From positions 1-64,000 of the forward strand of contig NZ_JADEWC010000019.1 in NCBI RefSeq assembly GCF_015207825.1: a stretch of DNA of 64,000 nucleotides, read 5' to 3'. The first letter of the stretch is position 1. Every line of letters begins with the position of its first letter. The notes below the pieces were generated by a model. The model saw nothing but the letters and a program-made list of their open reading frames with translations. It made no database searches and was not told the DNA's origin. A program made the translations under genes and the position numbers. This document shows, in pieces, positions 1-64,000 of the stretch. The stretch comes from Cyanobacterium stanieri LEGE 03274. Its GTDB lineage: Bacteria > Cyanobacteriota > Cyanobacteriia > Cyanobacteriales > Cyanobacteriaceae.

Positions 1-470
1 TCCATGTATATGTGGAGTTTAAGCCTAATAATGAAGTCTGCACCCCTACCCCTATCAATAACAATCAACCCACTAACAATAACCCTACCCCCACCAATAA
101 CAATCAACCCACTAACAATAACCCTACCCCCACCAATAACAATCAACCCACTAACAATAACCCTACCCCCACCAATAACAATCAACCCACTAACAATAAC
201 CCTCCCGAAATCAACTCATCAGGGGCAACAACTCCAGCCCAAATCAATATCAATCCTCCTTCAAACCCTCCTCAAAACCCCGAATCCGTGCGAAATATTC
301 TTTCTAATTCCCAATCTCAAAATCCTAACCCTAATAATTCCCCTGAAAATAATTCGCCCACAAACCCTAACAACCAAGCCCGTGAAGAAATCGAAAACAG
401 TGCAGATATTTTAGGAAATGAGCCAATTACCCCAGAAAATACGGAATTAGAATTAGAATTTGTAGATTAA
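1..470 (+). CDS. C-terminal end of an Asn/Pro/Thr-rich repeat protein (partial)
   Basis: The frame is open from the left edge to a TAA at 468-470, so this is most likely the 3' end of a longer gene; the GTG at 12 is only an internal possible start. The visible part is low complexity. About four tandem 13-residue units of the type NNNQPTNNNPTPT are followed by an Asn/Pro/Ser-rich stretch and a short acidic C-terminus ending ELELEFVD. No catalytic domain, Cys motif or membrane segment is visible. Such tails are common linkers in secreted or surface proteins, but nothing here proves export. The function cannot be read from this fragment. Confidence 0.6.
   Translation, partial: HVYVEFKPNNEVCTPTPINNNQPTNNNPTPTNNNQPTNNNPTPTNNNQPTNNNPTPTNNNQPTNNNPPEINSSGATTPAQININPPSNPPQNPESVRNILSNSQSQNPNPNNSPENNSPTNPNNQAREEIENSADILGNEPITPENTELELEFVD
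57..207 (+). repeat. 39-bp tandem repeat, about 3.9 copies, in frame
   Basis: Units begin at 57, 96, 135 and 174 with a 39-bp period. The first three are identical at the DNA level and the fourth diverges after about 30 bases. The period equals 13 codons, so copy number can change without a frameshift. Identity at nucleotide level suggests recent expansion or active homogenisation. Confidence 0.9.
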
Positions 471-553
471 TTTTCATTAAAAAATTAATTTATTCATTCA
501 TAAAAAAGATACACTAACATTAAACATAAAAATAATAAAAAAAGGTATTTTTG

Positions 554-925
554 ATGACGGGAATTAATGAGCAAAGAAGTAGCCGTCGAGTTTTAGCAGT
601 ATGTCGGGCTTTAGACAGTGACGGAAAATTTGTCGGCTTTACCCTCGATATTACAAAAGAGGGTATCCATTTAATCGTTGAAAAATCTTTCAATCCACCA
701 ACCACCTTTGATTTAATCCTCAATTATCATACTGATTTAGATAAACAATTATCTGATGTAGCTATCACCATAGAAAAGATGTGGCGTAAATCAACCAACG
801 ACGAGTACGATCAAATAGGTGGTAAAATCATTACCACAAAACATCCAGAGGCTTTAAATGAATTAATCACTTTTTGTGATCAAAAAGCCAAAAATAAATA
901 TGAATTTTCCCTTGAATTAGTATAA
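554..925 (+). CDS. PilZ-domain protein
   Basis: A protein of 123 residues matching a single PilZ domain, a family that often binds cyclic di-GMP. Near the N-terminus is the Arg pair of SSRRVLAV, followed by LDITKEGIHL, which fits the second PilZ motif ([D/N]xSxxG) with Thr in place of Ser. The rest alternates short beta-like segments and ends in a helix. I chose ATG 554 over the in-frame TTG at 551 because AAAGG at 541-545 is well spaced from it. No output domain is fused, so it is probably a stand-alone effector or adaptor. The next gene begins 17 bp downstream, so the two may be co-transcribed. c-di-GMP binding is inferred, not shown. Confidence 0.7.
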   Translation: MTGINEQRSSRRVLAVCRALDSDGKFVGFTLDITKEGIHLIVEKSFNPPTTFDLILNYHTDLDKQLSDVAITIEKMWRKSTNDEYDQIGGKIITTKHPEALNELITFCDQKAKNKYEFSLELV

Positions 926-941
926 TTAATCCCGTTTATTT

Positions 942-1982
942 ATGATGTGTGATGAGTCTAAATTTATCTCTCAATTAAGAGAGAAGCAACATCAATTAAA
1001 CAACATTTTAGACAGTTTTAAAAACCTTAATTTGTTGGTAGTAGGAGATTTAACCCTCGATGAATTTTTAACCGGAGAAGTGGAGAGATTATCGAGGGAA
1101 GCCCCTGTATTAATATTACGCCATGAAGAAACCAGACAAATTCCGGGAGGCGGTGCCAATGCAGTCTATAATTTGGCAAAGTTAGGGGCTAATATTAAAG
1201 TAGCGGGATATGTGGGTGATGATATTCAGGGGGAAGCCCTCATCAAAATTTTTCATTCAGCAAATATCGATACCACGGGCATCATTAAAGATTGTACTCG
1301 CCCAACGGTGACAAAAACCCGCATTGCAGGCCACGCTAGACAGTCTGTTACTCAGCAAATAGTTAGGGTTGACCGTAAATCCGATGATTTTCCTTGCCCA
1401 GAATTACAATCACAATTATCCCATTATATTGAGAGTCAATTATACCACGTAGATGGGGTGGTTTGTTCTGATTATGGTGATGGGGTATTTACTCAATCTG
1501 TTATTAAATCATCATTAAATCATCATTTAGTGGTGGTAGATAGTCAAAAAGATTTGCCACGGTTTACAGGGGCAACTTTATTTACCCCTAATTTACCTGA
1601 AGCAGAATTAGCAGTAGGTTATGCCATTAATGATGAGGCTACGTTGTGGAGGGCAGGGGAGGATTTATTAGGGAAAACGGGGGCTAAGTATATGTTAATC
1701 ACTAGGGGTGAGGAAGGAATGAGTTTGTTTTCTCGGAAAGATAATAAACTAGAAGTAGAGCATATACCTGCCTTTAATCGTACAGATGTTTTTGATGTTA
1801 CGGGGGCAGGTGATACGGTGGTGGCGGCGCTATCCTTGGCTTTGTGTAGTGGTGCAAATCCTTGGGAAGCGGCAGTTTTAGGAAATTTGGCAGCTAGTAT
1901 TGTGGTAAGGGTATTTGGCACGGCTACAACTTCGGTGACGGAAATGAAAGAAGCCCTTAATATATATTTGGAGGAAAACTAG
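942..1982 (+). CDS. PfkB-family sugar kinase, RfaE/HldE kinase-domain type
   Basis: A 346-residue PfkB/ribokinase-fold kinase. Visible marks are LLVVGDLTLDEFLTGEVERL near residue 30, a Gly-rich PGGGANAVYNLAKLGA substrate segment, the VTKTRI segment, and DVTGAGDTVVAAL near the C-terminus, which holds the catalytic Asp and anion hole. The order and spacing resemble the N-terminal kinase domain of HldE (D-glycero-beta-D-manno-heptose-7-phosphate kinase). The C-terminal nucleotidyltransferase domain of bifunctional HldE is absent. Substrate is therefore inferred; another sugar is possible. ATG codons occur at 942 and 945. Confidence 0.8.
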   Translation: MMCDESKFISQLREKQHQLNNILDSFKNLNLLVVGDLTLDEFLTGEVERLSREAPVLILRHEETRQIPGGGANAVYNLAKLGANIKVAGYVGDDIQGEALIKIFHSANIDTTGIIKDCTRPTVTKTRIAGHARQSVTQQIVRVDRKSDDFPCPELQSQLSHYIESQLYHVDGVVCSDYGDGVFTQSVIKSSLNHHLVVVDSQKDLPRFTGATLFTPNLPEAELAVGYAINDEATLWRAGEDLLGKTGAKYMLITRGEEGMSLFSRKDNKLEVEHIPAFNRTDVFDVTGAGDTVVAALSLALCSGANPWEAAVLGNLAASIVVRVFGTATTSVTEMKEALNIYLEEN

Positions 1983-2043
1983 CGTTACCTCGTCCATTAT
2001 AATAAAATGGTACAGCACAGCATAGCCATCAGGGAAATTCGTG

Positions 2044-3474
2044 ATGTTAAGTTATTTTCTAGCTATTATTATTGCCATTGCCAGTTTAAATTTATATTTA
2101 AGTGCTTTTGTGCGCCCCAAGATTCATCGTCGAGATGATTTTCTTTGGAGTGCGTTGGGCTTGTTTTATGGTTTAACTTTATGGATTTGTGCGGGGAGAG
2201 TGACGGGGGCTATTTTACTTTCTCAATTAGCTATTGTAACCGTTGCGATCGCCTTTATGTGGGAAAATATAAGTTTGCGTAAGGCATGGTTAAGCAATGA
2301 AAATAATACCCTAGAGGGTTTCTCTGTGCTTAGTTTTGTATTAAGTATTTTAAGTAAATTTTCTAAACCTAGTGAGAAAAAAGAAACGGTTTCTTCAAAA
2401 ATAAAAGAAGAGGAAAAAGCAAAAACTTCTGAGGATGATAATTTTCCAGAAATTACCCCAGAAATCAAAGAAGCCTTAGAGAAAGTAGAGGAAGAAGAAA
2501 TTATTCCATCTTCTGATGTTAGTCTTTCTGAAATAAGTGAGTCAGAAACTTCAGACAATCAAGCCAATAAGGTATCTGATGATTTACAAGAGGTAGAAGA
2601 AGACAATCTTTCACCCCCCCTTGGGCAAGAAGAAAAAGATTTATCTATGGTAAATCAAGCAGAAAATAATTCAGAAGAATCTTTGGTTGTTAATGGGCAA
2701 GATGAATCGCCACAATCACAGCAGAAAAAAGGTTTCTTTACTAAGATTTTTGGCGGTATTTTAGGCGGTAAAAAGAAAAAAGTAGCCCCAGAAAATAAAG
2801 TTAATCAGGAAAATGAGGAAATCGGTGATAATTTTATTGATAACCCCGATGAAGATAGTAACAATGGCTTTTTTGACGAAGAAGAAAGTAAATCCAATCC
2901 TCCCCAAGACATTCCCACGGTTATAGAAGAAGATTCAGATTTACCCATTGATGAAGCCACTTTAGCAGAATCTTCCCCTGATGAACAAAATATTTTAGAC
3001 AATGACTCCCCTGGGGGCGCTGATGATGAAACAATTTTGGAGAAGTCATCCCCTGATGATGAAACAGTTTTGGAAGAAGGGGGCGCTGATGATGATGAAA
3101 CCCGATTTTTAGAAGCATCTTCCGATGATGAAACCTTGTTAGAGGATGATAGTTTTAATGATGGGCAAGATATTATTTCTAGTCAAGAAGTAGAAGAAGA
3201 GATAAACCCCATTATGGCTTCTGAGATAGAAGAAAAACAGGAAGAAGAAGAAAATATCATGACAGGGGAAGATGTTGCCATGGAAATTCCTAGTGAGGAT
3301 ATTGTTAATTCCTTTGATGATGTTACCGATAAGTTAAAGGTAGATAATGTTAATGAGTCTGATAATTGGGATTTTCTGGATGAGGAGGAAGAAAAAGACA
3401 AGCAGGATGATTCAGAGGATGAAACTGTTGATGATATTTTAGAGGAATTGGATAAGAATGATGGGATTAGTTAA
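2044..3474 (+). CDS. Ycf66 family protein with long acidic tail
   Basis: The first 90 residues have two or three hydrophobic segments (MLSYFLAIIIAIASLNLYLS; SALGLFYGLTLWICAGRVTGA; LLSQLAIVTVAIAFMW) typical of Ycf66, a cyanobacterial/plastid membrane family of unknown function. The remaining roughly 385 residues are strongly acidic (Glu/Asp/Ser), broken by one basic patch (KKGFFTKIFGGILGGKKKKV) and then by short DDET-type repeats (DDETILE, DDETVLE, DDETLLE). ATG 2044 is preferred to GTG 2041 because AGGGAA lies at a better distance. The family match is confident. The job of the tail is unknown; a disordered cytoplasmic interaction segment is inference. Confidence 0.85.
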   Translation: MLSYFLAIIIAIASLNLYLSAFVRPKIHRRDDFLWSALGLFYGLTLWICAGRVTGAILLSQLAIVTVAIAFMWENISLRKAWLSNENNTLEGFSVLSFVLSILSKFSKPSEKKETVSSKIKEEEKAKTSEDDNFPEITPEIKEALEKVEEEEIIPSSDVSLSEISESETSDNQANKVSDDLQEVEEDNLSPPLGQEEKDLSMVNQAENNSEESLVVNGQDESPQSQQKKGFFTKIFGGILGGKKKKVAPENKVNQENEEIGDNFIDNPDEDSNNGFFDEEESKSNPPQDIPTVIEEDSDLPIDEATLAESSPDEQNILDNDSPGGADDETILEKSSPDDETVLEEGGADDDETRFLEASSDDETLLEDDSFNDGQDIISSQEVEEEINPIMASEIEEKQEEEENIMTGEDVAMEIPSEDIVNSFDDVTDKLKVDNVNESDNWDFLDEEEEKDKQDDSEDETVDDILEELDKNDGIS

Positions 3475-3524
3475 TTAATTTGGTGTTGGTGAATTATTTT
3501 CTACCTTAATTAAAAACAACGTCA

Positions 3525-5675
3525 TTAATATATACTTTCTTGGTATGGTAAAAAACCTTTATTTGGTTGCCATTGAATGGCATTTTCTTGGGGGAGAGAA
3601 TAGATATTAATTTTTGGAGATTTTAATAACTTTTCTTGATTAAAATTGTTATAGTTAATGATTGTAGAAGGATTAATTTTTTCTATATCTGAGATGGAAA
3701 GATTATTCCCAGACCATATTAAGGTGTCAATGTTACCTATACTGGCAGTATCTAGGTTAATGGTTTTCTCTGTGTTAATAAACATCCATTTTTTATCTTC
3801 TATTTCCCATGTGATAATGTCTAAGTCATGGGATAGGGGATGTAGATTTAGGGGATTTTTTTGGTTTTGATAAATATTTTTTATGTTGGTTTTTTGATTG
3901 AGATAATTAAGAGATAGGTTATTTTCTAGGTTAGGTTTAGCTAGAATTAAGTCAATATTATTGATTCCTTGATGATTGAGAAAGTTAGTTAGGGTATAGT
4001 TAAGATTATTTTTGTCAGGCAGATTGATTAGGTAATTATGAAGATTATTTTCAATGATGATGATAGGTTGTGGATTATTTCTAATGATTGTTACTTGGGT
4101 TAGGTTAATTTTTTGATAGATAATGGGAATGATAATTAGACAAATTATAAATAGGCTTAATTCTCTCCATCGTTTTTGTAGGGTTGGATGAAAACAAATT
4201 CCAATGTAAATAGCATAGGTAATTGATATTACTGTTAGGGAAATATTTCCCATGGCTAAAGATGAAAACGGTAAATTATTACTTATTTTCACTATTTCAA
4301 TCATTAACCTAATAAAAGGATACAACATAAGGGCGATCGCACTGGCTACCATGGGCAAAAATAAACCAATAAAACCACTAATAATACCCCCGAGAGTAAG
4401 AATTAAAGCCAGAGGAGAAACCACAATATTAGTCAAAATACTATAAACAGGAAGACGATGAAAAATATAACCCTGTAAAGGTATAATCCAAATAGTAGCC
4501 GCTAAAGGCACAGCCACTAATCTGGCAATGGTAGTCGGTAAAAAATCTAAGCGGGAAACAATGGGTTGAAAAGTCATAATCAAGCCAAAAGTAGCCAAAA
4601 AACTCAGCTGAAAACCTAAATCCCATATCCACAAAGGATTAATCAATAATAAAATCAAAGCAGTTAACCATAAACTAGCAACAACATTCACCCGACGACT
4701 ATCATCCCAGAGGGCAACCAATACCGCCAATCCCATAAAACTAGCCCTTAACACTGAAGGATAAAACCCCGTGAGGGTAAGATAAAACAAAAGACTAACC
4801 ATACCACAACCCAAACGCCACCCCGAAGAAAACCTCGCGCTTAACCATAAAACAAAACCCAACAAAATTGAGACATGAAAACCAGAAGCAGCCAAAATAT
4901 GGGCTAACCCTGCATCCCGAAAAGAATCTTGAATCTCAAAGGATAAATCAACTCCCCGACTACCAATCACCATGGCACTAACTAAAGTACCATAGGGAAT
5001 ATTAAGATAACGTACATGAGATTGAATCACCCTTTTTCTCAACTCATATACCGATTGCTGATAAATATTGCCAAACTTATTTAACTCAACTCCTTGGGCG
5101 CTAAAACCTGCCCAAATGCCCTGCCGTGATAAAAAACTAGCAAAATCAAATCCCCCTGGTTGATTTGCCACCGGTGGTTGATATAATCTTCCTGTTAAAG
5201 TGACTTCCATGGAGGGAAATAAATTGATAGTTTCTAACAAAGGGGCAGTAACATATAATTTGCCATTAACCTTTTTACCTTCAAATTCTTTGGCTTCTAA
5301 AATAAATCTTGCCCGTTGATTACGATTTACTTGCAGGGGGGTAATAATTTTTCCTTTTATCTGTAAACTATTATCAAAACTATCCTCGATGGTAGTTAAC
5401 TGATGACTTATATCAATGGGAGAGGGTTTAGGTAGTTTCCATTGATAATAATAATAACTACTAATAATAACTAAACCTGCTATTAACCACCATGGTTTTT
5501 TGGGGGCAAAATACCATTTTAAAGGAATAGTAAAAGCAAGAATTAAGCTAATAATTATTATTATTAAAACTAAAAATATTTCATTGCCTTTAATAATACT
5601 TAAACCAGTTAGTAACAATCCTAATATATAGGATATAATCAGCAAATATATTTTATAACTATCTCTATTCGGCAT
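3525..5675 (-). CDS. comEC: ComEC/Rec2-type DNA uptake channel protein
   Basis: A 716-residue polytopic membrane protein of the family that carries single-stranded DNA across the inner membrane during natural transformation. In order: N-terminal hydrophobic helices, a soluble beta-rich DUF4131-like region (about 90-215), then the Competence domain with many transmembrane helices (about 220-520). The Competence domain contains the signature region AHILAASGFHVSILLG. The C-terminal 190 residues sit where other ComEC proteins have a metallo-beta-lactamase-like nuclease domain. They show no HxHxDH motif and are rich in Asn/Ile/Leu. Divergently transcribed from the SWIM gene. Family assignment is firm; nuclease activity is doubtful. 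Confidence 0.9.
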   Translation of the reverse strand: MPNRDSYKIYLLIISYILGLLLTGLSIIKGNEIFLVLIIIIISLILAFTIPLKWYFAPKKPWWLIAGLVIISSYYYYQWKLPKPSPIDISHQLTTIEDSFDNSLQIKGKIITPLQVNRNQRARFILEAKEFEGKKVNGKLYVTAPLLETINLFPSMEVTLTGRLYQPPVANQPGGFDFASFLSRQGIWAGFSAQGVELNKFGNIYQQSVYELRKRVIQSHVRYLNIPYGTLVSAMVIGSRGVDLSFEIQDSFRDAGLAHILAASGFHVSILLGFVLWLSARFSSGWRLGCGMVSLLFYLTLTGFYPSVLRASFMGLAVLVALWDDSRRVNVVASLWLTALILLLINPLWIWDLGFQLSFLATFGLIMTFQPIVSRLDFLPTTIARLVAVPLAATIWIIPLQGYIFHRLPVYSILTNIVVSPLALILTLGGIISGFIGLFLPMVASAIALMLYPFIRLMIEIVKISNNLPFSSLAMGNISLTVISITYAIYIGICFHPTLQKRWRELSLFIICLIIIPIIYQKINLTQVTIIRNNPQPIIIIENNLHNYLINLPDKNNLNYTLTNFLNHQGINNIDLILAKPNLENNLSLNYLNQKTNIKNIYQNQKNPLNLHPLSHDLDIITWEIEDKKWMFINTEKTINLDTASIGNIDTLIWSGNNLSISDIEKINPSTIINYNNFNQEKLLKSPKINIYSLPQENAIQWQPNKGFLPYQESIY

Positions 5676-5863
5676 TATTTTTTTTAGCCACAGTGCTACC
5701 TTTTTGCTTCAAATAATTTTAACTGAAAGTAACAATTATCAACCATTCAAATTAATTACCATATATCCCTATGGGCTTATTGCTGTATTTTTTGAGAGTC
5801 CTAAAACTGATAAAATATAAAAAACCCCTCAAACTAGACATATTTTTTTTTGGATAAAAATCG

Positions 5864-6694
5864 ATGAATCAAATGATTAATAGACAGTGGTGGGTAGAAA
5901 AATGGCTAGAATTATTAGACTCCTATCGCTTCAAAAAAAGATTAGAAAGGGCGCGTAACTACGCCAGAGAAGGAAACGTACTCAATATAGAATTTAAACA
6001 AAATCATCTTATCTCCGAAGTACAAGGAAGCGAATCCCAACCCTATCGAGTCACCCTTTCCCTAGAGGCATTTTCTGATGAAGATTGGGGATATGTCATC
6101 GAAACAATGTCGGAAAAAGCCCTGTTAGCGGCTCAACTGTTGGTGGGGGAGATGCCTTCAGAAATCGAACAGGTATTTATTAAAAATGGCTTGAGTTTAT
6201 TTCCTTTTAATCTTACTGATGTTAAATCCCGTTGTACTTGTCCTGATAAAGCCAATCCATGTAAACACATTGGGGCAGTTTACTATCAACTAGCAGATCG
6301 TTTTAGTGAAGACCCTTTTATCATATTCCAGTTGAGGGGAAGAAGTAAAGAACAAATTTTAGAAGCCTTGAGGGTTTGTCGTGGTATTAAGTTATCGGGC
6401 AAAACTCCACAACCAGAAATGTTAGGTAAAATTAAATCCTTACCCAAGAGAAAGGCTAAGGCTAATAAAACTTCTGTACCTCTTAGTATTGATAGTTTTT
6501 GGGAATATGATGAGCCATTGGATTCTTCTTTGGTGGTGATTACTCCTCCTACGGATAATAAAAATATTCTTGATGTTTTGGGGGATATTCCTTTGCCCTA
6601 TAACGATGCTCAAGCCCTGATGCAATATTTACAACAGGTTTATAATATTCTCCCCGTGAAGGTGATGGAAATTGCCCTAACGGATAATGGTTAG
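5864..6694 (+). CDS. SWIM zinc-finger protein
   Basis: A 276-residue protein with a SWIM zinc finger at C124, C126, C133 and H135 (CTCPDKANPCKH, CxCx6CxH). The N-terminal 100 residues include WWVEKWLELLDSYRFKKRLER, a start typical of SWIM proteins that accompany SNF2/Ski2-type helicases in bacteria. The C-terminus is less conserved. A Ski2-like helicase gene converges on it with a 27-bp gap, but the two cannot share a promoter. A nucleic-acid or protein binding role is a family inference. The stop codon is followed directly by GGTGCGCTG, a motif found at four other genes here. Confidence 0.8.
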   Translation: MNQMINRQWWVEKWLELLDSYRFKKRLERARNYAREGNVLNIEFKQNHLISEVQGSESQPYRVTLSLEAFSDEDWGYVIETMSEKALLAAQLLVGEMPSEIEQVFIKNGLSLFPFNLTDVKSRCTCPDKANPCKHIGAVYYQLADRFSEDPFIIFQLRGRSKEQILEALRVCRGIKLSGKTPQPEMLGKIKSLPKRKAKANKTSVPLSIDSFWEYDEPLDSSLVVITPPTDNKNILDVLGDIPLPYNDAQALMQYLQQVYNILPVKVMEIALTDNG

Positions 6695-6721
6695 GGTGCG
6701 CTGTATCATGATTCTTGTGAA

Positions 6722-9634
6722 TTAAATGGGAAAACGTTTCATTTTAGCAAAGGCATCCCTAGCGGTGTCTGCTAATCGAGCATTAATCCCAGGCACTTGG
6801 GGAATTTGCCATAATACATCCACGGTGCGCCGTAAAATACGGACAATATCTCCTTCATCAAGGGTAGTGTTAGAACAAAGTTCGTCCCATGTTACCCCTA
6901 AACACCAAGCCTCGGATAAGCCAATAACATCTCTTTCGAGGTAAACGGGCATGGTAATATCTCTTTTATTTTGCGCCTGATATAGTTTACGTCGAGTTTC
7001 TGGCAATTGTTCTTCTGGGTTATATTCATCGGCTATTTTAACTAATCCTAAAGCGTCTAATACTTGGGGGGAAGGTTGGTAGGCTACCCATGTATCAAAT
7101 CTGGGGGGATCTGTAATTAGGGCTGTAATAGCGGGGGCGAGGTGATGGGGTGGTAAAAAGTCTAAATGGCCGGAGGTGAGGGCTAGGGCTAACCATAGTT
7201 CGTTTTCTCCTCGAATGACGGCGGCGGCTTCGCCGAGAATGGTGGGTTCAAATTCTTTTAATGCTCCAAATTCTCGTAATATTTCCACGAGGGCTAAAAA
7301 TTCTTGCCAATAGTATGAGCTATTAGACTTTACTTTTTGATATTGGTTTTGGATGGTGGTTAATTCTTGTTTGAGGGTTTGTCTTTTGCTGTTGTTGCGC
7401 ATCAATTGCCCAATTTTTTCCACTTTGTCGAGGGGGTGTTGTTTGATGAGGTTTTCGACGGCTTCAATGCGTCTTTCTTGGCTGATAATTTCTTCACTAA
7501 CGGGGGTATATTCTTTTTCATAATCTGCAATGAGGGGAATAATTGCTCCACTGGTGGCATCCCCAGCGCACAGTTGCCCGGCGCTGATATTGTCGATTTC
7601 GGGTAGGTAAAGGTTTTCGAGAAGGTTGGGGGGCATTTTGCCTGAGTTGATGTCGATGATGTCACTGATGGAGGCGACATACCAATGGTTGTCTTTTCCT
7701 AGGCATAGAAAGAATTCTTGGCTATTGTTGGATATTTTGGCGATTAAGACGGCTTCGATGACGTAGGCGTTTTTTTTGCCTTGGCGATTGAGGCTAAGGA
7801 TATTGCCGATGGTGAGGTTGGGAATGGAGGGTTTGAGGGTTTGTACTCTTTGTTGACGCCAGTTTTTTTGGAATAGTTTGAGAATTTTTTTCTCTTGTTT
7901 TAGTCTTTCTTTTAGTTTTTCGTAGGAGGCTAATTCTTTGCTGTTATATCCTGCTAAACTGACATCTAGCCTGGTTATTTCTCTGGTGTAAGATGCGATC
8001 GCCTCTTCTTGGGGATTAAGTTGCTCTTGGGCTAAATATTCGGCGAAACTCAATTCTAATAACTGTTTTGCTTCTTCAATGGTGTGTTTTTGTAATAGGT
8101 TTAACACCATGCCATAACTAGGAGTAAACCAACTACGCAACGCTTCTGGTTCAGCTTTTGCCAATTTAGAAGCCACTAATACTCCTTCGTAGGGGGTTTG
8201 CACGGTGACAACATAACCCACATCATCCATACCCCTGCGCCCTGCCCTTCCGGCAATCTGTAAAAATTCTGAGGGGGTGAGGGTGCGAATGCCATCATCT
8301 CCTCTTTTTTTGAGGGCGGATATAACGGTAGTACGCGCTGGCATATTTATCCCGGCGGCAAGGGTGGCGGTGGCAAAGACTATTTTGATTAAACCTTGTT
8401 CAAATAAACGCTCTACCAATTCTTTCCAAGCGGGTAAAATTCCTGCATGGTGGGCGGCAATTCCTCGGGTAAGGGGTTCAATTTGGCTACTTCTTACCAA
8501 TTCGCTATTATCCCCTAAAAAGCGTAAAATTCTTTCTTTTAAGAGAGGCTTTTCGGTCAAAAATTCTATTAATTCTACTTCGGAATTTTCTTTGTTAGTA
8601 ATAAAATTAATTACTTTTTCATAGGTGATTTCATGTTCTTTTCTGGCAAAATCTACTATTTTATCTTGTAATTCAATACTTTCTAGTAGTAAAAATTTTA
8701 GTAAATAGGATAATATTTTTTTGCTTTCTGCCACGGAAACTAAGTTAACATAATTGAGAGACTCAACGGCTTGATCACAACCTTTCCTACTAAATATAAT
8801 ATAAATAGCAGGGAGCATATTTTGGTTATTTAATTGTTGGGTTAAACCTTTTACGGTGGGGCAAGTTTTGCGATCAAATCTTCCTCTTTTATTCGGTCTT
8901 AAAAGGCTTTTTAATTGAGGGTTTATTTTATCGGTTTTATCTTTAAATAAATTTTGTAATCCTTTACTATGGCTAAAGTAAAATTTGAGGGGTACGGGGC
9001 GAAAGTCGGAATTAACTAATTCACAACGACTAAAATCCCCCTGTTGGAAATGACAACGCCTGACATGGTTTATCCAGTCGCATAGCTGTTGAGGATTGCC
9101 CACGGTGGCAGAAAGGGCTACTAATTGGATATGGGGGGGGCAATAAATAATTGATTCTTCCCACACTGTTCCCCTACCTGGATCATTGATATAATGACAT
9201 TCATCAAGGACAACACTTTGCACATTACGAACAGATGTACCTACTTCGCCGATGGGGGTACTGTATAGCATATTACGGAAAATTTCCGTTGTCATTACCA
9301 CGATGGGCGCTTCTGGGTTAATAGATACATCCCCGGTAATTAAGCCGATTTCGGCATATAAACCTGATTCTGGGATGGGAGTTTGACCAAATTTTTCTTG
9401 AAAGTCTCTGAATTTTTGGTTTGATAGGGCTTTGAGGGGGGTGGTGTAAAATACCCTTTGCCCACTGTTTAAGGCACGATAAATAGCATACTCCCCAATG
9501 AGGGTTTTTCCTGAACCTGTGGGCGCAGTTACTAATACTGATTTTCCTGCGTCGAGAAGTGCGATCGCATCTACCTGAAAATCATCTAATTGGTAAGGAA
9601 AAACGGTTTTAAAATCTAAATTCAAGGGAGGCAT
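6722..9634 (-). CDS. Ski2/Mtr4-like DEAD/DEAH helicase with DSHCT domain
   Basis: A 970-residue superfamily 2 helicase. The Walker A motif is APTGSGKT (about 37-44), the Walker B/DExH motif is DECH (144-147), followed by ALSATVGN, a helicase C-terminal domain with GINMPARTTVIS, and QIAGRAGRRGMD (motif VI). The C-terminal 170 residues resemble the DSHCT domain of Ski2/Mtr4 RNA helicases. Cyanobacterial members are usually described as RNA helicases without a defined target; RNA unwinding here is inferred. The start ATG at 9634 is preceded by GGAGG-like bases. It ends 27 bp from the SWIM gene on the opposite strand. Confidence 0.9.
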   Translation of the reverse strand: MPPLNLDFKTVFPYQLDDFQVDAIALLDAGKSVLVTAPTGSGKTLIGEYAIYRALNSGQRVFYTTPLKALSNQKFRDFQEKFGQTPIPESGLYAEIGLITGDVSINPEAPIVVMTTEIFRNMLYSTPIGEVGTSVRNVQSVVLDECHYINDPGRGTVWEESIIYCPPHIQLVALSATVGNPQQLCDWINHVRRCHFQQGDFSRCELVNSDFRPVPLKFYFSHSKGLQNLFKDKTDKINPQLKSLLRPNKRGRFDRKTCPTVKGLTQQLNNQNMLPAIYIIFSRKGCDQAVESLNYVNLVSVAESKKILSYLLKFLLLESIELQDKIVDFARKEHEITYEKVINFITNKENSEVELIEFLTEKPLLKERILRFLGDNSELVRSSQIEPLTRGIAAHHAGILPAWKELVERLFEQGLIKIVFATATLAAGINMPARTTVISALKKRGDDGIRTLTPSEFLQIAGRAGRRGMDDVGYVVTVQTPYEGVLVASKLAKAEPEALRSWFTPSYGMVLNLLQKHTIEEAKQLLELSFAEYLAQEQLNPQEEAIASYTREITRLDVSLAGYNSKELASYEKLKERLKQEKKILKLFQKNWRQQRVQTLKPSIPNLTIGNILSLNRQGKKNAYVIEAVLIAKISNNSQEFFLCLGKDNHWYVASISDIIDINSGKMPPNLLENLYLPEIDNISAGQLCAGDATSGAIIPLIADYEKEYTPVSEEIISQERRIEAVENLIKQHPLDKVEKIGQLMRNNSKRQTLKQELTTIQNQYQKVKSNSSYYWQEFLALVEILREFGALKEFEPTILGEAAAVIRGENELWLALALTSGHLDFLPPHHLAPAITALITDPPRFDTWVAYQPSPQVLDALGLVKIADEYNPEEQLPETRRKLYQAQNKRDITMPVYLERDVIGLSEAWCLGVTWDELCSNTTLDEGDIVRILRRTVDVLWQIPQVPGINARLADTARDAFAKMKRFPI

Positions 9635-9837
9635 TATGATTGCTTGACTATGCTGTATATAATGATTCTAACGACTTTTTCTGGTAAAATGGAAAACAAT
9701 TATTATTTATCCAATTTTAACAGACAAAAAAAATAGCCCTACCATCACCTGGGGGCCTTATAAACAATTGAGAAACAATCAACTGCCCTATCTTAATGAC
9801 AATCAATTGTTTCCCCAATCAAAAAAATTACTTAGTA

Positions 9838-10625
<788 letters not shown>

Positions 10626-11276
10626 ATGAAAATAAAATATATTATTAAACCCAAAAATATTACGAACCATTTTAATTTATTACAGGTTACAATTTTTAGC
10701 TTTGTATTTATATTTTTTATAATCCTATCCTACTATGTAGCAAAGGGTGACTTAAATTATTTAGACATATACTTACAAGAATTAATTCAAAATAATTTTC
10801 CTAGTTGGTTTGAATCAGTAGCTAGATTTTTTTACTTTGTGGGGGAAGCAGAAGTAGCAGTTTTTATAGTATTATTTAGTTTAATTTTTTTAGTCTGGAA
10901 ACGTTTATGGATTGAAGCTCAAGTGATGGCTTTATCATGTTTATCGGTATTATTATTGATTGATAAAGTATTAAAACCATTATTTGCAATACCTCGTCCT
11001 GTGGATAGAATGGTTGATAATGTATATGGTTATAGTTATCCTAGTGGTCATGGATCAGGAAATCTACTTCTATATCTCCTCATCACCTATTTTATAACCG
11101 AATATTTTCCCCGTTGGCGATTTACTCTATTTACTCTTGTCAGTATTTTAATGATTTTAATGGGTATTAGTAGTGTATATTTGGGGGTACACTGGGTTAC
11201 AGATTTTTTTGCTTCCTATTGTGTGGGTTATATCTTGTTTAGTATTTCTGTATTATTGCATAAAAGTTCTGAGTAG
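10626..11276 (+). CDS. PAP2-superfamily membrane phosphatase-like protein
   Basis: A 216-residue integral membrane protein with about five or six hydrophobic helices. PAP2 motif 1 is present as KVLKPLFAIPRP (KxxxxxxRP) and motif 2 as PSGH. Motif 3, normally SRx5Hx3D, reads SSVYLGVHWVTD, so the Arg expected next to the first Ser is Ser while His and Asp remain. The family dephosphorylates lipid phosphates such as undecaprenyl pyrophosphate or phosphatidic acid. With the Arg missing, activity may be reduced or altered. The DMT transporter gene follows 52 bp downstream on the same strand. Confidence 0.85.
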   Translation: MKIKYIIKPKNITNHFNLLQVTIFSFVFIFFIILSYYVAKGDLNYLDIYLQELIQNNFPSWFESVARFFYFVGEAEVAVFIVLFSLIFLVWKRLWIEAQVMALSCLSVLLLIDKVLKPLFAIPRPVDRMVDNVYGYSYPSGHGSGNLLLYLLITYFITEYFPRWRFTLFTLVSILMILMGISSVYLGVHWVTDFFASYCVGYILFSISVLLHKSSE

Positions 11277-11328
11277 GAAAAAGACATTTTGGTTACCATT
11301 AAGAAATGTAACAATCTTTGAGTAATCA

Positions 11329-12330
11329 ATGGAAGCACAAAAGAACATTAATTCTAGTTTTTGGAATCCCATCATTTATGTTGCGCCGTTTTTTCTCTGG
11401 GGTACGGCCATGGTAGCCATGAAAGGTATCATTTTAGAGACTACCCCTATATTCTTGGGGGCATTGAGAATTTTTCCTGCGGGGATTTTAGTTTTGATGT
11501 TTGTGGGTAGGGGGAAAAGTGTACAACCTCAATCCCTAAAAGCATGGGGCTGGATTTTTTTATTTGCTTTGGTGGATGGGGCAATGTTTCAGGGTTTTTT
11601 AGCGGAGGGGTTGTTGCGCACAGGGGCCGGATTAGGCTCGGTTATGATTGATTCTCAGCCTTTATTGGTGGCGATTTTGTGTCGTTGGTTATTTAAGGAT
11701 ATGATTGGTTTTTGGGGTTGGTTGGGGCTAGGTGTGGGCATTATGGGCATTAGTTTAATTGGTTTGCCTGACGATTGGATTATGAGTTTGGTTGAGGGTA
11801 ATTGGGGGGCGTTTTATTTTAGCTGGGAAGGGCTGTTTAATAATGGGGAGTGGTTAATGTTATTGGCTTCTTTATCTATGGCGTTGGGTACTGTTATGAT
11901 TCCTTATATTGGTCGTCATGTGGATACGGTGTTGGCTACGGGATGGCATATGGTGATTGGCGGTTTAATGTTATTCATCCTCAGTGGGGTTACGGAAACA
12001 AATCAGTGGGTTAATATTAGTTTTTCTGGTTGGTTATCTATTAGTTATGCGACCATATTTGGCAGTGCGATCGCTTATGGTGTATTCTTTTATTTGGCAT
12101 CTAAGGGTAATATTACGAGTCTAAGTGCGCTGACTTTTTTAACTCCTGTGTTTGCCTTAACTTTTGGTGGTTTGATTTTGGGGGAAAAACTCTCTTTCTT
12201 ACAATGGGGCGGAGTTAGTCTTACTTTGGTTAGTATTTATTTGATTAATCAGCGCACTTTAATTAATCAAAAGTGGCAAAATTTAAAGTCCAACTTTCCT
12301 TGGTTAAATGTTAACGAGAAAATTAATTAA
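11329..12330 (+). CDS. DMT-superfamily (EamA) transporter
   Basis: A 333-residue membrane protein with about ten hydrophobic helices arranged as two EamA repeats. The N-terminal repeat begins at IIYVAPFFLWGTAMVAMK and the second around GEWLMLLASLSMALGTVMIP. Late signatures SALTFLTPVFALTFGGLILGE and SLTLVSIYLIN are typical of RhaT/EamA drug/metabolite transporters. The substrate cannot be read from the sequence. It lies 52 bp after the PAP2-like gene. Confidence 0.87.
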   Translation: MEAQKNINSSFWNPIIYVAPFFLWGTAMVAMKGIILETTPIFLGALRIFPAGILVLMFVGRGKSVQPQSLKAWGWIFLFALVDGAMFQGFLAEGLLRTGAGLGSVMIDSQPLLVAILCRWLFKDMIGFWGWLGLGVGIMGISLIGLPDDWIMSLVEGNWGAFYFSWEGLFNNGEWLMLLASLSMALGTVMIPYIGRHVDTVLATGWHMVIGGLMLFILSGVTETNQWVNISFSGWLSISYATIFGSAIAYGVFFYLASKGNITSLSALTFLTPVFALTFGGLILGEKLSFLQWGGVSLTLVSIYLINQRTLINQKWQNLKSNFPWLNVNEKIN

Positions 12331-12336
12331 TTATAT

Positions 12337-12372
12337 TTTGGGTGTTGCTGATGGCTTTATGATTTTATCCCA
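12337..12372 (+). repeat. Solo end of an intergenic inverted-repeat element (family A-like)
   Basis: Just after the transporter stop, the DNA reads GGGTGTTGCTGATGGCTTTA. This resembles the left end of the element at 27523 (GGCGTTGCTGATTTTAGGTA) and, reversed, the sequence at 51396-51404 (GCAACACCC). No matching second end is visible nearby, so this is probably a fragment. Confidence 0.35.
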
Positions 12373-12546
12373 TCAAAAAAGCTGGGGATTAACTTCTTTA
12401 GATAAATTCTCAATTTTTTGGTCTAACTTCTCAAGTTTGGATTCTAGCCGTTGCTCAACTTGATCAATTTTCCCGTCTAATTTATCCATCTTGAACTCCA
12501 AACGAGCCACAATATCAGCGATACTAACCTATATATTTTGATTCAT
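12373..12546 (-). pseudogene. Small coiled-coil reading frame, interrupted near its start
   Basis: An in-frame stretch of 58 codons starts at ATG 12546, preceded by AGGAG, but meets TAG at codon 6 (12529-12531). The frame then stays open to TGA 12373-12375. An internal ATG at 12489 would give a 38-residue peptide. The translation is a charged heptad-like coiled coil (KLDGKIDQVEQRLESKLEKL). A good ribosome-binding site aimed at a start followed by an early stop suggests decay of a small coiled-coil protein. A functional short product from the internal ATG is the alternative. Confidence 0.4.
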
Positions 12547-12739
12547 AAATTACTCCTAAAAGGACTTACTTTAGTTAATCCTTTGAGTCTATATTATGGT
12601 TAAACTATGACAAAAAAGCACAAAATGTCATCAATCAGTCATCAAAAAGGGTTAATTTCTTGATTTAGCTATAGTCTGAGTTATTTCAATGTACTATGAG
12701 CCTAGGACTTAATTACCTATGTTATGGGTTTTATTTTAA

Positions 12740-12812
<73 letters not shown>

Positions 12813-12905
12813 TTGAATTTGACACTTATATAGTATAACGAATATTTTTTAAGTTGACAAGGTTTTTTTATTTTTAATTTTTATAGTGGGCTATGGTAAA
12901 AAGTT

Positions 12906-13361
12906 TTACGCTCTAAGCCAAGCAAGGGATAATGCGAGAAGAAGACAAGCAAAAAGGGTGATACCCATTAACAACAAGGCAAATAATTCCCCTGATGATA
13001 AAGGGCGATCGGTAGGATCTAAATAGGCAGAGCTTTGATAGTTATCTTCGGAATCATCTTCATGAAAATTAAAGGGAGATTGAATCACATTCCAACGGGA
13101 GTAACCTATTTGAAGGTCATAGAGCGATCGCCTCTCAGGATTCGCCAACACCCCATAGGCTTCATTCAAACATTGAAACTTAGACCTAGCCTCCTCAAGA
13201 GGTAAAGAAGTAGTATCAGGATGATAAAGTTTACTCAACTCCCGATAAGCTCTACGAATATCCAACTCAGAGGCCGAAGGATGTAAACCCAACAAACCAT
13301 AATGGGTATGGGCAAACAAACCCCCCTGAGCAGAAACCGAGTTTTGCTTATTATTCTCCAT
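12906..13361 (-). CDS. Membrane-anchored J-domain protein
   Basis: A 151-residue protein with an N-terminal J domain (about 17-85) containing the HPD motif (KLYHPDTTSL), which would stimulate an Hsp70 partner. There is no Gly/Phe or zinc-finger region. A middle segment leads to one hydrophobic helix at the C-terminus (LFALLLMGITLFACLLLALS), so it is probably tail-anchored. It follows pilJ by 9 bp with GGAGG near its start, so it belongs to the pilH-pilI-pilJ transcription unit. A link to pilus assembly or receptor folding is inferred only from position. Confidence 0.82.
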   Translation of the reverse strand: MENNKQNSVSAQGGLFAHTHYGLLGLHPSASELDIRRAYRELSKLYHPDTTSLPLEEARSKFQCLNEAYGVLANPERRSLYDLQIGYSRWNVIQSPFNFHEDDSEDNYQSSAYLDPTDRPLSSGELFALLLMGITLFACLLLALSLAWLRA

Positions 13362-13370
13362 ATCCTCCGA

Positions 13371-16028
13371 CTATTCCACCTTAAACATATCCACAGAAGA
13401 CAGTAAATCCCTCGCAATGGTTACTAAATTTTGTAAAGAACCAGCCACCCGTTGAGACTCTTGGGAAGTTTCTTGGGCCGTTAACTCCACATTCTGCATT
13501 ACTTTAGCTACCCCCTTAGAATTCTCCCTTTGTTCATCGGTATCCGCGGTAATAGAGCGCACCAGGGCATCAATACGATTAGCTACTTGAATAATATCCT
13601 CTAGGGATCGTTTAGCATCCTCAGAACGGCGGGTAACATCCATCACCTGTTGAATACCTTCCTCCATGGCCGTCATTACCGAGCCTGTTTCCGTTTGAAT
13701 CTGTAATACAATTTGTTCAATCTCCTGCAAAGACTTAGCCGATCTATCCGCCAACTGTCGTACCTCCGCCGCTACGATAGAGAAGCCCCTACCTGCTTCC
13801 CCCGCCCTAGCAGCCTGCACCGAAGCATTAAGAGCCAAAAGGTTAGTACGGGAAGCAATGTTAGAAATCACCGCCACAATGGTAGAAATTTTTTGGGATG
13901 CCTCTGCCAACCGTTTTACCTTACGGGTAGTTTCTGATACCGTCTCCCTAATCTGTAAAATACCCGCCACGGTGCGCTCTACCGCATCTCCCCCCTTCAA
14001 AGCTGTCACACTAGAAGAACGGGCAACCTCCTCCGCTTCTCGAGCATTTTCGGCTACCCTCTGAATCGAATCGGTCATCATTTGCACCGAATTAAGAGTT
14101 ACCGCCAATTCCTCCGCCATTCTCAAAGCGTCGCTCGACTGACTACGGGCAAATACTTCACTATCGGTACTACCTTTATTTACCTGAATAGCCGCTTGTT
14201 TTACCTGAATGACGATGGTACGAACGTTTTTAATGATTAAGTTAAAAGCATCTGCCACCGCCCCAAGAACGTCAGAAGTAACCTCCGCTTGAACCGTCAA
14301 ATCACCCCTTGCCGCTCCTTCCACGTCATCGAGGAATTTAACCACCTGTTTTTGGAAATCTTCCCGAGCTTTTTCGGTATCTTCGGCTCTTTTTTTGGCT
14401 TCGGTGGTGGTCATTTTAATCATTTTCGCCATGTGATTAAAACTAGAAGCTAGAGTTCCAAATTCATCTTGGGAGTAAACGCTAGTTTTGACATCGTAAT
14501 TACCTTGATAAATGGAGTCAAACTGATTTTGAAGATCATTGGTGTAATGTTCTACGTGTTTTGCCATCACTAGGCCTGCCCCTGCGGTAGTACCCCCCGC
14601 CGCAATCCCTGTCAATAAACCAAGGATAAATTTATTTCCCCATCCTAAACCCTGTCTTTCCCCTTCCGTGGCGCCTCCTTGGAATGAGGTAATTAATAAC
14701 ACTGCCACGAAGGAAACTACCCCTGTTAGTAAACCATGGAACAATTGTTTGTTGAAGCTGGATAGATTGTAATATTTACTAAATTTATTGGGGTGTACCT
14801 CCAATTCAGAGGGCATGGCTTGATAGGCCGGGCTAGTATAAGGGGAAAAAGAAGCACTCGTACCTATGCCATCGTCCCCCCCTAAGTCAATGCTATTAAG
14901 GTCTGAGGTGTTAAAGCTAAAGCTACTTTCGTCATCGTCATCAAATTTATCGTTGTTTTGTGGTTGTTGGGGTTGAGGAAAAATAGAGGAGGGAATACTA
15001 TCGGAGGAGATGTCGGGGATGTCATCGAGATCGTCGGGGGCTAAAAAGAATTTTTCATCATCTCCAAAAGCCAAGGGTTGATCGTCATCATCTTCAATAT
15101 TGGTGCTTTGATTTTTGGTGGCAAAAGATCCTGAGGGGGTGGTTAGGGGTTCTAGGGCGGAGCTATAGTCGCCGTAGTCGTCGTCGTTGAGGTCGTCAAG
15201 AAAGTCTCCCCCTGTGCTGGTGAGCATTTCTTCTAAGTCCACTAGGTCTGATTCTTGGGAGTTGGAGGATTCGTCTTGGGAGGAGACCACAAAAGTGGGG
15301 CTACCGGTGATGTCTTCTTCTGATTCTTCTTCCATCTCTAAGGAGGGAAGGTTGTCATAGTCGATGTCGGAGGGGTTAACATCAACGTCTAAGTCTTGAA
15401 TGTTGGTTACCCCAAATTCAAATTCATCGTCATCTTGGGGGTTTTCAGGATCGAAGTCGAAGGGTTGAGAGAGGGAGTCGAAATTGGTGGCGGTGATGTC
15501 ATCGTCAAAGTCATTTTCTTGATCCGTGTCAAAGGGATTTTTGAGTTGATCTGATAATTGTTCTTGATTGGTGAAGGAGGGATTTTGTTGGAGGGTGGGA
15601 TCTTCGATGTCTTCTTCTTCTAAATCTTCGGGGTCCCAATCGAGGTTATCTAAGGAGAGACTATTGGTCCAGTTATCTCCTTCCTCTCTTTCTTCAAATT
15701 CTTCTACTTCTTCGCCAAAGTTAGGATTTTCTAATTCTACGGGATAGATGTTGTCTTCTTGTTCGTCTATTTGTTCTAATCCTTGGTTTGCTAAATTAAT
15801 TAGCTCGGGGCGATCGCTCAGTTGCAAAACTTTTTGATAACTATGTTTAGCATTATCGTAGTCGTCCTGTTGTAAGCAAATATGACCTTTAAGTAATAAG
15901 ATAGCAGGATCTTCGGGGTAGTCATTAACAAGAATATCGGTAATATCACGAGCCTCTGGCAAATTCCCTTCTAAATAGGCGTTTTGTGCTTGGGTGTATC
16001 TTTTTTGATAGTCAGTTTCTGATGCCAT
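13371..16028 (-). CDS. pilJ: PilJ-like methyl-accepting chemotaxis protein with TPR N-terminus
   Basis: An 885-residue receptor. TPR-like repeats (about 1-75) are followed by a very acidic, low-complexity linker (about 85-400), two transmembrane helices (about 425-485), a HAMP region with LASSFNHMAKMIKM, and the C-terminal signalling coiled coil. The signalling hairpin tip reads SNIASRTNLLALNASVQAAR. In Synechocystis the homologous slr1041-slr1044 (pilG-pilH-pilI-pilJ) cluster is needed for type IV pilus biogenesis and motility. Gene order here, pilH then pilI then pilJ, matches. No periplasmic ligand domain is visible: sensing probably uses the cytoplasmic TPR/linker part (inference). Confidence 0.9.
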   Translation of the reverse strand: MASETDYQKRYTQAQNAYLEGNLPEARDITDILVNDYPEDPAILLLKGHICLQQDDYDNAKHSYQKVLQLSDRPELINLANQGLEQIDEQEDNIYPVELENPNFGEEVEEFEEREEGDNWTNSLSLDNLDWDPEDLEEEDIEDPTLQQNPSFTNQEQLSDQLKNPFDTDQENDFDDDITATNFDSLSQPFDFDPENPQDDDEFEFGVTNIQDLDVDVNPSDIDYDNLPSLEMEEESEEDITGSPTFVVSSQDESSNSQESDLVDLEEMLTSTGGDFLDDLNDDDYGDYSSALEPLTTPSGSFATKNQSTNIEDDDDQPLAFGDDEKFFLAPDDLDDIPDISSDSIPSSIFPQPQQPQNNDKFDDDDESSFSFNTSDLNSIDLGGDDGIGTSASFSPYTSPAYQAMPSELEVHPNKFSKYYNLSSFNKQLFHGLLTGVVSFVAVLLITSFQGGATEGERQGLGWGNKFILGLLTGIAAGGTTAGAGLVMAKHVEHYTNDLQNQFDSIYQGNYDVKTSVYSQDEFGTLASSFNHMAKMIKMTTTEAKKRAEDTEKAREDFQKQVVKFLDDVEGAARGDLTVQAEVTSDVLGAVADAFNLIIKNVRTIVIQVKQAAIQVNKGSTDSEVFARSQSSDALRMAEELAVTLNSVQMMTDSIQRVAENAREAEEVARSSSVTALKGGDAVERTVAGILQIRETVSETTRKVKRLAEASQKISTIVAVISNIASRTNLLALNASVQAARAGEAGRGFSIVAAEVRQLADRSAKSLQEIEQIVLQIQTETGSVMTAMEEGIQQVMDVTRRSEDAKRSLEDIIQVANRIDALVRSITADTDEQRENSKGVAKVMQNVELTAQETSQESQRVAGSLQNLVTIARDLLSSVDMFKVE

Positions 16029-16101
16029 CTTTACTTCTCCGTCAGTTGCTAAATTCTAAGTTTAAACTTAATAATGTGTCTATCATATAACTACTCTAAA
16101 G

Positions 16102-16644
16102 TTAGGCTACCCAACGGGCTGAGCGTAAAATCGCAATGTGGTCTAATACCCTTATATGATGATTTCTTCCTTCTACCCATTCCCCTTGAACATAGGGGGC
16201 AATGTGGTCGGGAATATTTAGGGGTATTTGTAGTTTATCCACTTCTAGCCAGTGAATTGCTCCTAATGATTTTACTGCTAATCCTAGAACAATGTCTTGT
16301 TCTTCGACGGCAATTACGGGAACTTCACCACGATCGGTGTTTAACATGTTAGGATACCCTAAAAATTGCCCTAGATCTGCTACCCAAATAATTTCCCCTC
16401 GAAGATTGATTGTCCCGAGCAGTAGGGGGGAGGCGTTGGGTACGGGGGTAATATTTCCCGGTTCTTGTTGCATGATTTCTCTAATACCCATGGCAGAGAG
16501 GGCGAATTCGTCTCCTGAGGGGAGAAAAAAACGAAGATGGGATTCCCCTTCTAACGCTTCTACATCTTCGGTAAATTCTGTATCAAGGGTTAGGGAATAG
16601 GGTGATTCGTCCATAGATGGGGAATTTTTCTGATTATCTACCAT
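16102..16644 (-). CDS. pilI: CheW-like adaptor PilI
   Basis: A 180-residue CheW-domain protein. The core contains FALSAMGIREIM, TPVPNASPLLLGTINLRGEI, WVADLGQFLG and a final ILRSARW-type strand, all typical of CheW. An acidic extension of about 35 residues precedes the domain. CheW proteins couple the receptor to the CheA-type kinase; no cheA/pilL gene is in this window. It lies between pilH and pilJ, 73 bp before pilJ. Confidence 0.9.
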   Translation of the reverse strand: MVDNQKNSPSMDESPYSLTLDTEFTEDVEALEGESHLRFFLPSGDEFALSAMGIREIMQQEPGNITPVPNASPLLLGTINLRGEIIWVADLGQFLGYPNMLNTDRGEVPVIAVEEQDIVLGLAVKSLGAIHWLEVDKLQIPLNIPDHIAPYVQGEWVEGRNHHIRVLDHIAILRSARWVA

Positions 16645-16780
16645 TTTCGATGCTCTTGGGCTGAAATTACAGTGTAACTTCTTTAAAATTTTATGAAAAT
16701 TAAATAATAAAGATTAGGAGAAGTGTAACTGATCATTAATTATAATGTATTATTTCCATTAGAAAATAAATTATAAATAA

Positions 16781-17146
16781 TTATTTTTTGAGTAGTTGTT
16801 TAATCATTTTCATTAGTTCACTGGCTTGAAATGGTTTACTAATGTAAGCGTCTGCTCCTTGTTTCATGCCCCAATAACGATCAAATTCTTCTTTTTTGGA
16901 GGAACAAAGAATTACAGGAACTTTTTGGGTTTTTTGTTCTGATTTGATATGCCGACAAACTTCGTATCCGTTCATTTTGGGTAAGATTATATCTAATATA
17001 ACTAGATCTGGTATGGTGGTTTTCATTACTGTTAAGGCATCCTCACCGTTGGTTACGCTTTGTACTAATAATCCTTGTTTGGTGAGTAAGTTACTAATAA
17101 TTTCTCTGGTGGTTTTACTGTCTTCTACAAGTAAAATTTTTTTCAT
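16781..17146 (-). CDS. pilH: CheY-like response regulator PilH
   Basis: A 121-residue single receiver domain. The acidic pocket is VEDSKT, the phospho-acceptor is the Asp of LVILDIILPKMNGYEV, Ser/Ser appears in LCSSK at the usual Thr/Ser position, and the conserved Lys is in ISKPF. No DNA-binding domain is attached. First gene of the pilH-pilI-pilJ-J-domain set; pilI starts 136 bp downstream. Confidence 0.88.
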   Translation of the reverse strand: MKKILLVEDSKTTREIISNLLTKQGLLVQSVTNGEDALTVMKTTIPDLVILDIILPKMNGYEVCRHIKSEQKTQKVPVILCSSKKEEFDRYWGMKQGADAYISKPFQASELMKMIKQLLKK

Positions 17147-17264
17147 AGGAACGTAATAATTGACAATTGATAATTAATATTTATTTATTTTTAACTACTC
17201 ACTATCCATTATTCATCATTTTGTCTAACTCTCCATGGTTCGGTCTAATTTGTTGGGGGTTATG

Positions 17265-18485
17265 TTATGATTCTTTGGGGCAAAAGGGAAGGGTTTGAAG
17301 GGCGATCGCCCAGTCTTCTTGAGTTTTAATGGTAATGATTGCTACGGAGGAATCGGGGTTTGCAATATTTCGATCAAGACATTTGCCCTGATTTTTTTCT
17401 CGATCTAATTTGAGGTTAAGGAAGGAAAATTGAGAACATACTTGCTCACGAATTAAGGGGGAATTTTCTCCTATCCCGGCGGTAAAAATTAAAACGTCTA
17501 AGCCTCCTAGCCCCGGAATCATCGAACCAATCACCGATGTAACTCGGTGAGTAAAAATGTCGAGAGCTAGTTGAGCTTGATGGTTACCATTGGCGATCGC
17601 ACTTATAATACTACGGACATCGGCAGATATTTGAGATACACCCAATAAACCAGATTCTTTATTCAGTAATTGATTCAATTGCCCGTAATCGTAACCATAT
17701 TCATCCATAAGATGAAGGAGAATAGCCGGATCAATAGAACCACAGCGAGTACCCATCATCAACCCTTCCAGGGGAGTAAAACCCATACTGGTATCGATGC
17801 TATGACCATTTTTGATGGCTGTCACCGATGAACCATTACCCAGATGACAGGAAATAATTTTTAAATCCTCCATGGGTTTACCCAAAATTTGAGCTGCTCT
17901 TTGGCTCACATAGCCATGGGAAATGCCGTGAAAACCATATCTTTGAATCCCCCTCTCATACCATTGGTAGGGTAATGGATAAATTTTTGCCTTGGGCGGG
18001 ATACTACTATGAAACGCTGTATCAAATACCGCCACTTGGGGCGTTTGTGGCAGGGTAAGGGCGATCGCCTTTATACCCTCAAGGTGAGCGGGATGATGAT
18101 TAGGAGCTAAAGGAATCAAATCTTTAATAGTCTGCTCCACCTCAGGGGTAATAATACAAGAACGAGAATAACTACGCCCCCCATGGACAATCCTATGACC
18201 AATAATATCAATATCATCAAGACTTGACAAAACTTTTGTATGACCATGGGTAATGGTTTCGAGCATAATCAAAATACCATCCCTTTTATTATCTAAAGGT
18301 AAATCGATTTTGCGTTTCTGACCATTGGCAAAAACCTTTAATAACCCATACTCATCACTTACTGTCCAATCAATACTAGCCTCCCAAAGAGGTTCTAAGG
18401 GTGTCGATAAATCTGTATGGGGTTGAATTTCATAAAGACAACTTTTTTGACTGCTTGAACCTGCATTGAGAACTAATATTTTCAT
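17265..18485 (-). CDS. ackA: Acetate kinase
   Basis: A 406-residue ASKHA-fold kinase that interconverts acetate + ATP and acetyl phosphate. Visible motifs are VLNAGSSSQKSCLYEI at the N-terminus, GHRIVHGG, VFDTAFHSS, CHLGNGSS, TPLEGLMMGTRCGSIDP and FTAGIGENSP. Length fits the family. The cyclic-nucleotide-binding gene ends 9 bp upstream, so the two are probably co-transcribed. No pta gene is present here. Confidence 0.96.
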   Translation of the reverse strand: MKILVLNAGSSSQKSCLYEIQPHTDLSTPLEPLWEASIDWTVSDEYGLLKVFANGQKRKIDLPLDNKRDGILIMLETITHGHTKVLSSLDDIDIIGHRIVHGGRSYSRSCIITPEVEQTIKDLIPLAPNHHPAHLEGIKAIALTLPQTPQVAVFDTAFHSSIPPKAKIYPLPYQWYERGIQRYGFHGISHGYVSQRAAQILGKPMEDLKIISCHLGNGSSVTAIKNGHSIDTSMGFTPLEGLMMGTRCGSIDPAILLHLMDEYGYDYGQLNQLLNKESGLLGVSQISADVRSIISAIANGNHQAQLALDIFTHRVTSVIGSMIPGLGGLDVLIFTAGIGENSPLIREQVCSQFSFLNLKLDREKNQGKCLDRNIANPDSSVAIITIKTQEDWAIALQTLPFCPKES

Positions 18486-18494
18486 GATTAAAAC

Positions 18495-18866
18495 CTAAAC
18501 TTCACCTTTTATTTTACGCAGACGAGTGGAAAGACTGCGAATTACTTCAAGAGCAAATAAAGGGGTTTCTTGTATCAAAAACACAAACTTATCTCGATCT
18601 AACTCAGCTACTTGACAATCCGTACGTGCAATGGCGGTAGAAGCCCTTTTATGATCAGGTTGTACTAACGCCCCTTGCCCAAAAACATCATGTTCCAAAA
18701 TAGTTTCTACTCTTTGATCATTCACCATTAAATCTACTTGCCCTTTAATCAAAGTGTACATCACGCTACCATCTTCCCCTACCCTAAAAATGACATCTCC
18801 TGCGGAAACGTTACGGATTTGTAAATTATTAAAAAAACGATTGGCGAGATCTCCTGGTTCTAACAT
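18495..18866 (-). CDS. Stand-alone cyclic-nucleotide-binding domain protein
   Basis: A 123-residue protein consisting of one CNB domain (VSAGDVIFRVGEDGSVMYTL; LEHDVFGQGALVQ; RASTAIARTDCQVAELDRDKF) and a C-terminal helix. The phosphate-binding cassette has Gln where many cAMP binders have Glu (FGQGAL), so nucleotide binding is uncertain. There is no HTH, unlike Crp. It precedes ackA by 9 bp, suggesting a shared transcript; a regulatory link to acetate metabolism is speculative. Confidence 0.83.
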   Translation of the reverse strand: MLEPGDLANRFFNNLQIRNVSAGDVIFRVGEDGSVMYTLIKGQVDLMVNDQRVETILEHDVFGQGALVQPDHKRASTAIARTDCQVAELDRDKFVFLIQETPLFALEVIRSLSTRLRKIKGEV

Positions 18867-19029
18867 GGTATTTTTCTGTTTATATTGGTCAAATTTTATT
18901 ATGTCAGGATCTTAGTTTATTTAACATTAAGAACTGTTTAAGTAAGTTATTAACCATCATCCACTTTGATGGAAAACATTTAAATTCTTTTTCTTGATGA
19001 GATTCAACAAAATAAATAATGCCTAAAAC

Positions 19030-19227
19030 TTATTCACTGACGTTACGTAATTTTTTTTAACAGGTGGGGTGGTTAAAAATGTGAAAAGTTTTTATGAGGT
19101 TATTGAGGAAGTGAAAATAAGACCATTAATTAATGTAGAGTTGTTCTAAATTTTTGAACCTGATACCCGATACCTAACACCTCAAACCAAGAACTAATTA
19201 TCTTTTTTGCGTAACGTCAGTTATTCA
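19030..19227. mobile_element. MITE-like element B with 14-bp inverted ends and 7-bp direct repeats
   Basis: Inverted arms CTGACGTTACGTAA (19037-19050) and TTGCGTAACGTCAG (19207-19220) match at 13 of 14 positions. Both are flanked outside by TTATTCA (19030-19036 and 19221-19227), a perfect 7-bp direct repeat. The 184-bp element has no reading frame for a transposase. Its interior carries heptamer-like repeats (GATACCCGATACCTAACACC). It lies in a 400-bp gene-free gap between the CNB gene and a hypothetical gene. Confidence 0.75.
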
Positions 19228-19266
19228 TGTTTAGTCTGCGGTATTGGGGTTGTTTTCCAGCGCACC

Positions 19267-19755
19267 TTAGTTAATTTCCAGATGTAAAATATAATGACCG
19301 AGATTAAGATTATTAGTCCATAGCTCATAGTCAATCCTCAGAGATTCGGGAATCTTACCGCCAATCATAGTTAGATTGCGGGTATAGTTGCGTAAATATA
19401 TTTTATGGTTATTAAACTTTTCCTCTTTAGTATTGAGCCAATACCGACTGACTCCATAAACCCCTTTTTCCCAAAAATGTCTGTAATTTAACTGACTTTG
19501 ATGTTGTTGAGTCATAATTACCCTATAGGGGGAAATTTCTAACCAAATTAAATTTTTATGATGGGTAGAAGGGTTATTCGATGCTTGATTATTCCCTCTA
19601 TTTCTTTCAACGCCATGGAAATCAACATTTTTCAGCACTAAATGAAAGGTGTTTTCTTGTCTTTGATAAATGGTAGCAATGGTGGTAAGTTGTGCTAGAA
19701 GGTTAAGATTGGTAGATAGGTAAGAAATAGAAACGGGACGATGTTGCGTTAGCAT
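19267..19755 (-). CDS. Hypothetical protein
   Basis: A 162-residue protein I do not recognise. It has no signal peptide, membrane helix or Cys motif. Central text NLIWLEISPYRVIMTQQHQ and a C-terminal NLGHYILHLEIN suggest a beta-rich soluble fold. A full-length frame between non-overlapping neighbours, with codon use like theirs, supports it as real. The stop codon TAA is followed directly by GGTGCGCTGGA, part of a recurrent motif. Confidence 0.6.
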   Translation of the reverse strand: MLTQHRPVSISYLSTNLNLLAQLTTIATIYQRQENTFHLVLKNVDFHGVERNRGNNQASNNPSTHHKNLIWLEISPYRVIMTQQHQSQLNYRHFWEKGVYGVSRYWLNTKEEKFNNHKIYLRNYTRNLTMIGGKIPESLRIDYELWTNNLNLGHYILHLEIN

Positions 19756-19890
19756 GGGGTGTGTATTGCTTTATAATTCCATTTTTAGCATACGCTAATT
19801 TTTAAGTATTTAAATTTACTGGCAAAAAAAATTATTTTTTCCTTGCTTTTTTTTTTGTCACTAGCTATAATAAATAAATGTGAAGAGCAA

Positions 19891-19962
19891 TCCTCGATAG
19901 CTCAGCGGTAGAGCGGTCGGCTGTTAACCGATTGGTCGTAGGTTCGAATCCTACTCGGGGAG
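19891..19962 (+). tRNA. trnN: tRNA-Asn (GTT)
   Basis: Cloverleaf with acceptor TCCTCGA pairing to TCGGGGA, D arm AGCTCAGCGGTAGAGC, anticodon loop CTGTTAA (GTT) and T arm AGGTTCGAATCCT. The discriminator base is G. CCA is not encoded. Confidence 0.95.
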
Positions 19963-20045
19963 TTAAAAAAAATAAAATGTAGTGTTACTATCATACCCTA
20001 TAATAGTCGAAAATTAATTTTAGATTATTATAGGTTTTTTTATAC

Positions 20046-21182
20046 ATGATAGTTGTGGGTTTGATGAGTGGTACTTCTGTTGATGGCATTGATGCGGCAG
20101 TGGTAAACATAGAGGGTGATGGTTTAGATTTAACCGTCAATTTATTAGCGGGGCAAACTTTTCCTTACCCCGATGATTTACGCTCTCAGATATTGGCTGT
20201 ATGTGAAGGGGCTAGTATATCTATGGAGGATTTGGCGAAGTTGGACGGTGCGATCGCCTCTTGTTTTGCTGATGCTACTATTAATGTTATTCCCGAAAAT
20301 CTCAAAGTTGATTTAATCGGCTCTCACGGACAAACAGTTTTCCATCAACCAGCACAGGAACATCAATTGGGTTATAGTTTACAACTAGGTAGAGGAGAGT
20401 TAATCGCCCATCTTACCCACATCACCACCGTCAGTAATTTTCGTCAAGGTGACATCGCCATGGGAGGCCATGGAGCGCCTTTAGTGTCTAAAATTGATTT
20501 ATGCTTATTTGCCCATCCAAAACATAACCGTTGTTTACAAAATCTCGGTGGTATCGGTAATGTTACTTATCTTCCCGCTAACCATCAACCTCAATGGCAA
20601 GAAAAAATAATGGGTTGGGATACAGGGCCGGGCAATGCTTTAATAGATTTAGCCGTACAAAAATTTACCCATAATCAAAAAACCTTCGATTTTGACGGGC
20701 AATGGAGTCGGCAGGGTAAGCCTTGTATGCCCCTAGTTAAAACATGGCTAAAACAGGATTTCTTTAATCAAAAACCACCCAAATCTACGGGCAGAGAATT
20801 ATTTGGACATTTATATTTAGAGCAGTGTTTAAAAGATGCTCAATCCTTCGATTTATCCGAGGCAGATTTTTTGGCTACCCTCACTGAGTTAACAGCCGCT
20901 TCCGTTGCTCACAACTATAAGAAGTTTTTACCCACATTACCCCATGATTTAATCTTAGGGGGGGGAGGCAGTAGCAACGGTTATTTAAAGGAAAGACTAC
21001 AGGCAAACTTACCCACTGTAAACCTTTTAACTACCGATGACTTTAACGTTAGCACAGAGTTTAAAGAGGCGATCGCCTTTGCCATTTTAGCTTATTGGCG
21101 GGTAAACTCCTTTACGGGAAACTTACCCGTAGTGACAGGGGCGAAAAAAGAAGCCCTCCTCGGGGAGATTCATTATCCCTAA
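20046..21182 (+). CDS. anmK: Anhydro-N-acetylmuramic acid kinase
   Basis: A 378-residue kinase that converts anhydro-MurNAc to MurNAc-6-phosphate in peptidoglycan recycling. Motifs are [16 protein letters not shown] at the N-terminus, [45 protein letters not shown] and [14 protein letters not shown]. The length is standard. It converges with the DUF4327 gene, whose stop is only 5 bp away. Confidence 0.95.
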
Positions 21183-21187
21183 AAAAA

Positions 21188-21406
21188 TTAATCATCCCAA
21201 GTTTCTACCACAAGAATATCACTAACAGGATCTTGCATAGAAAAACCATAGGCAACTAATTCCGACTTAAAAAACGACCATTGATCACCAAATAAAAGTG
21301 CAATCTTACCAATACTATCATCGGACTTGATAATCTCAGAATTAACCAATGATACTACTTTCTGTTGCAACTTCACCATGGGATGAATTACCTGCTTATT
21401 GGGCAT
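21188..21406 (-). CDS. DUF4327 family protein
   Basis: A 72-residue protein that matches the small cyanobacterial DUF4327 family in length and pattern: VIHPMVKLQQKV near the start, SIGKIALLFGDQW in the middle and YGFSMQDPVSDILVVETWD at the end. No function is established. It is transcribed alone towards anmK. Confidence 0.8.
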   Translation of the reverse strand: MPNKQVIHPMVKLQQKVVSLVNSEIIKSDDSIGKIALLFGDQWSFFKSELVAYGFSMQDPVSDILVVETWDD

Positions 21407-21821
21407 AAAATTCCTAATACTTTACTAAAACGATAAAAATGATTTGATTGTTGAGTAATCTATCGAACCAAGGAAAACTATCTATTTTGCTTAGAGAGTA
21501 ATTTTTAGCTTCCCTACTCCATTATTACCATAATTAAAGACAATTGACAACCCACTAGAATTTTTTTAAATAGATAACTACTGTAACTGTATCGATTGTT
21601 ACAAGACTTTTTTCACTAATAAATATAGACAAACTATAAAAACATAAAACGAGGGGTTAGGTAAAAAAATAACTATTAATTAAAGTTAAATTATACCTAA
21701 CCATAACAGTAACTTATCTCGCTTTTACCTGAACTAAATGCCATAAAAATTTGTTGACTAAATCTTGATTTTTTTTGACATTATCAGGAGAGATTGTTTA
21801 GACAATGTTACAAGATAAAAA
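21407..21821. other. Gene-free region upstream of the DUF4327 gene and downstream of speD
   Basis: About 415 bp with no gene. It contains one clear inverted repeat: GGTTAGGTA at 21655-21663 and TACCTAACC at 21694-21702, with 30 A+T-rich bases between. A smaller one lies near 21794 (ATTGT and ACAAT arms), close to the speD end. The first could be a transcript-end or processing structure, but there is no clear U-tract. Confidence 0.35.
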
Positions 21822-22235
21822 CTAACTCACCGCTTGTAAACTAGACGCAAAATCTTGGGCAAGGGTATCAGTCAACTGCTCATGAACTGGTTGCTCAAAA
21901 CCTCGGTCAATTTCGCGCATGGTGGCTTTTTTTGCTTCTAAGGCAACTTGTAACACTTTCATGGCTTCCCTTGGTTGCCCCGCACCGCAGAAAAATAAAT
22001 CGGCGGCAAAGTAACCATGTTCTGGCCATGTATGAATAGCAATATGAGATTCCGCTAGGGTAACGGTAGCTGTTACACCGTGGGGACTAAATTGGTGTAC
22101 ACACATATCAATTAATGTCGCTTTTCCTGCACTGATGGCGTCTAATAATGCTTGACGAATTTTTTCAGGATTATTTAAAAGATCAGCCGGTGCTTCCCAA
22201 GCGTCTACCACTAAATGTGTACCCACTTTATTCAT
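21822..22235 (-). CDS. speD: S-adenosylmethionine decarboxylase proenzyme (class 1B)
   Basis: A 137-residue proenzyme making decarboxylated SAM for polyamine synthesis. LAESHIAIHTWPEHGY holds the Glu-Ser self-cleavage site; S63 would become the pyruvoyl group. FFCGAG carries the catalytic Cys. I chose ATG 22235 (MNKVGTHLVVDAW) because the family normally begins there; an in-frame TTG at 22244 would add three residues. Upstream is a 250-bp gap with a long-range inverted repeat. Confidence 0.93.
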   Translation of the reverse strand: MNKVGTHLVVDAWEAPADLLNNPEKIRQALLDAISAGKATLIDMCVHQFSPHGVTATVTLAESHIAIHTWPEHGYFAADLFFCGAGQPREAMKVLQVALEAKKATMREIDRGFEQPVHEQLTDTLAQDFASSLQAVS

Positions 22236-22291
22236 TCTTGTCAACTCACTCTATACTCTCTTTGATAATTTGCATGGGTGAGAATTTCTTT

Positions 22292-22439
22292 TTTTTAAGC
22301 ACATACGGCAACAGATGTCACCCTTCCCGAAGAAGAAGATTTAGTAAAATATGGGTATTTGGTAAAATCCTTTCTTTTTGTGAGGAAAAATGTTCGCTAG
22401 ATTTTTCTTTCGGTAACGAGCATTTGAAGTGCTTAAAAA
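22292..22439. other. Long-range inverted repeat in the speD leader
   Basis: TTTTTAAGCAC at 22292-22302 and GTGCTTAAAAA at 22429-22439 are perfect 11-bp inverted copies 126 bp apart, in the gap between pyrE and speD. If transcribed leftwards the arms could pair ahead of speD. No gene is evident between them: the longest minus-strand frame here has no usable start codon. Confidence 0.35.
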
Positions 22440-22502
22440 TCGATTTAACTCACGTAAGATACAATAATATACAAAGTAATCTTTTTTGTCAAGATATTCT
22501 GT

Positions 22503-23072
22503 TTATTTTTCTCGATTTCTTGCTTGAATATCGGCAATGGTGAAAATACTTTCAAATTGCAATCCTTGAGACTGATAAAACTCAGCGCCCCCGGCTTGAC
22601 GATCTACTAAAGAGATTATTTTATCTACTTTGTATCCTGCGTTAATCAGTCTTTCCACGGCTAACATGGCAGATTTACCAGTGGTGACCACATCTTCTAA
22701 AACTGTTATCATAGAGCCTTCTGGGAGACTGGGTCCTTCGATGTAGGCTTTAGTACCGTGACCTTTAGCTTCTTTACGAATAATTAGAGCGGGAATGGGG
22801 TTATTTTCGTAGGCCGAAACCACGCTAACGGCACTGACGATGGGATCTGCCCCTAGGGTAAGCCCCGCTATGGCTTTAGTTTGATCGTCAAGCATGGTAT
22901 AAATTAGTTTACCTACGGCTAAAGCCCCTTGCGCCCTAAGAGTAACTTGTTTGCCGTTGAGATAAAAATTACTTTTTTGTCCTGAAGAAAGGATAAAGTC
23001 CCCTTCTTGATAGGCATACTCTACAAACATATCCAATAGTTGTTGTTTGAGAGATAAGCTGTTATTGTCCAT
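22503..23072 (-). CDS. pyrE: Orotate phosphoribosyltransferase
   Basis: A 189-residue type I phosphoribosyltransferase making OMP from orotate and PRPP. The PRPP loop is MITVLEDVVTTGKS, with GLTLGADPIVSAV and RKEAKGHGTKAYIEG as further family marks. Length matches stand-alone PyrE. It lies upstream of speD on the same strand, 258 bp apart and probably separately transcribed. Confidence 0.95.
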   Translation of the reverse strand: MDNNSLSLKQQLLDMFVEYAYQEGDFILSSGQKSNFYLNGKQVTLRAQGALAVGKLIYTMLDDQTKAIAGLTLGADPIVSAVSVVSAYENNPIPALIIRKEAKGHGTKAYIEGPSLPEGSMITVLEDVVTTGKSAMLAVERLINAGYKVDKIISLVDRQAGGAEFYQSQGLQFESIFTIADIQARNREK

Positions 23073-23142
23073 AATATTAAAGATATTTAATTCTAGTTTT
23101 CGTTACAATTAGAGCAAACATGATTTTAGCAAACAATTAATT

Positions 23143-23601
23143 ATGTTCCCAAAAATTTCTCGTTTTGTCACCATTGCTGCTTTAACTACTCTTACTTGTG
23201 TTATTGCCCATCCTTCCGATGCTAGTGCGTCGGATCAAGAATTAATTAGCCAAAATACATATCAAAATCGCTCTAGGGTGAATTCCACAGAGGTTGTGGA
23301 GACAACGGTTAGTCCTCTTACTTTTCCTGAGTTACTTGATGAGGCTTTTCATTATCATAGTGGAGATTTTTTTGAAAAGTCTTCGGTGACTGGTTTCCTT
23401 GATTCTATGTTGGGCTTAAGACATGGGGGGGAAGGTTCTTATCCTGAAAATAATATCGCTAGGGATGGATTTCTTTTGAATGTGATTATGACTGATTATT
23501 TTAAACAACTTCAGCAGGGTTCTCCCCGTGTACGTACAAGGGATATGGATTCTCCTTTTAGGGATTCTTTACGTACGAATCCTGATTATCTTGTTCCTTA
23601 G
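23143..23601 (+). CDS. Conserved secreted hypothetical protein
   Basis: A 152-residue protein with a likely signal peptide (ISRFVTIAALTTLTCVIAHP, then SDASASD). The mature part contains FPELLDEAFHYHSGDFFEKS and a C-terminal FRDSLRTNPDYL. I believe relatives occur in other cyanobacteria, but I know of no function. No lipobox or cofactor motif is visible. The CAU tRNA gene lies 13 bp downstream in antisense, so the transcripts could interfere. Confidence 0.65.
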   Translation: MFPKISRFVTIAALTTLTCVIAHPSDASASDQELISQNTYQNRSRVNSTEVVETTVSPLTFPELLDEAFHYHSGDFFEKSSVTGFLDSMLGLRHGGEGSYPENNIARDGFLLNVIMTDYFKQLQQGSPRVRTRDMDSPFRDSLRTNPDYLVP

Positions 23602-23614
23602 GAGTTCGACAAAA

Positions 23615-23687
23615 TCCAGGGTACAGGAGTTGAACCTGTCTAGGGCGAATTATGAGTTCGCTGCCTCAACCGCTCGGCCAACCCTGG
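23615..23687 (-). tRNA. tRNA with CAT anticodon, probably tRNA-Ile2
   Basis: Acceptor CCAGGGT pairs with ACCCTGG and the discriminator is A. The D arm is GCCGAGCGGTTGAGGC, the anticodon arm GCGAA-CTCATAA-TTCGC, the variable loop CCTAG and the T arm ACAGG-TTCAACT-CCTGT. The anticodon is CAT. Initiator features (C1:A72 mismatch, GGG/CCC in the anticodon stem) are absent. The Leu-like D arm and the AACTCATAATT context resemble plastid trnI-CAU, whose C34 is modified to lysidine. Elongator tRNA-Met is the alternative. Confidence 0.85.
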
Positions 23688-23892
23688 TCACTTTTACTAT
23701 TATAAAAGGTAGTAGTACCTTTTTGTCAAATGTTGGGTGATGGTTTCTGGGTTTTTTTGCATAATTAAGGCTTTTAAGGCGGATTTGTTAGTTTTTTTGT
23801 CTAAATGGTGTAAATTAGAGTTTGTTTTTCTTTTTGGGGCTGGGGTTTTTGTGAAGTTTTTTGTTATTTAAGTAGTGGGGTAATAGTTGATT

Positions 23893-24144
23893 ATGAATAG
23901 TGGTGTAATTACTTTTTTGGTGGTTATTTTTGGTAGTGTTTTTGCAGGAGTGGCTACAGGGGCGATCGCCCATTATATGGGTAATGAATCTTTGGCGGGA
24001 ATCTCGTCACCTCAAGAAAATCCTACGGCTCAATTCGTGGATGAAAATGATAATTCTGGGGAAGGTTTTTCTTTAATTAATGAGCAAGAAATTCTCACGG
24101 AAATTAATGATCTTAAGCAAAGACATAAAAGTTCTCAAAAGTAA
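23893..24144 (+). CDS. Small single-pass membrane protein
   Basis: An 83-residue protein with one N-terminal hydrophobic helix (VITFLVVIFGSVFAGVATGAI), a Glu/Asp-rich middle and a C-terminal helix (EQEILTEINDLKQRH). ATG 23893 is preferred over TTG 23887. The next gene begins 29 bp later, and the following ferredoxin-like gene is close behind it, suggesting one transcription unit. I do not recognise a family. Confidence 0.55.
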   Translation: MNSGVITFLVVIFGSVFAGVATGAIAHYMGNESLAGISSPQENPTAQFVDENDNSGEGFSLINEQEILTEINDLKQRHKSSQK

Positions 24145-24173
24145 TTAATTGATTTTGAATTGAAGGTTAGCCC

Positions 24174-25175
24174 ATGAATAATGATTCTAATAATAATTTA
24201 AATAAATCTTGGTGGAATCGTCCTTTATGGGGCGATCGTACCATGGTAGAAAAGCTAGAATCAATCATCCATAAAGAACAAGAAAAAATTCCTGAAGAAG
24301 TAATCAAACATCATGAACAAGTGATGTCAGAATTAAAAATCTTGACCCCCATTGGTAGAGCTTTAGATAACCCTAAATTTGTTGAACCAGAATTTGTCAC
24401 CTTCTTTAACATAAACAATCTTTTTGCCCAAGAAATCGGCGAATATGAAGGATTAAGAAACTATGTAGCCCTTTTTCGGGTTGCCGTAGAAGCACAACAC
24501 ACCTTTTTAAAAATTGAACAAATCGAACTTTCTCACCGCAGCACCAAACAACAAGCACTCTATGAATTTGTCCTCAAAAAACTAGAAGAAAAACTCAAAC
24601 CAGAAGAATTTATTGAAGCATTAAACGCAGAAAGAAAAGCAATTCTACCGGATATAAAAACAGAAGAGGGAAAATTTGCTGTTAATTCCTATGTAGAAAC
24701 TTTGGAAACTGTGGCCCGTCAAGATGAATTAGCCCTCAAATTATTATACCTTTTTAAAAAGTATAATTTAGAGGATTTTTCCTTGTTAAAAACAGTTTCA
24801 GACATGGTCAATTATCTCTTAAATAAAAACCTCCAAAATTTTAATGAAATAGTATTATTTGTCAAAATAAATCGAGAAAAATTTATCAAACTAAGTAACA
24901 TTATCGAAATCCCCCCAGAAAAAACCAAAGATGAGGATTTCGCCAGAATGTTTCAGTATATAGCCCTCAAAAGAAAATACCAAGATATTTACGTTCAATT
25001 CCAAAGACTTTTAGAATTACTAACCTTGTGGAATAGTTTTTATCAAACCACCAAAGATATTAGAAGCCATTATCCCTCCACAGAATTTGCCCATCCCGAA
25101 GAATTTGAAAAGCCCATTCCGGGGGAAGACTTATACTTTAGATACAAAAACGTTATTAATCAGCTAAAAAATTAA
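24174..25175 (+). CDS. Conserved hypothetical, alpha-helical soluble protein
   Basis: A 333-residue protein without signal peptide or membrane segments. It is almost entirely helical by composition. The N-terminal SWWNRPLWGDRTMVEKLESI is followed by long charged helices, and the C-terminus has DLYFRYKNVINQLKN. No catalytic motif is recognisable. The ferredoxin-like gene starts 6 bp after its stop, so the two are almost certainly co-translated or co-transcribed. A role as partner of that Fe-S protein is inference from position. Confidence 0.6.
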   Translation: MNNDSNNNLNKSWWNRPLWGDRTMVEKLESIIHKEQEKIPEEVIKHHEQVMSELKILTPIGRALDNPKFVEPEFVTFFNINNLFAQEIGEYEGLRNYVALFRVAVEAQHTFLKIEQIELSHRSTKQQALYEFVLKKLEEKLKPEEFIEALNAERKAILPDIKTEEGKFAVNSYVETLETVARQDELALKLLYLFKKYNLEDFSLLKTVSDMVNYLLNKNLQNFNEIVLFVKINREKFIKLSNIIEIPPEKTKDEDFARMFQYIALKRKYQDIYVQFQRLLELLTLWNSFYQTTKDIRSHYPSTEFAHPEEFEKPIPGEDLYFRYKNVINQLKN

Positions 25176-25181
25176 AGGGAA

Positions 25182-25430
25182 ATGACGATCAAAATTAAAT
25201 TTTTACCAGATAATATAACCACCGAAGCCGAAGCAGGAGAGCCAATATTAGAGGTGGCATCCCGTGCGGGGGTGTTTATTCCTACGGGTTGTTTGATGGG
25301 ATCTTGTCATGCCTGTGAAGTGGAAATAGGGCCAGAAGGGGAAGAAGATATAATTTGTGCTTGTATTAGTGCAGTACCTGCGGGAGAAAAAGAGTTGATA
25401 ATTAATGTATACTCTGATCCTGTTTGGTAA
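25182..25430 (+). CDS. Short ferredoxin-like [2Fe-2S] protein
   Basis: An 82-residue plant-type ferredoxin fold. Cys residues are C37, C42 and C45 (CLMGSCHAC, Cx4Cx2C) and C59/C61 in IICAC. In ordinary ferredoxins the fourth ligand comes about 29 residues after the third; here only 13 separate C45 from C59, so the intervening segment is shortened. The compact GEPILEVASRAGVFIPTGC beginning is otherwise classical. It starts 6 bp after the helical hypothetical gene and ends 24 bp before trmL. Confidence 0.82.
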   Translation: MTIKIKFLPDNITTEAEAGEPILEVASRAGVFIPTGCLMGSCHACEVEIGPEGEEDIICACISAVPAGEKELIINVYSDPVW

Positions 25431-25454
25431 CACTTTCATGGAGATTTTTTTTAA

Positions 25455-25910
25455 ATGCCTAAAATTGTTTTAGTTCATCCCCAAATTCCCCCCAACACGG
25501 GTAATATCGCTAGAACTTGTGCCGCCACTGCCACAGAGCTTCATTTAGTAGGCCCTTTAGGGTTTGAGATTAGCGATCGCTACTTAAAACGAGCAGGATT
25601 AGATTATTGGCCCCATGTGAAACTCTCTTACCATAACGACATCACAGAATTTTTGGACGTGGCCAAACAAAGGGGAGGAAGATTAATTGGTTATAGTGTA
25701 CGGGGAAAAAAAGATTATTTAGAGTGTGAATATTTCCAAGATGATTGGTTATTATTTGGTAGCGAAACCAACGGATTACCCCCTGAACTTCTGGCACAAT
25801 GTGATTTGACCAGTTTTATTCGGATGGAGGAAGGAACAGTGCGTAGTTTAAATTTATCTGTTAGTGTGTCGGTGGTGTTATTTGAAACCCGTCGTCAATT
25901 GAAAAAATGA
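25455..25910 (+). CDS. trmL: tRNA (cytidine/uridine-34 2'-O)-methyltransferase
   Basis: A 151-residue minimal SPOUT methyltransferase that modifies the wobble base of some tRNA-Leu species. The trefoil-knot motifs are visible: HPQIPPNTGNIARTCAAT (motif 1), LLFGSETNGLPPE (motif 2) and VRSLNLSVSVSVVLFE (motif 3). The last usually reads SLNLSNS or SLNLSVA, so the second Ser-Val variant is minor. The length is typical of TrmL. Confidence 0.93.
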   Translation: MPKIVLVHPQIPPNTGNIARTCAATATELHLVGPLGFEISDRYLKRAGLDYWPHVKLSYHNDITEFLDVAKQRGGRLIGYSVRGKKDYLECEYFQDDWLLFGSETNGLPPELLAQCDLTSFIRMEEGTVRSLNLSVSVSVVLFETRRQLKK

Positions 25911-25947
25911 GGTTAGGGAGATAATATTTTGCTGTCTCAATTTCTAA

Positions 25948-25986
25948 CGTCATTTAATTATATTTCAGACAATAATCAAGCAATGC
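25948..25986 (-). repeat. Partial copy of inverted-repeat element family A
   Basis: These 39 bp match the right end of the element at 27523-27637 (27598-27636) at 32 of 39 positions without gaps, ending in AAGCAATGC. No partner left end is clear, so it is probably a decayed or solo copy. It lies in the gap between trmL and the M23 peptidase gene. Confidence 0.55.
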
Positions 25987-26183
25987 TAAAGATTAAGAGA
26001 GCAACCTATTTGGGGCTTTTTTAAGCAAAATTGCACATTTACTGATAGATTAAGTTAAAATTTACCTTTAACATTTTTTTTAGATTCAATGACTTTGATG
26101 GTGACTTGACAGTAATTTTTTTATTTCTGTTTGTAGTTTTCTGTCTATTATTTTGATTAGTATTAAGTAACAGGAACAAAACG

Positions 26184-27512
26184 ATGAATTTTCAACAGAC
26201 ATCTAACCATGTTTATAAGGGAGCATTTGCGATCGCCCTTGGAATCATTGCCATACCAGAATCAGCATCAGCGGTAGTTATCAATGAATCATCCATAAAC
26301 AGCCCTACTTTGCTAGTGAGCAACCCCGAACAAATCGCCTCCTTAAACCCCAATCAGGGGGAATTGAACCAAAACAGCGAAACATTAGAGAAAACAGAAT
26401 TCGACATTGCCAGTAACCGTAGATTAAGACAACTACTTAGTGCCAATGATCAACCTGAATTGTCTGCGGTGTTTCAACTAGAGAATCAAGACACAGAAAA
26501 TATCATCAGCGCCCAAGAAATTAGCACCTATCAAAATAACCCAGAAACCAATAATTCCTCACTAAACTTCACACCCACCCAAGAAACCACCATCGCCCAA
26601 TCCCAACCCATTCCCATTGCCGTAGAAAACGTTAACCAAGATGTTAACCAAGGGATTCCCATTCAAGTAGTTCCCGCCGTGGAAAATAACTCAGAAAACT
26701 TCTCTCAAAATCAACCCGTTTTAATTCCTACCCAAACAGAATTTAGCTTTGAAAATAATACCCCTACACAAGACTTTCAAAGCAACAACCCCAATACCTT
26801 CAATGACAATTCTTCTACCTCTGGGGAAGACTTTACCCAAGCCTACGAGCCTGAATATAGAGAAACCGCAGTAGTACCCATTGAGGTGCAAAGTTTTACC
26901 CCCAATAATCAACCCACCCTCATCAGTAATCAAGAAACATTTGATTTTAACGTTAGGGAATTAAATAACAATGATCCTACCCAAGTAACGCCTCCCCGAG
27001 AAGTGGCATCAATTCCCATTCAGATAGATTTTTATAACCCTGCCAATATGCCGCCCCCGGCTAATATTGATTCCCCTGATATTCCCCCTCAACTTAATTC
27101 CCCTGAGCAGTTTTTGCCCGAAACCGAACGACCCTTTAACGGTTATATTTGGCCGGCTAAGGGGGTGTTTACCTCTGGGTATGGCCCTCGTTGGGGTAGG
27201 ATGCACCGAGGAATAGATATTGCAGGGCCTGTCGGTACTCCCATTGTGGCGGCCGCTGATGGAGAGGTGATTACCTCTGGTTGGAGTACAGGGGGTTATG
27301 GTAATTGGGTTCGTATTAGACATAATGATGGTTCTATTACCCTTTATGCACACCATAGCCGTAACCATGTGCGCCGTGGACAGAGGGTAAGACAAGGGCA
27401 GTTAATCGCTGATATGGGTAGTACGGGTTTTAGCACGGGGCCCCATCTTCATTTTGAGATTCATCGTGGAGGAAGGGCGGTTAATCCTATGAGTCATTTG
27501 GCAAGAAGATAG
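26184..27512 (+). CDS. M23-family (LytM) metallopeptidase with long disordered linker
   Basis: A 442-residue exported protein. A signal-like segment (GAFAIALGIIAIPESASA) is followed by about 280 residues of Asn/Gln/Pro/Thr-rich linker with repeated VVP/IPI-type beta-like snippets. The peptidase domain spans roughly 320-438. Zinc-ligand motifs are MHRGIDIAG (HxxxD, about H341/D345) and GPHLHFEI (H421/H423), with YAHHS between them, so the active-site set looks complete. The family cleaves peptidoglycan cross-links or regulates amidases. No LysM or SH3 domain is visible. Confidence 0.9.
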   Translation: MNFQQTSNHVYKGAFAIALGIIAIPESASAVVINESSINSPTLLVSNPEQIASLNPNQGELNQNSETLEKTEFDIASNRRLRQLLSANDQPELSAVFQLENQDTENIISAQEISTYQNNPETNNSSLNFTPTQETTIAQSQPIPIAVENVNQDVNQGIPIQVVPAVENNSENFSQNQPVLIPTQTEFSFENNTPTQDFQSNNPNTFNDNSSTSGEDFTQAYEPEYRETAVVPIEVQSFTPNNQPTLISNQETFDFNVRELNNNDPTQVTPPREVASIPIQIDFYNPANMPPPANIDSPDIPPQLNSPEQFLPETERPFNGYIWPAKGVFTSGYGPRWGRMHRGIDIAGPVGTPIVAAADGEVITSGWSTGGYGNWVRIRHNDGSITLYAHHSRNHVRRGQRVRQGQLIADMGSTGFSTGPHLHFEIHRGGRAVNPMSHLARR

Positions 27513-27522
27513 TTTCTTTTTT

Positions 27523-27637
27523 GGCGTTGCTGATTTTAGGTATAATTTTTCGTTGAGAAAGGGAACAGTTGTAATATTTAGGGGTCTTAGTTTCTTGTGT
27601 CGTTCAACTATATTTCATACCATAATTAAGCAATGCC
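27523..27637. mobile_element. MITE-like element A, copy at 27.5 kb
   Basis: A 115-bp segment with imperfect inverted ends. The left end reads GGCGTTGCTGATTTTAGGTA and the right end, reversed, GGCATTGCTTAATTATGGTA. It starts 10 bp after the M23 gene stop. The flanks are T-rich on both sides, so a direct repeat cannot be judged. Its length and ends match the copy at 36847-36963. No coding capacity. Confidence 0.65.
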
Positions 27638-27718
27638 ATTTTTTTTTAAAGTAATCCCTTAGTCATGGGGGGTTACAATGGGGCTATCTTGTTTTTAGTT
27701 TTTGTTGTTCAATGAGTT

Positions 27719-29545
27719 ATGGTTCATATTCACTGCATCAATCCTCAATGTAATGCTACTAATTCGCTGGGTGATGGTATTTGTGGGGAGTGTAATAGTC
27801 CAACGGTTAGGCGTTATTTGTGGGTGATGGGTGGAGAGGTTCAAGGTTTTGAGGGACAGACTTTGATTGACGATCGCTTTTATGTGATTAATGATCATGT
27901 TGTTTTAGATACTAAGCCTCAAAAAGTCCCTAGTTTTCCTGATCATGTTCCCTCGAGTATTGTTCCTTATCAGCGTCTTTTTCCTCAACGATTGCATGTA
28001 CCTCAAGTTTATGGTGCGATCGCCACGGCAAACAGTGATTATATTTGGTTATTAGAACATCAAACCATTCCCCTTGATGAGTCGGGGGAGTTAAATTATC
28101 CTCAAATTTTTCCTACCCTGAGTAGTTGTTGGGTTGAGGCTTCCCCCCTCAGACAGTTAAATTGGTTATGGCAAATGGTACAACTTTGGTACTACTTCAA
28201 AAAACAAAAGATTTTATCTAGCTTTTTGGCAAAGGATAACTTACGGGTAGATGGGGGCATTGTCAAGATAATGGAATTGACTACCGATGACCATTACAAG
28301 CCAACTTTACAAGACTTAGGCAACATATTAGAGCCTTTGATGGCCGATAGTGCCGATATTGTCCAAGAAATTATTACTAATATAGTCCTCTGTTTACAAC
28401 AAAAACTAATTACCAGTACAGGAGAACTGATCAAAATTTTAGATCAAGCCCTCTTTATCCTCGGGGAAAATTATTATCAAAGAAAATATCACATCCTCAC
28501 TAACACTGATGGGGGTAAAAAAAGAGGAAATAATGAAGATGCTTGTTACCCCCCTGCCTTAGAATTAAAAGAAAATGTCACGGGAATTAATACTTTAACC
28601 ATTGTTTGTGATGGACTAGGGGGACAAAAAGGCGGTGAAATTGCCTCTAATTTAGCCATAGACACCCTCGGGAAAGAATTAAACCAAATTTATCAAAAAC
28701 AACTCAAAGACACCCTTTATAGCCAAAATTGGACTCCTTTAATTGATAAAGAAAAGATTCTCAAGGCCATATCAACTGCTAATGATCAAATTGCGGAAAT
28801 TAATAATGAGCAGGGAAGTAAGGATCGGGATAGAATGGGAACAACGGTAGTGTTGACCTTAGCTTTGGATCATGAAGTATATTTAGGTCATGTGGGGGAT
28901 TCTCGTATTTATTTAGTTACTTCTGGGGGTTGTCATCAATTAACGGTGGATGATGATTTGGCATCGAGGGAGGTGCGTTTAGGTTATAGTTTTTATCGGG
29001 AGATGACTAATAATCCTCAAGCTGGGGCTTTAATTCAGGCTTTGGGTACGGATTATGCGAAGAATATTCGTCCTCATATTAAACGTATTATTCCCGATGA
29101 GGATTGTATATTGTTGTTATGCTCTGATGGTTTATCGGATTTTGAAAGGGTTGAGCAATATTGGCGTAGGGAAATTTTACCGATTTTGTCGGGGGGGTTG
29201 TCTTTATCTGAAAGTGTTGCCCGTTTGATGGATATTGCTTTGACGAAAAATGGTCATGATAATGTAACTGTTGGTTTAGTGTATTGTCAGATAGGGAGGG
29301 TGGATGCACCAAAACAGAGGCAATTATCTTGGGCGAGTTTGGGGGCGGTTTTGCCTGATTTACCTCAGCCTGATTTATCGGCGGTGACGGTGGTTAGGAA
29401 GAATAATTTTTTTGAGCGTTATAAGTTTGGGATTGCTATTTTGTTGGTGATGGTGGGTATTGTTTTGGGGGTGGTTTATCATCAGTGGAAGTCTAACGAA
29501 AGTCCTTCTAATTCTTCTTCTCGGGTTTGGCTATATGATGGATAG
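27719..29545 (+). CDS. PP2C-type protein phosphatase with zinc-ribbon N-terminus and C-terminal membrane helix
   Basis: A 608-residue protein. The first 35 residues hold a CxxxxC...CxxC zinc-ribbon pattern (CINPQCN, CGECN). The next 220 residues resemble a degenerate kinase-like or adaptor region without catalytic motifs. The PPM phosphatase domain (about 262-525) shows NTDGGKKRGNNEDA, CDGLGGQKGGEIAS, RMGTTVVLT, GHVGDSRIYL, LCSDGLSDF and NGHDNVTVG, so the metal-binding Asp residues are present. One helix near the end (FGIAILLVMVGIVLGVVYHQ) anchors it with the catalytic part cytoplasmic. Ser/Thr phosphatase activity is inferred from family. The 3' end overlaps recQ. Confidence 0.88.
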   Translation: MVHIHCINPQCNATNSLGDGICGECNSPTVRRYLWVMGGEVQGFEGQTLIDDRFYVINDHVVLDTKPQKVPSFPDHVPSSIVPYQRLFPQRLHVPQVYGAIATANSDYIWLLEHQTIPLDESGELNYPQIFPTLSSCWVEASPLRQLNWLWQMVQLWYYFKKQKILSSFLAKDNLRVDGGIVKIMELTTDDHYKPTLQDLGNILEPLMADSADIVQEIITNIVLCLQQKLITSTGELIKILDQALFILGENYYQRKYHILTNTDGGKKRGNNEDACYPPALELKENVTGINTLTIVCDGLGGQKGGEIASNLAIDTLGKELNQIYQKQLKDTLYSQNWTPLIDKEKILKAISTANDQIAEINNEQGSKDRDRMGTTVVLTLALDHEVYLGHVGDSRIYLVTSGGCHQLTVDDDLASREVRLGYSFYREMTNNPQAGALIQALGTDYAKNIRPHIKRIIPDEDCILLLCSDGLSDFERVEQYWRREILPILSGGLSLSESVARLMDIALTKNGHDNVTVGLVYCQIGRVDAPKQRQLSWASLGAVLPDLPQPDLSAVTVVRKNNFFERYKFGIAILLVMVGIVLGVVYHQWKSNESPSNSSSRVWLYDG

Positions 29546-30974
29546 GGGCGGTGATTGGTTACGGGGGGAGTTAAATAATATTTGGGGATATGATGATTTT
29601 CGTTATCCTCAACGACAGGTGATTGAGTCTTTTTTGGCAAAACGAGATTGTTTGGTGGTGATGCCTACGGGGGCGGGAAAGTCCATTTGTTTTCAGTTAC
29701 CTGCTTTGGTTTCTGAGGGTTTAACTTTGGTGGTTTCTCCTCTGATTGCTTTGATGGAAAATCAGGTTGGGGAGTTGAAGCATAAGGGGTGGGCGGTGGA
29801 TTTTTTACATGGGGAGATGGGTAAGGGCGATCGCACCAGGGTAATATATAAATTGGAACAACAAGAATTAAAGTTATTATATCTTTCCCCTGAAACCCTT
29901 CTTAGCCCCGTGGTATGGCAAATTATCAGCCGTGAGGATTTCTTGATTAACGGTTTAGTTATTGATGAAGCCCATTGTGTGGTGCAATGGGGCAAAACTT
30001 TTCGCCCTAGTTATACTCGTTTGGGGGCAATTCGCCCTAGTTTATTACAAGTAAAGCATAATCACCCCCTAATGGCGATCGCCTGTTTTACCGCCACAGC
30101 ATCCCTTACTACCCAAAAAATAATCTGCGACACCATAGGTTTAAATAATCCTCAAAAATTTATCATCAGCCCATACCGTCAAAATATACAACTAAAAATT
30201 AAACAAATTTGGACTCCAAGGGCAAGAAAAAAACAATTAATTAACTTTTTAAATAATACAAAAAGACAGAGTGGTTTAATCTATATTAGAACGAGAAAAG
30301 AAGCTGAAAATATTTCTAATTATCTTAATCAAAATGGTTATGTAAATAAATCATATCATGGGGGCTTACCTAGTATTAAAAGAAGACAAATAGAACAAGA
30401 TTGGTTAGAAGAAAAAATTAAATTTGTAGTTTGTACCAATGCTTTTGGTATGGGAATTAATAAACAAAATTTACGATGGATAATCCATTATCAAGTCCCC
30501 TTATTACTATCGGATTATCTTCAAGAAATAGGTAGAGGTGGACGAGATGGTAAGCTAAGTCAAGCCCTTAGTATAATCAGTGAATCTACAGGTATATTTG
30601 ATAATACGGATAAAAAAACACGCTCTTTTTTTATGGCTCAAACTCTCCAATATTATCAAGAAACACAAAACTTATTACCAAATTTTTCTCGTCAATCTAC
30701 TAATTTTGTCTCCAAAGAAAATGAGTTATATTTAGGTATATTAACCACAGCAAAACAACTAAATTGGTTAAATCCTTTTCAGTTTCAGTTAAAATTAAAT
30801 CAACCTCAAAAAAAAATTAATGAAATGATTAAATATGAAAAACAATTAATCATACAAATGGAACAATATTTAACCACTAAATCTTGTCGTTGGAGTTTTT
30901 TAATGGGGGCTTTTAACCATCAAATTAATTCTTCTTTTCGTTGTGGAGTTTGTGACAATTGTACTAAAAATTAG
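29535..30974 (+). CDS. recQ: RecQ-family DNA helicase
   Basis: A 3'-5' DNA helicase of 479 residues from ATG 29535. Walker A is MPTGAGKS, the DEAH motif is VIDEAHCVVQWG, motif IV-VI includes CTNAFGMGINK and QEIGRGGRDG, and the C-terminal zinc-binding cluster ends CGVCDNC. There is no HRDC domain, as in many short cyanobacterial RecQ proteins. A TTG at 29460 would extend the frame into the phosphatase gene with a hydrophobic stretch unlike RecQ, so I reject it. The start overlaps the upstream stop (29543-29545) by 11 bases, which suggests translational coupling. Confidence 0.9.
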   Translation: MMDRGGDWLRGELNNIWGYDDFRYPQRQVIESFLAKRDCLVVMPTGAGKSICFQLPALVSEGLTLVVSPLIALMENQVGELKHKGWAVDFLHGEMGKGDRTRVIYKLEQQELKLLYLSPETLLSPVVWQIISREDFLINGLVIDEAHCVVQWGKTFRPSYTRLGAIRPSLLQVKHNHPLMAIACFTATASLTTQKIICDTIGLNNPQKFIISPYRQNIQLKIKQIWTPRARKKQLINFLNNTKRQSGLIYIRTRKEAENISNYLNQNGYVNKSYHGGLPSIKRRQIEQDWLEEKIKFVVCTNAFGMGINKQNLRWIIHYQVPLLLSDYLQEIGRGGRDGKLSQALSIISESTGIFDNTDKKTRSFFMAQTLQYYQETQNLLPNFSRQSTNFVSKENELYLGILTTAKQLNWLNPFQFQLKLNQPQKKINEMIKYEKQLIIQMEQYLTTKSCRWSFLMGAFNHQINSSFRCGVCDNCTKN

Positions 30975-31044
30975 GGCTTAATATGATTAAGGGATAGAAT
31001 AAAGAAAAGTAAACATAAATAGGTTTTATCCAGCGCACCTTAAA

Positions 31045-34000
31045 TCATAATTTCATTTGTAAAGCCTGTCTTAATTCATCTAAATGAAGAGGTTTGGTAA
31101 GATAATCATTCATTCCCGCTTGAAGACAAATATTTTTATCACCTTCCATGGCATTAGCCGTCATAGCAATAATATGAGGTTGACGGATGTTATGTTTGCG
31201 AATCCATCGGGTAACCTCTAAACCATCCATTTCTGGCATTTGTATATCCATAAAAATAATGTCATAATCAACATTTTTTACCGCTTCAATGACTTCTAAA
31301 CCATTGACAACTGTGTCGCATTTATATCCTAATTTTTTGAGACTTAAAATAGCTACTTTTTGATTAACTTTATTATCTTCAGCCAATAGTATTTTATATT
31401 GTTTGTTATTAGCTAATCCGTTTTTTTCTACATCCGTATCAAGAGTTGTTATTATTCCACTAGATACAGGTAAAATGACCGTAAAATAAAAGGTAGAACC
31501 TATCTTTTCTTCACTCTCAAACCACATTTCACCGCCCATCATTTCAGCTAATCGCTTACTAATTACTAAGCCTAATCCTGTGCCACCATAATGACGACTA
31601 ATGGAATTATCTATCTGAGAAAAAGGTTTAAATAATTTATTTTGTCTATTTTTAGGAATACCTATTCCCGTATCTTTGATACTAAATTTAAGACGACATT
31701 TTTTATCCCTAACCATACTATTACTGAGGGTAACTTTTACCGAACCTTCCTTGGTAAATTTGATAGCATTACTAATTAAGTTTAATAAAATTTGTCTAAG
31801 TCTAGTTACATCTCCTCGAAAATATTCACAATTTAAAAATTGATGATGATAAATTAATTGAATGTTTTTAGCACTAGCTTGAAACTTCATTAAATCAATA
31901 ATACTTTTGATAGAATCTAATAAATTAAATGATTCATTTTCTAACTCTAATTTCCCTGATTCTATTTTAGAAAAATCCAGAATATCATTGATAATAACTA
32001 ATAAACTTTCTCCACTGTGGCGAATGATTTTTACAAAGTCTTCCTGTTGAGAATTTAAAGGAGTATCCGCCAATAAATTTGTCATCCCTATTACCCCATT
32101 CATGGGAGTGCGAATTTCATGACTCATCATGGCTAAAAATTCACTTTTGGCACGGTTTGCCGAATCAGCTTCCTTCCTTGCTTGGGATAATTCATGATTT
32201 TTGAAAGCTAGTTGATTTAGTCGTTGTTTTTCCTGTTTTAAGAGGTTTGATTGTGCGATCGCAATTCCTAACTGAGCGGCCACGGATTCAATTAAATCAA
32301 CCTCTTGGGGCGTCCATTCATGGAAATAATCACAATGATGAAGGATAATCACACCATTAATTTTACCCTGATAAAAAGTACCAATAGTTAAAATAGACTT
32401 AAGATGAATGGTACGACAGTAACCAATTATCGAAGCAAAAGCACTATCCTTATAAATATTATTAGAGGCGATCGCCCCTTCTTGATATAAAATCTTATTA
32501 AGATGAACATTCCCTTGAATCGGCACAGGAAAAGCCATAATCGAAGGATAATCACCCTTAGAATATTCTGCCCTCAAAGGCATAGAAAAAAAAGGCTCAA
32601 ACAAACAATCATGAATCAAACAACGATTCACCCCAAAAGCCAAACCAATCTCCTGCGCCGCCGTCGCAAAAATATCATCAGGATTAAGAGTGCGACGAAT
32701 CTTATCCGTAATACTACCTAACAACAAACTCTTATCCAACTCATCCTTTAACTGCTTCTCCGCCCTTTGTCTTTCCGTAATATCAGAAAGAATAGCCACA
32801 AAAACCCTCCTCTTACCCTCATCCACCAATTGTAGATGTACCTCCACAGGATATAAACTATTATCACGGCGACGATGAATAGTCTTAAAAACTAAAATCT
32901 TTTCTTCCCCCATCAACAAAGGATGTATTAACCCTTGAAAACTATCCCTATCATACTCAGGCTTAATATCTATGGGAGTCATCTTTTGCAACTCCTCCAA
33001 ACCATAACCAATATTATTTAAAGCCCCCTGATTCACATACTCAAACAAAAGAGTATCCGCACTAAAAACATAAATTTCATTTAAACTCACCTCCAAATAA
33101 TGGGCTAACCTTCTCCTCTCCGCCTCCAAAACCGTCTTCTCCGTCACATCCCTTAAAATCACCGTAGAAATAACATCTTCATCCGTAACTAACCGAGAAA
33201 TAGAAGCCTCAATGGGAAATTCCTCCCCCCCCTTTCTTCTTGCCAAAACAAACCTTTTATCATCACCCATACCACCACAAGAATTTATCTCCCCCCGAGT
33301 CTCCAAATTTTTCCCATGACGACGATACCCCACAACAAACCTATCAGGTAACAAAATATCCAACGGTTTACCCAAAACCTCCTCAGGAGTATAACCAAAA
33401 ATTTGACTTGCCCCCTGATTAAACATAATGATTTTTTGCTCATCATTAATCGAAATAATCCCATCTTGGGCAACATCCAAAATACCAGCCAAAGTTGACT
33501 TTGTTTTTTCCAACTCCCTCTGTATTTCATTGGATTTAACCAACTCCTCCTGATATTGCCCATTAAGATTAGTTAACTCCAAGGTGCGCCTAGCCACCTT
33601 TTTTTCTAACTCTAAACTATTATCCTTCAACTGATTTAATAAACTTGCCTGTTGAATACCAATAGACAATTGAATCGCCAACTTTTCTAAAAACTCAACC
33701 TCCTCAGCTTTCCAAGGGCGAATTTCCTCACAACTATGGGCAATTAATAATCCCCACAAACATTGATTCACCTCCAAACCAATGGCTAAACTACTGCGAA
33801 TACCAAAACTAACCAACAAATCCCGATAACATTCCCTTAAATCACCACCATCAACATCCCCAATGATTTTAGTAGCAAAAGACTTTCCCGAATTTAACCA
33901 TAAATCCTTAAAACAATTATCCTCAATTACCCTATCCTTCAAAGAATACTGAGAATCAACAATAGATTCAATCACAAAAAGACTTTTCCCATCCTCCGCC

Positions 34001-35106
34001 ATCCGAAGAATAACCACCCTTTCCACCGATAACAAATTTCTCACCTCATCCACTGCCCCCCGTAAAATCCTATTTAAATCCAAAGATGAGCGAATGCGCA
34101 ACGATATATCCAGTAATAACCTCTCCCTTTTTTCCGCCTCCTGTAAACTTTCCTGTTGTTGTTTAATTAGTTGCTGTAACAACTCCGTATTTTTACTTTC
34201 TAACAACTCCACCTGCTTTTCAAGCACAATGATTACATCTTGTAACTCACGGGGATCAATTCCCTCTAATACGCTACTTTGGGTAATAATACCCTGAAGA
34301 TAACCTTGACTATCAACCACCACCAGACGGCGAAAACCTTTCCTTTCCATCAATTTATGGGCATCCCAAAGGGAAGAAGTCGCCCGAATCACCCGCAAAG
34401 GTTGAGTCATTACCTGTTGCGCCTCCAACTCATCCATATTCAACCTTAAGGCTTGATACCTAACAATATCCTTTTCCGTAATAATCCCGCAGGGTTTAGC
34501 CTTATCCCCTTTCTCCTCATCCACCACCACCACACAACTAATACGATTATTGGCCATTAAACGCACCAAATCAATCAGCTTTTGCCCTCGAGAAGCACAA
34601 ACTATATTACCCCTCATTACTTCTTCTACATGACGATGCTTCAAAAGATCAAGGGGTTGTAAAGTAGCCCGAATGGTTTCGGGAGTCACAATACCCACCA
34701 CCCTCGATTTTTTATCTACCAAGGGTAAATGTCTAATTCGATGTGTCTTTAAAATATCTACTAATTCTAAAACGCTTCCTACCTTATCTTCCTCAAAAGT
34801 AATTACATCCCTTGTCATAATTTGTGCCGCTACAATATTTTCTAAGGAAGAATTTTGAGCCGAAATTTTAACAATATCCCTTTCGGTAATTAAACCAACT
34901 AAACGTTCATTATTAACTACTAATGCACAACTAAAATGCCTATTTTTGTGAATGTATCTTGAATTTTTATTCTCTATTAAATTTTCTGATTTTATTTGAC
35001 TAAGTTGTTCAACAACATCCAATAAGCTAGTATCTAGTTTTACTGTAATATAGTTATTACTTAAGACTTTATTTTTCATTACTTGAGGGCGATTATCAGT
35101 GGACAT
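31045..35106 (-). CDS. Hybrid sensor histidine kinase with two CBS pairs, GAF and PAS domains
   Basis: A 1353-residue soluble hybrid kinase without membrane helices. Order: CBS pair (about 15-145), CBS pair (about 155-285), coiled coil (290-335), GAF (340-490), coiled coil, PAS (535-655), PAS (665-780), GAF (795-955), HisKA with [15 protein letters not shown] (H996), HATPase with [17 protein letters not shown] and GGTGLGL (about 1100-1215), and a receiver (1237-1350) with phospho-acceptor D1287 and K1338. CBS pairs bind adenine nucleotides and GAF/PAS bind small ligands or chromophores, so it may integrate energy state with another signal (inference). Neither GAF shows an obvious bilin-binding motif. 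Divergent from the photolyase-related gene, 144 bp apart. Confidence 0.92.
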
Positions 35107-35250
35107 TATTTACGGATTGATAATGGTTAGTGGCGAAAAAAAATAAACATTAGAAAATTATAAAAAATATTGTCATTGTTTGTGGTTGATAACTTCGTCA
35201 ATTTATTGTATTAACTATCTTATACTAAATAAAATTTTATCTTAATTATT

Positions 35251-36813
35251 ATGGCTGTTGGCATTTGGATTTTAGGTGATCAATTAAATAAAAATAATTC
35301 TGCATTATTAAGTCGTTTACAACAAAAAAAAGATACCTACATACTTTTTATAGAGTCTTTTAATCTAGGCTCTTTACAGACTTATCATTGCCAAAAATTG
35401 GTTTTAATTTGGTCGGCTATGCGTCATTTTGCCCAAGAATTAAAGGAAGATGATTGGCAAGTGTCTTATGTCATTAATGACAATTTTCAGCAATCTTTCA
35501 TAAATTGGATAAAAAATTATCAAATTACAGAATTACGCTTGATGAGTCCTAGTGACGATCGCACCGTACTTTTTAATCAAATTAATTCATCTAATAACCA
35601 TGATAGATCTTTTTTTAGCTTCCTCAAAGAAATAGATATAAATTGTCATATCAAACTTTTTCCGAATAGCAATTTTTTGTGGCAAAAAGAAGAATTTAAA
35701 CAATGGGCGAAAAAAAGAAAAAAGTTGATTTTAGAAGACTTTTACCGAGAAAGTCGCCAACGATTTAACATCCTACTAACGGAAGACAATAAACCCATCG
35801 GTGGAAAATGGAATTTAGATAAAGAAAACCGTCAACCACCAAAAAAAAATCTGCAAACTCCTGTTACCCTATTTTTTAAACCCGATAAAATAACCTTAGA
35901 AGTCATTGAAAAAGTAAAAAAAATCAATGATAAAACCTATGGGAAAATAGATAATTTTCAGTGGGCAGTAAAAAGAGAAGAAGCCTTAAAAGTATTAAAT
36001 CAGTTTGTACAATATAGATTGAATTTTTTTGGTAAATATCAAGATGCCATGATAACAGAAGAAAAATTTATGTGGCATAGTTTAATTTCTCCTTATTTAA
36101 ATATTGGCTTATTACAACCTTTAGAGGTAATAAAAACTGTAGAAAATGCTTACTATCAAGGAGATTATCCCCTCAATTCCGTAGAAGGATTCATCAGACA
36201 AATACTAGGATGGCGAGAATATATGTATAGTTTATATCACTATGTTGATGATAGTTATTTTAGTAGTAATTGGTTTGATCATCAAAACCCTATTCCTGAC
36301 TTTTTTTGGGATAGTAACAAAACTGATATGAATTGTTTACATCAAGTGTTAAAACAGACGGAAAATACTGGGTATGCCCATCATATTCAACGATTAATGA
36401 TTTTAAGTAATTATGGTTTGGTGGCTGGTATTTCTCCTCAAGAGTTAAAAAAATGGTTTCATGCGGTTTTTATTGATGCCTATGACTGGGTAATGCAAAC
36501 TAACGTATTGGGCATGGGGCAGTTTGCTGATGGGGGGATTTTAGCATCAAAACCCTATGCCTCTTCGGCTAATTACATTAATAAAATGAGTGATTATTGT
36601 AAGGGATGTTGTTATAATCCTAAGGAAAAGTTCACAGAAAATGCTTGTCCTTTTAATTATTTATATTGGAATTTTTTGGCTAGACATGAGGAAAAGTTAC
36701 GCACTCAAGGGCGGATGAATTTGGTTTTAAAACATTTGGAAAAAATGTCAGAAAAAGATTTAGAAACTATTAATTTTTTAGCACAAAAAAGAATTAATAA
36801 TGATGAACATTAA
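35251..36813 (+). CDS. Photolyase-related protein, FeS-BCP / PhrB type
   Basis: A 520-residue member of the prokaryotic cryptochrome/photolyase lineage with a [4Fe-4S] cluster. The N-terminal antenna-like domain starts MAVGIWILGDQLN. The C-terminal FAD region contains SVEGFIRQILGWREYMY, and near the end are NYINKMSDYCKGCCYNPKEK and NACPFNYLYWNFL. The Cys of MNCLHQVLKQ plus those of YCKGC and NACPF form the expected four-ligand set. Members repair (6-4) photoproducts or act as photoreceptors; which applies here is open. It lies opposite the hybrid kinase gene. Confidence 0.9.
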   Translation: MAVGIWILGDQLNKNNSALLSRLQQKKDTYILFIESFNLGSLQTYHCQKLVLIWSAMRHFAQELKEDDWQVSYVINDNFQQSFINWIKNYQITELRLMSPSDDRTVLFNQINSSNNHDRSFFSFLKEIDINCHIKLFPNSNFLWQKEEFKQWAKKRKKLILEDFYRESRQRFNILLTEDNKPIGGKWNLDKENRQPPKKNLQTPVTLFFKPDKITLEVIEKVKKINDKTYGKIDNFQWAVKREEALKVLNQFVQYRLNFFGKYQDAMITEEKFMWHSLISPYLNIGLLQPLEVIKTVENAYYQGDYPLNSVEGFIRQILGWREYMYSLYHYVDDSYFSSNWFDHQNPIPDFFWDSNKTDMNCLHQVLKQTENTGYAHHIQRLMILSNYGLVAGISPQELKKWFHAVFIDAYDWVMQTNVLGMGQFADGGILASKPYASSANYINKMSDYCKGCCYNPKEKFTENACPFNYLYWNFLARHEEKLRTQGRMNLVLKHLEKMSEKDLETINFLAQKRINNDEH

Positions 36814-36838
36814 ATTAATTTACTATCATTCACCATAT

Positions 36839-36971
36839 AATAATTTGGCGTTTGTGAATTAAGATATGATTTTTAGTGGAGTTTGGCCATAGGAAATGGG
36901 TAATAGTAATACTATACATTTACTGCAATTCAATAATGCTTCATACTCAAAATCAGTAATGCCAATAATTT
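36839..36971. mobile_element. MITE-like element A with perfect 8-bp direct repeats
   Basis: The element spans 36847-36963 (117 bp). The left end is GGCGTTTGTGAATTAAGATA and the right end, reversed, GGCATTACTGATTTTGAGTA. It is flanked by AATAATTT at 36839-36846 and again at 36964-36971, a perfect 8-bp target duplication. Length and ends match the copy at 27523-27637. No reading frame for a transposase. Confidence 0.75.
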
Positions 36972-37032
36972 TTGTTGCTTATATGAAATAGAAAAAAGAT
37001 TGCTATAAATATAATTAACTTCAGTATTTCCC

Positions 37033-37082
37033 GCCTTGTAATTCATTACAAGGCTACGGATTTTTCGTTCAATAAATTGAAC
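37033..37082 (+). repeat. Two-palindrome intergenic element, copy 1
   Basis: A 10-bp stem (GCCTTGTAAT / ATTACAAGGC, 2-nt loop, 37033-37054) is followed 12 bp later by a 7-bp stem (GTTCAAT / ATTGAAC, 2-nt loop, 37067-37082). A second copy lies inverted at 41246-41294. No gene is present. The paired palindromes resemble the hairpin ends of IS200/IS605-type or palindrome-associated elements, but that relation is inference. Confidence 0.65.
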
Positions 37083-37279
37083 TTTTATGTTTGGAAATAA
37101 ATGGATTCAGCACCCATAAATCTATACAAGGAATGGTCAAGGGTTTTAACCTAAATTGAGGTTAATTAGGCTGGGATTTTATTTGAGAGGTTTTATTTGT
37201 CGTAAACATTTAAGTATTTCATATTACTTGTTTAAAAGCCTTACAAAATAAGCATTATGATATTTTATAACGCTTCATT

Positions 37280-38419
37280 CTAATTTTGATTAACTATAGA
37301 AAAACGACTTAAATCAGGATAAAGATTGGCAATACCTTCGGGGGTAGCAGGGCAAATTCCCCTATCGGTAATTAAACCAGTAATTAGACGGGCAGGGGTA
37401 ACATCAAAACCATAGTTAACCGCAGGGCTATTTTCAGGGGTTAATAATACCTCGGTAATTTCTCCATCTTTTAATCCTTTAATATATTTTACTTCCCTTG
37501 CGTCTCGCTGTTCGATGGGAATTTGTTTTACACCGTCGCTGATTGTCCAATCAAAGGCGGAATAAGTAAGGGCAACGTAAAAAGGGATGTTATTATCCTT
37601 GGCGGCTAATGCTTTGAGATAAGTGCCGATTTTATTGGCTACATCTCCAGTATAGCTGGTGCGATCGCTCCCTACAATAACTATATCCACCATACCATGT
37701 TGCATGAGATGACCACCCACATTATCAGGGATGACGGTATGGGGGACCCCCTGTTGCCCCAATTCCCACGCTGTCAGTCTTGCCCCTTGGTTACGGGGGC
37801 GGGTTTCATCCACCCACACATGGACTTTTAAACCCCGACGATGGGCTTGATAAATGGGAGATGTTGCCGTGCCATTATCCACACAACCAAGCCATCCTGC
37901 ATTACAGTGGGTAAGAATATTAACCGTGTCGCCCTGTTTTTTGTCACTGATAGCCTTGATTAACTCGAAACCATGTTCACCGATACTCTTACATAATTGT
38001 ACATCCTCAAGGGCGATCGCCCCTGCCACTTCCAAAGTTTTTGCAATGATTGCGTCTATGTCATTGCCCAAGGGTGCAACGGCTTCTAACTGACGATTTA
38101 CCGCCCATTCCAAATTTACCGCCGTCGGTCGAGTAGCGCACAATTTCGCCCCCATTGCCCTCAAAAACCCTTGCACCTCAAATTTATCCTGAGCCTTGGC
38201 TTCAAGGGAGGCTAAGTACATTCCATACCCCGCAGAAGCACCGATTACCCCTGCTCCCCTAACGTGCATTTCCTTAAGGGCGATCGCCACATCATCCACC
38301 GTCCTTAAATCCTCAATGACAAACCGATGGGGTAAATGTCGTTGATCAATTATTTGTATTACCGTAGGTTCATCAGCCTTTAACCAAATAGTACGAAAAG
38401 CCTTCCCATTAACATCCAT
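37280..38419 (-). CDS. mtnA: S-methyl-5-thioribose-1-phosphate isomerase
   Basis: A 379-residue enzyme of the methionine salvage pathway, converting methylthioribose-1-phosphate to methylthioribulose-1-phosphate. It belongs to the eIF2B-alpha-like family. Motifs are RGAGVIGASAGYGMYLA, NILTHCNAGWLGC (catalytic Cys) and IVIVGSDRTSYTGDVANKIGT (catalytic Asp). The length is normal. Upstream is a short gap full of heptamer-type repeats. Confidence 0.95.
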   Translation of the reverse strand: MDVNGKAFRTIWLKADEPTVIQIIDQRHLPHRFVIEDLRTVDDVAIALKEMHVRGAGVIGASAGYGMYLASLEAKAQDKFEVQGFLRAMGAKLCATRPTAVNLEWAVNRQLEAVAPLGNDIDAIIAKTLEVAGAIALEDVQLCKSIGEHGFELIKAISDKKQGDTVNILTHCNAGWLGCVDNGTATSPIYQAHRRGLKVHVWVDETRPRNQGARLTAWELGQQGVPHTVIPDNVGGHLMQHGMVDIVIVGSDRTSYTGDVANKIGTYLKALAAKDNNIPFYVALTYSAFDWTISDGVKQIPIEQRDAREVKYIKGLKDGEITEVLLTPENSPAVNYGFDVTPARLITGLITDRGICPATPEGIANLYPDLSRFSIVNQN

Positions 38420-38459
38420 ATAACAACTTCCCCATCATGGTCAAAAAAAGCATCCTATC

Positions 38460-38612
38460 ATGACAAGAGGCAATAGGCAATAGGGTGAGAAATAATACTA
38501 TGCAGACAATCAAACAATGTACAATGGACAATTAGGAGTTAATTAAGTTTCCCTCGGTTTTTTACTGATAAATCTTCCATTATCAACTATCAATTATCCA
38601 TTATCAATTAAT
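38460..38612 (+). repeat. Cluster of short tandem heptamer-type repeats
   Basis: This gap holds AGGCAATAGGCAATAGGG, CAATGTACAATGGACAATTAG and ATCAACTATCAATTATCCAT. These are runs of 7-8-bp units of the TCAATTA/TCCATTG type. Similar runs occur at 17160-17220, 40000-40030, 40672-40711 and 62723-62760. They are the short tandemly repeated repetitive sequences common in cyanobacterial intergenic DNA. Confidence 0.7.
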
Positions 38613-39932
38613 ATGAAACCTGCCCGTATTAGTAAGATACTACCCCAATCCATTGCCGAAGAAATCGGCTTTGAAATAGGAGATTCTATCGTTAGCATTA
38701 ACGGAATGCAACCTAGAGACTTAATCGATTATCAATTTCTCTGTAGCGATGAATACCTCGAACTAGAAGTTATCGACAAATACGGCAAAAATCACCTAGT
38801 AGAAATCGAAAAAGACTACGACGAAAACCTAGGCTTAGAATTTGAAGATGCCCTCTTTGATGGGCTAATTCAGTGTAACAACAAATGTCCCTTTTGCTTC
38901 ATTGACCAACAACCCGACGGCAAAAGAGAAAGCCTCTACCTAAAAGACGATGATTATCGCCTCAGTTTCCTCTATGGTAGTTATCTCACCCTCACCAACC
39001 TAACCACTAGAGAATGGAATCGCATCGAACAAATGCGCCTCTCCCCCCTTTATGTTTCCGTCCACGCCACCGAGGCAGATGTTAGAATTAGACTACTAAA
39101 AAATCAACGGGCAGGGGAAATCAAGCAAAATTTAGCATGGTTTCAAGAAAAACGTTTACAAGTCCATGCCCAAGTGGTAGTATGCCCCAATATTAATGAT
39201 GGTAAACACCTAGAAACCACCCTCAACGATTTATTTTCCTTCCACCAAGGGGAAATTCCTGCGGTAATTAGTGCCGCCGTTGTGCCAGTGGGTTTAACCA
39301 AATTTCGTCCCCAAGAAGATGAATTGATTCCCGTCAGCCGAGAAAAAGCCAAGGAAGTTATTAAACAAGTCCAAGCCTTACAAGAAAAATTTAGGGAAAA
39401 ATGTGGCTCTACTTTTGCTTGGTTAGCCGATGAATGGTTTTTAATTGCCCAAGAAGATTTACCCCCAGAGTCTCACTACGAAGATTATCCCCAAATTGGT
39501 AATGGTGTAGGCTCAATTCGACAGTTTTTAAAGGAATTTACCACCATTGCTGATGAAAATTTACCCGCCCAAATAGCCCAACCACAAGAATATACTTGGA
39601 TTGTGGGTAATGCGGTGGAAACAGCCTTTCAACCCCTCGTGGCAAGGTTAAACCAAGTAGAAAATCTCAATGTTAATTTAGTGGCTTTAAATAGTGACTA
39701 TTGGGGGCAAGAAATCACCGTCACGGGTTTAATTACGGGGCAAGATTTACTGGCGAAATTACCCGATAAGAAGTTAACTAAAAAGATTCTTTTACCTTCG
39801 GTGATGCTAAAACATGATGAGGCGAAATTTTTAGATGATGTTACCATCGCACAGTTAGAAGAAAAGCTCAATGTGGAAGTCATTCCCGTTAATGGTATCA
39901 AGGAGTTAATGGAGGTAGTTTCTTTATCGTAG
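38613..39932 (+). CDS. Radical-SAM protein with PDZ and DUF512 domains (TIGR03279 family)
   Basis: A 439-residue protein. A PDZ-like start (ISKILPQSIAEEIGFEIGDS, SINGMQPRDLIDYQF) is followed by a radical SAM segment with IQCNNKCPFCFID (C88, C92, C95; Cx3Cx2C). A C-terminal DUF512 region follows (FRPQEDELIPVSREKAKEVI; GNAVETAFQPLV). The family is found across cyanobacteria and has no established reaction. Length and layout match. SAM-dependent radical chemistry is inferred from the Cys motif. Confidence 0.88.
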   Translation: MKPARISKILPQSIAEEIGFEIGDSIVSINGMQPRDLIDYQFLCSDEYLELEVIDKYGKNHLVEIEKDYDENLGLEFEDALFDGLIQCNNKCPFCFIDQQPDGKRESLYLKDDDYRLSFLYGSYLTLTNLTTREWNRIEQMRLSPLYVSVHATEADVRIRLLKNQRAGEIKQNLAWFQEKRLQVHAQVVVCPNINDGKHLETTLNDLFSFHQGEIPAVISAAVVPVGLTKFRPQEDELIPVSREKAKEVIKQVQALQEKFREKCGSTFAWLADEWFLIAQEDLPPESHYEDYPQIGNGVGSIRQFLKEFTTIADENLPAQIAQPQEYTWIVGNAVETAFQPLVARLNQVENLNVNLVALNSDYWGQEITVTGLITGQDLLAKLPDKKLTKKILLPSVMLKHDEAKFLDDVTIAQLEEKLNVEVIPVNGIKELMEVVSLS

Positions 39933-40099
39933 GTTTTAGGGGGCAGGTGACAGGTGGCGGGTTAATTTTTTCCATGGGAAGGTTTAAGAAAAATATTTAA
40001 TTGTTAATTGTCCATTGTCCATTGTTAATTAGAATCGTCCCGTTTTTGGAAGAAAATGTTAGATTTTGGATAGAGGAAATTAAGCACAGTAACTATTCC

Positions 40100-40603
40100 A
40101 TGAATCTAAGTTTACAATACCCCATTTTTGGTCCCCATATTCAATGTCCCCATTGTCGTCAACAAATTGAAGCCTTAACCTTAACAGATAGCTATTTATG
40201 TCCCCGCCATGGTGCTTTTGAAGCAAATCCTGACACAAAAGTATTAGTTCATTTACAATCAGGACGCCATTGGCGATGGTGGGAGGAAAAGTGGTATCGT
40301 CAACATACCCATCCTGATGGTATTCGTTTTGAGATTCATGAAGCCCTTGACAGGTTATATACAGAAGGTTATCGAGCCACTAAGGTGATTATTGCCCAAC
40401 GCTATTATCGCTTAATTAGCTCCTATTTGGAAAAGGGTCATAGTTGGATGGGGGATGGTAATAAGGTGTATAAACTTTATGGTTTGCCCGTGGAGTTTAG
40501 CCCCGAAAATGATGATTCTGAGCAATGGCAGATTATTAATTTTACTTTAGAAAAGGAAAAAGGAAGCCCTTCCCGTTATCCCTACTTCCGTCTTTTTGAA
40601 TAG
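40100..40603 (+). CDS. TIGR02652 family protein
   Basis: A 167-residue conserved cyanobacterial protein with a small zinc-ribbon-like segment (IQCPHCRQQ and YLCPRHGAF) at the N-terminus and Trp/Arg-rich text (QSGRHWRWWEEKWYRQ) after it. I chose ATG 40100. Upstream codons from 40001 translate the intergenic CCATTGTCCATTG-type repeat and are not protein-like. No function is known; zinc binding is inferred from the Cys/His spacing. Confidence 0.85.
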   Translation: MNLSLQYPIFGPHIQCPHCRQQIEALTLTDSYLCPRHGAFEANPDTKVLVHLQSGRHWRWWEEKWYRQHTHPDGIRFEIHEALDRLYTEGYRATKVIIAQRYYRLISSYLEKGHSWMGDGNKVYKLYGLPVEFSPENDDSEQWQIINFTLEKEKGSPSRYPYFRLFE

Positions 40604-40711
40604 ACATTTTAGCTAAAATTAATATAAAAGCCAAAAATAAAGAGCAATAGTAGCAGTATCTAATAAATTTCTGTTAATTGTCCATTGTCAATTGTTAATT
40701 GTCCATTGCTT

Positions 40712-41149
40712 ATGTTGCATCATGTCTCTATCCGTACTGCTAATATTTTAAGGGCGATCGCCTTTTACGAATTATTGGGATTTTCTGTCAAGGAAAGATT
40801 CACCACTGGATATACCCTCGCCTGTTGGATGGAAGGTTTGAATAGTCGCATCGAATTAATGGAAATCCCTGAACCAAAACCAGCACCCGATGCCTTCGGG
40901 GATGAACATTATGTGGGTTATTATCACCTTTCTTTTGATGTGGGTAGCTACACCGATAATTTATCCCAGTGGTTGGATAACCTTAAGGAAAAGTTTACCC
41001 AAGAAAGCCAAAATAATCCGCAAAACATTAAACCTCTTAAAATTTTGTTACCCCCTCAACAACAAATGATCGAAAATAAAGTATTTGAGGTGGCTTTTAT
41101 TGCCGATGATGATGGATTACCCATCGAGTTATTACGTCTTTACCATTAA
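40712..41149 (+). CDS. VOC (glyoxalase-like) family protein
   Basis: A 145-residue protein of the vicinal-oxygen-chelate fold. MLHHVSIRTANILRAIAFYE is a classic first beta-alpha-beta unit with metal-ligand His. Other marks are GYTLACWME, RIELMEIP, YYHLSFDVGSY with a second His, and GLPIELLRLYH with Glu at the end. Substrate unknown. ATG 40712 is preferred; the nine upstream codons come from a short-repeat run. The TAA is followed directly by GGGGCGCTGGA. Confidence 0.83.
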   Translation: MLHHVSIRTANILRAIAFYELLGFSVKERFTTGYTLACWMEGLNSRIELMEIPEPKPAPDAFGDEHYVGYYHLSFDVGSYTDNLSQWLDNLKEKFTQESQNNPQNIKPLKILLPPQQQMIENKVFEVAFIADDDGLPIELLRLYH

Positions 41150-41170
41150 GGGGCGCTGGAAAATTCAAAC

Positions 41171-41352
41171 AACCTCAGTTCTGGATAATGGTTGTCATAT
41201 CAAGTCCTCTTGATCACTTACAAAGGTTGCAATATCAAAATCTTAGTTCAATTTATTGAACGAACTACCAGTAGCCGTGTAATTCATTACACGGTGCGAC
41301 AATGGCAAAGATACAATCTATCTTATAACCAATTATCCTAACTTAATATCAG
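41171..41352. mobile_element. Probable inverted-repeat element C with nested palindromes
   Basis: AACCTCAGTTCTGGATAA (41171-41188) resembles the AACCTCAGTTCGGGATAA end of the element at 58616-58828. The opposite end reads, reversed, CCTGATATTAAGTTAGGATA. Between them sits the inverted two-palindrome unit (41246-41294). The stretch 41308-41350 has a near copy at 57977-58019. No direct repeats are clear, so boundaries are approximate. Confidence 0.4.
41246..41294 (-). repeat. Two-palindrome intergenic element, copy 2
   Basis: GTTCAAT/ATTGAAC (41246-41261) and CCGTGTAAT/ATTACACGG (about 41275-41294) reproduce copy 1 in inverse order. The long stem differs by one base pair: T-A in copy 1 is G-C here, so pairing is kept. 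Confidence 0.65.
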
Positions 41353-41436
41353 GTGTTAGGTTATAGTTTGTTAATCGCCCATGATTCCCAAAATGATGAT
41401 GTGGTGGGCAATGCCCACCAGGATTAAAAAAGTTAA

Positions 41437-42567
41437 CTATTTTTTATGGAAAATACTTTCCAAGAAACCCTCAAAACCTCCTTTTGAAGTATGATCTCCC
41501 TTAATCTGAGCCAGTTTTTCCAATAACTCTCGCTCCTCCGAATTAATTTTTGTGGGAATTTCCACATGAACAGTTATTAACTGATCGCCACGACTAACAG
41601 AATTACCCAACTTAGGAACACCCTTATCACGCAGAGTAATCACCGTATCAGGCTGTAACCCAGCCGAAATAGCAACTTCTTCTTCACCATCAATGGTAGC
41701 CACCTTGAGACGACAACCCAAAATTGCCTGTAAATAACTGATGGTAATCTCCGAATAAATATTATTACCCTCTCGCTTAAACTGACTATCAGTTTCCACC
41801 GAGAGATAAACATAAAGATCTCCAGCCGGCCCCCCACGAGTACCAGCATCACCTTCCCCCGTCACCCTCAGACGAGTGCCATTATCTACCCCCGCAGGAA
41901 TAGTAATCTTAAGTTTCTTGTTTTGCTGTTTTCTACCCTGTCCACCGCAAGACTCACATTTTTCCTCAATAATTTGCCCTTCCCCATTACAAGTAGGACA
42001 TACCGTCACCTGAGCAAAACTCCCAAAAGGAGTACGAGTGGCACGGCGTACTTGCCCAGCCCCATTACAAGTAGGACAGGTTTTTACCCCACTACCCTTT
42101 TTCGCTCCACTACCATCACACACTTGACAAGTTTCTAAATGGGGAATTTTAATTTCTTTCTCACCCCCAAAAACGGCTTCACGGAATTTTAATCTTAAAT
42201 CTAATCTTAAATCATCACCCCTAGCCGGGCCACGACGACGAGCGCCCGTAGTCGCACCACCACCGCCAAAACCACCGCCAAAAAAGGTTTCAAATATATC
42301 GGCAAAACCGCCCATATCACTAGGATCAAAGCCTGAAGCCCCAGCTCCGCTTACTCCTGCTTCTCCAAAACGATCATAACGGGCTTTTGTTTCTGGCTCA
42401 GAAAGCACTTCATAGGCCTTATTTATCTCCTTGAACTTATCTTCCGCCCCCGGCTCTTTATTAACATCGGGATGATATTTTCTTGCTTGTTGCCGATAAG
42501 CTCTCTTTATTTCTTGTTTGGTCGCATCGCGGGAAACTCCGAGGATTTGGTAGTAATCGCCTGACAT
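41437..42567 (-). CDS. dnaJ: Chaperone DnaJ (type I)
   Basis: A 376-residue Hsp40. The J domain has [16 protein letters not shown] (HPD). A Gly/Phe region follows ([19 protein letters not shown]). Four zinc-finger repeats are complete: [24 protein letters not shown] and CESCGGQG. The C-terminal substrate domain contains [10 protein letters not shown] and a dimerisation tail. No dnaK or grpE lies next to it here. Confidence 0.96.
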
Positions 42568-42678
42568 ATTGCTTGATTCTATATTTCCTGATTGGTCTGC
42601 TTTTTACACTATTGTTTAACATTCTACTAGATCACCTTAACATTATGTTACTTTGATCCAATTCACCCACAAAAAAAA

Positions 42679-42762
42679 TGCGCAAACCGGGACTTGAACC
42701 CGGAAGTTCGTAAGAACACTAGAATCTGAATCTAGCGCGTCTACCAATTCCGCCACTTGCGC
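42679..42762 (-). tRNA. trnL: tRNA-Leu (CAG)
   Basis: An 84-nt class II tRNA. Acceptor GCGCAAG pairs with TTTGCGC and the discriminator is A. D arm GGCGGAATTGGTAGACGC, anticodon arm CTAGA-TTCAGAT-TCTAG (anticodon CAG), a long variable arm TGTTCTTACGAACT and T arm CCGGG-TTCAAGT-CCCGG. CCA is not encoded. Confidence 0.95.
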
Positions 42763-42848
42763 TTTCTATGTTCAATAATAAAATATTTTACAACTCCTGA
42801 TCACTTCTTCGTTATTTTTTTTCAGCTTTCCTGTTGCTTAACTTTTGA

Positions 42849-44135
42849 TTACGACTCATTCATATTCTTATAGGTAGCCACCGCCGAAGGAGAAATACGA
42901 TTAAGGTAACGGAAAATCCAATACTTTAACACCGTATCAAGAATTACAGGAAAGGTGGCAATAAACAAAAAATTAAAATCCCGATTTTCCGCCAACCCAA
43001 AATGATGGGCCACACTTTCCAAGACTATTTCCCAACCATGGGGGGAGTGGAAACCAACAAATATATCAGTAAAAAGAATAATTAAAAATGCCTTAGCCGA
43101 ATCACTTAAACCATAAATTAATTCGTCCAAAAATGATTTTAAAACCTGTAATTCTTGACGGCTAGACACAAGAATAATGGCAAAAGCTAAAAAAGCAAGT
43201 ATATCAGAGAAAATATTTTTGATAGCATTAGAACTTTGGCGACGATAACTTTGGGCTACTTCCTGAGCTTTTTCTTGGATAGTGCTTTCCCTTTCTTCAG
43301 GAGATAATTGAGGTATTAAACCAATCATGGTTTTAAGTTCGATATTTTCCTCAAAAATTCTTAATTCATTGAGCGCTTCTTCTTGTAAATCTTCATTAAT
43401 AAAAACTATTTCTTGATGGTTGGCAAAATAAGGATCTACAAATGCTTTACCGATTACTATTTTACTAATATTGTGAACTAAAATTGGAATTATTATTAAT
43501 AATAAAAGAAACTTAACTGATACAGCTGTTTTATATTTAGAACGACGAAAACGAATAATTAATTCTTCTTCTGTATCCTTAGAATCGGGGTTAATTTCGT
43601 CTTTTATTTTACCCAATGTTCTTAAAAAAGAACGGGGCAAAACACTGGTTTTATCTGAGACGGTTTCTAGTTTTTTATCTTCCCCTGCCGCAATATCAAT
43701 GATGGGATTTTTTGTCTCTTTAACAAGGTTAGATACTTTTTGAGCATTGATGTCTGACTCTTGTTTATATTTACTAACTATTTGGTCAATGAAGTTTAGC
43801 TTTTCAATGATTAATGATTGACTAAGGGTAATATAATTATTTTCATGAAGATGATTTTGCTTAGAATTACTAGAAACTAAATTATTAAAATATTGACTGG
43901 TTTTAAATTGACTTAATTTGAGATCGATCGCCCTTAAATTACTATGCAATTCCCCTTGAAAATAATCAAAAACTCTTTCACTATGGGTTTTATTTTGGGA
44001 AGATATTTTTTTTCCTTGAAAATGCTCAATTTCAATATTTTTAATGGTCAATGCAGCTTGATAAGCTGATTCAAGGGAATTTTCGGCACTACGGGCAAGG
44101 GAACGTTTTGTATAGCGAAAAATTTTGTTGAACAT
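42849..44135 (-). CDS. pxcA: PxcA/CemA family proton-extrusion protein
   Basis: A 428-residue protein. A long soluble N-terminal half is followed by four hydrophobic segments: VKFLLLLIIIPILVHN, IFSDILAFLAFAIILVSS, SAKAFLIILFTDIFVGFHSP and FLFIATFPVILDTVLKYWIF. The FHSPHGWE and KYWIFRYLNRISPSAVATY motifs are typical of PxcA (CotA) and plastid CemA. The family is required for light-induced proton exchange and acclimation of photosynthesis; it is a membrane protein, not a proven pump. Divergent from hisD. Confidence 0.93.
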   Translation of the reverse strand: MFNKIFRYTKRSLARSAENSLESAYQAALTIKNIEIEHFQGKKISSQNKTHSERVFDYFQGELHSNLRAIDLKLSQFKTSQYFNNLVSSNSKQNHLHENNYITLSQSLIIEKLNFIDQIVSKYKQESDINAQKVSNLVKETKNPIIDIAAGEDKKLETVSDKTSVLPRSFLRTLGKIKDEINPDSKDTEEELIIRFRRSKYKTAVSVKFLLLLIIIPILVHNISKIVIGKAFVDPYFANHQEIVFINEDLQEEALNELRIFEENIELKTMIGLIPQLSPEERESTIQEKAQEVAQSYRRQSSNAIKNIFSDILAFLAFAIILVSSRQELQVLKSFLDELIYGLSDSAKAFLIILFTDIFVGFHSPHGWEIVLESVAHHFGLAENRDFNFLFIATFPVILDTVLKYWIFRYLNRISPSAVATYKNMNES

Positions 44136-44262
44136 GAAAGCTAGACAACAGTTACATGATTTAATATTTTAGGGTGAATTTTTCAGGATGGACGACAAAT
44201 TGCCCAATAACATTGTTATCATAAGACATATATTGTAAGGTACACCGTTTGATATATTACAA

Positions 44263-45573
44263 ATGCTGAGAATAATCACAGATAAAGGTGAAGCAAAACA
44301 AGAGCTAAAAAGAATTGAAAATCGCACCCATAACGATGAAACTCATATCCAAGAGTCCATTGTTAAAGAAATCATTGCGACGGTGAGAAGCCACGGAAAT
44401 CAAGCCTTGTTTGATTATACTCAGAAGTTTGACCGACAGACTATCAACGAAAGTAACCTTAAGGTTAGCGGTGCGGAAATTGATGCAGCTTATCAACAAA
44501 TTTCCAGGGGTTTACTCTCAGCCATTAAGTTAGCAGCCAAGCAAATTGAGGCTTTCCACGCCCAAAGACTGCCTAAATCTTGGGTCAGTTTTCCCCGTGA
44601 TGGGGTGGTTTTAGGGCGACGTTATACCCCCGTGGATAGGGCCGGATTATATGTCCCAGGAGGAAGGGCTTCTTATCCGAGTACGGTGTTAATGAATGCC
44701 ATTCCTGCCAAGGTGGCAAAAGTGCCTCGCATTGTCATGGTGACTCCCCCCAGTGAAGGAGGCAAAATTAATCCTGCGGTGCTAGTGGCCGCTAGTGAAG
44801 CAGGGGTTACGGAAATTTATCGGGTAGGGGGCGCTCAAGCGGTGGCCGCCTTGGCCTATGGCACAGAAACCATTCCTAATGTGGATGTCATCACAGGCCC
44901 TGGTAATATATTTGTTACCCTCGCTAAAAAAGAGGTATTTGGCACTGTGGGCATCGATTCCTTAGCCGGGCCTAGTGAGGTGTTAGTTATCGCCGATAAA
45001 CAGGCAAATCCAGCCCATGTAGCCGCTGATTTACTCGCCCAGGCAGAGCATGATCCTTTGGCGGCCGCTATTTTGATTACCAATTATCTACCCCTAGCCG
45101 AAGCGGTACAGGAGGAGGTAGTTAAGCAGTTGGAAAATCACCCCCGTAAGGTATTGACGGAAAAGGCGATCGCCCATTACGGTGTTATCATCGTTACAGA
45201 CAACCTCGAACAAGCAGCAGAATTTTCTAATCTTTTTGCCCCAGAACACCTAGAATTAGAAGTAGAAGAACCATGGGAATTAATCACCCATATCCGCCAT
45301 GCAGGGGCTATTTTCTTGGGTAATTCCACCCCCGAAGCGGTGGGAGATTATTTAGCCGGACCAAACCACACCCTACCCACCTCAGGGGCCGCTCGTTACG
45401 CTTCTGCCTTGGGGGTTGAAACTTTTATGAAGTATTCGAGCTTAATTGAATATAGTCCAGAAGCCTTGCATGGTGTATCTGATGCCATAATGGCTTTAAC
45501 ACAGGCGGAGGGTTTACCTTCCCACGGAGACTCGGTGGAGTTGAGAATTAACAAGAACAAGGATGACAAATAG
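44263..45573 (+). CDS. hisD: Histidinol dehydrogenase
   Basis: A 436-residue zinc enzyme that oxidises histidinol to histidine in two NAD-dependent steps. Motifs are PGGRASYPSTVLMNAIPAKV, YRVGGAQAVAALAYGTETI, GPGNIFVTLAKKEVFG, LLAQAEHDPLAAAILIT (Gln/His zinc ligands), FAPEHLELE and GPNHTLPTSGAARY (second His). The length is typical. It stands alone, as his genes usually do in cyanobacteria. Confidence 0.96.
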   Translation: MLRIITDKGEAKQELKRIENRTHNDETHIQESIVKEIIATVRSHGNQALFDYTQKFDRQTINESNLKVSGAEIDAAYQQISRGLLSAIKLAAKQIEAFHAQRLPKSWVSFPRDGVVLGRRYTPVDRAGLYVPGGRASYPSTVLMNAIPAKVAKVPRIVMVTPPSEGGKINPAVLVAASEAGVTEIYRVGGAQAVAALAYGTETIPNVDVITGPGNIFVTLAKKEVFGTVGIDSLAGPSEVLVIADKQANPAHVAADLLAQAEHDPLAAAILITNYLPLAEAVQEEVVKQLENHPRKVLTEKAIAHYGVIIVTDNLEQAAEFSNLFAPEHLELEVEEPWELITHIRHAGAIFLGNSTPEAVGDYLAGPNHTLPTSGAARYASALGVETFMKYSSLIEYSPEALHGVSDAIMALTQAEGLPSHGDSVELRINKNKDDK

Positions 45574-45618
45574 TCTTCAAGGCTTGATACAGGTGATGGG
45601 AAAATTTACTAATCAGAT

Positions 45619-46392
45619 TTAGTATAGCTTCATCATCGCCCAATCATCTTGACGAATAAAATTAGTCATATCAGTGAATTTTCTGAGTTCAAATTGTTCT
45701 ACAATAAAATTAGAAGGGGAATTTTCTAACCATTGGTCATTAATTTCTGTCACTACGGATTGGACTTTATGATAGTCGAAATCATCGGACACATCACCAA
45801 AATAACCAAGGGTAACGTGGGCGGCAAACTCGTAATTTTGCTCAATGCCTAAATCTACGATTTCTTCATCTTGATAAATGAGTTGACGTAGTTTTATTAT
45901 TGATTCATAAAACTTCTCTGTAGGTGCTAAACAAACCGCAATAGCACGGGGAAAAATGGATATTCCTAATACATCAAATTCAAAGGGTTTTGATTCCTTA
46001 TAAACGGTTTTATAATCTTTAAAAATATTCTCAATTTTACTGATTAATAGTTGGTCAAAATTGGGTTTATCTTTGACTGCGTTTAAATAAATATCATCCC
46101 AAATTAAATCGGCTAAAGTTATATGAAAACTATCTGCGGGTAAAGCAACAAAAAAATCCGCCCCTAATCCTTCCACTAACTGCCTTTGAGTATGGGCTAA
46201 CTTTTTATAAAATTCTTGATTATGGTTAGATTCCCCATGGGGGGGAGTGATAATAGTATATCCAGGAAAGTTCACTGGTTTTTGTCCACTAAACTTGGGT
46301 GATGATTGAATGTTTTTTATTTGTTGTTCATAATTGATTGGGGCTGTCATTTGCACCACTCTGTTAATATAGCTTTGATAGTTTCCATCCAT
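45619..46392 (-). CDS. DUF1868 family 2H-phosphoesterase-like protein
   Basis: A 257-residue protein with two HxT motifs: FHITLADL near the middle and AHVTLGYFGD after it. These are the catalytic pair of the 2H phosphoesterase (LigT/2'-5' RNA ligase-like) superfamily. The N-terminus NYQSYINRVVQMT and FPGYTIITPP fits DUF1868. Substrate is unknown; nucleotide or RNA phosphodiesters are typical of the superfamily. It converges with hisD, 45 bp apart. Confidence 0.8.
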   Translation of the reverse strand: MDGNYQSYINRVVQMTAPINYEQQIKNIQSSPKFSGQKPVNFPGYTIITPPHGESNHNQEFYKKLAHTQRQLVEGLGADFFVALPADSFHITLADLIWDDIYLNAVKDKPNFDQLLISKIENIFKDYKTVYKESKPFEFDVLGISIFPRAIAVCLAPTEKFYESIIKLRQLIYQDEEIVDLGIEQNYEFAAHVTLGYFGDVSDDFDYHKVQSVVTEINDQWLENSPSNFIVEQFELRKFTDMTNFIRQDDWAMMKLY

Positions 46393-46722
46393 TTTTTTAT
46401 CCTCTATTTATCTTAAATTGATAATATTTATACCTTTTCAAAAAGTAAATGTTATTATAAAATTTGATGGCGTTTTTGTCAATGTAAAGTTGTTTTAGTT
46501 ACTTTTTTTGCTTTTCTTAATAGACAAGGTTTTATGGGTTAAGAGGGTTATTATTATGGATAAAGGAATCTTTTTTATTAATATATTTCCCAGAGGGTTT
46601 TTTCATAAGTTGTATTAGCTTTATTTGATTATCTCTCTAAGGTTAAATTTTGAAAATTTTACTTTTTTATCTTACTATTATCCATGAATTAATGTTTAAC
46701 TTACTTAGAAATTTTTTATATC
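46393..46722. other. Gene-free A+T-rich region
   Basis: About 330 bp between the DUF1868 gene and the cupin gene. A 20-codon frame with AGAGGG-like upstream bases starts near 46557, but nothing supports it as a gene. I see no strong hairpin or repeat. Confidence 0.3.
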
Positions 46723-47229
46723 TTATGTTGAATGAATTGTTAATCGTTTAATTAATTGTTGATGGTGAGGATATTGATTAATTAATTTTTCCGAGGTAGC
46801 TAATTCAAAGTCGGTAAAGTCAAATCCTGGAGATACGGTGCAACCTATTAAACTATAAGAGTTAGCTTGACTGACTTCTGAGGCAAACCAATCTCCTTGA
46901 TTGATAATTAATTGAAAGGTGGGGTTTTCTGCTTCTGTATCTCCTAGGAGTATGGATTTATATGCCCCTGATTGGGTGAGAATATGGACTTGTAATGGTG
47001 CGCCACTATAAAAATGGAATATTTCATCACTTTTGAGACGGTGAAAGGCGGAAAATTCTTTTCCTGAGAGGAGATAATAAATGGCGGTTGAACAATTTCT
47101 TGGTTGGGTGGCACGATTTGATAAACCGTTATTGCTAATTGTATCGTCGCTACGATAGGTTTCTCGGTAATATCCTCCTTCTGGATGTTTTTGTAGGTTA
47201 AGTTTTTTTATCCAATATTCTGCTTTCAC
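46723..47229 (-). CDS. Cupin_5 / DUF985 family protein
   Basis: A 168-residue cupin. The N-terminus WIKKLNLQKHPEGGYYRETY and the core FHRLKSDEIFHFYSGAPLQVHI and NQGDWFASEV are the standard DUF985 signatures. It ends with CTVSPGFDFTDFELA. The start is a GTG at 47229, since no ATG precedes the conserved WIKKL. Function is unsettled; epimerase-like or storage roles have been suggested for relatives. It follows larE by 45 bp on the same strand, probably in one operon. Confidence 0.87.
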   Translation of the reverse strand: MKAEYWIKKLNLQKHPEGGYYRETYRSDDTISNNGLSNRATQPRNCSTAIYYLLSGKEFSAFHRLKSDEIFHFYSGAPLQVHILTQSGAYKSILLGDTEAENPTFQLIINQGDWFASEVSQANSYSLIGCTVSPGFDFTDFELATSEKLINQYPHHQQLIKRLTIHST

Positions 47230-47274
47230 TGGCTTGATGATGATAAGGGTGTTTTTTGTCTAGTTGTTTACATA

Positions 47275-48108
47275 CTACCGTAAGGCGAGGTTATCAGATG
47301 GAGATTTATTGATAACTTGGTTTAGTTTTCCACTGCGATACCCCTCTAAGTCTAGGGTAACGTAGGTAAAACCTAATTTTTGAAAGTCATTGACTAATGT
47401 GGGTAAGTCAACTTCATTAACGAATTTTGCTATTTCTTGGGGTAATAGTTCAATTTTAGCGGTATCTCCTTGGGATCTTACCCTTAAATTGAGATAGCCT
47501 AGGTTACGTAAATAAATTTCTGCCCTACCGACACGATGGAGTTTATCAACGGTTATTTCTTCTCCGTAGGGAAACCTTGAGGATAAACAGGGTTGAGACG
47601 GTTTATCCCACCATGGTAGGTTGAGTAATTTTGTGATCTCTCTTACTTCTATTTTTGATATACTTATTTCGGCTAATGGCGATCGCACTTTTCTTTCTTT
47701 AGCCGCTTCAATACCGGGGCGATAGTCTTGTAAGTCGTCATAGTTTACCCCGTCTATTACATAAGGATAACCCCTTTTAAGGGCGATCGCCCTTAACTTA
47801 TCATGTAATTCACTTTTACAAAAATAACAACGATTAACAGGATTTGAGGTATAGTTAGGGTTATCCATTTCCTCAGTGATAATCATTTCGTGATTAATAC
47901 CAATTAACTGGGCTTGGTATTGGGCTTCGTCTAATTCTTCTGGTAACAAAGAAGGAGATACCGCAGTAATAGCAAGGGCTTTGTCTCCTAAGACATCATA
48001 AGCAACTTTTGCAACTAAGGTACTATCGATTCCCCCAGAATAAGCAATTAAAGCCCTATCCATGGTGGCGAAAATATTTTTTAGTTTTTCTACTTTTTCT
48101 TTGCTCAT
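47275..48108 (-). CDS. larE: ATP-dependent sacrificial sulfur transferase LarE
   Basis: A 277-residue PP-loop ATPase. The ATP-binding loop is SGGIDST (24-30). C174 in SQPCLSSRFPYG is the position of the Cys that donates sulfur to the nickel-pincer cofactor of lactate racemase. Two further Cys (C94, C97 in NRCYFCKSEL) lie earlier. LarE normally acts after LarB and LarC. Neither those nor LarA is in this window, so cofactor product and client are uncertain. The cupin gene follows. Confidence 0.9.
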   Translation of the reverse strand: MSKEKVEKLKNIFATMDRALIAYSGGIDSTLVAKVAYDVLGDKALAITAVSPSLLPEELDEAQYQAQLIGINHEMIITEEMDNPNYTSNPVNRCYFCKSELHDKLRAIALKRGYPYVIDGVNYDDLQDYRPGIEAAKERKVRSPLAEISISKIEVREITKLLNLPWWDKPSQPCLSSRFPYGEEITVDKLHRVGRAEIYLRNLGYLNLRVRSQGDTAKIELLPQEIAKFVNEVDLPTLVNDFQKLGFTYVTLDLEGYRSGKLNQVINKSPSDNLALR

Positions 48109-48320
48109 TCCGTCTTTAACTAAAAACTGTACTATCCCATTATATTCTAATCACCATGCCTTGAAATAATCTTCCCCTAATGTTTAAAATTAAACTTTAA
48201 ATCAATTTTATGTAAATATTTAGCAATAAATTATCACTAATCTGAGCATTATTTATCAAAAATTGACTCAATTAATGTACATCTCTATTATTTTTTTATT
48301 ATTAACAATCTATTAAAACT

Positions 48321-48716
48321 ATGACTCAAGAATTAAATCTACAAACCGCAAATCTCTACTTAAACATTCCCGATGAATGGTTAGAAAAACTAGATAACAT
48401 TGCCGTCGAGAAAGAAAAAAATATCGAACAATTAGTTATAGATATAATCGGTAATTATTTATCTAATACCCAACATCTATCAGAAAATAAGCAAATTTTA
48501 GAAAAATATCAAAAACTTAGCCAACGGTTAGAAGTATTAGAAAAAAAAGACCATCAAATTGAAAGAATTACCACCAAACTAGACATATTAGAAAAATTAG
48601 TAGCTACCCTACAAACCAAAGTAGTTAAAGAAGATAACACAGAAACCAATAATGATAATTGGGATGATGAATTTGAAGATGAACCTGATGAAGTTTTAAC
48701 CGACTTTTTATTATAA
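48321..48716 (+). CDS. Small coiled-coil protein with helix-rich N-terminus
   Basis: A 131-residue protein. Residues 15-50 (LNIPDEWLEKLDNIAVEKEK, then a helix) look like a ribbon-helix-helix or short DNA-binding fold. The middle is a coiled coil (KYQKLSQRLEVLEKKDHQIE) and the end is very acidic. I know of no family function. It is probably a small regulator or structural protein, but this rests on composition only. Confidence 0.55.
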   Translation: MTQELNLQTANLYLNIPDEWLEKLDNIAVEKEKNIEQLVIDIIGNYLSNTQHLSENKQILEKYQKLSQRLEVLEKKDHQIERITTKLDILEKLVATLQTKVVKEDNTETNNDNWDDEFEDEPDEVLTDFLL

Positions 48717-48892
48717 TTAAACATTGTTAAAAATTAATGATTAACCATAAGCATTACAGACAACGTAACATAAAAAATGAAATAGAATAAGCATTTAATC
48801 ATATTAAAAATTATGATTATTTTCCTTAGCCAACTTCCACTGAAATCATAAATTTAACAACACCTAACATCTAATACCTAATTAGTGAAAAT

Positions 48893-49762
48893 ATGATCAA
48901 CATTGTCGGGCAAAAATTAAAGCCATTTCTGTTTTTAGCCCCAGCCCTTATTATTCTTACCCTTATTGTTTTTTATCCCGCCATTCAAGCCTTTAGTCTT
49001 AGTTTTTCTAGCTATGGCTACGACTTAACTCAACCCCCCCAATGGGTTGGCTTAGAAAATTTTCAACTATTAATCCAAGATGAATTATTCAAAAAAACCT
49101 TATTGAATAGTCTTCTTTACATGGTAGGGGTAGTACCTGCATTAGTTATTTTACCACTATTCCTGGCGATCGCCGTTAACCAAAAATTAAAAGGCATCAA
49201 CTGGTTTCGTGCCGCCTACTATACCCCCGTCGTAATATCCATGGTAGTGGCAGGAATTGCTTGGAGGGCATTATATTGGTCAAATGGCATTTTAAACCAG
49301 ATTTGGTTAGGATTAGGTTTTTCCTCTGGTTTACCATGGTTAACAAGCCCTGATTGGGCGATTTGGAGTGTTATGGTAGTTACTATCTGGAAAGGATTGG
49401 GTTATTATATGGTCATTTATCTGGCTGGTTTACAAAGTATATCTCCTGAATTATACGAAGCCGGTGCCATTGATGGCTCAGACGGTTGGCAAAAACATTT
49501 TGATATTACCATTCCTCTGATGAAACCTTATATTTTTCTTGTGGCGGTGATTTCTGCTCTCAGTGCTACCAAAGTGTTTGAGGAAGTATTTTTATTAACC
49601 CAAGGTGGGCCAAGAAACAGCTCAAAAACTATTGTTTACTATATCTATGAAAAGGCTTTTCAAGATTTAGATATAAATTACGCTAGTGCCATGGGTTTAG
49701 TCTTATTTGTGGCTATTCTACTACTTTCTATTGCGAATCTTATTCTTTCTCGCTATCGTTAA
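48893..49762 (+). CDS. Sugar-type ABC transporter permease (MalF/UgpA family)
   Basis: A 289-residue permease with six hydrophobic helices. The cytoplasmic EAA loop reads YEAGAIDGSDGWQKHFDITI. LFLAPALIILTLIVFYPAIQAFSLSFS at the start and LTQGGPRNSSKTIVYYIYEKAF near the end are typical of carbohydrate importers of the GgtC/UgpA type. A second permease, solute-binding protein and ATPase normally accompany it, but none is adjacent. Substrate cannot be read. Confidence 0.87.
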   Translation: MINIVGQKLKPFLFLAPALIILTLIVFYPAIQAFSLSFSSYGYDLTQPPQWVGLENFQLLIQDELFKKTLLNSLLYMVGVVPALVILPLFLAIAVNQKLKGINWFRAAYYTPVVISMVVAGIAWRALYWSNGILNQIWLGLGFSSGLPWLTSPDWAIWSVMVVTIWKGLGYYMVIYLAGLQSISPELYEAGAIDGSDGWQKHFDITIPLMKPYIFLVAVISALSATKVFEEVFLLTQGGPRNSSKTIVYYIYEKAFQDLDINYASAMGLVLFVAILLLSIANLILSRYR

Positions 49763-50033
49763 TTTTTTTCTAATCTTATTAAAAATAATTCCCCTTATTA
49801 TGATATACTTTTAATATGATGGAGTTTTTTGTGCATATTTTATTTATATAGATTTTGATTATTAACAACCTAATTATATTAAACCCTATGAAGGAGCTTT
49901 AGTCAATACAAAATATTTTAAATTTATCATTAATTACGGAAAGCAAATAAAACATCACAACATAGAAAAAGAAACAAAAAAAGATAATCACAAACTATGA
50001 TTTAATAATGAAAGTATCTCAGCTTTCCATCAG

Positions 50034-51335
50034 ATGAAAATCAACAATATACTGACAGTCATATTACCTTTTTCGTTAATACTTTATGGTTGTCAAAATG
50101 AATTATCAATTATACCGATAAATAATTCTTCACCTCTTCCCCAAGATGTTAATATTCAAGTCTATTTTAACCATAATCAACAAGAAGAATATAACGAGCC
50201 TTATCGTCCCATTATTCGTGCAGGAGATAATTTAGAAAAGATTTTAATAGAAGCGGTTAATAGTGCAGAAAAAACCATCGATATTGCCGTCCAAGAACTT
50301 AACTTACCAGACTTAGCAAGAGCCGTTGTTACACAACACCAAGCAGGAAAACAAGTCAGAATTATTATCGAAAATAACTATAATTTAAATATCAATAATT
50401 TAGGACCAGATCATGGTTTAGCTATATTAAAAAAAAATAATGTTGCCATCATAGACGATACAGAAGATGGCAGTAAAGGTAGTGGTTTAATGCACCATAA
50501 ATTTATGATAATTGATAATAAAAAACTGGTGACAGGATCTGCCAATTTTACTGTTAGTGGTACCCATGGAGACTTAGAAAATGAAAATACAAGGGGTAAT
50601 GCTAATCATCTATTGGTAATAGATAACGCCCCTTTAGCTATAATTTTCACAGAAGAATTTAATTATATGTGGGGAGATGGAGTTAATAATAAAAAAGATA
50701 GTTTATTTGGACTACAAAAGCCTTATCGTCCTAGTCAAAATTTAACCATAGGAGACAGTCAAATAACTGTCAAATTTTCTCCTACTTCCCGTAGTCAACC
50801 ATGGGAAAACACAACTAATGGATTAATAGATAAAACCTTAAATCAAGCTACTGAATCCATTGATTTAGCTCTCTTTGTTTTCAGCAAACAACCTTTATCT
50901 AATAGCCTTGAAAATCAAAATTTAAAAGGTACTCAAATCAGAGCATTAATTGACCCTCTTTTTGCCTATAGATATTATAGTGAAGGACTAGACCTATTAG
51001 GGGTAGAATTAAGTAATAATTGTCAGTATTATGATGATAATAACCCATGGAAAAATCCTTTAGATACGGTGGGTATTCCGAACATTGAACGGGGTGACAA
51101 ATTACATCATAAGTTTGCTTTAATTGATAATAAAATTGTTATTACGGGTTCTCATAATTGGTCAGCAGCCGCTAACTATAATAACGATGAAAGTTTGTTA
51201 ATTATTGATAATACTATTATTGCTGAACATTTTCGTCGAGAATTTGATCGTCTTTATGAAGATGCTATTTTGGGAATAACTGATAGATTACAACAGCGTA
51301 TCAACGAAGATAGGAGAGAATGTAGAGTAAATTAA
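50034..51335 (+). CDS. Phospholipase-D-like lipoprotein
   Basis: A 433-residue predicted lipoprotein. The signal peptide ends at C20 (LILYGC lipobox). Two HKD motifs are complete: HHKFMIIDNKKLVTGSANF and HHKFALIDNKIVITGSHNW, so a PLD-type active site could form in one chain. A phosphodiesterase or nuclease in the periplasm or outer membrane is the family-level guess. The TAA is followed directly by GGGGCGCTGGA. Confidence 0.87.
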   Translation: MKINNILTVILPFSLILYGCQNELSIIPINNSSPLPQDVNIQVYFNHNQQEEYNEPYRPIIRAGDNLEKILIEAVNSAEKTIDIAVQELNLPDLARAVVTQHQAGKQVRIIIENNYNLNINNLGPDHGLAILKKNNVAIIDDTEDGSKGSGLMHHKFMIIDNKKLVTGSANFTVSGTHGDLENENTRGNANHLLVIDNAPLAIIFTEEFNYMWGDGVNNKKDSLFGLQKPYRPSQNLTIGDSQITVKFSPTSRSQPWENTTNGLIDKTLNQATESIDLALFVFSKQPLSNSLENQNLKGTQIRALIDPLFAYRYYSEGLDLLGVELSNNCQYYDDNNPWKNPLDTVGIPNIERGDKLHHKFALIDNKIVITGSHNWSAAANYNNDESLLIIDNTIIAEHFRREFDRLYEDAILGITDRLQQRINEDRRECRVN

Positions 51336-51409
51336 GGGGCGCTGGATTAATGACATGGTAATTGATGCTAATAGAAATCATGTATAAAATCATCCGCAAC
51401 ACCCAAAAC

Positions 51410-51835
51410 CTAAAAAGACTGAGAGGTACGATTTAAACGGCGGTGAATATCTTTTAAGGCTTTACCGTTTTCAATAGGTTGCCTAGGAGAAGGTAACTCA
51501 TTATTCGGCCAATTATCCAAATCATTACACACACAGCTAGACTCCTGAGATCCAACTTCTATAATTGGCACAGGCATGGTGCAGCGGGCGCAGTCACTAA
51601 TATTCCATTTTGACGATAACAACTCTTGGATGGTTTGGGTTGTACCTTGTACATAACAATCTCCCGTAGCAGGATCGGAAACTAGATTCCAACACCTCTC
51701 AAATTCCACACTGTAGCGATCGCCCATAATCACCTTTTGAGGTAGAATGGCTTTATTTTGACGGGCAATGATTACTGGTTTTTGTAATTGAAACCAATAA
51801 GCCAAATATTTTTTTACTGCCTCTGAAGATGCCAT
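51410..51835 (-). CDS. Conserved Cys-containing hypothetical protein
   Basis: A 141-residue protein without membrane helices. Six Cys occur: ERCWNLV, GDCYVQG, SDCARCTMP and SCVCND. The last four could bind metal. The pattern (YWFQLQKPVIIARQN; SVEFERCWNLV) looks conserved, and I believe relatives exist in cyanobacteria, but I know no function. It lies 70 bp downstream of lipB on the same strand. Confidence 0.6.
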   Translation of the reverse strand: MASSEAVKKYLAYWFQLQKPVIIARQNKAILPQKVIMGDRYSVEFERCWNLVSDPATGDCYVQGTTQTIQELLSSKWNISDCARCTMPVPIIEVGSQESSCVCNDLDNWPNNELPSPRQPIENGKALKDIHRRLNRTSQSF

Positions 51836-51905
51836 AAATATCTACTTTATTTGGTGTTTAATCTTAATCGATCATAACCCCTTCTCTCCCAAAATGCGCA
51901 AATCT

Positions 51906-52559
51906 TTAGCTATTCTCAAGATTTGCATCATAACCAAATACCTGCACAAACATCATCACCATTTCTTTTTTCACCTTCTCAAGCTCCACATCATCCACAA
52001 AATCTATCAACCTCGTCACGGATTTATCTCGAATCCCACAGGGAATAATTCTCTCAAACCCCGACAAGTCACAACTCACATTTAACGCCAAACCGTGCAT
52101 CGTCACCCATCTTTTAACCTTAATACCCATCGCACTTATCTTCTGCCCATCAACCCAAACCCCCGTCAAACCCTCAATTCTCTTACCCTCAATTCCATAT
52201 AACCTTAATAACCTAATAACTACCTCCTCCAACTGTCGTAAATACCAATGTAAATCCTGTTGATGATGCCGTAAATTTAAAATAGGATAGACCACAACCT
52301 GTCCCCTACAATGATATGTCACCTCTCCTCCTCTTTCTGTGCGAAATAACTCCCCTGAAAACTCATTCAAGTCAAATTTGAGGTTATCCACCGTTGACCC
52401 CGTCCCCAAGGTGTAAACAGAGGGATGTTCCACCACCAATAAAACATCCTGCAAATTAGGATCATCTAACCTTTCTTGTACCATTTTTTTCTGTAAATTC
52501 CATGCGTGTTGATAGGGCATAACACCTAAATTTTGGATTAAAAGTCTCGATTTGCTCAT
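51906..52559 (-). CDS. lipB: Octanoyl (lipoyl) transferase
   Basis: A 217-residue enzyme that moves octanoyl groups from ACP to lipoyl domains. RGGEVTYHCRGQVVVYP is the substrate-binding signature. KISAMGIKVKRWVTMHGLALNV contains the conserved Lys, and FERIIPCGI holds the acyl-carrying Cys. The length is normal. The rbcS terminator lies just upstream on the same strand. Confidence 0.95.
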   Translation of the reverse strand: MSKSRLLIQNLGVMPYQHAWNLQKKMVQERLDDPNLQDVLLVVEHPSVYTLGTGSTVDNLKFDLNEFSGELFRTERGGEVTYHCRGQVVVYPILNLRHHQQDLHWYLRQLEEVVIRLLRLYGIEGKRIEGLTGVWVDGQKISAMGIKVKRWVTMHGLALNVSCDLSGFERIIPCGIRDKSVTRLIDFVDDVELEKVKKEMVMMFVQVFGYDANLENS

Positions 52560-52589
52560 TATAGAAAAGAGAAAAAATAATTAAAAGCA

Positions 52590-52617
52590 CAAAAAAACCC
52601 CCGCAAAGGAGGGTTTA
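52590..52617 (-). terminator. Rho-independent terminator after rbcS
   Basis: On the minus strand AAACCCTCC is followed by a short loop, GGGGGTT and then a run of seven T. The arms AAACCC and GGGTTT can pair with extra C-G pairs. It lies about 24 bp after the rbcS stop and before lipB, fitting the end of the rbcL-rbcX-rbcS transcript. Confidence 0.75.
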
Positions 52618-52640
52618 AAAATCAATTTGTCATCAACAAC

Positions 52641-52976
52641 CTAGAAACGGGTGGTGTTAGGTTTGTGAACGATGAAACTCATGGTTTGACACTGTTTAAG
52701 GTTATCAAAGCCGATAACTCTGATGAAAGAATCAGAATATTGACCTTTACACTCACGAACTTCGTTTAATACATCTTGAGCAGAGAAAGCATTGAATAAA
52801 GGCAACTTCCAAAGAGTCCAGTGGTGATCATTGGGTTGAGGATCTTTTTCAAATTCTACCGCAGGAATAAATCCTTGATCTAATAAGTATTGAACTTGTT
52901 TAACGATTTGTTGATCGGTTAAAGGGGGTAAATAAGAGAGAGTTTCGTAACGACGCTCTTTAGGTAAAGTTTGCAT
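52641..52976 (-). CDS. rbcS: Ribulose-bisphosphate carboxylase small subunit
   Basis: A 111-residue small subunit of form IB Rubisco. Typical text is [20 protein letters not shown] at the N-terminus, [11 protein letters not shown] in the middle and YIRVIGFDN-type text (here FIRVIGFDN), ending [11 protein letters not shown]. It completes the L8S8 enzyme. It follows rbcX by 3 bp and is followed by the terminator. Confidence 0.98.
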
Positions 52977-52979
52977 GGT

Positions 52980-53384
52980 TTATTCTTCCTTGTTTTCTGA
53001 TTGATTTGATTCGGTATCTATGATTGTTTCATCCAAAGATGAAGACTGAGTTTGAGTCAAACGTTCTAAAAGATAGCGACGATGTTCCATATTAGATTGC
53101 TCCATATTTGTTCTTACCATTTCTGGCAAAAACTCCACCGTTTGTTCGGCAATGTCTTTTCTTACCGTCAAGATACGCAAAACTAACTCTTTATTTTCCT
53201 TGACCAAAGCCTGAAGATAATGATCACTATCTTGAATGGAATGACTTGCGGAAAATTCCCTTAACCAAATCGCTAAACAGGGGTTAGTTTCGGTAAGTTG
53301 TTCTATAATCAGCTTTAGTGCCTGATAGGTAAGATAGTTTTGCAGAACTTTCGCTGTATCTTTTACCGTTTGTTTATAGGACAT
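52980..53384 (-). CDS. rbcX: Rubisco assembly chaperone RbcX
   Basis: A 134-residue helical dimer-forming chaperone that binds the RbcL C-terminus during L8 assembly. Signs are YLTYQALKLIIEQLTETNPC near the N-terminus, AIWLREFSASHSIQD, and RTNMEQSNMEHRRYLLERLT. The C-terminus is acidic and poorly conserved. It lies between rbcL and rbcS as in many cyanobacteria. Confidence 0.96.
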   Translation of the reverse strand: MSYKQTVKDTAKVLQNYLTYQALKLIIEQLTETNPCLAIWLREFSASHSIQDSDHYLQALVKENKELVLRILTVRKDIAEQTVEFLPEMVRTNMEQSNMEHRRYLLERLTQTQSSSLDETIIDTESNQSENKEE

Positions 53385-53543
53385 AAATTTCTCTGGGATA
53401 AATCCCTTAGGTGAATCAGAATCGGGATAATAAATTTTGTTAGTTAGATCAATTACTTAATTATTCCTATTATGCTGAGAATTATTGTTCATTGATTACT
53501 GTTTTTTATTTCTCCTCGCATTCTGACCCCAAATTAGTGAAAT

Positions 53544-54950
53544 TTAGAGAGTGTCAACGGTGTCAAACTCGAACTTGATTTCTTTCCAGAGTTCACAAGC
53601 CGCAGCAAGTTCAGGACTCCAACGACAAGCCTCACGGATTACGTCATTACCTTCACGGGCGAGAGAACGACCTTCGTTACGGGCTTGAACACAGGCTTCT
53701 AAGGCTACACGGTTAGCGGTTGCACCAGGTGCGTTACCCCAAGGGTGTCCTAAGGTACCACCACCGAACTGTAAACAAGAATCATCGCCGAAGATTTCAA
53801 CGAGGGCGGGCATATGCCATACGTGGATACCACCAGAAGCCACAGGCATGGTTCCGGGTAAAGATGCGTAGTCTTGGGTGAAGAATACACCACGAGAACG
53901 ATCTTCTTCTACATAGTCTTCGCGCATTAAGTCAACGAAACCTAAAGTACCAGCGCGATCGCCCTCTAATTTACCTACAACAGTACCAGAGTGTAAGTGG
54001 TCACCACCAGAAAGACGGAGACACTTAGCTAAAACACGGAAGTGGATACCATGGTTTTTCTGACGGTCGATTACAGCGTGCATCGCACGGTGGATGTGTA
54101 ATAATACGCCATTGTCACGACACCATTTAGCAAGGGTGGTGTTTGCGGTGAAACCACCAGTTAAGAAGTCGTGCATGATGATAGGAGTACCGATTTCTTT
54201 AGCGAATTCAGCACGTTTCATCATCTCTTCACAAGTACCAGCAGTAACGTTGAGGTAGTGACCTTTGATTTCGTTGGTTTCAGCTTGAGCTTTTTCGATC
54301 GCCTCTTGAACGAATAAGAAACGATCTCTCCAACGCATGAAAGGCTGAGAGTTGATGTTTTCGTCATCTTTGGTGAAGTCTAAACCACCACGGAGACATT
54401 CATAAACCGCACGACCATAGTTTTTAGCAGATAAACCTAATTTAGGCTTAATGGTACAACCTAAGAGAGGACGACCATATTTGTTTAATAAGTCACGCTC
54501 TACGGTGATACCGTGAGGAGGACCTTGGTAGGTTTTAATTAAAGCAACGGGGAAACGGATGTCTTCTAAACGTAAAGCACGAAGAGCTTTGAATCCGAAT
54601 ACGTTACCAACCAAAGAGGTTAATACGTTGGTTACAGAACCTTCTTCAAAAAGATCTAAAGGATAAGCAACGAAACAGAAGTATTGATTATCTTCACCAG
54701 GTACGGGCTCAACATTGTAGCAACGACCTTTGTAACGATCCAAGTCGGTTAAGCCGTCAGTCCATACGGTGGTCCAAGTACCAGTGGAAGATTCCGCTGC
54801 TACCGCAGCCGCACATTCTTCGGGGGGAACTCCTGGTTGGGGAGTCATTCTAAAACAGGCTAATAAATCGGTATCTTTAGGGGTGTAATCAGGGGTATAG
54901 TAAGTTAAACGATAGTCCTGAACACCAGCTTTAAATCCAGCTTGTGCCAT
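53544..54950 (-). CDS. rbcL: Ribulose-bisphosphate carboxylase large subunit (form IB)
   Basis: A 468-residue carboxylase/oxygenase subunit of the Calvin cycle. [17 protein letters not shown] carries the carbamylated Lys and the Mg ligands Asp and Glu. Other marks are [46 protein letters not shown] and [16 protein letters not shown] chose ATG 54950 (MAQAGFKAG): GGAGG sits 9 bp upstream of it, while the in-frame ATG at 54959 directly abuts that GGAGG and would have no spacing. First gene of the rbcL-rbcX-rbcS operon. Confidence 0.98.
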
Positions 54951-54959
54951 TAGTGGCAT

Positions 54960-55396
54960 CCTCCAAATATATAAATTTTCTTTATAGCTTTATTCTTAAC
55001 AACCTCTAAAAATAGAAGTTAGTTTTTAGGTTTTCGCTTTTCGAGTTTCAATCTTATCACGAGAGGGATCATCTGTCTTGACAAAAATTTTTTTTTTTCG
55101 ATTAATTTTTATTCTTATTTTTATTAATTTAACTAATCTTATTTTTCCCCTTGATTAGTGCTTTATAGGCATTAATACTCCCATAATTACGGCTCATTGA
55201 TTCTAAAACATTATTTTCTATACATTTCTTTACATTTTTTCCTAAATTTATTTTATGGTTATTACAAATATTAGGTTTACTTATATTATCTGAAGCTCAG
55301 AATTACATTTTCTGGTCAAGGCAGGGAATGGGGAACAGGGAACAGGCAATGGTCAGACTATTTTTCATAATCTATTATCCTAGAGGGGGTTTGCAC
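54960..55396. other. Gene-free region upstream of rbcL
   Basis: About 437 bp. It holds the RbcR-like palindrome at 55123-55137. A possible promoter on the minus strand has TTGTCA at 55079-55084 and GATAAG at 55053-55058; the 20-bp spacing is long, so this is weak. A short-repeat run (GGGAATGGGGAACAGGGAAC) lies near 55324. An 18-codon frame begins at 55397. Confidence 0.4.
55123..55137. promoter_or_regulatory. RbcR-type LysR binding palindrome
   Basis: The sequence reads ATTAA-TTTAA-CTAAT. It matches the palindromic ATTA(G/A)-N5-(C/T)TAAT pattern as I recall it for the LysR regulator RbcR in Synechocystis, and the general T-N11-A rule of LysR sites. It lies about 170 bp upstream of the rbcL start. 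A+T richness makes chance matches likely, so position carries most of the weight. Confidence 0.5.
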
Positions 55397-55453
55397 ATGG
55401 ATATGACATTGGATTTGGGTGAGTTAGACTGGAATAGTAGCACTCAAGGCTAA
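55397..55453 (+). CDS. Possible 18-residue leader peptide before the Fe-S/MBL gene
   Basis: ATG 55397 to TAA 55451-55453 encodes MDMTLDLGELDWNSSTQG. A strong AGAGGGGG lies 7 bp before the ATG, better than the site before the next gene, whose ATG is only 4 bp after this stop. That layout fits a translated leader or coupling peptide. The sequence is not one I know. It could also be chance. Confidence 0.35.
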   Translation: MDMTLDLGELDWNSSTQG

Positions 55454-55457
55454 AATT

Positions 55458-56333
55458 ATGGCGTCTTTAACGGAAAAACGAGAAGAAAATGTCTCAGGTA
55501 ATTTTTATGTAGATAGTAGTTGTATTGATTGTGATACTTGTCGTTGGATGGCAAAATCAACTTTTTCAAGGTTTGGACAACAGTCGGCGGTATATCATCA
55601 ACCTTCTAATGTGCAGGAAAAAATAAAAGCCCTACAGGCGTTGTTGTCTTGTCCTACTAATTCCATCGGCGTTGTCATGTCTTCGGACAAAATTAAAGAA
55701 GCGGAAGATACTTTCCCTATTTTGGTTGATGAAAATGTCTATCATTGTGGTTATCATTCTCCCAAATCTTTTGCGGCGGCTTCCTATTTTATCCAACGGG
55801 AGGAGGGTAATATTTTGGTTGATTCCCCTCGTTTTAATCCTGCATTGGTGAAAAAACTAGAAGAGATGGGGGGAGTAAGATATATGTATCTTACCCATAG
55901 AGATGATATTGCCGATCATCAAAAGTTTCATGAATATTTTAAGTGCGATCGCCTTTTACACCGTGACGAAATCACCAAAGAAACCAAAAATATAGAGATT
56001 CCCTTAGATATAGATCAACCACTACAATTTACCCCAGACATTACCATCATTCCCGTACCAGGGCATACCCAAGGACATACCATCATGTTATACAAAAATA
56101 AATTCTTCTTTACAGGAGATCACCTAGCATGGTCAGATCAATTAAATACCATTATCGCCTTTAAAAATCATTGCTGGTACTCTTGGGAAACATTGGTAAA
56201 ATCCACCGAAACACTAACCGAATACTCCTTTTCATGGCTATTACCAGGCCATGGTAGAAGACATCACGCCTCCCCCGAAATTATGCAACAAGAATTAAGA
56301 GACTGTATCCGTTGGATGCAAACCACCATCTAA
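55458..56333 (+). CDS. [4Fe-4S] ferredoxin-like / metallo-beta-lactamase fusion
   Basis: A 291-residue protein. The N-terminal 75 residues form a single-cluster ferredoxin-like part with C22, C25, C28 (SCIDCDTC) and C65 (LSCPTN). Residues about 80-290 are a metallo-beta-lactamase fold: YLTHRDDIADHQKF (THxDDxxDH), VPGHTQGHTIML, FTGDHLAW and LPGHGRRHH, so the metal site looks complete. The family is found in cyanobacteria and plants next to photosynthesis genes, with unproven substrate. The 3' end overlaps the MscS gene by 39 bp in convergent orientation. Confidence 0.88.
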   Translation: MASLTEKREENVSGNFYVDSSCIDCDTCRWMAKSTFSRFGQQSAVYHQPSNVQEKIKALQALLSCPTNSIGVVMSSDKIKEAEDTFPILVDENVYHCGYHSPKSFAAASYFIQREEGNILVDSPRFNPALVKKLEEMGGVRYMYLTHRDDIADHQKFHEYFKCDRLLHRDEITKETKNIEIPLDIDQPLQFTPDITIIPVPGHTQGHTIMLYKNKFFFTGDHLAWSDQLNTIIAFKNHCWYSWETLVKSTETLTEYSFSWLLPGHGRRHHASPEIMQQELRDCIRWMQTTI

Positions 56334-57596
56334 AATAGAAGGGTTATCCACAGTAATGACATAGCTATTCGTGGGGGTTTCAATGTTTGCCTTTTCCAAG
56401 GCTTCCTTAATCCCCTGACAGACATCCGAAGTTACTTGTAAAAAAGATTGACGGCGAGAATTAACCCAAAATAAGACTTCAATATTAACGGTACTAGGGA
56501 TTAATTCCTTCACCAAAATCATTATTTTTCGCTCTGATTCCACCCCCACAATATTAACTACCGTTTCCCGAATAATTTGCTTTACTAGGTTCAAATCTCC
56601 ACTGTCATCAACACCAAAAACGATACTGCTACGGCGAAAAGGAGAAGCGGTAATATTAACGATACTACTTTGGAAAACCTGTTGATTAGGAATATAAACC
56701 AAGCGCCCATCATAGGTTTGTAAAGTAATCGCCCTCAATTGAATTTGGGTAATGGTACCTTCATAATCACTAATGACAACTTGATCATTGATACGAAATG
56801 GACGCGCCGCCAGTAAGATAACCCCCGAAATATAGTTACCCAAAACATCCTTAAGGCTAAAACCAATGGCCACACTGGTTAAACCCAAAGTACCCAATAA
56901 TAATCCAAAATCTAAGCCTAAAATCCCTAAACTAATCACACTACCGACAATCCATACTCCTCCATAACACAGACGACTTATGAGTATTTCTGTGCTGCGA
57001 TCGCCCTCAGTCTTTTCCGCCCATACAAAAGCAATATTTTTCACCCCCACAGCCACCAACCAAGTAAAAATAATGACAATCAAAGCCCCCACCAAGGAAG
57101 GTAAATTGTTAATGGTATCCCTAACCAAACCTTGAATAGTAACATCTAATCTTTGAGCCACATCCACCACCAAACTAGGCTGACTCAAATTCTCATTCAA
57201 ATCCTCAGCCCATAACCCTGCCAATTCCGACACCGACACATTAAAATCAAGGGCATCTTGAGTCGTAACAGTCATCAAAACTCGATTATTAACCCTCAAT
57301 AAAGCACTACTACCATCACCATTAACCGTGACTTCCACCGAATTAAAAGAATTGGATTGACTCAATAAACTGGCAATACGACGATTTATCGTTCTAGCCC
57401 TTTCCGTGGCCGTGATATTCGCCAAACCCCCCACCTGAAAGATGGGCTTTCCACGCACCACCACATCAGCAAAAAAAACATTCTCCTCCAAACTCTCCAC
57501 CGATGATTCTTGTGCCTTTACCGCCCATAAATGAGAGTAAAAAAATGGACTAAAATAAGTTAGGAAAACAAATCCCAAAATATAATATTTTTTCAT
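56295..57596 (-). CDS. MscS-family mechanosensitive channel
   Basis: A 433-residue protein with a likely signal peptide (ILGFVFLTYFSPFFYSHLWA), a periplasmic part of about 130 residues, and three helices. The pore region is SVAIGFSLKDVLGNYISGVI and the beta-domain includes RPFRINDQVVISDYEGTI, LRAITLQTYDGRLVYIPN and RRSSIVFGVDDSGD. It would release ions and osmolytes on membrane tension. The convergent overlap with the Fe-S/MBL gene means the transcripts are antisense at their ends. Confidence 0.9.
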   Translation of the reverse strand: MKKYYILGFVFLTYFSPFFYSHLWAVKAQESSVESLEENVFFADVVVRGKPIFQVGGLANITATERARTINRRIASLLSQSNSFNSVEVTVNGDGSSALLRVNNRVLMTVTTQDALDFNVSVSELAGLWAEDLNENLSQPSLVVDVAQRLDVTIQGLVRDTINNLPSLVGALIVIIFTWLVAVGVKNIAFVWAEKTEGDRSTEILISRLCYGGVWIVGSVISLGILGLDFGLLLGTLGLTSVAIGFSLKDVLGNYISGVILLAARPFRINDQVVISDYEGTITQIQLRAITLQTYDGRLVYIPNQQVFQSSIVNITASPFRRSSIVFGVDDSGDLNLVKQIIRETVVNIVGVESERKIMILVKELIPSTVNIEVLFWVNSRRQSFLQVTSDVCQGIKEALEKANIETPTNSYVITVDNPSILDGGLHPTDTVS

Positions 57597-57626
57597 AAAA
57601 TAAATCCATCAAAACATAGATATAAA

Positions 57627-57938
57627 ATGTCAAAAAAAATTCATATCGCCATTTCAACAGATAACCTCCCTGAAAGCATTAAAGACTATAATAAACGTTT
57701 ATCCGCTTCACCGATTATAGTTATTGAAAATCAATACGCCCTTTGGGAAACAGAAAGCATAAACTTTTCTGTCAGGGTAGATAAAAATGTTCCCTCGGGT
57801 AGTTTAAGACATCTAGGGTGGCAAGATTCCACCGCTCAAGAATTTAGTCAAGAAACAGACGTTAACGGAATCACTTGGGAGAGATTTAATCGACAAAATC
57901 AGTTAGACGAAATCAATCAACTGAAATTAAATTCTTGA
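57627..57938 (+). CDS. Small conserved protein, VOC-like
   Basis: A 103-residue protein beginning KKIHIAISTDNLPESIKDYN, which looks like the first half of a glyoxalase/VOC unit. It continues with VIENQYALWETESINFSVRV and LRHLGWQDS. I recall similar short proteins in other cyanobacteria but no function. It is divergent from the MscS gene with a 30-bp gap, so promoters must overlap. Confidence 0.6.
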   Translation: MSKKIHIAISTDNLPESIKDYNKRLSASPIIVIENQYALWETESINFSVRVDKNVPSGSLRHLGWQDSTAQEFSQETDVNGITWERFNRQNQLDEINQLKLNS

Positions 57939-57976
57939 AAAAATATTGGCATCAAATCAAACACAGTGAGGCTGCG

Positions 57977-58019
57977 AAGATACAATCTATTTATAACAAA
58001 TTATCCGAACTTGATATTA
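57977..58019. repeat. Dispersed repeat next to the toxin stop codon
   Basis: Near copy of 41308-41350 (about 38 of 42 positions with a single gap), including GATACAATCTAT and TTATAAC. It covers the toxin stop codon, so an element has inserted at or near the end of yoeB. Confidence 0.5.
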
Positions 58020-58274
58020 CTCATAATGTGACCAAAGAGAAACCACTTTGACTTTTTTGTTATTTTCATCAATAGTATAAACAAGACGATGTTTAATATT
58101 AATTCGTCGTGAATAATAACCCCCTAGATTCCCCAATAATTTTTCGTACGGTGGTTCATAGGGATTATCTTTTAATATCTGAAGTAATTGTTTAAGGTTA
58201 TTATCGAGATTAGCTGATTTTATTTTCTTCGCATCTTTTAAAGCCCTGCGACTAAACTCAATCCTCCACACCAT
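58017..58274 (-). CDS. yoeB: YoeB-family mRNA interferase toxin
   Basis: An 85-residue RelE-fold toxin that cleaves mRNA at the ribosome. YYSRRINIKHRLVYTID matches the YoeB core (SRRI...HRLVY) with the catalytic Arg; PPYEKL gives the Glu, and the C-terminal WSHYE holds the His-Tyr. It overlaps the antitoxin gene by 17 bp, the usual coupling. Length is standard. Confidence 0.9.
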   Translation of the reverse strand: MVWRIEFSRRALKDAKKIKSANLDNNLKQLLQILKDNPYEPPYEKLLGNLGGYYSRRINIKHRLVYTIDENNKKVKVVSLWSHYE

Positions 58275-58521
58275 CCAATACCCTCAAAAACTCGTCCTCC
58301 GACACCCAATCATCTTCTAATTCTGTTTGTTTTATGGATTCTACTAAACCTGAAATAGACTGTAAATAAAGAGTTTCTTGTAAACTATCCCAATCTTCTT
58401 TTGACAACAATACTGCGTCACCATTTTTACTTGTAATAATGCGCGGTATATGGTCTTGGTTTACTTGCTCCACTAAACGAAATAAATTAGATCTAGCTTT
58501 ACTAGCATTTAGGGTTTCCAT
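58258..58521 (-). CDS. yefM: YefM/Phd-family antitoxin
   Basis: An 87-residue antitoxin. The N-terminal DNA-binding fold has NASKARSNLFRLVEQVNQD and PRIITSKNGDAVLLSKEDWDSLQETLYL; the acidic C-terminus (TELEDDWVSEDEFLRV) would wrap the toxin. It is first in the operon and overlaps yoeB. The operator-like site upstream fits autoregulation. Confidence 0.9.
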   Translation of the reverse strand: METLNASKARSNLFRLVEQVNQDHIPRIITSKNGDAVLLSKEDWDSLQETLYLQSISGLVESIKQTELEDDWVSEDEFLRVLDGVED

Positions 58522-58539
58522 ATCTGTTTAACTTGATTC

Positions 58540-58559
58540 TTGTACGTTTTATTGTACCA
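58540..58559 (-). promoter_or_regulatory. YefM operator-like pair of GTAC half-sites
   Basis: GTAC occurs at 58542-58545 and 58554-58557, exactly 12 bp centre to centre, inside TTGTACG and TTGTACC. In E. coli the yefM-yoeB operator has TGTACA cores 12 bp apart. It lies 19-39 bp upstream of the antitoxin start. Confidence 0.6.
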
Positions 58560-58610
58560 TTTTACTTAAAACTTTATAGGTAGAAAAAAAATAGCTTAAA
58601 ACATTATTCT

Positions 58611-58833
58611 TTCTTAACCTGAGTTCGGGATAAAATTTATAGTCTTGTAAAGGTGCCAGGTATCGGGTGTAAGGTATCAGGTTAAGAAATTTACAAAAAC
58701 TGTAATGTTAATTAATTTTCTGATACTTAGTTCCATCAAGGAACTAACAAAGGCTGGTCGTATTTTAAACCTGTAACCTGTAACCTGCAACCTAACCATA
58801 CTGACAACTGTTATCCCGAACTGAGGTTTTCTT
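58611..58833. mobile_element. MITE-like element C with 17-bp inverted ends and 5-bp direct repeats
   Basis: AACCTGAGTTCGGGATA at 58616-58632 and TATCCCGAACTGAGGTT at 58812-58828 match at 16 of 17 positions. TTCTT flanks both (58611-58615 and 58829-58833). The 213-bp interior contains heptamer-type repeats (GGTATCGGGTGTAAGGTATC; AACCTGTAACCTGTAACCTG) and no gene. It fills most of the gap between yefM and the substrate-binding protein gene. Confidence 0.75.
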
Positions 58834-58837
58834 AAAT

Positions 58838-59734
58838 CTATTCTTCCATTAAAGCCGATAGTTTATTAACCGTTTCCTCAACCTTAACCGTATTACCCGG
58901 ATTCACCAACCCATAATAATCAAATACATAAACCTTATCTTCTTTTACTGCCCGTAAATCTCCCCAAAAAGACTCTGCTTTCATTTGTTCTTCTATGCCC
59001 TGTTGTCCTGGATCTACTAAAATGATAATGTCGGGATTAGTTGCCAAAATTTTCTCAGGAGATAAGGTTACATAACCTCCAAATTGTGAGCTACCCTGTA
59101 AATCCGCTACCACATTATTAAATTGAAATTGATTTAATAAATCCCCTGCCCAACTATTTTTATTAGGAGCGAGAATAGGTTGACGGCTTACCAAAACCAA
59201 AGCAGAAGTATCAGCATTTATCTGAGGAGGTATCCATCGTTGATAATTTTGTAATAGGGGTTGAGCATTTTCCCCCATGATAGAGGCGATATTTTGAGTT
59301 AATGTGGTTAAGGATTCTAAACTATCGACGTTAGTAGAAATGGTTTTGATGCCCACTTCTTCAAGTTTTGCTAAGGTTTGATCACTAAAACCCTCTGCAC
59401 CAATGACCAAATCTGGCTCAAGGGCGACTATTTTTTCTAAGTCTGGGGGGGTATTTCCTTCGCTGACGGTGGGATAATCTGCAAATCGGGGGTCATTTCT
59501 GGTTAGGCTACTACCTGGAATTCCTACTAATTTTTCAGGGTTTAGTTGATAGATAATGTCTGCAGTGAGGGAGGTTAGGGCAACAATTTTTTGGGGTTGA
59601 TTAACTGTTTCTAATTCGGTATTGATACTTTCTTGTTGATTCTCTTGCAAGGTAATATTTTCGGAATTATTACAGGCGGTAATGGTTATTAAAGAAAGGG
59701 ATAATAGTAGTAATTTTGTGATTTGATTTTTCAT
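58838..59734 (-). CDS. Periplasmic iron/heme-type ABC substrate-binding lipoprotein
   Basis: A 298-residue FecB/BtuF-type protein. The lipobox ends at C21 (LITITAC). KIVALTSLTADIIYQLNPEKLVG and LEKIVALEPDLVIG are typical of the N-terminal lobe; SPEKILATNPDIIILVD of the C-terminal lobe. It belongs to the cluster with the TonB receptor, ATPase and permease on the same strand. Ligand (siderophore, heme or cobalamin) is inferred as iron/heme from the receptor. Confidence 0.88.
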   Translation of the reverse strand: MKNQITKLLLLSLSLITITACNNSENITLQENQQESINTELETVNQPQKIVALTSLTADIIYQLNPEKLVGIPGSSLTRNDPRFADYPTVSEGNTPPDLEKIVALEPDLVIGAEGFSDQTLAKLEEVGIKTISTNVDSLESLTTLTQNIASIMGENAQPLLQNYQRWIPPQINADTSALVLVSRQPILAPNKNSWAGDLLNQFQFNNVVADLQGSSQFGGYVTLSPEKILATNPDIIILVDPGQQGIEEQMKAESFWGDLRAVKEDKVYVFDYYGLVNPGNTVKVEETVNKLSALMEE

Positions 59735-59783
59735 AGTTTTTTTGTAGGTAAATTTGATATTTTTATATAATGGATGAAAATAA

Positions 59784-59817
59784 GATCCCCCCTAGCCCCC
59801 CTTGGTAAGGGGGGAAT
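59784..59817. repeat. CCCCCCTT hairpin repeat, copy 1
   Basis: GATCCCCCCTAGCCCCCC is followed by TTGGTAAGGGGGG; the arms CCCCCCTT and AAGGGGGG pair with a 3-nt loop. A second copy lies at 62560-62593, on the other side of the TonB receptor gene. Confidence 0.75.
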
Positions 59818-59898
59818 TTCATGTGAGTTTCTCATAAATGATTTAAGACTGCTACAGCTATTTATTAAAAACCCATCAAGATGATGATCAAAACTAGA

Positions 59899-62529
59899 TT
59901 AAAAACGTAGTCGGAAGTTAATTCCTGCGTTGAATCCGGGAGGTGCAAAACGTTCTAAATTGGCATTGTCAATAGTAGTACCTCGCACATCTGACCAAAC
60001 AAAATATTTTTGATCAAATAAGTTAAATAAACCAATGTTTAAAGAGGCATTTTTAGAAAAATTATAGTAGCCAATTAAATCTAGTAAAAAATAACCATCG
60101 GGGAGAAATAAATTATCTCCATCCACTCTAGTTTTGCCACCAACAAATGTTCCTACTAATTCTGAGCCCCATCTATCTTCGGGTGCTCGATACTTTAAAC
60201 CAACTACGGCTTGAAAGGGATCAATAGAATTTAGTGGTACAGAGTTACTATTACTGTTATTATTACCTTCAGTCCAAGCGAGACTACCCACTAAGCTAAA
60301 ACCGTCTTGTCTGGTGGGGTTAAAGAAATATTCTGCCCTTGCTTCTACACCATAGATTTCTGCACTATCTATGTTTTGTGCCTGAAATTGTTGGAATCCG
60401 TCGCTAGGGCGATCGCCCAGAGCCACATTATCGATAAAATTATTGTAGTTGTTATAAAACCCTGCTAAACTAAAATCCACTTGAGGATATGAACCACGTA
60501 CCCCAATTTCAAAACTATCACTGGTTTCAGGGCTTAAATCGGCATTGGGTAACACCGCATATTGAAATGCAAAATTAGTAAAACCAATATTAGCATCATC
60601 ATAAGGAGGACTGCGAAAACCTCTAGCATATTGTCCATATAAAGATAACTCTGGGGTAGCCTTGTAAACCACACCAATTTTGGGAGAAAAAGCCGAGTCA
60701 TTACGATTTTCCACCTCAAAATTATCTACATTAATACGCCGAAAATCATCATCCTCATTAGCATTGAGACTAAAATAATCCCACCGTAAACCGGGTATGA
60801 TTGACCATTTACCCATTTCAATTTCATCTTGAATATAAACCCCTAAGCGAAGAGTGTCGGTATCAGGAAAAGTCTTGTTGGGAAACTCCTCCCCAATAAC
60901 AAATTTACTGGTGCTACCATCAGCAAAAATAAGGGTATTATCCCTTGGGCGAGAAGTAGTTGTGTTGAATAATTCTAAACCATAAACTAAACGATGGGAT
61001 GCCCTAGAAGTTTGAAAGTCACTTTGTAACTGAATTTCGCCGCCAAATACTTCTTGGGAAAACTCGTTAATCTCATCTCTAGTAACAGGAGCGAATCTCG
61101 GTGGCCCCATGCCAAAGGATTGTTGGATACCGCTCGATATTTTTTGTTCTCGAATGAAGGCATCTTGATAATATATCTTGGCATTGATGGCATCTAACCA
61201 TGAAGGGCTGGGATTGGTGCTGTTATAGTCGAGGCTGAAACGGTTTCTTTTACGGGTGTCCGTGGCTTCGGATAATTGGCGATCGAAAAATACAATATTA
61301 GGGGGGCGAAGGTTAAAAGGTGTTCTACCCACTTCATCAAGAAGGTTGGTTTCTACTTCCTCATCCAAAAATTCCCCTGTAAATTTAAGGCTACTATTTT
61401 CATTAAAGTTATAGACTAATTTCGCCGTCAGACTTAAATCTTGAGTGTCTTGGGGGTTAGGGGTTGCATCTCCCCTGGTTTTAAATTCTGAACCACTACC
61501 AAAACCAAACACCGTGGAAAATTGTAGTTTTCCGTCTTCGTCTTCCCCTGCTAACACCCCCGTGAGGGAAATGCTTTCATCTCGGCTATCATAACCTATC
61601 TGCCCACTGGTATAAAAAGAATTACCAAAAACATCGAGATAGTCTTGAGGGTCTTTGGTAATAAAAGAAACTACACCGCCAATGGCATCACTACCGTATA
61701 AAGCAGAAGCTGGCCCTTTGATAATCTCTACCCTTTTGGTGGTTTCTAAATCAAAATAATCCCTACCCCTACCCACAAAGTTATCGGGTATTCTAATACC
61801 ATCTACTTGTAACAATACTCGGTTGCCGTCAATACCTCGAATGTTAAAATCCTGAGTACCAAAACGATTGGCGGATCTGCCTACGGATACTCCTGGTTCA
61901 TATCTGACTAAGTCTTGGATATTTTGAATTAGTTGTCTTTCGATTTGTTGGGAGTCGATAACAGTGATGGAATTGGCAGAGTCAAGAAGTCTTCGGGCGG
62001 TTCGTGTACCTGTGATGGTGATGGTAATGTCATCTTGGTTAAAAATGTTCTGAGCGGTGTTTCGTTGCCCTGTGGTTAGGCTCAAAACTAGGTTATCGAG
62101 GGAGGGTACTATTTCACCGAACGGGGTTTGTTGAGTGCCTGTAACTACCATTCTGACGGTGGTATTATCAAGGGTGCTAAGGGTAATGTTACTAATGTCT
62201 GAGCTAACGTCATTTACCTGAAATTGATTGTCACCGTTAATGTTGAGGGCAGTATCTACAAAGTCGATGATTACTTGCTCTGATTCGTTCATAATCAACG
62301 GAATGGGAGATGTGCCGTCATCGGTTTTGATGGTGATTTCGATTCCTGATTCTCGGGGGTTTATTTGGATGCCTGTAATGGTGGTTTTGTTATTATTCTG
62401 GGCAACCATTAGGGGTTGCTGTTGATTTGTTATGTTGGTTTCTTGGGCTTCTACGGGATTAGTTATGGCAAGAATTGTTAATGATAATAGAGTAGATTTT
62501 TTTATTATTTGTCGTTGGGTTTTGTTCAT
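59899..62529 (-). CDS. TonB-dependent receptor with N-terminal AMIN domain, heme-receptor type
   Basis: An 876-residue outer-membrane receptor. Signal peptide (about 1-28), AMIN-like domain (about 45-150), plug (about 165-290; NSITVIDSQQIERQL, VLLQVDGIRIPDNFVGRG, IKGPASALYGSDAIGGVVSF) and a 22-strand type barrel ending in Phe. The barrel contains YARGFRSPPYDDANIGFT and PNADLSPETSD, close to the FRAP and NPNL motifs of heme/hemoglobin receptors (here FRSP and NADL). AMIN fusions are usual in cyanobacterial receptors and may bind cell wall. Heme transport is inferred. It lies between the lipoprotein and ATPase genes. Confidence 0.92.
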   Translation of the reverse strand: MNKTQRQIIKKSTLLSLTILAITNPVEAQETNITNQQQPLMVAQNNNKTTITGIQINPRESGIEITIKTDDGTSPIPLIMNESEQVIIDFVDTALNINGDNQFQVNDVSSDISNITLSTLDNTTVRMVVTGTQQTPFGEIVPSLDNLVLSLTTGQRNTAQNIFNQDDITITITGTRTARRLLDSANSITVIDSQQIERQLIQNIQDLVRYEPGVSVGRSANRFGTQDFNIRGIDGNRVLLQVDGIRIPDNFVGRGRDYFDLETTKRVEIIKGPASALYGSDAIGGVVSFITKDPQDYLDVFGNSFYTSGQIGYDSRDESISLTGVLAGEDEDGKLQFSTVFGFGSGSEFKTRGDATPNPQDTQDLSLTAKLVYNFNENSSLKFTGEFLDEEVETNLLDEVGRTPFNLRPPNIVFFDRQLSEATDTRKRNRFSLDYNSTNPSPSWLDAINAKIYYQDAFIREQKISSGIQQSFGMGPPRFAPVTRDEINEFSQEVFGGEIQLQSDFQTSRASHRLVYGLELFNTTTSRPRDNTLIFADGSTSKFVIGEEFPNKTFPDTDTLRLGVYIQDEIEMGKWSIIPGLRWDYFSLNANEDDDFRRINVDNFEVENRNDSAFSPKIGVVYKATPELSLYGQYARGFRSPPYDDANIGFTNFAFQYAVLPNADLSPETSDSFEIGVRGSYPQVDFSLAGFYNNYNNFIDNVALGDRPSDGFQQFQAQNIDSAEIYGVEARAEYFFNPTRQDGFSLVGSLAWTEGNNNSNSNSVPLNSIDPFQAVVGLKYRAPEDRWGSELVGTFVGGKTRVDGDNLFLPDGYFLLDLIGYYNFSKNASLNIGLFNLFDQKYFVWSDVRGTTIDNANLERFAPPGFNAGINFRLRF

Positions 62530-62559
62530 TTTTTTGATGGTTTAAAAATAGTTTGAATA

Positions 62560-62593
62560 GATCCCCCCTAGCCCCCCTTAATAAGGGGGGAAT
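62560..62593. repeat. CCCCCCTT hairpin repeat, copy 2
   Basis: GATCCCCCCTAGCCCCCC followed by TTAATAAGGGGGG, almost identical to the copy at 59784-59817. Here the stem is a perfect 9 bp (CCCCCCTTA / TAAGGGGGG). A second typical repeat (CCCCTAAATCCCTCAATTCT) follows near 62652. Confidence 0.75.
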
Positions 62594-62760
62594 GAGTGTT
62601 AGGGTTTTTTCTAAATCGGCTGATTATGGAGCAATGAGTGTTAGGTTTTGCCCCCTAAATCCCTCAATTCTGGGGGACTTGAAATTATAAAAATAGATAT
62701 TTAATTTAAGATGGTTAACTGTTTAACCATTGCCCATTGCCTATTCCCCATTCCCTATTT

Positions 62761-63549
62761 TTAAACATAGGCAGGAACAGAGGTACTAAGGGGACAAATT
62801 TGTTTACCGATGGGGGTATCGATAATGATCGTTTCTACGTCAAAAACGGCGGATATATTTTCGGGGGTTAAGACGGTGTCTATGTCGCCGATTTGATAGA
62901 TTTGTCCTTGTTTGAGGAGGGCTAGGCGATCGCTATAGCGCACTGCTAGGTTAATCTCGTGTAAAACTGTAATGATGGTCAAACCTTGTTTATTCAACTT
63001 TTTCAATAGTTCTAATAGTTGCAGTTGATAATGAATATCAAGGTAGGTGGTGGGTTCATCGAGTAATAATACTTGGGGATTTTGAGCAAGGGCAAGGGCT
63101 AAAAACGCTCTTTGTCTTTCTCCTCCTGATAATTCGCTTACAGGGCGATCGCCATAAGCCATTAATTCGGTTTCTTGGAGGGCTTGATATACCGCTTGTT
63201 GGTCTTCCCCTGTCAAATCCCATTGATACCATGATTGGTGAGGGGTACGCCCCAAACTTACCAACTGACGAACAGTTAAGCCTTGGGGAATGGTTTGCTG
63301 TTGGGGTAGGATAGCGATTTTTTTGGCTACGGTTTGGGGAGGAAGGTTATGAATGTCTTTACTGTCTAGTAAAATTTTTCCCTGACTGGGTTTGAGAATG
63401 CGACAGATAAGTTTGAGGAGGGTTGATTTTCCTGAGCCGTTAGCACCCACTAAACTAAGCCATTCTCCCCTTTCTAAATCGAGATCAATTGATTTGATAA
63501 TGGCACTTTTTCCGTAACCACCATATAAGTTATAAGTATTTAGAGGCAT
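62761..63549 (-). CDS. Iron/heme-type ABC transporter ATP-binding protein
   Basis: A 262-residue FepC/HmuV-type ATPase. Walker A is GANGSGKST, the signature ELSGGERQR, Walker B LLLDEPTTYLD and the switch His is in TVLHEIN. NLPPQTVAKKIAILPQQQTIP is typical of the iron-siderophore/heme/B12 group. It starts 11 bp after the permease stop, so the two are coupled. Confidence 0.93.
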   Translation of the reverse strand: MPLNTYNLYGGYGKSAIIKSIDLDLERGEWLSLVGANGSGKSTLLKLICRILKPSQGKILLDSKDIHNLPPQTVAKKIAILPQQQTIPQGLTVRQLVSLGRTPHQSWYQWDLTGEDQQAVYQALQETELMAYGDRPVSELSGGERQRAFLALALAQNPQVLLLDEPTTYLDIHYQLQLLELLKKLNKQGLTIITVLHEINLAVRYSDRLALLKQGQIYQIGDIDTVLTPENISAVFDVETIIIDTPIGKQICPLSTSVPAYV

Positions 63550-63560
63550 AGTAAATTATC

Positions 63561-64000
63561 TTAAAAAGAGCGTCTGTACAATAGCCATACGAAAAGGGGT
63601 GAACCAATGAGGGCGGTAACAGCGCCTACGGGTAATTCCACCGCACCGATGCGAGATATTAAGTCAGCCCAAGACAATACCATCGCCCCCCCTAATGCAG
63701 ACATGGGTATTAAAAGACGATAATCGTTGCTTTTGAATAAAAAGCGCATGGCATGGGGTACGAGTAAGCCCACAAAACCGATTAACCCTGCGATACTCAC
63801 TGCCCCTGCCGCCAACATGGTAGCCGTGCCACCTATGAGTAAGCGCGATCGCCCCAGGGGAATCCCCAAACCCACCGCCAAATCATCACCGAGGTTAAGG
63901 ACATTGACAAAACGAGCAAGTAAACAAGCAAGGGCGATCGCACCTAAAATGTAAGGACTAGCAAGGGTTAACTCTCCCCAACCCCGTCCATTAAGACTTC
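63561..64000 (-). CDS. FecCD-family ABC permease (C-terminal part, runs off the window)
   Basis: The frame is open to the right edge; the visible 146 codons end at TAA/stop 63561. Text near the edge (NGRGWGELTLASPYILGAI; FVNVLNLGDDLAVGLGIPLG) and the end (IGFVGLLVPHAMRFLFKSND; ISRIGAVELPVGAVTALIGS) are typical of the C-terminal half of BtuC/FecD permeases. The true start lies beyond 64000. Partner of the ATPase. Confidence 0.9.
   Translation of the reverse strand, partial: SLNGRGWGELTLASPYILGAIALACLLARFVNVLNLGDDLAVGLGIPLGRSRLLIGGTATMLAAGAVSIAGLIGFVGLLVPHAMRFLFKSNDYRLLIPMSALGGAMVLSWADLISRIGAVELPVGAVTALIGSPLFVWLLYRRSF

Follow-up and report, generated by a model that had tools for sequence, protein, structure and literature searches.

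The question raised by this locus is whether a 117-bp sequence flanked by exact direct repeats is a transposed element and, if so, what moved it. The window analysed here is the whole stretch of 64,000 nucleotides (G000:C19:1-64000), taken from a genome of 3.19 Mb in 67 contigs. Within it, the element starts 33 bp downstream of the stop codon of a photolyase-related gene (35251-36813, PF04244), and no ORF of at least 100 aa crosses it (Table 1). On the other side lies a minus-strand gene of the IF-2B family (37280-38419, PF01008), with its 3' end 316 bp away. The first-pass annotation had described a perfect 8-bp duplication enclosing 117 bp, and both descriptions are exact, while its figure of 16 matching positions between the 23-bp inverted ends came down to 15/23 on counting. 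A second repeat sits beside the element: over 244 bp, positions 36981-37224 share 98.8% identity with part of contig C13 (L088:1543-1786), and one portion of the repeat (~37027-37083) occurs dozens of times in genome G002 and some ten times in G004.

Table 1. Coordinates of the two elements in the window and of the parts of the copy under study.
Feature	Position	Strand	Basis
115-bp element, sister subfamily B	27523..27637	+	ends 17/23, flanks 6/8
Left 8-bp target duplication copy, AATAATTT	36839..36846	.	exact
117-bp non-autonomous element, family A, left end first	36847..36963	+	copies, alignment, paired lengths
Left 23-bp terminal inverted repeat, GGCGTTTGTG...	36847..36869	+	end pattern/profile
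Internal heptamers GGCCATA GGAAATG GGTAATA	36885..36905	+	alignment; units read by eye
Right 23-bp terminal inverted repeat, GGCATTACTG... on the minus strand	36941..36963	-	end profile
Right 8-bp target duplication copy, AATAATTT	36964..36971	.	exact

The element is present in many copies, far beyond chance. When the copy at 36847-36963 was used as query, at least 40 matches were found in its own genome (all 40 of the candidates scored, out of 114 at first look), the copy at 27523 gave 45, and the genome-wide search for the 23-base ends that had been proposed at first pass returned 90 matches when up to three mismatches were tolerated; the reversed pattern, run as a control, returned 0. Once hits within 220 bp of each other had been merged, about 103 places in the genome carry the same or a related sequence. 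Within the window, an end profile recovered solely the four ends of the two elements, and no ends were found on five shuffles of the window, scored on one strand. The 115-bp copy reported at 27523-27637 does have matching ends, with the flanks agreeing at six of eight positions, but it belongs to a related subfamily with a different hit list; its start lies 10 bp past the stop codon of a Peptidase_M23 gene (26184-27512). Three copies of this subfamily B (L115, L117 and L126) contain an extra internal block with GCATCTCGACTTCGCT, possibly a different repeat nested within the MITE.

When 40 family-A sequences were aligned (39 loci, L012 being represented twice, and six of the sequences truncated), they showed sharp ends, a common interior and a varying number of heptamers of the type GGCAATA/GGGAATG. 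The paired copies are 114-158 bp long, with peaks at 122 (10 rows), 129 (15) and 136 bp (22), fewer rows at 134 (4), 115 (3) and 141 bp (2) and single rows at other lengths; a 199-bp row, in which element L033 is paired a second time, was left out of this range. This 7-bp length ladder is set by the number of internal heptamers, whose units were read by eye. The first-pass annotation had argued from drifting ends and a constant length that insertion was old and repeated. The drift of the ends is borne out across copies, but constancy of length is disproved, and as the lengths vary in 7-bp steps the argument built on it fails. Part of the 136-bp class has the interior of the 27523 copy, which indicates further subfamilies.

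Perfect 8-bp direct repeats at the flanks were found at 31 of the 67 paired rows (two of which are occupied by element L033), while 200 rounds of shuffling the right flanks among copies gave a mean of 0.04 and a maximum of 1. Perfect repeats of 7 bp occurred at two rows and those of 9-13 bp at none. A logo of the 44 sites with duplications matching at 7-8 of 8 positions has T at 0.61 at position -2, A at 0.64 at +2 and an A/T-rich core: the target sites are A+T-rich, roughly TA-[8 A/T]-TA, and near-palindromic.

The ends of the MITE are shared with IS1-family elements in G014 and G008, two genomes of the same taxonomic family as the host. The first lead came from G014, where a weakly matching locus (L061) turned out to be an 896-bp element that has both ends and a perfect 8-bp duplication; it holds an IS1-type transposase split into two pieces, and PF03400 matches the second of them. 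Two types of IS1-family element occur in G014, one of 893-896 bp and one of 780-802 bp. The shorter type, with ends GGCGTTGGTGAATGAGGGTATGA and GGCATTGGTGATTTTAGGTATGA, agrees with the family-A ends at 21/23 and 20/23 positions in the same left/right arrangement (L178), and both its ORFs match the NCBIfam model transpos_IS1 (NF033558) above cut-off, the second ORF also matching PF03400. A full-length insertion sequence with nearly the same ends and with 8-bp duplications, which the first-pass annotation had suggested looking for, is thus found in a relative genus. By eye, the sequence shared between MITE and IS is limited to about the last 25-30 bases. The IS1-type target duplication is 8-9 bp long; the 8-bp duplication of the MITE fits this range, and the same length was found, as perfect repeats, at 7 of 13 IS end pairs in G014.

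These 13 pairs and five from G008 make up our IS comparison set of 18 end pairs lying 480-1100 bp apart at IS1 loci. One G014 pair (L188, 1928-2707) is doubtful because one of its ends scores just 21, and two G008 pairs (L156 and L160) are shortened to about 495 bp. None of the five G008 pairs kept has a perfect 8-bp duplication, and among six G008 pairs inspected (L141, L146, L150, L154, L156 and L160) the best agreement was 5/8. Unlike in G014, the G008 elements thus combine well-kept ends with the lack of an 8-bp duplication, possibly a sign of rearrangement between copies. Elements of this type also occur on plasmids: 21 plasmid records match the G014 IS, a stretch of a Geminocystis sp. 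NIES-3708 plasmid at 99.5% identity and the other 20, from Nostoc, Calothrix, Microcystis and others, at 60-80%, several of them annotated as IS1 family transposase. The family-A MITE itself had no match in plasmid records.

A PF03400 search over 15 genomes gave one match in the own genome, seven in G008, 19 in G007 and none in G003 and G004; in further genomes it gave 18 in G014 and none in G010-G013. The single match in the own genome, on contig C14 (L140:1477-1998), is an IS1-like open frame of 174 aa, which we rejected as the source because it is not enclosed by an inverted pair of ends and the only end nearby, a weak one (score 22, L140:2407), points away from the gene. Nor was an IS-length element with the family ends seen among the 67 contigs of this genome within 0.4-2 kb either side of the end sites. 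Since the IS1-like gene of the genome has no such end pair, the transposase source may have been lost or have decayed, or may be missing from the assembly. Other candidate parents fared no better. PF12762, for the IS1595 family, had no match in the own genome; the G002 IS1 element has poorer ends, with scores of 10 and 13; and ten equal-scoring G007 IS1 copies (L143, L147, L151, L153, L155, L157, L159, L161, L162 and L163) showed no end above 9.

Judging from these sequence comparisons, the element is very probably a MITE that derives from an IS1-family insertion sequence and was moved in trans by an IS1-family DDE transposase. It is short, has no transposase gene, has inverted ends, an 8-bp duplication and dispersed copies, and shares its ends with an autonomous element. 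The transposase would recognise the MITE ends and stagger its cuts in the target by 8 bp, which would yield the 8-bp duplication. The earlier proposal, in which a transposase from outside the window mobilised a MITE family, is thereby supported, through copies with 8-bp duplications and an IS1-family relative with like ends. That the family is instead a structured repeat, REP-like or an RNA gene, and not a transposon would agree with its being an intergenic, foldable repeat, but we consider this extremely improbable given the sharp ends, the 8-bp duplications and the IS1-family elements with nearly matching ends; no Rfam family matched at the element places at gathering cut-offs, so that Rfam speaks neither for nor against it.

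The first-pass annotation had called the insertions old, which is only partly right. The median divergence of family-A sequences from their consensus is just 4.0% (range 0.8-28.8%; n=40, the six truncated sequences included), and the window copy stands at 8.5%. Any match to the element query was found in 10 of 40 genomes. In one search with an equal cap for each genome, 21 of 21 scored candidates matched in the own genome, compared with 3/21 in G003 and 8/21, many of them partial, in G004, two near-complete genomes of the host genus. Most copying therefore looks lineage-specific and seems later than these splits, although the insertion at L040 is flanked by nearly the same sequence in G004 (L064; by eye) and thus predates that split. 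At the locus itself, the orthologous intergenic stretch of G003 has no element end (the best end score being negative) and has diverged too far for a single AATAATTT to be recognised, and in G004 the flanking genes lie apart; no unduplicated empty site was recovered from either genome.

The most unexpected property of the family is where its copies lie. We placed the 65 two-ended copies among the ~103 places, the rest being single-ended above threshold or not fetched, using as a proxy for genes the longest ORFs of at least 100 aa, which lengthens 5' ends and so works against the result. The copies are intergenic and lie chiefly just downstream of stop codons: none of the 65 is inside an ORF of at least 100 aa, and within 20 bp of them there are 27 gene 3' ends and a single 5' end (26 of the 65 copies have a 3' end at this distance), rising to 43 and 5 within 50 bp. 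Intergenic positions of the window, taken as a control, gave 8.0% and 8.1% at 20 bp. The bias is found in copies with perfect duplications (10 3' ends and one 5' end within 20 bp) and in the remaining copies (17 and none), as well as in eleven paired copies from relatives (8 and 1), though only three of these eleven have duplications matching at 7-8 positions and one lies inside an ORF. When the flanks were joined into empty sites, an open frame of at least 130 codons ran over the join in 1 of 67. Sixteen copies start 0-7 bp behind a stop, so close that their position makes the 8 bp overlap the stop codon; in 11 of them the duplication agrees at 7 or 8 positions.

The copies are also oriented. 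At 0-15 bp from the nearest 3' end, the left end faces it in 20 of 23 copies, compared with 7/12 at 16-50 bp and 13/21 beyond, nine copies having no such neighbour; the 15-bp cut was picked after the list had been viewed, and the initial count at 60 bp was 28:8. Among the 18 IS pairs from relatives, one 3' end and two 5' ends lie within 20 bp. The difference between MITE and IS copies near a 3' end (26/65 versus 1/18; Fisher p 0.005) persists when the two shortened pairs and the doubtful one are dropped (1/15; p 0.015), but it is suggestive only, as the IS copies come from other genomes.

We infer that this placement reflects a target preference together with selection against insertions near promoters, possibly with an effect on transcript ends. 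Target choice could be the sole cause if the transposase favours TA-(A/T)8-TA sites, to which stop codons contribute. The T at -2 and the A at +2 in the logo agree with this, as does the finding that 6 of the 16 copies closest to a stop lie at exactly 7 bp, where the stop covers positions -2, -1 and the first base of the duplication. Just three of those six stops are TAA, however, and because the site is close to palindromic, target choice does not predict the 20:3 orientation; with the IS copies of other genomes showing no bias either, we regard target choice alone as possible but lean against it.

An alternative is that the copies have been exapted as transcript-end elements, kept behind stops with the left end first, where the hairpin of the forward RNA would protect or end the mRNA. 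The excess of 3' ends and the orientation close to them count in favour of this, as does the scarcity of 3' ends near the IS copies of relatives. The folding of the RNA likewise appears to favour it: in all 65 copies the forward RNA is more stable than the reverse (mean -29.8 versus -17.1 kcal/mol), with z values against 30 mononucleotide shuffles each of -2.35 and -1.14. The two group consensuses contain five G-U pairs each, which would not pair on the opposite strand, and the GGCG/GGCA difference is also present in IS1 ends. This asymmetry is common to the consensus and inherited by all copies, so it counts once and not 65 times. Furthermore, copies near a stop fold no better than the remainder (-29.4 versus -30.0), the window copy folds no better than its shuffles (z -0.78), as opposed to the 27523 copy (z -2.47), and no terminator-like site was found in 36700-37400. 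Substitutions do not point to maintenance of the structure either. In the first group (54 copies of mixed subfamilies) 55 changes led to G-U and 42 to A-C (p 0.22), and in the second 22 and 21; two-sided changes that keep a pair numbered 20 and 3 in the two groups, against 227 and 28 other mismatches. Since changes that keep a forward pair are no commoner than those that break it to A-C, nothing here indicates that the RNA structure of individual copies is being maintained. We therefore think it unlikely that the copies were exapted in this way, and distinctly unlikely that an IS1-derived MITE has by now become a transcript-end module selected in one orientation, with its hairpin ending or protecting dozens of mRNAs.

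The MITE family described here is new, though of a known kind, and its parent type belongs to the IS1 family. It resembles the IS1 family (NF033558, PF03400) in its ends and its 8-bp duplications and differs in lacking a transposase gene, in its length (114-158 bp versus 780-896 bp in G014) and, by eye, in its interior. With bacterial MITEs as characterised in the excerpted text of PMC10969869 it shares small size, inverted ends, a duplicated target, intergenic location and high copy number, while the IS1-family parent, the heptamer ladder and the oriented placement behind stops set it apart from them. By its description in PMC5896051, QMITE2 of Coxiella burnetii is likewise found mainly in 3' untranslated and intergenic regions, but it is 150-190 bp long, with direct repeats of 7-11 nt and an internal GTAG REP. 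BrickBuilt of Porphyromonas gingivalis (PMC4596501, in excerpt; also named in PMC10969869) similarly has a tandem repeat inside an intergenic MITE; it comes from a different organism and is set beside the present family by description alone. Nezha, cited in PMC10969869, is also a cyanobacterial MITE and is likened here by type alone. A literature search, with most subscription journals outside its scope, found no description of the present family, and the consulted part of PMC2246112, on cyanobacterial insertion sequences, does not mention it.

An abundant repeat of a cyanobacterial genome is now tied to a named transposase family. What was unexpected, and deserves following up, is that its copies gather, mostly in one orientation, behind stop codons. 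The 65 mapped insertions provide a set for asking why copies gather there, be it through target choice, selection or an action on transcripts, and the IS copies of relatives, which lack the bias, offer a comparison, though one drawn from other genomes.
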